In this document: piece after piece, positions 1-37,859 of the stretch
Numbering within the stretch: the stretch's first letter is position 1
Layout: every line of letters begins with the position of its first letter
NCBI GenBank assembly: GCA_947311115.1
Contig: CAMZKE010000056.1
Coordinates: forward strand, 1-37,859
Origin: an uncultured Bacteroidales bacterium
Lineage (GTDB): Bacteria > Bacteroidota > Bacteroidia > Bacteroidales > JAFGXI01
Reading direction: 5' to 3'
DNA: 37,859 nt
Made by a program: the position numbers and the translations under genes
The notes under the pieces: generated by a model
Told to the model about the DNA's origin: nothing
Databases searched by the model: none
Seen by the model: only the letters and a program-made list of their open reading frames with translations

Positions 1-566
1 ACGGAACTATTGCTATTGCAATAAGTATTTTGTTTTTTATTATTCCTGCAAAAGAAAAAAATATTAATATATTAGATTGGAAAACAGCAAATAAATTACC
101 TTGGCATATAATTATTTTATTTGGTGGAGGTTTTGCTTTAGCAAAAGGTTTTGTTAGTTCCGGCTTATCTTTATGGATAGGCGAATTAATAGAAAACTCG
201 GTGTTTGAAAACCCATTTTTTAATATATTGCTTATTACAAGTGTAATGATTTTTTTAACCGAAGTAACATCAAACACAGCAACTACGCAAATATTATTAC
301 CAATTTTAGCAGGTTTGGCAATTAGTACAAAAACCAACCCATTAATATATATGGTTCCTGCAACTATAGCTGCATCAATGGCGTTTATGTTGCCTGTTGC
401 AACTCCTCCTAATGCAATAGTTTTTGGCTCAGGCAAAATAAAAATATCGGAAATGGCAAAAATGGGCTTAATATTAAATATTATTGCTATAATTTTAGTT
501 AGTATATTTGTATATTATTGGGGGTTTAATGTTTTTAATATAACTAACGAACTTCCTGTTTGGTAA
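1..566 (+). CDS. SLC13/DASS family anion:sodium symporter, C-terminal part (5' end outside window)
   Basis: The reading frame is already open at base 3 and runs to a TAA at 564-566, so the window holds only the last ~187 codons; the in-frame TTG at 30 is not a real start. Seen: several hydrophobic helices, a TSNTATTQILLP stretch matching the 'SNT' substrate/sodium-binding motif of the family, and ASMAFMLPVATPPNAIV, which fits the conserved C-terminal signature of sodium:sulfate/dicarboxylate symporters (S-x2-F-x2-P-V-A-x3-N-x-I-V). Family knowledge: inner-membrane uptake of di- or tricarboxylates or sulfate with Na+. The substrate cannot be decided from this fragment. The gene ends 11 bases before an MscS channel on the same strand, so the two are probably cotranscribed. 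Confidence 0.85.
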   Translation, partial: GTIAIAISILFFIIPAKEKNINILDWKTANKLPWHIIILFGGGFALAKGFVSSGLSLWIGELIENSVFENPFFNILLITSVMIFLTEVTSNTATTQILLPILAGLAISTKTNPLIYMVPATIAASMAFMLPVATPPNAIVFGSGKIKISEMAKMGLILNIIAIILVSIFVYYWGFNVFNITNELPVW

Positions 567-577
567 AATAAACTATA

Positions 578-1402
578 ATGAAAATAAAAGAATTATTAAA
601 TTATACAATTGTCGATTTTGATAATATTCAAGTATCAGTTTACCATATAATATTAGTTATATTAATATTTTTTATACTGTTTGGCTTATTGGGCTTAATA
701 AAACGAGTGCTAAAAAAAGCAGTTAAAAAAGGTAAGGTAGAAGCAGGTAGTGTATATTCTATATATCAGATAATTAAGTATTTTGTTTGGGTGTTTTATG
801 TTATTATATCGTTACAAACAGTAGGGTTCAATCTTACAGTTTTGTTAGCAGGTTCTGCTGCACTGTTAGTAGGTTTAGGGTTAGGAATTCAACAGCTTTT
901 TAACGATTATGCTTCCGGAATAATTATGCTTTTTGAGCGTAATGTGAAGATAGGTGATATTATGGAACTTGAGGATAAAACAGTAGGTAAAGTTATTTTT
1001 ATTGGACTGAGAACATCGAAAATTGAAACCCGAGATAATATTGTTTTAATTATTCCTAACCATAAATTTATTAATGATAATATAATAAATTGGAGTCATA
1101 TTGAGGCAGATACTCGTTTTGATTTAAATGTTGGCGTGGCTTATGGCTCTGATGTTGAGCTTGTAAAGACTATTTTGCTCGATTGTGCAAATAATCATCA
1201 GGATATTAATAAAAACCCTAAACCAATTGTCTTATTTAAAGATTTTGGTAGCTCTTCTTTAGATTTCTCATTATTGTTTTGGACAAAAAAGACATGGCGT
1301 ATCGAACCTATAAGAAGCGATTTACGTTTTGCGATTGATAAGTCTTTTAGAGAAAACAAGGTTGAAATACCATTTCCTCAAACTGATGTACATATAAAAT
1401 AA
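578..1402 (+). CDS. Small MscS-family mechanosensitive ion channel
   Basis: A 274-residue protein of the short MscS type. The N-terminal ~110 residues carry hydrophobic helices (about 20-42 and 62-85), then the pore-lining TM3-like helix rich in Gly and Ala (AGSAALLVGLGLGIQQLFNDYASG, about 90-114, here split by the Q-Q pair). The beta domain follows (FERNVKIGDIMELEDKTVG, then IIPNHKFINDNIINWS, the usual 'IPN...I.N.S' motif), then an alpha/beta C-terminal domain. Family role: an inner-membrane valve that opens under membrane tension to release solutes during hypo-osmotic shock. It starts 11 bases after the transporter and ends 7 bases before the convergent peptidase gene. A second, longer MscS is at 17183-18232; the two differ clearly in N-terminal length and sequence, so they are not a recent duplication. 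Confidence 0.9.
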   Translation: MKIKELLNYTIVDFDNIQVSVYHIILVILIFFILFGLLGLIKRVLKKAVKKGKVEAGSVYSIYQIIKYFVWVFYVIISLQTVGFNLTVLLAGSAALLVGLGLGIQQLFNDYASGIIMLFERNVKIGDIMELEDKTVGKVIFIGLRTSKIETRDNIVLIIPNHKFINDNIINWSHIEADTRFDLNVGVAYGSDVELVKTILLDCANNHQDINKNPKPIVLFKDFGSSSLDFSLLFWTKKTWRIEPIRSDLRFAIDKSFRENKVEIPFPQTDVHIK

Positions 1403-1409
1403 ATGAATT

Positions 1410-2570
1410 TTATTTTATATTCATTTTCTTTTTAATTGCAGATGGAATGGCTTCTTTATGAACCATAATAGCAACAGTTTTTAGTTTTACAAAACTTTCG
1501 CTCATATATAAATAGCCGCCAAAATCGTTACTATCTTTACCCCACGAATTTTTAGTTTTAAAATATATTTTACCTGTTTGGTCTTTTGCCAAACCTGTAA
1601 AATGCATAAGGTGGTCGTCGGTAGTTTCACGGCTATTAAAAGTAATTTCTCTATATGTTTGAGTAACTTCAGGCTCTTTATAACCTAGTTCAAACACTTG
1701 TTTTTGTTCTTCGTCGGTTAACGAATAAAAATCTTTTTGCGGTAAAACGGCTATACCTTTTCTGTGTCTGAAAGTTGGTTCGCTAACATCGCCATCAAAA
1801 ACCACAGAATAACCATTTTTTAAGGATTCTTTCATTATCTCCATCAAGTCGTTAATAGGTACATTATAGTACATTCCCCAATCCCAATTATCCGGTATTT
1901 TTAGTACGTATTGGCTATAAAAAGGGGCATCAGTATATGAAGTTATTTCTACATAATCATCAGGATTTATTCCAACAACATTTTTTGCAAAAGTTTTTGG
2001 CGAGTATTCTTTACCTTTATATTTGAATTTTTCAGGCACTTTACCTAAATACGATTCTAATATACTATTTGTGGCAGGTAACCATGCAGTTGTAAGTTTT
2101 TTATCAGCATTTTTATTTACACCTTTTAAAAACCCTGTAAGTCCATTTAAAATTTCGCCTTCTCGATGTATTGTGTCGCCATATTGTAATCCCTTATATG
2201 ATTCTTCAGGCATTGCTCCATATTCTTTTAAAATATTTATCATATGATGAGCCTGACCACCTGGAGAAAAATTTGTTTTTCCATGTAATTGAATATATTG
2301 CTTTGCTTTTGCTACATAATCGTAACGTACTGTAAACATCTCTGATAAATCTAACTCCGGTTTACCAATACGAATTGCTTCTGTTTCTACAAACGAGGTA
2401 GTTGCATAATCCCAACAAGTACCCATTCTGTCTTGACTTTTTACTTCTGATGTTATAATATTTGTTATTTCGGTATATTTTATTGCTTTATCGTCATTAC
2501 TTTTATCTTCTTGCGAAAACAATTGGACTGAAAATATTATTGCTACTGATATTAATAAATGTTTATACAT
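1410..2570 (-). CDS. Exported papain-like (C1, bleomycin hydrolase/PepC-type) cysteine peptidase
   Basis: 386 residues. Residues 1-20 look like a Sec signal peptide ending at an Ala/Ser-Gln type site (FSQ). The papain-fold catalytic set is visible: Gln46 in SQDRMGTCWDY with nucleophile Cys52, His323 in DDHLMHFTGLA, and Asn341 in KNSWG. The order, the CWDYATTSFVETE helix and the large insert between Cys and His resemble the C1B aminopeptidase C/bleomycin hydrolase group. The cytosolic members of that group lack a signal peptide, whereas this copy appears to be exported to the periplasm or cell surface. Such secreted C1 peptidases are frequent in Bacteroidota. The likely role is peptide breakdown; substrate unknown. 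The gene converges with the MscS gene and is preceded by a 69-base gap to the DUF3820 gene. Confidence 0.85.
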   Translation of the reverse strand: MYKHLLISVAIIFSVQLFSQEDKSNDDKAIKYTEITNIITSEVKSQDRMGTCWDYATTSFVETEAIRIGKPELDLSEMFTVRYDYVAKAKQYIQLHGKTNFSPGGQAHHMINILKEYGAMPEESYKGLQYGDTIHREGEILNGLTGFLKGVNKNADKKLTTAWLPATNSILESYLGKVPEKFKYKGKEYSPKTFAKNVVGINPDDYVEITSYTDAPFYSQYVLKIPDNWDWGMYYNVPINDLMEIMKESLKNGYSVVFDGDVSEPTFRHRKGIAVLPQKDFYSLTDEEQKQVFELGYKEPEVTQTYREITFNSRETTDDHLMHFTGLAKDQTGKIYFKTKNSWGKDSNDFGGYLYMSESFVKLKTVAIMVHKEAIPSAIKKKMNIK

Positions 2571-2639
2571 AGTGTGTAATTTTAATTATAAGCCATAAAA
2601 GTAGCAAATAGTTTTTTATTTTTAAATATAGGAATGTAC

Positions 2640-2864
2640 TTATTTTATAAGTTTACGAATTAATGGTTCTAATCCGTTAAGCTGTATTTCGTAAATTTCG
2701 TTTAACATATCACCTAATTGTCCTTTTGGAAAACCTTTTTGTTTGTACCAAACAAGGTAATGTTCGGGTAAATTAATTAAATACCTCCCCTTGAATTTGC
2801 CATAAGGCATTTTTGTATTTGCTAGTTTTATTAAATGCTCGCTATTAAATTGTGGTGTTTCCAT
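2640..2864 (-). CDS. DUF3820 family protein (small, function unknown)
   Basis: 74 residues with the typical DUF3820 pattern: MPYGKFKGRYLINLPEHYLVWY followed by a short helix and a C-terminal helix (NEIYEIQLNGLEPLIRKLIK). The family (also called putative quorum-sensing-regulated virulence factor) is widespread and has no settled function; the G-K-[FY]-[KR]-G core is its most conserved part. It lies downstream of pnp on the same strand, but the terminator-like hairpin at 2901-2928 separates the two, so it probably depends on read-through or its own promoter. The ATG at 2864 gives the usual family length. Confidence 0.8.
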   Translation of the reverse strand: METPQFNSEHLIKLANTKMPYGKFKGRYLINLPEHYLVWYKQKGFPKGQLGDMLNEIYEIQLNGLEPLIRKLIK

Positions 2865-2900
2865 TTATAACCAATTAGTAATGTATAATAATACAAAAAA

Positions 2901-2928
2901 GAAATGCTACCCAAAAAAGTAGCATTTC
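2901..2928 (-). terminator. Intrinsic terminator of pnp
   Basis: Perfect 10-bp stem GAAATGCTAC/GTAGCATTTC around an 8-base loop, 22 bases past the pnp stop. Read on the minus strand, a run of six T follows the stem, which gives a canonical Rho-independent terminator. On the plus strand a weaker T-rich run also follows. Confidence 0.85.
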
Positions 2929-2949
2929 AATTTTTTTATATATAAATGA

Positions 2950-5097
2950 TTAAATTACATCATCTTTTTTATTTGTTGGAGCATCGTTTCTTTCCGGCTT
3001 AGGAAGTAAAACTTTGCGTGATAAACGTAGTTTACCGTTTTTCTCAATACCAATAATCTTAATTTTCACAATATCGCCTTCTTTAAGAACCTCCGCAACA
3101 GTTTTTAATCTGCGGTGCTCAATTTCAGAAATATGTAATAAAGCTTCGTGTCCGGGCATAAATTCAACAAATGCACCAAAATCTCTAATAGCTTTTACTT
3201 TACCGTCGAAAATATCGCCAACAGATGGGGTATAAGTTATCATTTTAATTCTTTCGATAGCTTTATTCATCTTGTCAGGGTCAACACCCGAGATTTCAAC
3301 AATACCTTTTTTATCAACCTCCTCTATGGTAATTGTAGTTTCTGTTGCCGCTTGCAACTCTTGAATATTTTTTCCGCCAGGGCCAATAATGGCACCAATA
3401 AATTCTTTATCAATCTCCATACGGTGAATTTTTGGAGCATGAGCTTTGTATTCTGCTCTTGGCTCAGCAATAGTCTTTTGCATAATATCTAAAATATGTA
3501 AACGACCTTCGCGAGCTTGTAATAAAGCTTGTTTAAGTACCTCGTAAGATAAACCATCAACTTTAATATCCATTTGTGTAGCAGTAATACCATCTCGTGT
3601 ACCTGTTACTTTAAAATCCATATCGCCTAAGTGGTCTTCGTCGCCTAAAATATCAGAAAGAACTGCAAATTTATCGTTATCAGTAATTAACCCCATTGCA
3701 ATACCAGAAACCGGTTTTTTCATAGGTACTCCTGTATCCATTAATGCAAGTGTACCTGCACAAACAGTTGCCATTGAAGAAGATCCGTTACTTTCTAAAA
3801 TATCTGAAACAACTCTAATTACAAATGGGGAATCTTTAGGAATCATTGGTTTTAAAGCTCTTAATGCTAAATTTCCATGACCAACTTCTCTACGGCTTAA
3901 TCCTCTGTTAGGACGTGCATCGCCGGTTGAAAATGCAGGGAAATTATAATGTAAAATAAATCTTGAACTTTCTGTTACTAATGGGTCGTCGTTACGTTTC
4001 TCGTCTAATTTCGAGCCAAGAGTTACAGTAGTAATTGACTGAGTTTCTCCTCTTGTAAATATTGAAGAACCATGAGTAGAAGGTAAAACATCAATTTCGC
4101 ACCAAATAGGACGAATTTCGTTTGTTTTTCTACCGTCTAAGCGAATACCATCATCAAGAATTGCTCTACGAACAGCTTCTTTTTCAATATCGTGATAGTA
4201 AATATCAACTAATGTTGTATTTAATTCAGCCAATTCTTCTTCGCTATATTGCGCTAAAAATTCTTCTTTAACATTTGCAAAAAGTTCAGCTCTTTTGTGC
4301 TTGTCAGCTAAACCTTGTATTGCTACTGCGTATACTTTATCGTAAGTTTCGGCTTTAATTTTTGCTCTTAAGTCTTCGTCAGCAACTGCCGGTTCAACTT
4401 CACGTTTAACTATTCCTAATTCTTTTGCCATATCAATTTGAACCTGACATTGAACTTTTATAGCTTCGTGAGCAACTTTAATTGCCTCTAACATTTCTTC
4501 TTCAGAAACTTCTAACATTTCGCCTTCAACCATCATGATATTATCCATTGTTGCAGCAACAATAAGGTCAATATCCGATTCTTTGTTTTGTGAGAATGTA
4601 GGATTTATAATAAATTCGCCATTAATACGCGATACTCTTACTTCTGAAATTGGCTCTTGAAAAGGAACTGTTGAAACAGCTAATGCAGCCGAAGCGGCAA
4701 GACCTGCAAGTGCATCAGCCTGAACATCTTCAGCAGCTGACATAAGTTGTACTTGAACAAAAGTCTCAGCATGAAAATCTGCTGGAAATAATGGTCTTAA
4801 TGCTCTATCAATTAATCTCGATATTAAAATTTCATAATCAGAAGGACGAGCTTCTCTTTTTAAAAACCCTCCGGGGTAACGCCCTACTGCAGCGAATTTT
4901 TCTTTATATTCGCATGATAATGGCATAAAATCTACACCTTCTTTTTGTGTTTTGGCAGATACAACTGTTGCTAACAACATTGTATTACCCATTTTTACTA
5001 CTACCGATCCGTCTGCTTGTTTTGCAAGCTTTCCTGTAGATATTTCTATTTGTCTTCCGTCTTGTAAATCTACAGTTTTTTTAATTTCGTTATACAT
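2950..5097 (-). CDS. pnp: Polyribonucleotide nucleotidyltransferase (PNPase)
   Basis: 715 residues, the standard length. It degrades RNA 3'->5' using phosphate, releasing nucleoside diphosphates, and works as a ring-shaped trimer. Visible: first RNase PH domain (about 5-210, with [17 protein letters not shown]), an alpha-helical linker, second RNase PH domain (about 310-545, with [20 protein letters not shown] and [15 protein letters not shown], the catalytic Asp region), KH domain (about 555-615, with [15 protein letters not shown]) and an S1 domain (about 620-695, with [19 protein letters not shown]). In many bacteria rpsO lies just upstream; here no rpsO is present upstream, only a 160-base gap to the divergent end of the NO reductase gene. 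A hairpin terminator follows at 2901-2928. Confidence 0.98.
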
Positions 5098-5212
5098 TTG
5101 TATTTTTTTAATATTCAGCCTGCAAGATACAATAAATAAGTTTAAAACTTTATTAGATAATAGTTAAATGTTAATAAAATAGTAATGTTGAGATTTTATA
5201 GTTTTTATCAAA

Positions 5213-5242
5213 AAAGGCTGATTCAATTTTGAATCAGCCTTT
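5213..5242 (-). terminator. Intrinsic terminator of the nitric oxide reductase gene
   Basis: Perfect 14-bp inverted repeat AAAGGCTGATTCAA/TTGAATCAGCCTTT with a 2-base centre, 21 bases after the stop of the minus-strand gene. On the minus strand it runs into a T-rich tail (TTTTTTGAT). Confidence 0.85.
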
Positions 5243-5263
5243 AATTCTATAGTTTACAAAGAT

Positions 5264-7504
5264 TTATTCTGCTTTCTTACCCATAAATGTTTTCATAAAT
5301 AAGTCAATAAATATCATAATACCTCCACCAATCATCATTGCATCAGGTAAAATACGGAACCACATCCAACCACTCATTTCCTGAATAGCTTCGCGAGTAC
5401 GAGTATAGTAATAACCCATTTCTGCAGCAGCTTTTGTTTGCTCTAAACCAATAATTAATGTTGGTAAAGCAAACAATAACACACCTATTGTTAACGACCA
5501 AAATGCAATTTTACTAAGTTTTGGGTTCCATATATAACCATTTGCCATTGCGTTTGCACGCGATGTCATATAAAGGAAAGCAATTGATATATATCCAAAT
5601 GCACCTAATAATGCAACGTGTCCATGAGGCATAATTAAATATGTTCCGTGAGAATAATACGAAATTGTTGGAGTGTTAATTACCATACCGAAGAAACCTG
5701 CACCAATCCAATTCAATACAGCAGAACCGGCTATCCACATAAATGGAGTGCTAAATTTATTTGTTACACCTTCTGCTTTTTGGTCACGTTGATTTTTCCA
5801 TGCCTCAACAATCATTAATGCCAATGGTAATGGCTCTAATGCCGAGAAAATACCACCTATTGCAATCCAATATTCATCAAGTCCTTGCCAAAAATAATGA
5901 TGACCAACACCAAGTGTACCAGACATCATAATTAAAAATAGCTCAAAAAACATAACTCTTTCGGCTGTCTTTTGCGAAATTAAACCAAGCGAAACTGTCA
6001 TAAAAGCAATTACACCGGCAGCAAAAAGTTCAAAAGTTAATTCTACCCAAAGGTGAATCACCCACCAACGATAATAATCGTCAACAGTAAAGTTTGGCAT
6101 AATTTTATGAATTGGCATCATACCTGCAATATAAAGAGTAGCAATACCAAATGCCGACCAAATAATTGTTCCTACAAGAGGATTATTTGTTGCTGATTTT
6201 TTAATAAGAGTAATTATTAACAGGAACCAGAACACAAGACCTACTACAAGTCCGATATCCCAAACACGTCCTAAATTTAAAAGTTCACGACCTTCGTTTC
6301 CAAGCCAGAACCAAGTATCGCGAAGTTGACCTGTTGCACCCATATATAAGCCAATCATAGAACCTACAGCCACAACTACCAATGCCAACCAAAGTACATC
6401 AATAAGCCAAGGAAATTTGTGGTCTTTGTTTGCAACCCAAGGAGCAATTAACAAACCACCAACTAGCCAACCTACTGCAACCCAGAGAATTGCAAGTTGT
6501 GTATGTATAGAACGAATTACGTTAAACGGAAGTATATCTTGCGAAAAAATAAAGTTATTAGTAGGGTCAGCATATAAGTGAGCCAAATATGCACCTAAAA
6601 ATAATTGAACAACAAAAAGCAACGAAACTATTGGTATATATTTTAATAATTTCTTTTGAGATTTAAACATCTTTGTAACTTTTAGTGCCGGTGCCAAATC
6701 TTCTTTTCTATCTTTTTTAAATAAATATTCGTACGACAAGAAAATAACTAATATAGTTAATGCCCATAAAATCAAGAATTCCCACAACGAAACCATATGA
6801 TTATTATAAGATGTATCTTGGTCAACCAATGGTTCTGCAGGCCAGTTGTTACTCCATGTTCTTTCTTCGCCTATTTTACCTTCTGTACCGGGGCGAATAG
6901 ATGATGCTACCATTTGAGACCAATCAACAAATGCAGCAATTTTAACTGCTTCATTTTCTCTTATTACTCCTCCGGGAAATGCTCTTTCATGGTCGCCTTC
7001 AACTAGCATTTTTGTTAAATTCTCAACATTTTTTTTGTAAGCTGCCGCTGAAGCATCGGTATAAGTTACACCTTCTTCTAAAAGTCTTGTTTGCTCATGA
7101 AAATCTTGTTTCACTCGCTCTTTTACAGCTCCTTTTTCTATAGCAGTTAACTCTTTTGCCGATTTATTATACAATTCTTGTGCATAATAATCGTACAAAA
7201 ATTCTGCTCTATGATGGAAAAACTCTGTTGTAAAATCAGGTCCCATATAAGCACCCATTCCTAACATTGTTCCCCAGTCCATCAGGTCAAATTCTTGAAA
7301 ATAGCCTTTTCCTTCTACTACATCATCATAAGTGTAGAGTACTTCGCCTGATTGCGATTTTACTTGCTTTGCAATAGGTGGTACTTCCTTTTGCAAATTG
7401 GCTGTGAAATAAATCAAAGCCGCTACCATAATAATGGCTATGAACCAAAAGCTAGTATAAAGCCCCTTTTTGCTCATAAACTTGTCTAAAAATGTCTCTT
7501 TCAT
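5264..7504 (-). CDS. norZ: Quinol-dependent nitric oxide reductase (qNOR)
   Basis: 746 residues. It reduces two NO to N2O at the inner membrane with electrons from quinol. Seen: an N-terminal helix, then a ~200-residue periplasmic cytochrome-c-like fold without a CxxCH heme site (as in qNOR, with the family's GYFQEFDLMDWGTMLGMGAY and FHHRAEF), then about 12-13 helices of the heme-copper oxidase superfamily. Metal ligands are in place: His484 and Glu488 in HLWVELTFE, His535/His536 in GVGHHYFWQG, Glu557 in SALEPLPL, His627/His629 in MPHGHVALLG, and His334 in RSIHTQLAI. The His-to-HisHis and HisHis-to-Glu spacings (51 and 21) match those known for qNOR. No separate NorC gene is present, as expected for the quinol type. 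Lone qNOR genes usually serve NO detoxification; full denitrification genes are not seen here. It sits 84 bases after an Rrf2 regulator on the same strand. Confidence 0.95.
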   Translation of the reverse strand: MKETFLDKFMSKKGLYTSFWFIAIIMVAALIYFTANLQKEVPPIAKQVKSQSGEVLYTYDDVVEGKGYFQEFDLMDWGTMLGMGAYMGPDFTTEFFHHRAEFLYDYYAQELYNKSAKELTAIEKGAVKERVKQDFHEQTRLLEEGVTYTDASAAAYKKNVENLTKMLVEGDHERAFPGGVIRENEAVKIAAFVDWSQMVASSIRPGTEGKIGEERTWSNNWPAEPLVDQDTSYNNHMVSLWEFLILWALTILVIFLSYEYLFKKDRKEDLAPALKVTKMFKSQKKLLKYIPIVSLLFVVQLFLGAYLAHLYADPTNNFIFSQDILPFNVIRSIHTQLAILWVAVGWLVGGLLIAPWVANKDHKFPWLIDVLWLALVVVAVGSMIGLYMGATGQLRDTWFWLGNEGRELLNLGRVWDIGLVVGLVFWFLLIITLIKKSATNNPLVGTIIWSAFGIATLYIAGMMPIHKIMPNFTVDDYYRWWVIHLWVELTFELFAAGVIAFMTVSLGLISQKTAERVMFFELFLIMMSGTLGVGHHYFWQGLDEYWIAIGGIFSALEPLPLALMIVEAWKNQRDQKAEGVTNKFSTPFMWIAGSAVLNWIGAGFFGMVINTPTISYYSHGTYLIMPHGHVALLGAFGYISIAFLYMTSRANAMANGYIWNPKLSKIAFWSLTIGVLLFALPTLIIGLEQTKAAAEMGYYYTRTREAIQEMSGWMWFRILPDAMMIGGGIMIFIDLFMKTFMGKKAE

Positions 7505-7552
7505 CTTTCTACTTTTTTAATTATTAATTTATTTACTTGTTTACATACTTAA

Positions 7553-7572
7553 TTACTACAAATAGGTAGTAT
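7553..7572 (-). promoter_or_regulatory. Candidate Rrf2/NsrR-type operator upstream of norZ
   Basis: Inverted repeat TACTA (7554-7558), 8-base spacer, TAGTA (7567-7571). The same arms with the same spacing, and with the same AGG (plus-strand) next to the right arm, occur upstream of the adjacent Rrf2 gene at 8005-8024. Shared symmetry and spacing upstream of a regulator and its neighbour is typical of an operator. The binding protein is inferred, not shown. Confidence 0.5.
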
Positions 7573-7588
7573 TTATTTGCAAAAAAAA

Positions 7589-8002
7589 TCAAAACCTCGA
7601 CACTTCCAAATGATTAATATCATAAAGTGTAGTATTTTCTAATGTTTTAATAAATTCTGCTTTGTTTTTCTCCCACACATAGTGCATTGCACAAGGATTT
7701 TCGTTTGAACACTCGTGAAATCCGAGAATACAAGCATTAAAACTTTCCATTCCTTCAACTGCTTCAATTATTCTTGAAAGGGTTATTTCTTTAAGGTTTT
7801 TGGTGAATTTAAAACCGCCATCTCTTCCTCTGACACTTGTTAAACAGCCGGTTTTAGCTAAATCTGTCATCAGTTTAGTTAAGTATTTATAAGGGATATT
7901 TAACTGCTCGTGCAAGTATTTTGCCGAGAACAGATTCTGTTCTTGACTTGCCATATAAGTCAAAACACGAACCGCATATTCTGTTGTCTTTGTTAAAATC
8001 AT
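7589..8002 (-). CDS. Rrf2-family transcriptional regulator, probable Fe-S/NO sensor (NsrR-like)
   Basis: 137 residues from the ATG at 8002, chosen because the family starts MxLTKxTEYAVRVLTYMA. An upstream in-frame ATG at 8053 would add 17 residues unlike the family, and it lies upstream of the promoter's -33 box. Winged helix-turn-helix at 1-70, including the recognition region IPYKYLTKLMTDLAKTG and the wing VRGRDGGFKF. Three cysteines at 91, 98 and 104 (C-x6-C-x5-C) sit where IscR and NsrR bind an iron-sulfur cluster. Family knowledge: NsrR holds a cluster that NO destroys, which releases repression of NO-detoxifying genes. The next gene downstream encodes NO reductase, so an NsrR-like role is a good inference; an IscR-like role is less likely because no isc or suf genes are near. 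Autoregulation is suggested by an inverted repeat lying over its own promoter. Confidence 0.88.
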   Translation of the reverse strand: MILTKTTEYAVRVLTYMASQEQNLFSAKYLHEQLNIPYKYLTKLMTDLAKTGCLTSVRGRDGGFKFTKNLKEITLSRIIEAVEGMESFNACILGFHECSNENPCAMHYVWEKNKAEFIKTLENTTLYDINHLEVSRF

Positions 8003-8004
8003 AA

Positions 8005-8024
8005 ATACTATGCAAAGGTAGTAT
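8005..8024 (-). promoter_or_regulatory. Candidate operator overlapping the Rrf2 gene promoter
   Basis: Perfect 6-bp inverted repeat ATACTA (8005-8010), 8-base spacer, TAGTAT (8019-8024). The spacer and right arm contain the -7 box of the promoter at 8013-8044, so bound protein would block transcription start. Its arms and spacing match the site before norZ at 7553-7572. Confidence 0.55.
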
Positions 8025-8044
8025 ATTAAATTAATACATTCAAA
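8013..8044 (-). promoter_or_regulatory. Bacteroidota-type promoter of the Rrf2 gene
   Basis: On the minus strand TTTG (8041-8044), 20-base spacer, TACCTTTG (8013-8020): an exact fit to the Bacteroidota primary-sigma consensus TTTG-N19/20-TAnnTTTG. The start of transcription would fall only a few bases before the ATG at 8002, so the mRNA is close to leaderless. Confidence 0.75.
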
Positions 8045-8204
8045 AAAAAACACAAATGTTTTATGTAAAAATTTAACCTTCTATTTATAAATGCGTTATC
8101 GCAATATAAAAATAAAATTCATAAAAAAAAGATACCTAATTTAAATCTGATTAAGCAATATTTATGCGTATAGCCACAATAAAGTAAAAATATTCGCATT
8201 TTTT

Positions 8205-8236
8205 TTTGATTTATATTCTAATATTGTATTTCTTTG
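8205..8236 (+). promoter_or_regulatory. Probable promoter of the acpP-fabF-rnc group
   Basis: TTTG (8205-8208), 20-base spacer, TTTCTTTG (8229-8236), one mismatch from TAnnTTTG, 34 bases before the acpP ATG. Spacing and position fit; no other good candidate is seen in the 217-base gap between the Rrf2 gene and acpP. Confidence 0.55.
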
Positions 8237-8270
8237 CATCTTGAAAAAAGTATAATTAAAGTATTTTATT

Positions 8271-8507
8271 ATGTCAGACATTAGTTCAAGAGTAAAATCA
8301 ATTATTGTTGATAAATTAGGAGTAGACGAGAATGAAGTAGCTATAGAAGCAAGCTTCACTAACGACTTAGGTGCAGATTCATTAGATACTGTAGAGTTGA
8401 TAATGGAATTTGAAAAAGAATTCAATATCGCTGTGCCAGATGATCAAGCAGAAAACATCCAAACAGTGGGTGATGCTATCAAATTTATCGAAGATAACGT
8501 AAAGTAA
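8271..8507 (+). CDS. acpP: Acyl carrier protein
   Basis: 78 acidic residues, the usual length. The phosphopantetheine attachment site is Ser37 in [10 protein letters not shown]. The protein carries growing fatty acyl chains on a 4'-phosphopantetheine arm through fatty acid synthesis in the cytosol. The start [18 protein letters not shown] is typical of the family. The gene directly precedes fabF (37-base gap) and rnc, an order conserved in many bacteria, and the three are likely one transcript. Confidence 0.97.
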
Positions 8508-8544
8508 GAAATTTATTATCTCCAGGCAAATTTAATTTAGAATT

Positions 8545-9792
8545 ATGGAACTTAGAAGAGTAGTAGTTACAGGTTTAGGTGCGATAACACCTTTAGGTAA
8601 AACAGCCAAGGAAACTTGGAGTAGTTTAACTAGTGGCAAAAGTGGCTCAGCTATGATAACGCTTTTTGATGCTTCTAAATTTAAAACTAGATTTGCCTGT
8701 GAGGTAAAAGATTTTATTGCAACCGATTATTTTGATAGAAAAACAGCTAGAAAACTCGATAGATATGCTCAGTTTGCACTTATTGCAGCAGATGAAGCTA
8801 TACAAGATTCTGGTTTAGATTTAGAAGTTATTAATAAAGATAAGGCAGGTGTTATTTGGGCATCAGGTATTGGTGGTTTAACAACTTTTTTAGAAGAAGT
8901 TATAAACTTTACAAAAGGTGATGGAACTCCACGTTTTAGCCCTTTCTTTATTCCTAAGATGATTTCTGATATTGCTGCTGGTCATATTTCTATTAAATAT
9001 GGGCTTAGAGGTCCTAACTTCGGTACAGTTTCAGCATGTGCTTCGTCAACAAATGCATTAATCGATGCTTATACTTATATAAGTCTTGGTAAAGCAGATG
9101 TATTTGTTGCAGGAGGTTCTGAGGCTTCTATTAATCAGCCTGGTATGGGCGGATTTAACTCAATGCAAGCATTATCTACTAATAATGATGAATTTGAAAC
9201 AGCTTCTCGTCCGTTTTGTAAAACTAGAGATGGTTTTGTGATGGGAGAAGGTGGAGCATCAATAATATTAGAAGAATATGAGCATGCTGTAAAAAGAGGT
9301 GCTACTATTTACGCTGAATTAATTGGCGGAGGTATGAGTGCCGATGCATACCACTTAACAGCCCCACATCCTGAAGGTAACGGAGCAACAATGGTAATGA
9401 AAAATGCCATTGAAGATGCACAAATAAAACCTGAAGATATTGACTACATCAATGTTCATGGTACCGCTACTCCACTTGGCGATTTATCAGAAACACAAGC
9501 AATTGAAAAAGTTTTTGGTGAACATGCATATAATTTAAATATTAGTTCAACAAAATCGATGACAGGTCATTTACTTGGCGCTGCGGGTGCAATGGAAGCA
9601 ATGGTTGCTATAATGTCTATTAAAGACGGTATAGTTCCACCATCAATGCATATTAAAGAATTAGATGGCAGAATTAATCCTAAATTAAATTTAACTGTTG
9701 GTAAAGCTCAAAAACGTGATGTTAAAGTAGCTTTAAGTAATACATTTGGTTTTGGAGGACATAATGCGTCAGTAATTTTTAGAAAACTATAA
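8545..9792 (+). CDS. fabF: 3-oxoacyl-[acyl-carrier-protein] synthase II
   Basis: 415 residues, the standard length. It condenses malonyl-ACP with acyl-ACP to extend fatty acids. The thiolase-fold catalytic residues are all visible: nucleophile Cys165 in VSACASSTNA, His305 in VHGTATPLGD, Lys337 in SSTKSMTGH and His342 in GHLLGAAGA; the glycine-rich tail FGFGGHNAS is also present. Partner AcpP is encoded 37 bases upstream. The alternative FabB is less likely, because the His-His-Cys context and N-terminus (RRVVVTGLGAITPLG) are FabF-like. The rnc gene follows after 9 bases. Confidence 0.97.
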   Translation: MELRRVVVTGLGAITPLGKTAKETWSSLTSGKSGSAMITLFDASKFKTRFACEVKDFIATDYFDRKTARKLDRYAQFALIAADEAIQDSGLDLEVINKDKAGVIWASGIGGLTTFLEEVINFTKGDGTPRFSPFFIPKMISDIAAGHISIKYGLRGPNFGTVSACASSTNALIDAYTYISLGKADVFVAGGSEASINQPGMGGFNSMQALSTNNDEFETASRPFCKTRDGFVMGEGGASIILEEYEHAVKRGATIYAELIGGGMSADAYHLTAPHPEGNGATMVMKNAIEDAQIKPEDIDYINVHGTATPLGDLSETQAIEKVFGEHAYNLNISSTKSMTGHLLGAAGAMEAMVAIMSIKDGIVPPSMHIKELDGRINPKLNLTVGKAQKRDVKVALSNTFGFGGHNASVIFRKL

Positions 9793-9801
9793 AATATAGT
9801 T

Positions 9802-10527
9802 GTGTTTCTAAAATCATTAAAGTATAAAGACGAAGATAAAGAATTTTATCTTGCACTTAAAAATACTTTAGGATTTTCTCCAAAAAACATTGTTTACTAC
9901 AAAAAAGCTTTAACGCACAAATCTGTTAAAGAAAAAGATACTTATGGTATTGCTATAAATAACGAACGTTTAGAGTTTTTAGGCGATTCGGTTATTGATA
10001 CAGTTGTAGCGGATTTTTTGTTTAATAAATACCCTATGGAAGATGAGGGATTTTTAACAAACCTTCGGTCAAAAATTGTTAAACGTACACATTTAGATAA
10101 GTTAGGAAAAAGTATAAATCTCGATTTAATTATTAAATCATCAACATATTCATCAAATAAAAACAGTCATATTTTAGGTAATGCCTTAGAAGCACTTGTT
10201 GGTGCGATATACTTAGATAGAGGGTATAAATATTCTAAAATTTTTATTATTGAAGTTTTGCTAAAAAAACACATTAATCTTCAAGAATTAAAGGATACTG
10301 AAGAAAACTTTAAAAGTGTGTTAATTGAATATGTTCAGCACAATAAATTAAAATTAGAGTATAAAACCCAAATGCAAAAGCAAGATAATGTAAGCACCAA
10401 AAAGTTTGAATCTATTGTTATTATTGATGGCAAGCAAAAGGGCAAAGGCTTAGGGTTCTCTAAAAAGGAAGCTGAGCAAAATGCTTCAAAAGATAGCTTA
10501 AAAAATATTGATTTATCACAAAAATAA
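9802..10527 (+). CDS. rnc: Ribonuclease III
   Basis: 241 residues. It cuts double-stranded RNA, for example in rRNA precursor processing. Endonuclease domain at about 15-155 with the signature NERLEFLGDSVID: Glu55, Glu58 and Asp62 correspond to E. coli Glu38, Glu41 and Asp45. The second acidic cluster reads LGNALEALVGA, so Glu130 (E. coli Glu117) is kept but the residue matching E. coli Asp114 is Asn127. The double-stranded RNA-binding domain lies at about 165-237 (KGKGLGFSKKEAEQNASKDSL). The start is taken at a GTG 9 bases after fabF; no Shine-Dalgarno marks it, and no in-frame ATG occurs before the domain begins, so the exact N-terminus is uncertain. The end of the gene contains a promoter for marC. 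Confidence 0.95.
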   Translation: MFLKSLKYKDEDKEFYLALKNTLGFSPKNIVYYKKALTHKSVKEKDTYGIAINNERLEFLGDSVIDTVVADFLFNKYPMEDEGFLTNLRSKIVKRTHLDKLGKSINLDLIIKSSTYSSNKNSHILGNALEALVGAIYLDRGYKYSKIFIIEVLLKKHINLQELKDTEENFKSVLIEYVQHNKLKLEYKTQMQKQDNVSTKKFESIVIIDGKQKGKGLGFSKKEAEQNASKDSLKNIDLSQK

Positions 10528-10538
10528 TTGTTCCTTTG
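10508..10538 (+). promoter_or_regulatory. Promoter for marC inside the rnc 3' end
   Basis: TTG (10508-10510), 20-base spacer, TTCCTTTG (10531-10538), one mismatch from TAnnTTTG. It overlaps the last codons of rnc and points to a transcript start near 10545, just before the ATG at 10557. This supports ATG 10557 over the in-frame TTG at 10536, which is part of the promoter. Confidence 0.55.
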
Positions 10539-10556
10539 CAAAAAAATATTGCAACA

Positions 10557-11135
10557 ATGGACTTTAATTTAAAACATATTTTATCTGCATTTATGGTACT
10601 GTTTGCCGTAATTGACATTCTGGGTTCAATTCCAATTATTATTGAATTAAAGAAAAAAAATGGAGATATTAAGCCATTTAAAACGTCATTAATTGCATTT
10701 ACTGTTCTTATCGTATTTCTATTTTTAGGAGAAACAATACTCAGTATTTTTGGTGTAAATGTACAATCGTTTGCTATAGCAGGGTCATTTATTTTACTAT
10801 TTCTTGCATTAGAAATGATATTAAATATTGAGCTTTTTAAACCTGATAATACAAGTAAAAAATCGATAATTGTACCACTTGTATTCCCATTAATTGCAGG
10901 AGCAGGTTCTATTACTTCACTTATATCGCTAAAAGCGGAATATTCTACACTAAATATTGGAATTGCAATAGCATTAAATATGGTTGTTGTGTTTATTGCA
11001 TTAAAAGCCACGTCTATTATCGAACGTATTCTTGGTGAAGGTGGTATAATGATATTGAAAAAAGTATTTGGTATTATTTTATTGGCAATAGCAATAAAAT
11101 TATTTATGAGTAACACAGGTCTGTTTGTACAATAA
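10557..11135 (+). CDS. MarC/UPF0056-family integral membrane protein
   Basis: 192 residues from ATG 10557. Six hydrophobic helices; the N-terminal helix reads LSAFMVLFAVIDILGSIPIII, matching the MarC pattern in which a conserved Asp-Pro (here Asp-Ile) lies in the first helix, and FPLIAGAGSITSLISL matches the family's conserved 'PL..GPG.I' region. The inner-membrane family was once linked to multiple antibiotic resistance in E. coli, but that role was withdrawn and the function is unknown. The stop overlaps the rnhA start by one base (TAATG), which implies translational coupling. Confidence 0.85.
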   Translation: MDFNLKHILSAFMVLFAVIDILGSIPIIIELKKKNGDIKPFKTSLIAFTVLIVFLFLGETILSIFGVNVQSFAIAGSFILLFLALEMILNIELFKPDNTSKKSIIVPLVFPLIAGAGSITSLISLKAEYSTLNIGIAIALNMVVVFIALKATSIIERILGEGGIMILKKVFGIILLAIAIKLFMSNTGLFVQ

Positions 11136-11614
11136 TGGCAGAAATAACTATATATACTGATGGTGCAGCTAAAGGAAACCCTGGAAAAGGGGGTTACGGT
11201 ACAGTTTTAATATCAGGTAAATTTAGGAAAGAATTATCGCAAGGTTTTAGGCTTACAACAAATAACCGTATGGAGCTTTTGGCTGTTATTGTAGGTTTGG
11301 AGGCCTTAAAAACTGTTGGTAATAAAGTAACTGTTTATTCTGATTCGAAATATGTTGTAGATTCGGTTGAGAAAGGATGGGTTTTTAATTGGTTAAGAAA
11401 AAAATTTAAAGATAAAAAAAATAAAGACCTTTGGTTACGTTTTATAGAGGCGTATAAAAAGCAAGTAGTTAATTTTATATGGGTAAAAGGTCATGCTGGT
11501 AATGTAGAGAATGAGCGTTGCGATAAGCTTGCTGTAGAGGCTTCGGAAAAACCAAATTTACTTATTGATAAAGCTTATGAAGAAAGTAAAAAAGAGCCTA
11601 AAAGTTTATTTTAA
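11135..11614 (+). CDS. rnhA: Ribonuclease HI
   Basis: 159 residues. It cuts the RNA strand of RNA-DNA hybrids (R-loops, primers). All catalytic residues are visible: Asp9 in YTDGAAKGNPG, Glu47 in MELLAVIVGLEAL, Asp70 in VYSDSKYVVD and Asp130 in NERCDKLA, together with His120 in VKGHAG. The basic loop WLRKKFKDKKNKDLW (about 86-100) is the handle region that binds hybrid in the E. coli enzyme. The C-terminal ~20 residues extend beyond the core fold. It is translationally coupled to marC by a one-base overlap. Confidence 0.96.
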   Translation: MAEITIYTDGAAKGNPGKGGYGTVLISGKFRKELSQGFRLTTNNRMELLAVIVGLEALKTVGNKVTVYSDSKYVVDSVEKGWVFNWLRKKFKDKKNKDLWLRFIEAYKKQVVNFIWVKGHAGNVENERCDKLAVEASEKPNLLIDKAYEESKKEPKSLF

Positions 11615-11640
11615 TTTGTAATTTTTGCTAATTTTACAAA

Positions 11641-12730
11641 ATGATTACAACTGAACAAATTAAAGACTTAAATGAACGTGAGAAAGCGTTAAGGAGGCAT
11701 CTTTGACATTGATGCTAAATTATTAGAAATATCGGAAGAAGAAATTAAAACACAAGCACCCAATTTTTGGGAAGATGCAAAAAAAGCTGAAATTCAATTA
11801 AAAAAAATTGCATCAATAAAACTATGGACAAAAGCATATAATGAAGTTAAATCTGCTATTGACGATTTAATTGTTTATAAAGAATTTGTTGAATTAGGCG
11901 AAAGTACAGAACAAGAATTAGAAGAACAATATAATATTGCATTAAAATTAGTTGAAGATTTAGAGCTAAAAAATATGCTTCGTAAAGACGAAGATAAATT
12001 CGGTGCTTTACTAAAAATAAATGCTGGAGCTGGTGGCACAGAAAGTTTAGATTGGGCAGAAATGCTTTTGCGTTTATATATTAGATGGGCAGAAAGAAAC
12101 AATTACAAAATAAAGCAAATTGACAAACTAGATGGCGACCCTGTTGGTGTAAAATCGGTAACCTTAGAACTTACAGGCGACTTTGCTTATGGCTATTTAA
12201 AAGGCGAAAGCGGCGTACACCGTTTAATTCGTTTATCACCTTTCGATTCTCAAAATAAACGACATACTTCGTTTGCATCGGTATTTGTTTCGCCTGTTAT
12301 TGACGATACAATTAAAATTGAAATAAATCCTGCCGATATTGAATGGGATACATTTCGCTCAGGTGGAGCAGGCGGTCAGAATGTAAATAAAGTTGAAACA
12401 GGCGTACGTGTTAAACATAAACCAAGCGGTATTATTATTGAAAATACCGAAGCTCGTTCGCAACATAAAAATAGAGAAAATGCTTTACGTTTATTAAAAT
12501 CGCAATTATACGAATTAGAGTTAAGAAAACAGCAAGAAGAACAGGCAAAAATAGAAGGCTCTAAAATGAAAATTGAATGGGGTTCACAAATTAGAAATTA
12601 TATTTTACATCCTTATAAACTTGTTAAAGATACACGAACAAATCATGAAACAGGAAACGTACAGCGTGTTTTAGATGGCGAAATTGACGATTTTATTAAA
12701 GAATATTTAATGATGATGGGTGGTAACTAA
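11641..12730 (+). CDS. prfB: Peptide chain release factor 2, with +1 programmed frameshift
   Basis: Full-length 362-residue RF2 is encoded as 11641-11703 joined to 11705-12730. The first 21 codons run from ATG 11641 to CTT and meet an in-frame TGA at 11704-11706. Slipping one base forward continues in the frame that encodes the rest. The site reads AGGAGG (11691-11696... at codons 18-19), CAT, CTT TGA C: an internal Shine-Dalgarno-like stretch three bases before the slippery CTT-TGA-C, the same layout as in E. coli prfB. RF2 reads UGA/UAA stops: it carries the SPF tripeptide (199-201), which marks RF2 rather than RF1, and the GGQ loop (244-246) that triggers peptide release. Low RF2 makes the ribosome stall at TGA and shift, giving autoregulation. 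This is not a pseudogene. Confidence 0.96.
11691..11707 (+). promoter_or_regulatory. prfB recoding site (+1 frameshift signal)
   Basis: AGGAGG, then CAT, then CTT-TGA-C. The purine-rich stretch pairs with the 16S rRNA tail in the known mechanism and pushes the ribosome from CTT to TTT when the UGA is read slowly. Codon order and spacing match the well-studied E. coli site. Confidence 0.93.
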
Positions 12731-12744
12731 TAAATCAAATAATT

Positions 12745-13086
12745 ATGTTAAAAATATATCACAACAATAGATGTAAAAAAAGCCGTGCAGGTTTACAATT
12801 TTTACAAGAAAAAGGCTTAGAACCTGAAGTAATTGAATACTTAAAAACTCCTTTAACAGAAGGAGAGTTTAGAGTTATTTTAATGAAATTAAATAAAACA
12901 CCGTTTGAAATGGTGAGGACTCAAGAAGCTATTTATAAATCTGATTACAAAGGGAAAAACTTTAATGACGATGAATGGATAAAAATAATAATAGAAAATC
13001 CAAAACTACTGAAACGACCAATTATTGAAACAAAACATAAAGCCGTTTGGGGCGATCCTGTTGAAAATATTGATGAAGTATTATAA
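12745..13086 (+). CDS. ArsC/Spx-family thioredoxin-fold protein (YfgD-like)
   Basis: 113 residues of the ArsC/Spx family: MLKIYHNNRCKKSRAGLQFL with a single active-site Cys10 followed by K-K-S-R, then VIEYLKTPLTEGEFRVIL, and a C-terminal LLKRPIIETKHKAVWGDPVENI, the usual 'KRPI...GRP.E.V' motif. Classical arsenate reductases use this cysteine with glutathione/glutaredoxin. Small stand-alone copies without other ars genes, as here, are of uncertain substrate. The gene starts 14 bases after prfB and ends 8 bases before the TPR-LuxR gene, so it may share a transcript with either. Confidence 0.85.
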   Translation: MLKIYHNNRCKKSRAGLQFLQEKGLEPEVIEYLKTPLTEGEFRVILMKLNKTPFEMVRTQEAIYKSDYKGKNFNDDEWIKIIIENPKLLKRPIIETKHKAVWGDPVENIDEVL

Positions 13087-13094
13087 TTTACAAT

Positions 13095-14684
13095 GTGAAA
13101 CTACCAATTAAATTATTTGTAACTTTAAGTATAATACTTGTATTATTACTATCAAATTCTTGTAAAAAAAACGATAAGATTGATATAAATAATTCTAAAT
13201 ATAGTATCAGTGATAGTCTATACTTATATAAAACCTTAGATAGTCTTAATAATAATTACAATAAAAGTAATGAAGAATTAATTCAGATATCAGATAGAAT
13301 TATTACAAATTTCCCCAATAATACAGCAAATACCACTATAAAAATAGCACATATTCACTATGAACATGAAAACTTTTATTTAGCTAAATATTATTTTACA
13401 AAAGCAGCTAAAGAATACAAGGACAATGAATTAATGCCTGAATATGCTGAGCAATTAAGTAATATAGGTGTTGTTTTAGAAGTATCAGGTTTTTACCTTG
13501 AGGCATTGGAAAAATATTTTGCATCGCTAAAAGTATTTACAAGTTTAGACTTAAAACTTAAAATAGCTCGTGTGTCTAATAATATTGGTATTGTCTATCA
13601 AAAATTAAAAGAAGGCAATAATGCTATTAAATATTACAGAAAAGCTTTAATAATAGCCAAACAAGAGAATAACAATATTGTACTTGCTAACTCGTACAAT
13701 AATATTGCTACATATTTTGAAGAATTTAGGCAAAATAATGATTACGCATTAATTTATTATAATAGAGCAAAAGTAATTTACTCAAAGAAACCTATTAGTT
13801 GGTCATTGATAACTATTGAAACTAATATAGCTAATATATATTTACAAAAAAACGAAATATATACTGCTGATTCAATTCTCAATTATGTATTAAAAAAAAG
13901 TATAAATAATGGATTTTCAGATAGAGTTTCGCATATATTAAACAATCAAGCATCATTATATATTATTCAAAAAAAATATTCAGAAGCTATAAATAAGGCT
14001 AACCAATCTTTAAACTTGGCAAATAAAATTGGTAATAAAGAATTACAATTACAAAGCTTAACTATATTAACAGAAATATATGAAAAACAAAAAAATTACA
14101 AAAAATATAGCGAATTTATTAAACTTAAATTAGAACTCAATGAAAATCTTACCGGTATTGAGTTAAGAAAGCAGATTAATATTTTAAATGTAAAGTATGA
14201 TGTAGATAACAAGCAAGCTCAAATAGAAATTTTAAAGCTAAACAATAATGTTAAGAGTCGTAAAATAATGCAATTATGGTTATCAATATTAGTAATAATT
14301 ATAATTTTAGTAGGAGCTTTAATTATATTGCATTTACAGAGAAAGAACAACAAGCTAATTAATAACCAGATGAAAAGAGATATAGCAAATTATATTAATC
14401 AAATAAATAAATTTGAATTACAAAATACAATATCAAAAGAGGAAAACACAAATAGCAACGATATTAAAATATTGGAAAAAACTAAGCAGTTTAATTTAAC
14501 AGAACGAGAAAATGAAGTTTTATTATTGATAGCAAAAGGTTATACAAATGTTAAAATTGCGGAATCTCTTTTTATATCAATAAATACAATAAAATATCAT
14601 ACGAAAAATATTTTCATAGAATTAGATGTAAAAAATCGTACAGAAGCAGCTAAAAAAGCCCAGTTATTACAAAAACTACACTAA
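13095..14684 (+). CDS. Membrane-spanning TPR-LuxR transcriptional regulator (copy 1)
   Basis: 529 residues from a GTG start 8 bases after the ArsC-like gene. Order: hydrophobic N-terminus ending in a lipobox-like LSNSC (Cys23); six to eight tetratricopeptide repeats (about 80-345, e.g. IARVSNNIGIVYQKLKEGNNAIKYYRKAL in two parts); a helical connector (about 350-388); one transmembrane helix (about 390-414); a coiled-coil-prone stretch; and a C-terminal LuxR/GerE helix-turn-helix (about 466-522, LTERENEVLLLIAKG...SINTIKYHTKNIFIELDV). Inferred topology: TPRs outside the inner membrane, DNA-binding domain inside, so it could pass an envelope signal to DNA in one protein. No receiver or kinase domain is present. 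A paralogue with the same layout is at 28005-29546. The adjacent target candidate is the lipoprotein immediately downstream. No ligand can be predicted. Confidence 0.85.
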   Translation: MKLPIKLFVTLSIILVLLLSNSCKKNDKIDINNSKYSISDSLYLYKTLDSLNNNYNKSNEELIQISDRIITNFPNNTANTTIKIAHIHYEHENFYLAKYYFTKAAKEYKDNELMPEYAEQLSNIGVVLEVSGFYLEALEKYFASLKVFTSLDLKLKIARVSNNIGIVYQKLKEGNNAIKYYRKALIIAKQENNNIVLANSYNNIATYFEEFRQNNDYALIYYNRAKVIYSKKPISWSLITIETNIANIYLQKNEIYTADSILNYVLKKSINNGFSDRVSHILNNQASLYIIQKKYSEAINKANQSLNLANKIGNKELQLQSLTILTEIYEKQKNYKKYSEFIKLKLELNENLTGIELRKQINILNVKYDVDNKQAQIEILKLNNNVKSRKIMQLWLSILVIIIILVGALIILHLQRKNNKLINNQMKRDIANYINQINKFELQNTISKEENTNSNDIKILEKTKQFNLTERENEVLLLIAKGYTNVKIAESLFISINTIKYHTKNIFIELDVKNRTEAAKKAQLLQKLH

Positions 14685-14712
14685 TGGGTAGTACAGGTTT
14701 TAGTATTAAACA

Positions 14713-14720
14713 TACATTTG
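14713..14720 (+). promoter_or_regulatory. -7 element of the YCF48-like lipoprotein gene
   Basis: TACATTTG, an exact TAnnTTTG box, 26 bases before the ATG at 14747. No clear -33 TTTG at the usual distance, so a regulated promoter is possible. Confidence 0.45.
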
Positions 14721-14746
14721 CAATGTATAAATTTAAAAAAAAGAAA

Positions 14747-15883
14747 ATGACAAAACAATTAATTTCAGCATTATTAATTTTCGGATTAATTTCAGCTACA
14801 ACATTTGTATCTTGTAAAAAAGATAACACTGAGCCTTCAAATACAGATGAAAACACTCAAGGAAATACAGACACAACAAATCAGCAAACTAATTGCTTTA
14901 GAGTTGTCGATTTAACAAATTATGTAGGCGGACCACAAACAATTAATTTTATTAATGGAGCAGAAGGTTGGATAGTGGCTAAAAATTCTGACGATATGAA
15001 TAAAAGGACACTAATAAATACTGTAGATAGTGGTTTAACTTGGACTGTTATAAATACCGACTTAAATGTGGAGCATAAAGGAAGCGTTTCGGCACCATAT
15101 ATTCAATTTTATAATTCTACTAATGGTTTTATGATTGGTAAATACAATATATCGCTTGGAGGAAGTCAATTAAAATATACAACAGATAAAGGACAAACTT
15201 GGACAGTTATAAACGGATCAGCAATAGGAACATGGGATGTAATGGCGGTTAATAGTACAGATGCAGTATTTATTGGTCATACTGTTCAAGGGTTTGATAA
15301 TGGAGTTTTGTATAAGGTATCTAACGCATCACATGAAATAACTCTTACTGTTGATTTGCCATCTACTCTTGATTTATATGCAAAAGTTGACATGAATTTG
15401 GCTGATGATGGAACTATAAATGTTCCTGTAAGTAGAGTAAATGCGGGCTCTGGTTTGTATATGGCCAGGTCGGTTGATTATGGTGCAAATTGGACTTTTT
15501 CTGCAATAGATTTAGAATATATATATAATGTAGATTTTCCTACTAATAATATTGGATATGTTCTTGGTGATTATGATTCAAACGCATCATTTATGTATAA
15601 AACAACAGATGGGGGTATAACTTGGACAAAAAAATCATTACCACAAAGCTTTATACATCACGATTTTTTTGATGGTTTAAACGGGTTATGCGTAAACGAA
15701 GGTGTTATTTACAAAACAACCGATGGGGCCGAAACATGGGCTGAAGTATCTTGTTTTTCAAACTCAGAACATCAACCTTCAAGAGGGGTTGCTTTTATTA
15801 GTAATAACAAGTGGCTTTCAATTGGTGGACGATATGTATCTAGCGAAAACAAGACGTATCAAGAATTATATATTTATCCTTAA
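14747..15883 (+). CDS. YCF48/BNR-repeat-like lipoprotein
   Basis: 378 residues from ATG 14747, chosen because it begins a clean lipoprotein signal (MTKQLISALLIFGLISATTFVSC) and follows a -7 promoter box; in-frame ATGs exist at 14684 (overlapping the regulator's stop) and 14723. After the Cys comes KKDNTEPSNTDEN, an acidic, flexible tether of the kind linked to surface export in Bacteroidota. The body has about five Asp-box-like motifs spaced along the chain: DSGLTWTV, DKGQTWTV, DYGANWTF, DGGITWTK and DGAETWAE. These suggest a beta-propeller like the YCF48/photosystem-stability or sialidase BNR folds. No enzymatic residues are recognised. Its position just after the TPR-LuxR gene hints that it is regulated by it, or acts with it at the envelope. 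Confidence 0.8.
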   Translation: MTKQLISALLIFGLISATTFVSCKKDNTEPSNTDENTQGNTDTTNQQTNCFRVVDLTNYVGGPQTINFINGAEGWIVAKNSDDMNKRTLINTVDSGLTWTVINTDLNVEHKGSVSAPYIQFYNSTNGFMIGKYNISLGGSQLKYTTDKGQTWTVINGSAIGTWDVMAVNSTDAVFIGHTVQGFDNGVLYKVSNASHEITLTVDLPSTLDLYAKVDMNLADDGTINVPVSRVNAGSGLYMARSVDYGANWTFSAIDLEYIYNVDFPTNNIGYVLGDYDSNASFMYKTTDGGITWTKKSLPQSFIHHDFFDGLNGLCVNEGVIYKTTDGAETWAEVSCFSNSEHQPSRGVAFISNNKWLSIGGRYVSSENKTYQELYIYP

Positions 15884-15923
15884 AAATTAATTTCCTTGCT
15901 TCAAGGGATAGAATTAAACATAT

Positions 15924-15960
15924 AAAAAAAGTCCGATAATAAAATTATCGGACTTTTTTT
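15924..15960. terminator. Bidirectional terminator between the lipoprotein gene and gapA
   Basis: Perfect 10-bp stem GTCCGATAAT/ATTATCGGAC with an AAA loop, flanked by A7 on the left and T7 on the right, so it works as an intrinsic terminator in both directions for the two convergent genes. Confidence 0.92.
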
Positions 15961-16004
15961 AATATATATTTACTGCATAAAATTAATGCAGTATTTGTTT
16001 TTTG

Positions 16005-17070
<1,066 letters not shown>

Positions 17071-17124
17071 TTACTAATTATTATATTTTGTTATTTTTAA
17101 TTATTTAGTTTAAAACGTAAAATA

Positions 17125-17132
17125 TACTTTTG
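17125..17132 (+). promoter_or_regulatory. Candidate -7 element of the second mscS gene
   Basis: TACTTTTG, an exact TAnnTTTG box, 51 bases before the ATG at 17183. A second exact box, TATATTTG, is at 17161-17168. Neither has a clear -33 TTTG, so which one is used is open. Confidence 0.35.
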
Positions 17133-17182
17133 CACATATATTATTTTGCAGTAAATTAAATATATTTGTAAAAATATTAATT

Positions 17183-18232
17183 ATGGAGTTTTTAGATAAA
17201 ACATTTTATTTTAACACTATACAAAGTTGGGTAGTATCAGCAGCAATTATTATTGGTGTAATTATTTTAGCAAAAATTACTTTTTGGATTTTTGGTAAAA
17301 TAGTTAAAAAAGCTACAGCTAAAACTAAATCAACATTAGACGATATTATAGTTGATATGATTGAAGAACCTGTTGTTACAGGTATTGCAATATTTGGTTT
17401 TTGGACAGCTTTTGCTCGATTAACTTTTCCTGATTCGTTTAATTCAATTATTGATAAAGCATTTTTCTTTGCTATAATTATTAATATTACTTGGTTAATA
17501 GCTCGTACAATTAATGCACTTATAGAAGCATACCTTGTTCCGCTAACCGAAAAAACTGAAAACGACCTTGATGACCAATTAATACCTATTCTTAAAAAAA
17601 GTATTAGGAGTATAATTTGGATAGTTGGAATTATTGTAGCTTTAAATAATGCAGGTTTCGATGTTGGTGCCGTTATTGCCGGCCTAGGTATTGGAGGTTT
17701 AGCTTTGGCTATGGCAGCAAAAGATACTGTATCGAACGTGTTTGGAGGTTTTACAATTTTTACTGATAAACCTTTTAAAATTAAAGATAGAATTAAAATT
17801 GGTGGTTTTGACGGAACAGTTACAGAAATTGGAATAAGAAGTACTCGCCTAACTACTCTCGAAGGTAGAGTTGTAACCATACCAAACGCAAAATTTGCTG
17901 ATAGTATGGTAGAAAACGTAAGTTTAGAACCAAACCGTAAAGTAGTTTTAAATTTAGGTTTAACTTATGATACATCTGCCAAAAATATGAAATTAGCAAT
18001 GAAAATATTAAAAGATATTATTAACTTAAATAATGATACAGAAGAAAATTGCTTGATAAGCTTTAATAGTTTTGGCGATTTTTCACTTGGAATATTATTT
18101 ATTTACTATATACGCAAAGGTTCTGATATTCTTAATACCCAAACTGATATAAATTTAGAAATATTATCAAAATTTAATGAAAATAATCTTGAGTTTGCGT
18201 TTCCTACTCAAACAATTATTACTCAAAACTAA
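17183..18232 (+). CDS. MscS-family mechanosensitive channel, three-helix type
   Basis: 349 residues. Hydrophobic helices at about 14-38, 60-83 and 88-110 precede the pore helix (GAVIAGLGIGGLALAMAAKDTVSNVFGG in two halves, about 160-187), whose Gly/Ala packing and Ala-Ala-Lys-Asp end are hallmark MscS features. The beta domain follows (FKIKDRIKIGGFDGTVTEIGIRSTR and IPNAKFADSMVENVS), then an alpha/beta C-terminal domain. Role: tension-gated release of small solutes, or possibly selective ion flow in members of this longer group. It converges with and overlaps the porin gene by 4 bases (18229-18232), leaving no room for a terminator between them. Confidence 0.93.
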   Translation: MEFLDKTFYFNTIQSWVVSAAIIIGVIILAKITFWIFGKIVKKATAKTKSTLDDIIVDMIEEPVVTGIAIFGFWTAFARLTFPDSFNSIIDKAFFFAIIINITWLIARTINALIEAYLVPLTEKTENDLDDQLIPILKKSIRSIIWIVGIIVALNNAGFDVGAVIAGLGIGGLALAMAAKDTVSNVFGGFTIFTDKPFKIKDRIKIGGFDGTVTEIGIRSTRLTTLEGRVVTIPNAKFADSMVENVSLEPNRKVVLNLGLTYDTSAKNMKLAMKILKDIINLNNDTEENCLISFNSFGDFSLGILFIYYIRKGSDILNTQTDINLEILSKFNENNLEFAFPTQTIITQN

Positions 18233-19326
18233 GGTACAGGAAAATTAAAATTATAATAAAAACCTATTCCTATCATATGATTTTCTCGCATTGAGCCATC
18301 ATGGTTTCTGCTATTATCGTATGTAAATCCAAGAATTACAGCTGTATTATCGCTAAAACGATATGCTAAATTAAAGGTGTAAGCATTTAATAAATATTTT
18401 GAGTTTTTATCTGATGGCAATAAAAAATATGAATTATTTATTAGTCTCCATTTCTTATTTTTCCCAAAATTGTACCTAATACTATACTCCATACCATAGC
18501 CTGTATAAAATGTATCGATGTCAGTTTTTTCATGATTTACAAAATATTCAGGCATAATTCCAAAGTGAAAATTATCTAGTCTAAGGTCAATTAAAGCAGT
18601 AATTAATTCATCGTTAATTTTAGCTTGTGTTACTAATGGATGTTCAACCCCATCTAACACTTTATTGTACGATGCTCCTAGTTTTAAAATTCCTAATTTA
18701 TAATATGATGCAAATCCATATGAATCGGCAAAAAACTGGTTGTTATCACTAATATTTCTCATTTGTGCTTGTGCTCCAAAATAAAAGTGATTATCTGTAA
18801 ATTCATATTTAACTGATTGGTCTGCCCGCCCGGTACCGGAAATACCACCATCTGTACCGGCATTATAAACTCCTATTCCGTAACCACCACCTAAATACAT
18901 ATCATCAATATTTCCTGATAAAGTGTAGTTTACACCCCATTGCCTACCTATTGAAACATTACCAAAAGGAGTAGAAATACCAATAAATCCTTGTCTTATA
19001 AATACTGTTTGTGAAACTTTTCCTGTTCCCGGGTCAGCAGAAAATTTAATATACTCATCACGTTTTACTAAATTTAGGCCGAATTCAATTTTTGTAAACA
19101 TTTTATATTTTCCATCAGAAGAAATATTCCAATCGCCTTTCAATCCAACTCGTGGTATAAAATCTGAAATATAGAAACCTGTTTTACTAACCGACAAAAC
19201 GTTCTCAATTGTGCCGTATGGAGTTATCGATTTTAATGCCTTTGGTATACTAAATGTATCGGTAGTATCTTGAGCTTTAATAGTTGTTATTAATAAAATA
19301 AAAGATATAATTAATAAATTCTTCAT
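18229..19326 (-). CDS. Outer-membrane porin-like beta-barrel protein
   Basis: 365 residues with a signal peptide (about 1-18, ending IKAQ). Alternating aromatic/hydrophobic strands suggest a beta-barrel of general Gram-negative porin type: VGLKGDWNISSDGKYKMFTKIEFGL, then RQGFIGISTPFGNVSIGRQ, the family's 'R.a.vGL.g.fG.v.lGRq' pattern. This is followed by a loop with many Gly, Asp and Tyr (NIDDMYLGGGYGIGVYN), possibly the constriction loop. The last strand ends in alternating Tyr/Phe residues (GIGFYYNFNF), as in outer-membrane proteins. Role: passive diffusion of small solutes; substrate unknown. A TAAATTTG box at 19372-19379 may be its -7 element. Its 3' end overlaps the convergent MscS gene. 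Confidence 0.75.
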   Translation of the reverse strand: MKNLLIISFILLITTIKAQDTTDTFSIPKALKSITPYGTIENVLSVSKTGFYISDFIPRVGLKGDWNISSDGKYKMFTKIEFGLNLVKRDEYIKFSADPGTGKVSQTVFIRQGFIGISTPFGNVSIGRQWGVNYTLSGNIDDMYLGGGYGIGVYNAGTDGGISGTGRADQSVKYEFTDNHFYFGAQAQMRNISDNNQFFADSYGFASYYKLGILKLGASYNKVLDGVEHPLVTQAKINDELITALIDLRLDNFHFGIMPEYFVNHEKTDIDTFYTGYGMEYSIRYNFGKNKKWRLINNSYFLLPSDKNSKYLLNAYTFNLAYRFSDNTAVILGFTYDNSRNHDGSMRENHMIGIGFYYNFNFPVP

Positions 19327-19452
19327 TGCTTGGCTTTTATAAAGTTAAATTAATAACTTATATTTAAACAACAAATTTATTTTAAATCAATCAATAAAAA
19401 AAATCTCTACAAAATATTCGCCTGTTTCTAACCCGAAAAATATTTACAAGGT

Positions 19453-20034
19453 TTATAACACCTCAATAACTGAATTAGCATTTTCTAAAACAGTTTTAAC
19501 CATTTCTTGCCATCGCACACCAAAAGTACTTTTAGTTTCAGCAGTAGCATTAGGTCCTATAGCAGATTGCATAATTTCGCCAGGATGTACAATATTTTGT
19601 GGATTATATTTCACCTCAACACTTTTGTTTGTATCTAATCGTGTTAAACGAACATTTGAATTAATATTAGCACCATAAGAAAGTAAACCTCTACGATTAA
19701 ATTTACCCATAACTCCTAAAAACCCCATATTATCAGTTGCTCCGGTAATATTAGATAAAACCATAGCTACAACTCCGGTATTATCTTCTAATGTTCCACT
19801 TAACTCAATTTTTATTTCGCCTCTTTTTGGAGTCTCATTTCCATAAAGGGCTTTTAAACCTTCTTTTGCCATCAGGTAAGCACCTGCAACAGTAGCACAA
19901 CTATGACCAGCCATTTTAACAATTTCTAAATACGAAATATCAATTATTCCGTCTTTACTTGAACCTAAAAATTCACTAAGCTCGTCTTTTAAAACTATAT
20001 GTTCTGTTTCGGTAAAAAATTGTGGGTATTCCAT
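19453..20034 (-). CDS. FmdE-like domain protein
   Basis: 193 residues, no signal peptide. The stretch MAGHSCATVAGAYLMAKEGLKALYG (about 41-65) has the His-x-Cys and Gly-Tyr/Ala-x-Met spacing seen in proteins related to subunit E of formylmethanofuran dehydrogenase (FmdE), in which these residues bind a metal. His44 and Cys46 are the clear candidates here. The rest (GEIKIELSGTLEDNTG; NVRLTRLDTNKSVEVKYNP) is soluble alpha/beta. FmdE-like proteins occur widely outside methanogens with no settled role. The zinc-ribbon C-terminus of true FmdE is absent. It lies between the porin and the large peptidase with gaps of about 126 and 158 bases on the same strand, so it may be its own transcript. The family call is moderate. 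Confidence 0.45.
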   Translation of the reverse strand: MEYPQFFTETEHIVLKDELSEFLGSSKDGIIDISYLEIVKMAGHSCATVAGAYLMAKEGLKALYGNETPKRGEIKIELSGTLEDNTGVVAMVLSNITGATDNMGFLGVMGKFNRRGLLSYGANINSNVRLTRLDTNKSVEVKYNPQNIVHPGEIMQSAIGPNATAETKSTFGVRWQEMVKTVLENANSVIEVL

Positions 20035-20192
20035 GTTATATTTTTTTTGTAAATATAGGTACTTAATTACCTAAATGCAAAATAGATGATGGCTTTAATT
20101 AAGCTAAACCGGAGTTTTTTATTTAATTTAATCGTCTGTCTGTTTAATTACCTGTACTCAAGTTTATTATATTTTGATATATCCTGATGAAT

Positions 20193-23100
20193 TTATCGTT
20201 CGCCCAAAATTAAATCAATAATTTGTTCTTTATTATTACGAATAATTTTAAGTTTAATTTTATCTTTTGGATTGTGTGTTTTAAGTAAATCGGAATATTG
20301 TTTTAAATCTTGAACATTTTTACCATCAATTTCAATTATTATATCACCGCTACGTAAACCCGAATCAGCACCTGCAGAGTTAGGAATAACACTACCTATG
20401 CGTACACCTACACCTTTGTATGCGAAATCTGGCATTGAACCTGTACTTACTTTTCGTTCGGTCTTAGGTTTGTTTGTTTTGGTATTGTTATATTTTTTTG
20501 CATTGCCTGTATAGTGCATTGCATCTTCTCTGTCAGCTAAATAAGTAATAACTTCTTTTGCAACTGTTGCCACTTTAACTAAGCCTTTACCATCAATTTT
20601 ATCAAAGGTATCGCTTGGGCGATGGTAATTTTGTGTAGGACCTGTAAAAAGTTGAACTGCGGGTATTCCTTCTTCAATAAATGAAACCTGATCGCTTGCA
20701 TCTAATGGTTTTTCAATTACATCAGATTTTATTCCTGTTGTGTAATCAGTACCCATAAAAATAAATTTCCATTCTTTTGCAGAGTTTCCATTTAGTACTA
20801 AAATTTTTGTATCAAATAAACTACCATCAGTATCAATATTTAAATCGGCAAAAATATCGCCTTTAAACATTTCTTTGCTATGTGCAACAAAATAACGCGA
20901 ACCTATTAAGCCGGCTTCTTCGCCTGAACATGCTAAAAACACAATAGTACGTTTTGGTTTTGTAGTTTTTGCCATAGTTGTTGCAAGCTCAATAATTGTT
21001 GCTACACCACTCGCATTATCATCTGCACCATAATGAATTTTACCTTCATTTCCTTTTCTAACATCAGGCCAGCCCAGCCCAAGATGGTCGTAATGTGCTG
21101 ATACAATTACCGGTTCGTCTTTTAATTTTGGGTCGGTTCCTTCAATTATACCAATTATATTGGTTAATTTCATAACTCCTTTATCTTTGAATTTATGTGT
21201 AAATTTTTGATAATATGTTCCATTTATTGATTTTAAGCCGGCTTTTTTAAATTTTTCAGAAATATATTTTGCTGCAACATCAAGCTCAGGTGTTCCCAAA
21301 CCTCGCCCTTTTAGTTCTTCTGATGCTAAATATTTAATATCTGTCATCATTCGGTTTTCTGAGAAAACGGGTTTAAGTGTAGCAAGAGCCTTACGAGACT
21401 GAATAACATTTGATAATTCCGCTTTTTTATCGAAAATTTTAACAAGTGGTGAGTTTAATACTGCCCATTGTCCTTTTGCAATATTTGTTGGTTCGTCGCC
21501 GGTAAATGCTAAGTAGCTATATTTTCCGTAATGCGGAAGTTTTCTAACTAGTCCGTCAATAGCCTTTTCATTATCGAATGCAATAAAAATTCGCTGACGG
21601 TTAATGTCATCTTTTTCAAAAAGTGTGCAAATGAAACTATTACCACTTTTTGTTATGTTTTTTTTGTCAAATTTAACTGAATCTGTCAATAAATTAGAGC
21701 TGTAAGCAAGCAATTTATCGTTTACAGAATTAGCAAATTTATTTTTAAAACCAATTATCCAAACAGTTTTATCTTTTGGCAAATATTTAATGTCTGAGTC
21801 GAATTTAATTTCAAAATTATCGTTATCAGTTTCTTGCCATTTTACTGCAAACTGTTGATAAATTGCAAGTTGTTCTTTATCTGCCTTTTTAGGAAGAATA
21901 ATTATATTGTTTTTGCTTCCCCAAATTTTAGATAATGTTGGTGGCACTTCGTTTGGATTTAATATTCTGAAAACATCATATTGTGGGTCAACTACAAGTT
22001 TAAGAGGTTTAGAATTAAGTGAAATTTGAATATTTTGTTCACGCTTATCCATATTAAAAGCATAACTTTCTATCCCTTTTTCGGTAACAATATTTATTGG
22101 CAAGTCAATGTTAAATACATCAGCTTTTTGCACCTGTTCAATAGTAATATTTACACGATATTTACCTGCATACATATCGGTTTTTACTTGTTTTATTGCA
22201 ATTTCGGGAGCTCCTTTACGAGTTGTCCATTGTGTAAAAAACTGCTCTAAATCCTGTCCGGAAACAGCTTCCATAGCTTTACGTATATCGGTGTACGATG
22301 CTACTTTATAAATATTATCTTTATAAAATTTACGAAAACCTTTTATAAAAATATCGTTGCCAAGTTTACGGCGAAGCATTTGCCACATCATCATAGCTTT
22401 ACCATAGCCAATAGCTTCGGAAAAACTACTATTGCGAGCTAAAAACTCTGTTAAAGGGAAATCGTTTTCAGGGGTTACATAATTTGTAAATTTTTGCAGA
22501 GTTGCTCTGCGATATTCTTCAGCAATTCCGCGTTGTTCCTTAATTAAATGGTCTGCCATAAAAACAGTTATTCCTTCGCACCAATTGCCTGAATTAAAAT
22601 CGACATAAACACTATTTCCCCACCAGTTGTGTAAAAGTTCGTGCGGATACGACGAGTGCAAAATAAACGGAAAACGTATAATTTTTTCGCCTAATAGCGT
22701 GAACGAAGGCATACCGTAACCTGTTTCCCAAAAATTTTCGACTAGTGCAAATTTTTTGTAAGGATATTTGCCCAACATTTCTTCGTACATTGCCATATAT
22801 TGCTCTGTTACTTCAAGATACTTATTTGCTATACCCTCGTCAGGAGTGCGTAAAAATGCCATAGCCATTGTGCCATTATTCATACTATGCGAGTATTCAG
22901 TAAATTTTGCAGCAATTAAAAACACTTCTTCTTGTGGCTTATCGCAAATCCAAGTATCGAAATGATTATTTATTGTTGATGACTCGGCAAGTCGTTTTCC
23001 TATAGTAACATTTTTCCAATCTTTAGGCAGTTCAGTTTTAAGAGTAAATGTAATTAATTTATCATCAAAAACAGGTACCCAGTATGTTGAACCTGCAAGA

Positions 23101-23531
23101 TAAGTTCCTTTATCGTTAATTATTCCTGAATATGATGAAAAACCACGTTGGTATTCTTCTTTATTTTGCTTTTGCTTAGGGATAATCTTACCTTTATACG
23201 AAATAACAAACGATTTGTCATTTCCTGTTATTTTCCATTTTGTTAATGATATATCATTGTCTTCTTTATCTCTATCCATACCTACATCACTAGCTTTTTC
23301 GTTTTCGGCTACTTTTGTTAATTTTATATTTTTTGATGTAGAAAATGGTTGTAAAGCCGAATTTAGCGAGAAAATATTGTTGTAATCTCCGTTTACGGTA
23401 ATTGAGTCTATTACAGTAATTTCTGAAGTTTTAATATTAACTTTTACGTTTAATTTATGATTTACAATATTGTTTTGCGAAAACAAAACTGTACTTAAAA
23501 GTATTGCTAAAAATGTTATATAAGTTCTCAT
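20193..23531 (-). CDS. Exported M1-M28-PDZ metallopeptidase fusion
   Basis: 1112 residues with a signal peptide (about 1-19). Residues 20-440 form an M1-like gluzincin: HELLHNWWGN (His297, Glu298, His301) with Glu319 18 residues later, the zinc set of M1. The usual GAMEN peptide-anchoring motif is missing; the place reads VENFWETGYGMPSFT. Residues ~520-700 have no assignment. Residues ~725-1005 are a complete M28 aminopeptidase domain: His813 and Asp815 in SAHYDHLGLG, Asp837/838 in GADDNASG, Glu871/872 in CSGEEAGLIGS, Asp902 region (NIDTDGS), His970 in NYHRPSDTF. Residues ~1037-1110 are a PDZ domain (SGLRSGDIIIEIDGKNV). Likely periplasmic digestion of peptides by two zinc sites. An exact -7 box, TACCTTTG (minus strand), is at 23546-23553. 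Confidence 0.92.
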   Translation of the reverse strand: MRTYITFLAILLSTVLFSQNNIVNHKLNVKVNIKTSEITVIDSITVNGDYNNIFSLNSALQPFSTSKNIKLTKVAENEKASDVGMDRDKEDNDISLTKWKITGNDKSFVISYKGKIIPKQKQNKEEYQRGFSSYSGIINDKGTYLAGSTYWVPVFDDKLITFTLKTELPKDWKNVTIGKRLAESSTINNHFDTWICDKPQEEVFLIAAKFTEYSHSMNNGTMAMAFLRTPDEGIANKYLEVTEQYMAMYEEMLGKYPYKKFALVENFWETGYGMPSFTLLGEKIIRFPFILHSSYPHELLHNWWGNSVYVDFNSGNWCEGITVFMADHLIKEQRGIAEEYRRATLQKFTNYVTPENDFPLTEFLARNSSFSEAIGYGKAMMMWQMLRRKLGNDIFIKGFRKFYKDNIYKVASYTDIRKAMEAVSGQDLEQFFTQWTTRKGAPEIAIKQVKTDMYAGKYRVNITIEQVQKADVFNIDLPINIVTEKGIESYAFNMDKREQNIQISLNSKPLKLVVDPQYDVFRILNPNEVPPTLSKIWGSKNNIIILPKKADKEQLAIYQQFAVKWQETDNDNFEIKFDSDIKYLPKDKTVWIIGFKNKFANSVNDKLLAYSSNLLTDSVKFDKKNITKSGNSFICTLFEKDDINRQRIFIAFDNEKAIDGLVRKLPHYGKYSYLAFTGDEPTNIAKGQWAVLNSPLVKIFDKKAELSNVIQSRKALATLKPVFSENRMMTDIKYLASEELKGRGLGTPELDVAAKYISEKFKKAGLKSINGTYYQKFTHKFKDKGVMKLTNIIGIIEGTDPKLKDEPVIVSAHYDHLGLGWPDVRKGNEGKIHYGADDNASGVATIIELATTMAKTTKPKRTIVFLACSGEEAGLIGSRYFVAHSKEMFKGDIFADLNIDTDGSLFDTKILVLNGNSAKEWKFIFMGTDYTTGIKSDVIEKPLDASDQVSFIEEGIPAVQLFTGPTQNYHRPSDTFDKIDGKGLVKVATVAKEVITYLADREDAMHYTGNAKKYNNTKTNKPKTERKVSTGSMPDFAYKGVGVRIGSVIPNSAGADSGLRSGDIIIEIDGKNVQDLKQYSDLLKTHNPKDKIKLKIIRNNKEQIIDLILGER

Positions 23532-23545
23532 AAGTTTATTTTTTT

Positions 23546-23553
23546 CAAAGGTA
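23546..23553 (-). promoter_or_regulatory. -7 element of the M1-M28 peptidase gene
   Basis: On the minus strand TACCTTTG, an exact TAnnTTTG box, 14 bases before the ATG. The -33 box is poor. The transcript would have a very short leader. Confidence 0.5.
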
Positions 23554-23640
23554 ATGAGTGTTTTTTAAATCAGACTAATTATTTATAAAAAGTTTATTTA
23601 AAAAGTATTGACTAACATATTTTATTAAAAAAACTATATA

Positions 23641-23648
23641 TAATTTTG
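23641..23648 (+). promoter_or_regulatory. -7 element of the APC permease gene
   Basis: TAATTTTG, an exact TAnnTTTG box, 16 bases before the ATG at 23665; no clear -33 box. Confidence 0.45.
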
Positions 23649-23664
23649 TAGTAAATAAAGTTTA

Positions 23665-25428
23665 ATGAAAACAAAATTACATAACAAATTAAAAGAATTA
23701 CCCGCTACAGCAATTTGTGGTAACGACATAAGTTCTTCGGTATTATATGTATCGGCATTATCAATTGTTTATGCAGGGCAATATGCTTGGATAACACTTT
23801 TGATTGTAGCATTTGTATTGTTTTTATTTCGCAAAATATATGGCGAAGTTGTTGGAGCTTTACCACTAAACGGAGGTGCATATAATGCATTATTGAATAC
23901 AACAAGCAAAAATATGGCTTCGTTTGCTGCTACCTTAACAATTTTATCGTATATGGCTACATCGGTTATTTCTGCGAACGAAGCAATGTATTATTTACAC
24001 GATATTATACCATCATTACCTGTAATGTTAGCCACAATTTTACTACTAACTTTTTTTGCCGGACTAACAATAATTGGTATAACCGAGTCATCGGTAGTAG
24101 CAGTTGGTATATTTATATTTCATTTAGCATCTATGCTTGTTTTATCAGCATCAATAATATATTTTTTAACTCATAATGGGTTCGCAATTTTTGGGCAAAA
24201 CTGGCATTCATCAATTGAGGGAGGAAGTATATGGTTAGCCATATTTTTTGGTTTTTCAGCATCAATGCTTGGTATATCCGGTTTTGAAAGCTCGGCAAAT
24301 TTTGTAGAAGAGCAAGAGCGTGGTGTTTTTCCTAAAACTTTAAGAAATATGTGGGTTATTGTTAGTGTATTAAATCCTTTAATGGCATTTTTTGCATTAT
24401 CGCTTGTACCTATAAATGAAGTAAAAACACTTTACGAAAACACTCTATTATCGCATATGGGACAAATCTCAGGAGGTAGTTGGGTTTCACTAATTGTTTC
24501 TATTGATGCAGTTTTGGTTCTTAGTGGTGCAGTTTTGACCTCTTATGTTGGCGTTTCAGGCTTGTTAGAACGTATTGCTTTAGATAGAATTTTACCTGTT
24601 TTTTTCTTAAAGAAAAATAAACGCGGAACATCACATAGAATAATCTTATTATTTTTATTACTGAATGTTTCCGTTTTGTTTATTACTCGCGGTAAAGTAA
24701 CAACTTTAGCAGGAGTATATACTATTTCATTTTTATCGGTAATGGCATTGTTTGTTATTGGAAATATATTTTTAAAGATTAGACGTGCAAAATTACCTCG
24801 ACCGGAACAAGCAAAATGGATAAGTTTAATAATTGCCTTAGTAGGAGTTATAGTTGCGTTAATAGGTAATATTAAAATGAAACCTGAGGAAGGAATGACA
24901 TCTAATTTTACAATCTTTATGGATTATTTTGTTCCTACAATGACTGTAGTTGTTATTATGCTTAACAGAACAGCTTTACTAAAAACTTTTTTAAGCGTTA
25001 TACACTATATTGCCAACCCTTTTATAAAAAACTTTACTGGTATTGACTTAAATGTTTTAAAAATTATTGACAAAATAAATTCGCAAGAATTTGTGTTTTT
25101 TACAAAAGGAGATAATATTGTTAACCTCAATAAAGTTATGTTGTATATACTTAGAAACGAACAAACCAAAAAAGTTAAAATAGTTACAATAAATAATGAA
25201 AACGAACAAACTCCTGAATTTTTAAAAGATGATATTAAAACATTAAGCCGTATTTATCCAAGAATTAAAGTAGAGTTGATTGAGGTTAAGGGTAAATTTG
25301 GACCTGAACTTATAAAAGATTTATCAAAAAAATGGGGTATATCTCCAAATTTTATGTTTATTGGTGCACCGGGTGATAAATTTCCTTATCATATTGAAGA
25401 TTTAGGTGGTGTAAGGTTAATTATTTAA
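23665..25428 (+). CDS. APC-superfamily amino-acid permease with cytoplasmic C-terminal domain
   Basis: 587 residues. About 12 hydrophobic helices to residue ~455. The first unwound helix region reads TAICGNDISSSVLYVSAL, in the place where APC transporters bind the substrate's amino and carboxyl groups; the second helix region has GEVVGALPLNGGAYNALLN, the family's 'P.nGGaY' motif. GISGFESSANFVEEQE marks TM6. Residues ~460-587 are soluble and end in KFPYHIEDLGGVRLII; they look like a small alpha/beta regulatory domain (universal-stress-like folds occur there in related transporters), but this is not certain. Inner-membrane uptake or exchange of an amino acid or amine; substrate unknown. It is divergent from the peptidase gene, which may supply peptide-derived amino acids for it (inference). 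Confidence 0.88.
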   Translation: MKTKLHNKLKELPATAICGNDISSSVLYVSALSIVYAGQYAWITLLIVAFVLFLFRKIYGEVVGALPLNGGAYNALLNTTSKNMASFAATLTILSYMATSVISANEAMYYLHDIIPSLPVMLATILLLTFFAGLTIIGITESSVVAVGIFIFHLASMLVLSASIIYFLTHNGFAIFGQNWHSSIEGGSIWLAIFFGFSASMLGISGFESSANFVEEQERGVFPKTLRNMWVIVSVLNPLMAFFALSLVPINEVKTLYENTLLSHMGQISGGSWVSLIVSIDAVLVLSGAVLTSYVGVSGLLERIALDRILPVFFLKKNKRGTSHRIILLFLLLNVSVLFITRGKVTTLAGVYTISFLSVMALFVIGNIFLKIRRAKLPRPEQAKWISLIIALVGVIVALIGNIKMKPEEGMTSNFTIFMDYFVPTMTVVVIMLNRTALLKTFLSVIHYIANPFIKNFTGIDLNVLKIIDKINSQEFVFFTKGDNIVNLNKVMLYILRNEQTKKVKIVTINNENEQTPEFLKDDIKTLSRIYPRIKVELIEVKGKFGPELIKDLSKKWGISPNFMFIGAPGDKFPYHIEDLGGVRLII

Positions 25429-25541
25429 TCTGTTTGAGTTTAATTTGCGGTCAATTAAGAGTGTGAAAGCTCGTATAAAATATCAAAAATAAATGTGAAA
25501 TAGTAAGCTAAATTCTATTTTAGTAAAAAAGTAGAAAATAA

Positions 25542-25572
25542 TTTGCACTAATTAAAAATTTATTTACCTTTG
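25542..25572 (+). promoter_or_regulatory. Promoter of tRNA-Pro
   Basis: TTTG (25542-25545), 19-base spacer, TACCTTTG (25565-25572): exact match in both boxes to the Bacteroidota consensus. Transcription would begin near 25579, giving a leader of about 18 bases with a small hairpin (AATTGA-GAAA-TCAATT, 25580-25595) directly before the tRNA. Confidence 0.8.
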
Positions 25573-25596
25573 CACTCGCAATTGAGAAATCAATTA

Positions 25597-25674
25597 CGGG
25601 GTGTGGCCCAGTCCGGTTAAGGCACCTGCTTTGGGAGCAGGGGATCGTGAGTTCGAATCTCGCCACCCCGACCA
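25597..25674 (+). tRNA. tRNA-Pro, anticodon UGG
   Basis: Cloverleaf folds fully: acceptor arms CGGGGTG/CACCCCG; D arm GCCC...GGC with GGTTAA loop; anticodon stem CCTGC/GCAGG with loop TTTGGGA, anticodon TGG; T arm with GTTCGAATC. CCA is encoded at 25672-25674. It reads CCN proline codons, CCA best. Confidence 0.97.
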
Positions 25675-25685
25675 TAACGAGTTAT

Positions 25686-25724
25686 AAAACGCTTTAAACT
25701 AACAGTTTAAAGCGTTTTTCTTTT
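25686..25724 (+). terminator. Terminator of tRNA-Pro
   Basis: 15-bp stem AAAACGCTTTAAACT/AGTTTAAAGCGTTTT with an AAC loop, followed by TCTTTT, 11 bases after the tRNA end. Confidence 0.88.
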
Positions 25725-26059
25725 AAGGATATTCAAGTTTTTTTTTAAACATATAAAATCTGCGTCTAATTTTATATAAATATTTGTGTTGTTTAGTGCA
25801 ATTATTTATTTTTTAGCAAATTTATTGTCAGCGGTAGTTTCTTGTTTACTTTTCAGCTAATGAAAAAGTTAAAACCTGTCTGGCTTGAAGAGATATAATG
25901 CAAATTATTGGTGTTTGGAATTTTACATAAAACCACAGTAAAGATTTAATGTTCTGCAAATAAGTGATTTATCATAGCACTAAATACTATATATAATGCG
26001 TTAAACCACTAATATAAAACACATTAACTACAAACAAGAAGCTTCAGTTAATTAGATTC
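25725..26059. other. Gene-free interval after tRNA-Pro
   Basis: About 335 bases between the tRNA terminator and the stop of the next minus-strand gene. All six frames are broken by frequent stops. No repeated copy of the tRNA 3' end, no inverted repeats and no promoter match were seen. Nothing is recognised in it. Confidence 0.6.
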
Positions 26060-26458
26060 TTATTCATTTTTTGCTACTTTCCTAAATACACCTTCTAATC
26101 TAAAGTCTGGATCTACATATTTTGCTTTGTCTGGAGAATCAGTAAAATAAACCTTTGCATTAAATAATTTTTTTCTTCCGGTTTCCTCATCAGTTAATAA
26201 TGGGTCGTTAGCATCTTTTGTTAAATAAATTGAAAAGTTACTAAAACCCCACGACTTAAATTTCCATTTAAGTTGCCATTCTTGATATTCCTTTTTATCG
26301 TCAGTTTTATAAACAATTATATCTGCTTTGTCAGGAGAGTCAACTTCTAATAAAACAAGATTTGCATCAGCAGGATGACCCATTTCAATTACTGTTTGTG
26401 CCTTTAAAAAATAAAATGACACAATTAACAATATGCTTAGTAAGAGTTTGGTTTTCAT
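26060..26458 (-). CDS. Small exported protein, possible septoil-knot (DUF6150) type
   Basis: 132 residues from ATG 26458, chosen because MKTKLLLSILLIVSFYFLKAQ is a clear signal peptide; an upstream in-frame ATG at 26497 only adds hydrophobic residues. The mature part contains two related segments, VDSPDKADIIVYKTD and VYFTDSPDKAKYVD, flanking WQLKWKFKSWGFSNFSIYLTKD. Such repeated 'SPDKAD..VY..D' units resemble the short repeats of DUF6150, the septoil-knot family, which is common in Bacteroidota and has no known function. No catalytic residues stand out. It lies 72 bases downstream of another exported protein on the same strand and is likely cotranscribed with it. Confidence 0.6.
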   Translation of the reverse strand: MKTKLLLSILLIVSFYFLKAQTVIEMGHPADANLVLLEVDSPDKADIIVYKTDDKKEYQEWQLKWKFKSWGFSNFSIYLTKDANDPLLTDEETGRKKLFNAKVYFTDSPDKAKYVDPDFRLEGVFRKVAKNE

Positions 26459-26529
26459 AGAAAAAAATTTAAAGGAAAGTAAAAGTACAAAAAACAAGAC
26501 GTAAAATCAAATTTATTTTACATAAAGTT

Positions 26530-27174
26530 CTATTCTTTGCCTATTTTAAAAATTATTCCGGTAGAAATATCACCTTGTAGAATAGCACTTGTGCTATTCA
26601 TACTTAAACCACAATTGCTCCCACCAGAACCAATTCCGCAATATGCACCTACTCCATTAAAATATAGTGGTAAATTCATATTTGCCTGAATTCTCAAGCC
26701 AATTCTATCAGTAAAAAATATTTTAGCACCAATACCAAAAGCAACTGAGAACCTCCAAATATCTTCAATACCTCCTTCAAGGGCTTTAAAATAACCAGCT
26801 CCTGCTTTAATAGTTCCAAAGCCTGTTACATTCCCGTTTAACGGAATATCTTGTGCTGTTCCAAGTAGAAAATAATTTGAACTTATTTCAATATCTCTTC
26901 TAGGGTAATCGCTAAACCCAGAGTAAGGTCTCCATTCAGCACTAGTTTTGTTACCAATATACGTAAATTCAACAATATTATTTTTTACTGTATGAACACC
27001 TATATGACCACCATAAGCTCCTCCATCATATATTTTCATAACTCCTTGATAGAAATTAATATTTGTAGAATAAAAATAGCCACCAAAAGGAGTAATTTCT
27101 ATTTGTGAATACATCTTAATTGAAGAGCTAAGTAATACAACTAAAACAATAAATTTCAGAAATATTTTTTTCAT
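26530..27174 (-). CDS. Outer-membrane beta-barrel-like protein, function unknown
   Basis: 214 residues from ATG 27174, where the signal peptide MKKIFLKFIVLVVLLSSSIKMYSQ begins; an in-frame ATG at 27213 would lie on the promoter side. The mature chain shows alternating strands rich in Gly, Tyr and Phe (ITPFGGYFYSTNINFYQG, GKIGAKIFFTDRIGLRIQANMNLPL-like segments) and ends with a strand closing in IFKIGKE. This resembles the OmpA-like/OprF-type 8-strand barrels called 'outer membrane beta-barrel protein' in Bacteroidota. Cys residues in CGIGSGGSNCGL may form a disulfide. A TATATTTG box (minus strand, 27195-27202) lies 20 bases upstream. Substrate or partner unknown. Confidence 0.65.
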   Translation of the reverse strand: MKKIFLKFIVLVVLLSSSIKMYSQIEITPFGGYFYSTNINFYQGVMKIYDGGAYGGHIGVHTVKNNIVEFTYIGNKTSAEWRPYSGFSDYPRRDIEISSNYFLLGTAQDIPLNGNVTGFGTIKAGAGYFKALEGGIEDIWRFSVAFGIGAKIFFTDRIGLRIQANMNLPLYFNGVGAYCGIGSGGSNCGLSMNSTSAILQGDISTGIIFKIGKE

Positions 27175-27194
27175 TTTGTTAACTTTAATTTTTA

Positions 27195-27202
27195 CAAATA
27201 TA
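27195..27202 (-). promoter_or_regulatory. -7 element of the beta-barrel gene
   Basis: Minus-strand TATATTTG, an exact TAnnTTTG box, 20 bases before ATG 27174. No matching -33 box. Confidence 0.4.
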
Positions 27203-27224
27203 ACATAAAACATTAAATAATTTT

Positions 27225-27232
27225 TATCTTTG
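27225..27232 (+). promoter_or_regulatory. -7 element of purQ
   Basis: TATCTTTG, an exact TAnnTTTG box, 25 bases before the purQ ATG at 27258; the -33 box is weak, as is common for regulated promoters. Confidence 0.45.
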
Positions 27233-27257
27233 AGGTCGTAATTTAATTAAAAGAAAA

Positions 27258-27959
27258 ATGAAGTTTGGAGTATTAATATTTCCCGGGTCGAATTGCGACC
27301 ATGATATGGTTTACACTTTAAAAAATATATTAAAACAAGAAGTTATAGAACTTTGGCATAAAGATAGCGATTTGCAAAATGTAGATGCTATCGCAATTCC
27401 CGGAGGTTTTTCTTTTGGCGATTATTTACGTTCTGGAGCTATTGCACGTTATTCTCCAATTATGGAATCGGTTATTGAGTTTGCAAATAATGGCGGTTTT
27501 GTTTTTGGTATTTGTAATGGATTCCAAATTTTATGTGAAACAGGATTATTGCCAGGTGCGTTATTACATAATGATAATCAGAAGTTTATTTGTAAGAATG
27601 TGTTTTTAAAAGCAGATAATAACACAACTAGTTTTACAAAATACATTGAGCCAAACAAAGCTTTAAAAATTCCTATTGCTCATGGCGAAGGAAAATATTT
27701 TGCTGATGAAGAAACAATATCTGAATTAAAAAATAATAACCAGATTTTATTCCGCTATTGCGATGAGAATGCTAATGTATCAAACGAAGTAAACCCTAAT
27801 GGGTCGGTCGATAATATTGCTGGCATTTGCAACAAAAACAAGAATGTATATGGTATGATGCCTCATCCCGAACGTGCGGCAGATAAAACCACAGGAAACA
27901 TTGATGGATTACAAATATTAGAATCAATGATTAAATCTATTGAAAAACAAAATAAATAA
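27258..27959 (+). CDS. purQ: Phosphoribosylformylglycinamidine synthase subunit PurQ (glutaminase)
   Basis: 233 residues. It is the class I glutaminase half of FGAM synthase and supplies ammonia to PurL in purine synthesis. Nucleophile Cys86 in FGICNGFQIL, His203 and Glu205 in MMPHPERA complete the triad; IPGGFSFGDYLRSGAIAR and FPGSNCDHD are PurQ signatures. A stand-alone PurQ implies the three-part PurS-PurQ-small PurL enzyme rather than the single long PurL chain used by many other bacteria; purL and purS are not in this window. It is a single gene, divergent from the beta-barrel gene and followed 45 bases later by the second TPR-LuxR regulator. Confidence 0.96.
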   Translation: MKFGVLIFPGSNCDHDMVYTLKNILKQEVIELWHKDSDLQNVDAIAIPGGFSFGDYLRSGAIARYSPIMESVIEFANNGGFVFGICNGFQILCETGLLPGALLHNDNQKFICKNVFLKADNNTTSFTKYIEPNKALKIPIAHGEGKYFADEETISELKNNNQILFRYCDENANVSNEVNPNGSVDNIAGICNKNKNVYGMMPHPERAADKTTGNIDGLQILESMIKSIEKQNK

Positions 27960-28004
27960 TTTTTTCGTGTAACTAACACTGAGTTAGACCCTTAAAAAAT
28001 ATTA

Positions 28005-29546
28005 ATGAGATTTAATATTCTGTTTCTTCTGTATATTTCATCTATTATTTTATTTTCTTGTAATAAGGAAAATAATGATAATTATGATAGCTTATTAATG
28101 AAAGATAGTTTACGTACAAGCTCCTTTTTAACCTATTTAGATTCAAATTATTTTTATAAAAATAGCAATTTAATCCATATTTCTGACAGTTTTTTATCAA
28201 CAATTAACATTAGCCCTGCCAAAACAAGCAGTAAAATTGCACATTTATATTTATCAAAGTCAAATTATTTTTTAGCTGAATATTATTTTAATAAATCTGC
28301 TAATTTATTTTTAAAAGATAGCCTAACTATTAAATACTCGGAGCAAATAGCTAATGCAGGAGTGGTTAAAGAATTATCAAGTTTATATACAGATGCTATT
28401 CAAAATTATTTAATTGCACTAAATATTTTTGATAGTTTAAATTTAGAATTAAAACGCTCTAAAATACTAAATAATATTGGAATTGTTTATCAACAAATAA
28501 ACGAAAACGAAAAAGCATTAGAATATTATTATAGCTCTTTAAAAATTGTAGAAAAACTTAACAACTACAATTTAATGGCTGTAAGATATAACAATATTGC
28601 AACTATTTACGAAGCGCAAAAAGTTAATATCGATTCAGCATTATACTATTATGAACAAGCTTATGAAATATGGAAAAACACAACTGACAAACCGAAACTT
28701 TCGTTAATAATAAACAATATAGGGCATGTTTACTTATTAAAAGACAACTTAACTAAAGCAGATTCGTTATTTAATATCGCTATAAAACTTGCTAAAGAAT
28801 CTGATAATAAAATGAATATAGGATTGGTTTATAGAAATATATCGTTATTGTATATAAAAAAAACAGAGTACCCAAAGGCGATTGAAACTATAAAAAAATC
28901 AATAAATATTTTTAAAAATGTAAATAGCAATGAAAATCTATTAAAAGGACTACGTATTATTGAAAAGGCATATGAAGCAACCGACAATTATAAAGAAGCA
29001 AATATAACGTTAAAAGAAATTTATAATATACGAGAAAAATTAAAAAGTATTGAACAAACAAAAAATATAAACGCTTTAAATATTAAGTATAAAGTTAAAG
29101 AACAAGAACAAGAAATATTAGTGTTAAAAATTAAAAATAATGCAAAATCTAAAGAAGTTTGGTTTTTACTTATTTTAATATTGTCGTTGGTAATTATTAT
29201 TTCCTCGCTATACTATATGTATAACCTACACAAAAAAAATAGTAAGCTGGAATTATCACAAATGCGGAGAGATATTTCTGACTATGTTAGTCAAATTGAA
29301 GAAATAAAAGAAAAAGTTAATAAAGAGGTTGAAGAAAAAGAGGAAGCTATTTTAGGGAAAATTAAACAATTTGGGTTAACAAAAGCTGAAGAAAAAGTTC
29401 TTTTATTAATAACAAAAGGCTACAAGAATGCTGAAATAGCCAGCAATTTGTTTATTTCAATTAATACTGTTAAAACACATACTCAACGCATATTTTTAAA
29501 ATTGAATGTTAGAAACAGAGTTGAGGCAGCTAGAAAAGCTCAGTGA
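28005..29546 (+). CDS. Membrane-spanning TPR-LuxR transcriptional regulator (copy 2)
   Basis: 513 residues with the same layout as the protein at 13095-14684: signal sequence ending in LFSC (Cys19, lipobox-like); TPRs at about 75-345 (e.g. ILNNIGIVYQQINENEKALEYY, given here in part); a helical connector with NINALNIKYKVKEQEQEI; one transmembrane helix (about 386-406); a coiled coil (RRDISDYVSQIEEIKEKVNKEVEEKEE, in parts); and a LuxR-type helix-turn-helix (about 456-512, LTKAEEKVLLLITKG...SINTVKTHTQRIFLKL). The two copies align along their whole length, so they are paralogues. The likely job is to sense something outside the cytoplasm and regulate transcription. The next genes are two Hsp20 chaperones and clpB, which begin after a 291-base gap. 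A short inverted repeat (CTAAC-ACTGA-GTTAG, 27973-27987) lies before the start. Confidence 0.85.
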   Translation: MRFNILFLLYISSIILFSCNKENNDNYDSLLMKDSLRTSSFLTYLDSNYFYKNSNLIHISDSFLSTINISPAKTSSKIAHLYLSKSNYFLAEYYFNKSANLFLKDSLTIKYSEQIANAGVVKELSSLYTDAIQNYLIALNIFDSLNLELKRSKILNNIGIVYQQINENEKALEYYYSSLKIVEKLNNYNLMAVRYNNIATIYEAQKVNIDSALYYYEQAYEIWKNTTDKPKLSLIINNIGHVYLLKDNLTKADSLFNIAIKLAKESDNKMNIGLVYRNISLLYIKKTEYPKAIETIKKSINIFKNVNSNENLLKGLRIIEKAYEATDNYKEANITLKEIYNIREKLKSIEQTKNINALNIKYKVKEQEQEILVLKIKNNAKSKEVWFLLILILSLVIIISSLYYMYNLHKKNSKLELSQMRRDISDYVSQIEEIKEKVNKEVEEKEEAILGKIKQFGLTKAEEKVLLLITKGYKNAEIASNLFISINTVKTHTQRIFLKLNVRNRVEAARKAQ

Positions 29547-29837
29547 TAATCAAAAAAACTAATCACCAAACTTGGGCTGTTTGAGCATTATGGTAGCAAA
29601 CTGTTTATAAGTAAGTTATACGTAATATTGTTGGATTCTATGAATAATGCGAGATAATACGGGCTAACATATATCTATTTTTATAGAAAACACACGATAA
29701 TGTTAATAACAGTCAATATGACATACAAAAACCAGCAAAAACAGACATAAAGACATAACTTAACTGTTGGCATATAAATTGAAATAAGCAAATCGAAATT
29801 AATTTGATTATAAACTAAAAAATAGGAGGACAAAATT
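29547..29837 (+). promoter_or_regulatory. Upstream region of the first hsp20 gene
   Basis: 291 bases with no open frame. It ends in a strong Shine-Dalgarno AGGAGG (29824-29829) 8 bases before the ATG, unusual in this window. TTGGCAT...TTGAA (29767-29783) resembles a sigma-54 site with one mismatch at the key -12 base; TTAATTTG further down is a one-mismatch -7 box. No CIRCE (HrcA) repeat was seen. The true promoter cannot be settled by eye. Confidence 0.4.
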
Positions 29838-30278
29838 ATGTTAGTAAGAAAAGAAACTTATCCAGCGTTATCAAGAGTATTTGGTGATTTCTTTGACAAA
29901 GAATTTTCTGATTGGTCTAATACTAATTACTCGGAAACAAATACAACTTTACCCGCAGTAAATATTAAAGAAAACGAGAACGAATTTATTGTTGAGGTAG
30001 CGGTGCCGGGAATGGACAAAAAAGATTTTAATATCGATTTAAATGAAAATCTCTTAACTGTATCATCAGATAAAAAAAATGAAGAGTCTGAAGAAAAAGA
30101 AAATTACACTCGTAGAGAGTATAGTTATCAATCCTTCAGAAGAGTTTTTACACTACCTAAAGAGGTGGTAGATGATGAAAAAATTTCAGCTAAATATGAT
30201 AATGGAGAATTGATTATCAATATTCCTAAAAAAGAGGAAGCTAAGCCTAAAGGACCTATGAAAATTGAAATTAAATAA
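29838..30278 (+). CDS. Hsp20/alpha-crystallin small heat shock protein (copy 1)
   Basis: 146 residues. It binds unfolding proteins without ATP and holds them for refolding by ClpB/DnaK. Alpha-crystallin domain at about 35-135: LPAVNIKENENEFIVEVAVPGM, FNIDLNENLLTVSSDKK, YSYQSFRRVFTLPKEV, AKYDNGELIINIPKKE. A C-terminal I-x-I anchoring motif is seen in IEIK. The N-terminal arm is short. The ATG is fixed by AGGAGG 8 bases upstream. Another Hsp20 follows 104 bases later and clpB after that, an arrangement that suggests a shared proteostasis role. Confidence 0.96.
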   Translation: MLVRKETYPALSRVFGDFFDKEFSDWSNTNYSETNTTLPAVNIKENENEFIVEVAVPGMDKKDFNIDLNENLLTVSSDKKNEESEEKENYTRREYSYQSFRRVFTLPKEVVDDEKISAKYDNGELIINIPKKEEAKPKGPMKIEIK

Positions 30279-30351
30279 CAGTTAATAAATGTTAATAAGT
30301 GGGTGTAGCAATAAGTTACACCTGCTTACAAAATTACAAACGAGAATATTT

Positions 30352-30359
30352 TAATTTTG
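30352..30359 (+). promoter_or_regulatory. -7 element of the second hsp20 gene
   Basis: TAATTTTG, an exact TAnnTTTG box, 23 bases before ATG 30383, suggesting it can be transcribed apart from copy 1. No clear -33 box. A short hairpin (GGTGTA/TACACC, 30302-30322) lies between the two genes without a T run. Confidence 0.4.
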
Positions 30360-30382
30360 TTTAACCATTAAATCTTATAACT

Positions 30383-30820
30383 ATGAAACTTTTTAAATGG
30401 AAAAAAGAATTTGCTCCAAAGTTTGCCAATATAGTTGAGAAATTTTTTGGAGACAAAATAAATGTAATGGTAAATAAAGATGAGAATGTGTCTGTAATAC
30501 CTGCAACAAATATTTCTGATGAAGAAAAAGCATTTGATATAAGTTTGACTGTACCGGGATTAGAAAAAAAGGATATTAATATTGAAATTAAAGATAATAA
30601 ACTTTATATTTCATCAGAAAAACAATACGAAAAAGAAGAAGATAATAAATTTTATTATAGAAAAGAGTTTGGTTATGCATCTTTTCAAAGAATATTTGAG
30701 TTACCGGCTGAAGCAGATGCAGAAAAAGTTAGTGCAGATTTAAAAGATGGTATTTTGAATATAAAAGTAGCTAAAAATAAGAAATATTTAGCAAAGAAAA
30801 AGAAAATTGCCATAGCATAA
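30383..30820 (+). CDS. Hsp20/alpha-crystallin small heat shock protein (copy 2)
   Basis: 145 residues. Alpha-crystallin domain about 35-132 (VIPATNISDEEKAFDISLTVPGLEKKDINIEI in parts; FGYASFQRIFELPAEADAEKVSADLKDGILNIKVAK in parts). The C-terminal tail is lysine-rich and ends in IAIA, a possible I-x-I anchor. It differs clearly from copy 1, with a more basic N-terminus (FKWKKEFAPKFANIVEKFF), so the pair is old and may form mixed oligomers or act on different substrates. No Shine-Dalgarno precedes it, unlike copy 1 and clpB. Confidence 0.95.
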   Translation: MKLFKWKKEFAPKFANIVEKFFGDKINVMVNKDENVSVIPATNISDEEKAFDISLTVPGLEKKDINIEIKDNKLYISSEKQYEKEEDNKFYYRKEFGYASFQRIFELPAEADAEKVSADLKDGILNIKVAKNKKYLAKKKKIAIA

Positions 30821-30832
30821 CAGCTTAAGTTT

Positions 30833-30866
30833 ATTATGCGAAGAGATTATCTCTTCGCATAATTTT
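30833..30866 (+). terminator. Hairpin between hsp20 copy 2 and clpB, probable terminator
   Basis: 14-bp stem ATTATGCGAAGAGA/TCTCTTCGCATAAT with a TTA loop, followed by a short TTT run. It starts 12 bases after the hsp20 stop, so it would end or attenuate that transcript before clpB. Confidence 0.7.
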
Positions 30867-30934
30867 AAATAAATAAGAGCAACAAAAATTGCCACTTATT
30901 TATTTTATATATTTACGAAAAGGAGAAAAAAGAA

Positions 30935-33520
30935 ATGAACTTTAACAATTATACAATAAAATCGCAAGAAGCAATTCAGCAAGCTCAACAAATCGCACAA
31001 AGTTTTGAGCATCAACAAATAGAAAACGCTCATATTTTAAAAGCAATTTTTGAGACTGACGAAAATGTATTGCCATTTATTTTAACAAAACTTGGTGTTA
31101 ATGCTGACATCTTTAAGAAAACATTATATAGCATAATTCAAAGCTTCCCAAAAGTACAAGGTGGCGATATAATGCTTTCGCGAGATGCATCAAAAACACT
31201 AAACGATGCCGCAAATATTGCAAAAAAAATGAAAGATGAATATGTTTCAATAGAGCATCTTTTATTAGCAATGTTGAAAGCAAAAGATAACGTTTCTCGT
31301 TTAATGAAAGACAATAATATTAACGAAAATGATTTATCTGCTGCAATTAACGAATTACGAAAAGGTAAAAATGTAACCTCACAATCGCAAGAAGACACAT
31401 ATAATTCGCTTGATAAATATGCTAAAAATTTAAATAAACTTGCCAATGAAGGTAAGTTAGACCCTGTTATTGGACGAGATGAAGAAATTCGTAGAATTTT
31501 GCAAATTTTAAGCCGCAGAACAAAAAACAATCCAATGCTAGTAGGCGAACCTGGAACCGGCAAAACTGCAATTGCAGAGGGTTTAGCTCATCGTCTAGTA
31601 AAAGGTGATATCCCTGAAAACCTAAAAGATAAAATTATTTATTCTTTAGATATGGGAGCTTTAATTGCCGGTGCAAAATACAAAGGTGAATTTGAAGAAC
31701 GACTTAAAGCTGTTGTAAAAGAAGTTATAGCCGAAGATGGTAGAATTGTTTTGTTTATTGATGAAATTCACACACTTGTTGGTGCTGGTGGTGGACAAGG
31801 AGCTATGGACGCCGCAAATATATTAAAACCCGCACTAGCTCGCGGCGAATTACGTGCAATTGGAGCAACAACGCTTGACGAATATCAAAAATATTTTGAA
31901 AAAGACAAAGCTCTTGAACGTCGATTTCAAAAGGTTTTCGTTGATGAGCCGGATCGAGAAAGTGCAATATCTATTCTACGTGGCATTAAAGATAAGTATG
32001 AAACTCATCATAAAGTAAGAATACAAGATAGTGCAATAATTACTGCTGTTGAGCTTTCGCAACGATATATTACCGACAGATTTTTACCGGACAAAGCCAT
32101 TGATTTAATGGACGAAGCTGCTGCAAAATTGCGTATGGAAATAAACTCAAAACCTGAAGAACTTGATGTGCTTGACCGTAAAATTATGCAACTTGAAATA
32201 GAGCTTGAGGCAATTAAACGCGAAAAAGATAAAAATGCTATTTCGCTTATTAAAAAAGAGCTTGCCAATTTAAAAGAAAAAAGAGAAGGTATATATGCTA
32301 AATGGAAATCGGAAAAAGATTTAGTGGATAAAGTTCAAGCCATAAAGGCTGAAATAGAAGAATATAAGCAAGCCGCTGATAGAGCAGAACGAGAAGGCGA
32401 TTTTGGAAGGGTTGCCGAACTTCGTTACGGAAAAATTCAACAAGCAGAACAAACACTTGCAAAATTACAAGAAGAATTAGCTGCTAATCAAGAAACTTCA
32501 CTTATAAAAGAAGAGGTAACTAACGAAGATATAGCCGAAGTTGTTGCTAAATGGACAGGTATTCCGGTATCAAAAATGTTGCAAAGCGACCGCGAAAAGT
32601 TATTGCTTTTAGAAGATGAATTACACAAACGTGTGGTTGGTCAAGAGGAGGCTATAGAGGTTGTTTCTGACGCAGTACGTCGTTCTCGTGCCGACTTACA
32701 AGATAGCAAACGCCCAATAGGTACATTCTTATTTTTAGGAACAACCGGCGTGGGTAAAACTGAACTTGCAAAAACACTTGCAGAGTATTTATTTAACGAT
32801 GAAAATGCGATAACTCGTATTGATATGAGCGAATATCAAGAACGACATGCTGTTAGCCGTTTAGTTGGAGCTCCTCCAGGATATGTTGGCTACGACGAGG
32901 GTGGGCAACTTACCGAAGCGGTACGCCGTAAGCCCTACTCAGTAGTACTTTTAGATGAGATTGAAAAAGCTCATCCTGACACTTTTAATATTTTATTACA
33001 GGTGTTAGATGAAGGGCGACTTACCGATAACAAAGGACGTGTTGCCGATTTTAGAAATACAATTATAATAATGACTTCAAATATGGGAGCTCATATAATT
33101 CAAGAAAAGTTTGAGAATTTAGATATGAGCAAACGTATGCAAGTTGTTGAAGATACAAAAAGCGAAGTACTTAGTTTATTGAAAAAGACTATTCGTCCTG
33201 AGTTTTTAAATCGTATTGATGAAGTTGTTATGTTTACTCCGTTAAATATTAATGAAGTAAAAGAAATTGTAAAAATACAATTAAACGGACTTAAAAAAAT
33301 GCTTGCTAAAAAAGAAATAAATTTAGATTTTACAGAAAACACCATAAAACATTTAGCCGATATTGGTTTTGAACCTCAATTTGGTGCAAGACCAATAAAA
33401 CGAGTTATTCAACGTGAGGTGTTAAATGAACTTTCTAAAAAGATTTTAGCAGGAGAAGTTACTGCAAACAGTAGTATAAATATCGATTTTATTGATGGAA
33501 AATTAGCTTTTAAAAATTAA
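30935..33520 (+). CDS. clpB: ATP-dependent disaggregase ClpB
   Basis: 861 residues. Hexameric AAA+ chaperone that pulls proteins out of aggregates with DnaK. N-domain (1-145) with two Clp-N repeats; first AAA+ module with Walker A GEPGTGKT (204-211) and Walker [10 protein letters not shown]; a coiled-coil middle domain (about 400-525, rich in Glu, Lys, Leu), which marks ClpB rather than ClpA/ClpC; second AAA+ module with Walker A GTTGVGKT and sensor/arginine-finger region [10 protein letters not shown]. No ClpP-binding loop is expected. Start fixed by AGGAG 9 bases before ATG 30935. It follows two small heat shock proteins, its usual functional partners. Confidence 0.98.
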
Positions 33521-33546
33521 AAAAGGAGGCGAGAGCCTCCTTTTTA
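33517..33546 (+). terminator. Terminator of clpB
   Basis: Stem AAAAGGAGGC/GCCTCCTTTT with a GAGA tetraloop, starting at the clpB stop and running into T5. It also serves the convergent TPR-SPOR gene, whose stop is at 33548, because the minus strand shows the matching T run. Confidence 0.93.
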
Positions 33547-33547
33547 T

Positions 33548-34537
33548 TTATAACCTTTTACCATCTTTATATTTAACAATAAAAGCTCCTGAAACTTTAA
33601 TTTTTGCTCTAAAATTTGCAGCTTCATTTTTTGTTTTAAAGTTACCTAATAAATATTTATAACTACCATTTACTCTATCTTCTTGCAATTTATACACTCC
33701 ATTATATATTGCTTTTTTCTCTTTTGTGGTAAGTTTCCTTGATGAGGAAAGAACCTGTACTTTATATATTATTCCTGATGTTGTCTTTACAGGAGTTGCT
33801 TTCTTTTCAACAGGTTTTGGGGCAACAACAGGAGTTGTTTTAACTTTCGGTTCTGCCTTTTTTTCAATCGGTTTTTCAAGCTCAGTATTTACAGGGTGTG
33901 CATTTACAGGTTTATATTCTTCTTTTTTCTCAGGGTCGAAAGGTTTTGGTGGCTCTATTACCGCTACATCTTTAACAATGCTATCTTTTTCAACCTCAGC
34001 AACAGGAGCTTCTTTTACAGGCTCCTTTTTTACAGGAACTTCTGTAATAGAATTTTGTCCACCTGCAGCTTCGCATTCTTTTATTTTTTCATTTACTTTT
34101 GCTTCGTAATTAAGTTTTTCGGCTGACGAAAGGCTTGAAATAAAAGCATTGTAGCCATCTATCGCATCTTTATATTGCTTATTATATTGGTTTCCTTGAG
34201 CCAAAGCAAATTCTAATAAAGGGTGCACTTTTGGGTCTAATTCTTTTGCCTTTTTAAAATATTTTAATGATTTTTCTTGCTCTTCAGACTTTAAATACGA
34301 TATACCTATTTTAAAGTTTAAATCTGCGTTATTTGGATTAAATTCATTAGCTTTTAAAAAATATGGTAACGCATCAGAGTATAATTTGTTAATATATTTT
34401 TTATTTGCATCTTTTAAATTTTTCTGTGCAATTTTAAAAGCTTCTTGGTCTTCAAAGTTCTTTTTCTTAAAAGCTACATTTTGTGCATTAATAAACATCA
34501 CAACTGTTAATAACGCTAATAATAATTTGTATTTCAT
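33548..34537 (-). CDS. Exported TPR and SPOR-domain protein
   Basis: 329 residues. Signal peptide 1-18 (ending INAQ). TPR-like helices at about 40-130 (KKYINKLYSDALPYFLKANEFNPNNADLNFKIGISYL in parts), a Pro/Lys/Val/Glu-rich flexible linker (about 170-250), and a C-terminal SPOR domain (about 253-325: YKVQVLSSSRKLTTKEK, YKYLLGNFKTKNEAANFRAKIK), which in other proteins binds denuded peptidoglycan. TPR-plus-peptidoglycan-binding proteins are found among type IX secretion/gliding accessory proteins, e.g. PorE, which instead has an OmpA domain. It lies downstream of a PorP/SprF gene, so an envelope-anchoring role with it is a plausible inference. Confidence 0.8.
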   Translation of the reverse strand: MKYKLLLALLTVVMFINAQNVAFKKKNFEDQEAFKIAQKNLKDANKKYINKLYSDALPYFLKANEFNPNNADLNFKIGISYLKSEEQEKSLKYFKKAKELDPKVHPLLEFALAQGNQYNKQYKDAIDGYNAFISSLSSAEKLNYEAKVNEKIKECEAAGGQNSITEVPVKKEPVKEAPVAEVEKDSIVKDVAVIEPPKPFDPEKKEEYKPVNAHPVNTELEKPIEKKAEPKVKTTPVVAPKPVEKKATPVKTTSGIIYKVQVLSSSRKLTTKEKKAIYNGVYKLQEDRVNGSYKYLLGNFKTKNEAANFRAKIKVSGAFIVKYKDGKRL

Positions 34538-34549
34538 TGTATTTGTAAT

Positions 34550-34957
34550 TTATTTAAAATATTTATCCATTACTTTCTCAAATCGTTGTGTTGGCTTGCA
34601 TGGTTTGCCTGTTTTTGCATTAATAAAAACAAGGCTAACTTTCCCTATGTTTATTAATTCTTTATCTTGGTTGTATATTTCGTGTCTAAATACCATTCTT
34701 AAACTCGGTCTTTGTTCTACAACTGTTTTTATTGTTAACAAATCGTCATACCTAGCTGATTTAATATATTTTATTTCCATAAGATTTACCGGTAAAAAAA
34801 TACCATCTTCTTCCATTTGCTTATAGGTTAAACCCATGTTTCGGGTTAACTCGGTTCTGGCAATTTCATAATATATTGCATAATTACCATAATATACAAA
34901 ACCCATATTATCAGTTTCGGCATAACGTACTCTAATTTCTAATTCATCTGTAATCAT
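34550..34957 (-). CDS. YbgC-type acyl-CoA thioesterase (4HBT hotdog fold)
   Basis: 135 residues. RVRYAETDNMGFVYYGNYAIYYEIAR (about 10-35) carries the family's active-site Asp16 and the 'D..G.v...Y' signature; the rest is a hotdog fold (VNLMEIKYIKSARYDDLLTIKT; LRMVFRHEIYN; INIGKVSLVFINAKTGKP). It hydrolyses acyl-CoA thioesters in the cytosol; the chain length preference is unknown. The gene sits 12 bases before the TPR-SPOR gene and 28 bases after porP/sprF on the same strand, so all probably share a transcript even though this product is cytosolic. It has no link to the tol-pal operon here, where ybgC is found in Proteobacteria. Confidence 0.92.
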   Translation of the reverse strand: MITDELEIRVRYAETDNMGFVYYGNYAIYYEIARTELTRNMGLTYKQMEEDGIFLPVNLMEIKYIKSARYDDLLTIKTVVEQRPSLRMVFRHEIYNQDKELINIGKVSLVFINAKTGKPCKPTQRFEKVMDKYFK

Positions 34958-34985
34958 ACATTATTTATCTAATAATAAATAGGTT

Positions 34986-35945
34986 TTACCATCTATTTCC
35001 TTTACCAATTCTATGCCTACGCTTAGTTTTATTTATACTAAAACCGGGCACTTGGTATCTTAACATTATTTCGTGTGTTCCACCATTATTTACAAAGCTA
35101 GTATTTGAGTATGAATAGCCAAAAGAATAAATTATATAAAAATTATTTAATGCTTCAAATCCAAGATTTACTCCAATAGCACCTCCTGTCCTTGCTAGTA
35201 AGCCAACTATATATTTATGTCGCAATTTAAAATTAAGATTAAAATCAAACTGTATTGGTGCACCTTTTGTTATTTTAACAACGGCTTCCGGCTCAAACAT
35301 AATCATTTCGTTACGATTTACTCTAAAACTACCACCACCAATAAAATAATAATGGTTTTGATTTTGGTTAAAACCTCCTTTACGTGAAATAATATTTGGT
35401 GAAGAGAACCCAAAATAATATTGTAATTTGTAATAAAAAATACCTACACCAAAGTTTGGCGAAACACCTTTTGTTTTGTCGGTAGAATATGCATCATCAT
35501 TGGGATTAGATAATTTTATTTCAGAAAAATTATTGGAATACACATTTATTCCTGGCTTTACTCCAATTATTATTTTAGTTGTTTTGCGTTTTATTCCGTT
35601 TGTTGTTTTTATTTTAATTGCATAGGCAATATTTGCGTGTATTTTAAAATTATTTGATGGACCAATTTTATCATTAATTAATGATATTCCGTAGTTTATA
35701 GATTTAAACAGAGTTTTTGAGTTATAATTAATAATATCGGTTACAGGAGCTCCATTAAAGCCAACCCACTGAGAACGGTGTTGAAATATAAAAGTAGCCC
35801 TATCACTTGCCGCTTTATACGCAGGATTTAGCAACGACATGTTTTCCATTTTAGAAGATATCATAATATCTTGTTGTGCAAATACATTAGAAATGCTTAG
35901 CACAAAAACTATTAGAAATAATCTATTTAAATATATTTGTTTCAT
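34986..35945 (-). CDS. PorP/SprF-family type IX secretion outer-membrane protein
   Basis: 319 residues with a signal peptide (about 1-23, ending NVFAQQ). The family's N-terminal pattern is plain: QDIMISSKMENMSLLNPAYKA followed by FIFQHRSQWVGFNGAP, the 'NP...g.......yR.QW.....aP' signature. Then alternating barrel strands (NFGVGIFYYKLQYYFGFSSP; IMLRYQVPGF). PorP/SprF proteins help bring large type IX-secreted proteins with type B C-terminal domains to the surface and are often encoded next to such a client. Here the client-like gene lies 6 bases upstream in the same operon. Clients and PorP-like proteins occur in many copies per genome, so this pair is probably one of several. Confidence 0.93.
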   Translation of the reverse strand: MKQIYLNRLFLIVFVLSISNVFAQQDIMISSKMENMSLLNPAYKAASDRATFIFQHRSQWVGFNGAPVTDIINYNSKTLFKSINYGISLINDKIGPSNNFKIHANIAYAIKIKTTNGIKRKTTKIIIGVKPGINVYSNNFSEIKLSNPNDDAYSTDKTKGVSPNFGVGIFYYKLQYYFGFSSPNIISRKGGFNQNQNHYYFIGGGSFRVNRNEMIMFEPEAVVKITKGAPIQFDFNLNFKLRHKYIVGLLARTGGAIGVNLGFEALNNFYIIYSFGYSYSNTSFVNNGGTHEIMLRYQVPGFSINKTKRRHRIGKGNRW

Positions 35946-35951
35946 AAATAA

Positions 35952-37430
35952 TTACCTCTTTATGTAAATATAACCTTTAAACACCTGGTTCTTATCATCA
36001 TGCAGCTGTAAAATATAAAAGTAAGTTCCTTCCGGTAAGTCTTCGCCTATAGAAATCCCAAATAAATTTACACCTCTCCAATTATTAACATAAGGTTTTG
36101 CTTCAAAAACTTTATGTCCCCAACGATTAAGTATTTTTATTTCGTTATAAGGGAATTTTTCAAGATATTTTATTGTAAAAACATCGTTTACCCCATCTTT
36201 ATTTGGAGAGAAACCCTCCGGAATATCTACGTCAAATTCTGGTTCAATATATTTTACGACTACGCTATCGGTTAATTCGCAAAAACCTATTTGCATTGTA
36301 ACATAATATGTTGTAGTTTCGGTAGGACTTACAATAGGGTTGTTGCAGTCTGTACACGACATTGTTGTATCTGTACTATACCACATAATAGAACCTTGAT
36401 CTTCAATAAATAACTGAGAAGTTTCGCCATCTTTAATTGATGCAGGTGTTGCTGTAGGTTTAATATCAGGAAGTTCAATAACAGTTAAATTTAGTGTTAC
36501 TACACTATCGCAACCATTTGTGCCGGGTTCTGTATGATAATATGTTCCTGATTCTGAATAATTCTGCCCATTAAAATAATATGTTTCGCCTTCGCATATA
36601 GATTTTGTAATTGTACTATCAGACGTGCTTTTTAAAAGTAAACGAGTTCGTAGAGTTATATCACAACCATTTGCCGATACATAGTTATCAAAATATAAAC
36701 CGGGATCGGTTTGCCACGCACCTCCTAAAAAGGCACTGTCGCCATCACAAATATATTTATACTCAAATTGATTCTTATATTCAACATATAATTGTGTTAT
36801 TAAAATTGTGTCGCAAGTGTTAGGGTAAATAATTGTATCGGTATAAGTTCCTTCTTGCGTTTGCCATGCGTTTTGTAAATATATACTATCGCCTTCGCAA
36901 ACCAAATTTGTATCGTATTTATAATTATTTATGTGTGATAAATCTAATTTGTATATGCTATCGCAACCACCTATAGTTTGAAGCGAATCGTAGTAAGTTC
37001 CTTCTGTTAAAATTGTATCGTTATGCCAATAATAAACACCACCTAAACACATAGAATCAACTTCTTCTTTGTAAAAAGGCTCTCTAACATATAGTGTTGC
37101 AGAGTTTGATGTGTCTGAAACCGTCGCAATAGTAACAATACACCTAATAAGTAGTCCATCGTAACTCGCATCAATAAACGAAATTCCTAAAGTGTTTGTT
37201 GTAACACCTGAGAAATTAGAGTTGTTTTGTAAGTTGGTAAACCCTGAGCCATCGTCAGATTGCCATTGGTAAGTAGTTGATACATCATCTCTATTATAAT
37301 AAAATTCTGTATAATGATTATCGTCAATACAATAAGTTTGATTCAATAAAGTATCTGTATCAGCAGCAAACACTTTAAATATAGAAAATAAAAAATATAC
37401 AAATAGTATGTGTTTGAATCTCATATCCAA
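35952..37430 (-). CDS. Type IX-secreted repeat protein with gliding-motility-type C-terminal domain
   Basis: 492 residues. Signal peptide 1-22 (ending VFAA). Residues ~23-115 form an Ig-like domain (YQWQSDDGSGFTNL). About 116-330 hold four repeats of ~50 residues with the pattern C-x-G-D/E-x5-7-G/W...G-x-Y-x-D...CDS: CLGGVYYWHND, CEGDSIYLQNAWQTQEGTY, CDGDSAFLGGAWQTDPGLY, CEGETYYFNGQNYSESGTY. The paired Cys likely form a disulfide in each. The C-terminal ~90 residues (IPEGFSPNKDGVNDVFTI, ILNRWGHKVFE, LPEGTYFYILQL, GYIYIKR) are a type B sorting domain as in gliding and adhesin proteins (FSPN.DG.ND, NRWG). It is thus exported by the type IX system and held at the surface. Its partner PorP/SprF gene is 6 bases downstream. 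Confidence 0.92.
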   Translation of the reverse strand: MDMRFKHILFVYFLFSIFKVFAADTDTLLNQTYCIDDNHYTEFYYNRDDVSTTYQWQSDDGSGFTNLQNNSNFSGVTTNTLGISFIDASYDGLLIRCIVTIATVSDTSNSATLYVREPFYKEEVDSMCLGGVYYWHNDTILTEGTYYDSLQTIGGCDSIYKLDLSHINNYKYDTNLVCEGDSIYLQNAWQTQEGTYTDTIIYPNTCDTILITQLYVEYKNQFEYKYICDGDSAFLGGAWQTDPGLYFDNYVSANGCDITLRTRLLLKSTSDSTITKSICEGETYYFNGQNYSESGTYYHTEPGTNGCDSVVTLNLTVIELPDIKPTATPASIKDGETSQLFIEDQGSIMWYSTDTTMSCTDCNNPIVSPTETTTYYVTMQIGFCELTDSVVVKYIEPEFDVDIPEGFSPNKDGVNDVFTIKYLEKFPYNEIKILNRWGHKVFEAKPYVNNWRGVNLFGISIGEDLPEGTYFYILQLHDDKNQVFKGYIYIKR

Positions 37431-37739
37431 TTAATTAGCATAATTAATAATATAATTTTAAATATTATTAACATTAAAAAAACAATAACCCAAAGTTAAT
37501 ATTTTTTTTTAATTATTGAAGATTACTTAAAGTTAATGTAATTTTTACGTGATATAACTTATGGGGACCTCGAATAATTCATAGACATCAAATTTTTTTG
37601 AAATTTTCATAACCGATTTTATTTTTAGAAGTATTATCAAGATAATACATTCAAAATTAAAGAAGTATATGGGAGATTCTGAAAAACCTTTATGAACAAA
37701 TATAACCCGCATTATTATTTGCTTGGTTTTAATAATTCC
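37431..37739. other. Gene-poor interval upstream of the type IX client operon
   Basis: About 310 bases, AT-rich next to the operon promoter, then of more mixed composition from about 37540. Only very short frames are open; a 55-codon minus-strand frame (37545-37712) has no recognisable content. The segment GGGGACCTCG near 37562-37571 stands out in composition. No known IS terminal repeat was recognised. Confidence 0.4.
37491..37498 (-). promoter_or_regulatory. -7 element of the type IX client/porP operon
   Basis: Minus-strand TAACTTTG, an exact TAnnTTTG box, with TTC 19 bases upstream in the -33 position (one mismatch). The transcript would have a leader of about 55 bases before ATG 37430. 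Confidence 0.5.
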
Positions 37740-37803
37740 ATCTAACTAAATTAGTAAAATTCTGAATATCACCAATATGGTGTTTATTAAAATTTAGTTA
37801 GAT
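37740..37803 (-). terminator. Strong hairpin at the right edge, probable terminator of a minus-strand gene
   Basis: Perfect 13-bp inverted repeat ATCTAACTAAATT (37740-37752)/AATTTAGTTAGAT (37791-37803), with a smaller CACC/GGTG hairpin inside. The right arm overlaps the TAA at 37798-37800 of the truncated minus-strand reading frame. On the plus strand it is followed by a T run, so it could end transcripts in either direction. It could also be the end of a small mobile element. Confidence 0.4.
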
Positions 37804-37859
37804 ATTTTTTGCTACTTTTTCTAAAGTCTTGTAATCCGGGTTAACTTTATTTTTGTTAA
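37798..37859 (-). CDS. Possible last codons of an XRE-type helix-turn-helix regulator (truncated by window edge)
   Basis: 19 sense codons open to the right edge end in TAA (37798-37800): NKNKVNPDYKTLEKVAKNI. The run NPDYKTLEKVAKNI matches the usual end of XRE-family DNA-binding domains (NPSLKTLEKIAKAL-like, last two helices). The stop lies in the hairpin. Too short for certainty. Confidence 0.3.
   Translation of the reverse strand, partial: NKNKVNPDYKTLEKVAKNI

Follow-up and report, generated by a model that had tools for sequence, protein, structure and literature searches.

A conserved palindromic site linking one clade of Rrf2-family regulators to probable nitric oxide reductase genes in Bacteroidota

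Many Bacteroidota encode reductases for nitrate or nitrite as well as a quinol-type nitric oxide reductase (qNOR). In the window (the whole 37,859-nt stretch of DNA analyzed here, from an uncultured Bacteroidales bacterium), a regulator gene and the qNOR gene behind it are each preceded by the same palindrome. Is this palindrome the operator of that regulator and, if so, to which signal does the pair respond? In the accessible text of a comparative study of NO regulation, HcpR is the sole Bacteroidota regulator found (PMC1274295). The reading that we favor, with a probability of roughly three in four, is that a regulator of the Rrf2 family keeps its own gene and NO-related genes repressed and leaves the DNA once NO reaches its Fe–S cluster. 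The regulator and the qNOR very probably form a real NO-response circuit with a DNA code of its own. The open-access papers searched contain no account of such an operator or regulon; subscription papers and regulon databases lay outside that search, so that the novelty is provisional.

Exact copies of TACTA-N8-TAGTA occur in the window at two places only (0.08 expected; two copies were reached in 0 of 100 shuffles). The arms, spacing and coordinates given for both palindromes in the earlier note are exact, and its confinement of the sites to these two gene starts agrees with the lack of any further exact match in the window. The 18-bp cores are TACTACAAATAGGTAGTA (7554–7571) and TACTATGCAAAGGTAGTA (8006–8023); on the coding (minus) strand they read TACTACCTATTTGTAGTA, 5′ of the qNOR ATG, and TACTACCTTTGCATAGTA, 5′ of the regulator ATG (Table 1). 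The 5-bp arms and 8-bp spacer first described are present, but the relatives yield a refined consensus, aATACTAC-N6-GTAGTATt, with arms of 6–7 bp around a 6-bp center. As judged from that comparison, both palindromes are conserved regulatory sites.

Table 1. Genes, palindromes and candidate promoter elements at the regulator–qNOR locus of the window
Feature	Position	Strand	Basis or remark
Rrf2-family regulator, 137 aa	7589..8002	(-)	PF02082, TIGR00738; start and Cys/His pattern match orthologs
Quinol-type nitric oxide reductase (qNOR, norZ/norB), 746 aa	5264..7504	(-)	PF22085 and PF00115, conserved residues
Regulator operator ATACTACCTTTGCATAGTAT	8005..8024	(-)	18-bp core 3 nt from regulator start codon
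qNOR operator ATACTACCTATTTGTAGTAA	7553..7572	(-)	49 nt upstream of qNOR start
Candidate -7 element TACCTTTG, within regulator operator	8013..8020	(-)	Putative, from TAnnTTTG consensus (PMC7366714)
Candidate -33 TTTG, 20 nt before TACCTTTG	8041..8044	(-)	Putative, from consensus (PMC7366714)
TTTG, candidate end of qNOR -7 element	7580..7583	(-)	Same position in 12/26 equivalent promoters

The two genes, both on the minus strand, are separated by an 84-nt gap. In agreement with its orthologs, the regulator starts at the ATG at 8002 rather than at GTG 8053, the start of the mechanical open reading frame. It belongs to the Rrf2 superfamily, with 113.8 bits for PF02082 (cut-off 30) and 117.7 bits for TIGR00738 (cut-off 73.3). 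The cysteines previously ascribed to it are there, with a histidine in addition, in the motif Cys91-x6-Cys98-x5-Cys104-x2-His107. The qNOR (140.8 bits for PF22085 and 202.1 bits for PF00115) has the fused cytochrome-c-like and NorB domains of its class, with the catalytic His and Glu. Its IHLWVE motif is invariant in 23 of 23 relatives, and GHH and the Glu of SALE are also conserved. The best relative of solved structure is 3ayf, the Geobacillus qNOR; in the alignment, read by eye, residues His, Asp and Asp stand at the 3ayf positions His328, Glu332 and Asp746.

A search of 393 genomes of the order brought out a group of Rrf2 relatives standing above the rest; 56 loci were fetched, with 29 more from a phylum-wide draw, and a scan of genome contigs yielded two close relatives and one distant one. 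In the tree, every site-bearing regulator lies within one clade of 55 rows, of modest support (82/97); E. coli NsrR falls outside this clade but, like E. coli IscR, on a very long branch. A uniform rule (score of at least 10, within 100 nt upstream or 170 nt past the regulator stop codon) finds a site at 40 of the 55 clade loci (20 of them have one on either side of the gene) and at 0 of 31 other Rrf2 genes (Fisher 2e-12, a descriptive value since the sequences are related). The other 15 clade loci have no site scoring at least 10. Upstream of the regulator, a site scoring at least 9 of 12 occurs in 38 of 50 clade members; it is imperfect in most loci and lies 3–5 nt from the start codon in 30 of the 38. 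In the gaps between Rrf2 and qNOR genes, a site scoring at least 10 occurs in 18 of 26. One site-bearing qNOR locus (L144) belongs to a genome listed as of the same phylum only, hence of another class. The repeat that the earlier note had described at a single locus is conserved at orthologous Rrf2–qNOR loci within Bacteroidales, extends to a second class and is tied to one Rrf2 clade. The operator, its link to that clade, its promoter position and its nitrogen-oxide neighbors are strongly supported by these sequence comparisons.

Two groups of qNOR can be told apart in the order, one 67–100% and the other about 33% identical to the window qNOR, and none of 25 group-2 qNORs has a site scoring at least 10 in 400 bp. 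The 55 clade regulators adjoin a group-1 qNOR in 27 loci, a group-2 qNOR in one, a norC/norB-type cNOR in one and NrfHA in one. A cupredoxin-like subunit II and a heme-copper subunit I adjoin 17 of the 55 (two show subunit II alone), and eight have another neighbor or a contig end. In sum, 47 of the 55 lie next to NrfHA or to an NO reductase, counting the candidate ones; by gene neighborhood and site alone, the targets are NO-detoxification genes.

Family models match the heme-copper pair merely as cytochrome oxidase. Helix VI of subunit I reads FWWGLDL(I/V)ADG in 10 of 10 sequences aligned, with LDLxADG standing where oxygen reductases have HPxVY. In the alignment with ba3 oxidase, read by eye, the positions of the copper-ligand His and of the cross-linked Tyr are both Asp. 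According to a published table, gNOR has Asp where the Tyr stands (PMC8756737). The replacement of the active-site Tyr by Asp, as in gNOR (in comparison with ba3 oxidase and the published table only), suggests that the pair is a candidate gNOR-like NO reductase. In L058:4548-6771 and the equivalents L052, L060, L063, L068, L073, L077, L083, L085 and L086, WWGLDLxADG is invariant and accompanied by WSHH(L/M).

The odds appear evenly balanced that the Rrf2 clade, with its own operator, is the NO switch of the Bacteroidota and that evolution has combined it with three or more dissimilar NO reductases (qNOR, cNOR and the cupredoxin plus heme-copper pair). If true, the operator would be a tag for uncharacterized NO-handling genes, including a little-known group of Bacteroidota NO reductases. 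With a defined operator and regulator clade, the NO regulon could be searched for in any Bacteroidota genome, and the operator would draw attention to probable NO reductases for which the family models give no match but cytochrome oxidase.

In the genome from which the window comes, the short form TACTA-N8-TAGTA is not special: the 3.5 Mb contain 9 sites, whereas the reversed control has 6, and the seven away from the locus are all within genes or at gene ends. It was dropped on that count, and the longer consensus was used instead. With at most 1 mismatch of 14, ATACTAC-N6-GTAGTAT occurs at only four places: at the regulator, at the qNOR, at napA and inside a membrane-protein gene. The longer pattern discriminates genome-wide, unlike the short one. 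The napA site lies about 45 nt upstream of the gene for a periplasmic nitrate reductase, identified by a Tat signal, by NapA models as top NCBIfam matches and by further nap-looking genes behind it. As a general target, napA was rejected, with the site in 2 of 9 genomes only. Two further candidates were also rejected: hcp, which was not detected in this genome, and nrfA, which is present with no site around it. The qNOR, as originally named, remains a target, but that naming was too narrow, given the napA site and the relatives with cNOR, cupredoxin/heme-copper genes and NrfHA.

Which kind of Rrf2 regulator is it? The NCBIfam equivalog for NsrR (NF008240) scores 59.6 bits, below its cut-off of 182, and those for IscR score 69.4 and 45.6 bits, below 207.55 and 275, respectively. 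Cys91, Cys98, Cys104 and His107 are present in every clade member examined. His107, a cluster ligand in IscR, is invariant in the clade but is found outside it as well. Position 8, where Streptomyces NsrR has a cluster ligand, is Glu in the window protein and in most of the clade, and K, Q, S, T, I or D elsewhere in the clade; with this variation, the NO chemistry is not simply transferable. The AlphaFold model (three sequences) has a mean pLDDT of 63 and an unresolved cluster loop. A fold search with this low-confidence model returned Rrf2 proteins with RsrR structures on top; NsrR, IscR and RsrR were not separated, and the predicted structure was rejected as a test of identity.

With NsrR of E. 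coli and Streptomyces, the regulator shares the Rrf2 fold family, three cluster cysteines, NO-related targets and an operator over promoters. In the available text of the comparative study, NsrR targets include norB-type genes in some bacteria, and the NsrR consensus is gATGyAT-N5-ATrCATc (PMC1274295). The sites here are, in contrast, of even length (ATACTAC-N6-GTAGTAT), so that the earlier distinction from the proteobacterial NsrR site is borne out by aATACTAC-N6-GTAGTATt. The cysteine spacing also differs (x4/x5 in E. coli NsrR, x6/x5 in the window regulator), as does the presence of His107. NsrR-Th of Thermus thermophilus, also of the Rrf2 family, is likewise encoded next to denitrification genes and has a palindrome peculiar to its lineage, which precedes the regulator's own gene too (PMC5748679), but that palindrome is CTTGACCNNGGTCATGG, the protein is a dual activator/repressor and the phylum is different. 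E. coli IscR has in common the Rrf2 family, three cysteines and the His at IscR position 107; the window regulator, however, is under the NCBIfam IscR cut-off, and NO genes adjoin it, not isc/suf. HcpR2 of Bacteroides and Porphyromonas, in the same phylum, is predicted in the text available to control nitrogen-oxide stress genes (PMC1274295), but it belongs to the CRP/FNR family, with a GTAAC-N4-GTTAC site and an hcp target, and the genome studied here has no detectable hcp. Because of the missed cut-offs, the different operator and the Thermus precedent, we file the protein as an NsrR-like Rrf2 regulator, which by analogy would work like NsrR. From the NsrR–qNOR module put forward in the earlier note, the conserved site, the single clade and the non-NsrR operator can be kept; the NsrR identity is left unsupported by the score, the x6/x5 spacing and His107.

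In the mechanism that we propose, a dimer of the regulator would bind aATACTAC-N6-GTAGTATt over or just downstream of the -7 element and would repress its own gene, the separately promoted qNOR and, elsewhere in the genome, napA. DNA binding would depend on an Fe–S cluster whose ligands would be C91, C98 and C104 and, as the fourth, either His107 or Glu8. NO would attack the cluster, the dimer would release the DNA, and the qNOR would be made and remove NO. In the NsrR family, the Fe–S holo dimer binds DNA and NO releases it (PMC11500311); a cluster on the three cysteines, binding by the holo dimer and release by NO are presumed here on that model. We infer that the regulator itself binds the site, that it carries the cluster, that its signal is NO and that it acts as a repressor.

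The main rival concerns the signal, and activation comes second. The regulator could, like RsrR or IscR, respond to redox, oxygen or Fe–S/iron status, with the nitrogen-oxide genes following as they are needed under anoxia. The invariant IscR-like His107, the variable residue 8 and the RsrR structures on top of the fold matches (with a low-confidence model) lean that way, and napA and NrfHA as targets would suit a wider anaerobic response. The neighbors of the clade are, however, mostly NO reductases of unlike kinds, and in the genome of the window no site with at most 1 mismatch occurs at Fe–S assembly genes; we consider such a signal unlikely.

The main promoter of Bacteroidota has TAnnTTTG at -7 and TTTG near -33, and leaders in B. 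thetaiotaomicron are mostly 23 nt (PMC7366714). In the window and the three nearest loci of its type (L043, L044 and L045), a candidate -7 box, TACCTTTG or TACTTTTG, falls inside the regulator operator, which would make the regulator transcript nearly leaderless. For the qNOR, the candidate TTTG starts 12 nt before the operator, in a T run past the regulator stop codon. A TTTG 8–14 nt before the operator is found in 22 of 38 regulator promoters (1.8 expected) and in 13 of 26 downstream promoters (1.5 expected); with this spacing, the operator would cover the transcription start. These positions bear on whether the regulator could instead activate the qNOR, or both activate and repress from the same site, as does the NsrR-like protein of Thermus, which activates norC and nirJ and represses nirS (PMC5748679). 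Protein bound where these sites lie, on the likely -7 element or immediately past it, normally blocks transcription, and activation is accordingly given little weight.

The palindrome might also act as a leader RNA hairpin governing translation or termination, as it lies in the probable leader by the start codon and its arms could pair. One-sided arm changes number 70, against 6 two-sided complementary ones; without covariation in the arms, an RNA stem is highly improbable, and the hairpin was rejected. That the palindrome is a chance or compositional product of AT-rich DNA, for which the genome-wide count of the 5-bp form could be cited, is already refuted by sequence and position conserved in 40 clade loci against 0 of 31 controls, and we give it practically no credence.

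In 43 genomes of relatives, exact TACTAC-N6-GTAGTA occurs 18 times, with 13 of these sites located at the regulator or in the gap that follows. The five off-locus sites (in G084, G176 and G324) were rejected as NO targets, having no visible NO link: one is intragenic, two are identical G176 copies, one precedes a gene for a 131-aa protein and one a LysM-type gene. The G176 copies, at L130:1986 and L132:2002, are of GCATACTACTTTGTTGTAGTATCG and lie beside unrelated genes. In G324 (L133:1540-1935, minus strand), the exact site is about 60 nt 5′ of the 131-aa gene, which has no assigned function and may be a further target.

Three genomes belonging to a single genus have a diverged regulator that does not lie beside the qNOR. 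Where the clade has forms such as KYLRRLMT, its recognition helix reads KNVRKILF, and the site at the distant qNOR is TATTAC-N6-GTAATA (with GTAACA as the second arm in one genome), both arms being altered alike. A helix change paired with a symmetric site change would be expected if regulator and operator had co-evolved.

Two exported proteins that resemble each other (423 and 441 aa; their sequences look porin-like) are encoded at L075:2696-3967 and L135:10979-12304; the former lies together with nrfHA behind the regulator, the latter at the end of the nap cluster in the genome of the window. A different Rrf2 group (L152, L155, L157, L158, L161, L162 and L168) has another short palindrome, of the type TTTAAGACTAA-N-AGTCTGA, near its start codon and just upstream of it; the genes downstream encode proteins of about 380–430 aa that begin like KKIPPELRR.
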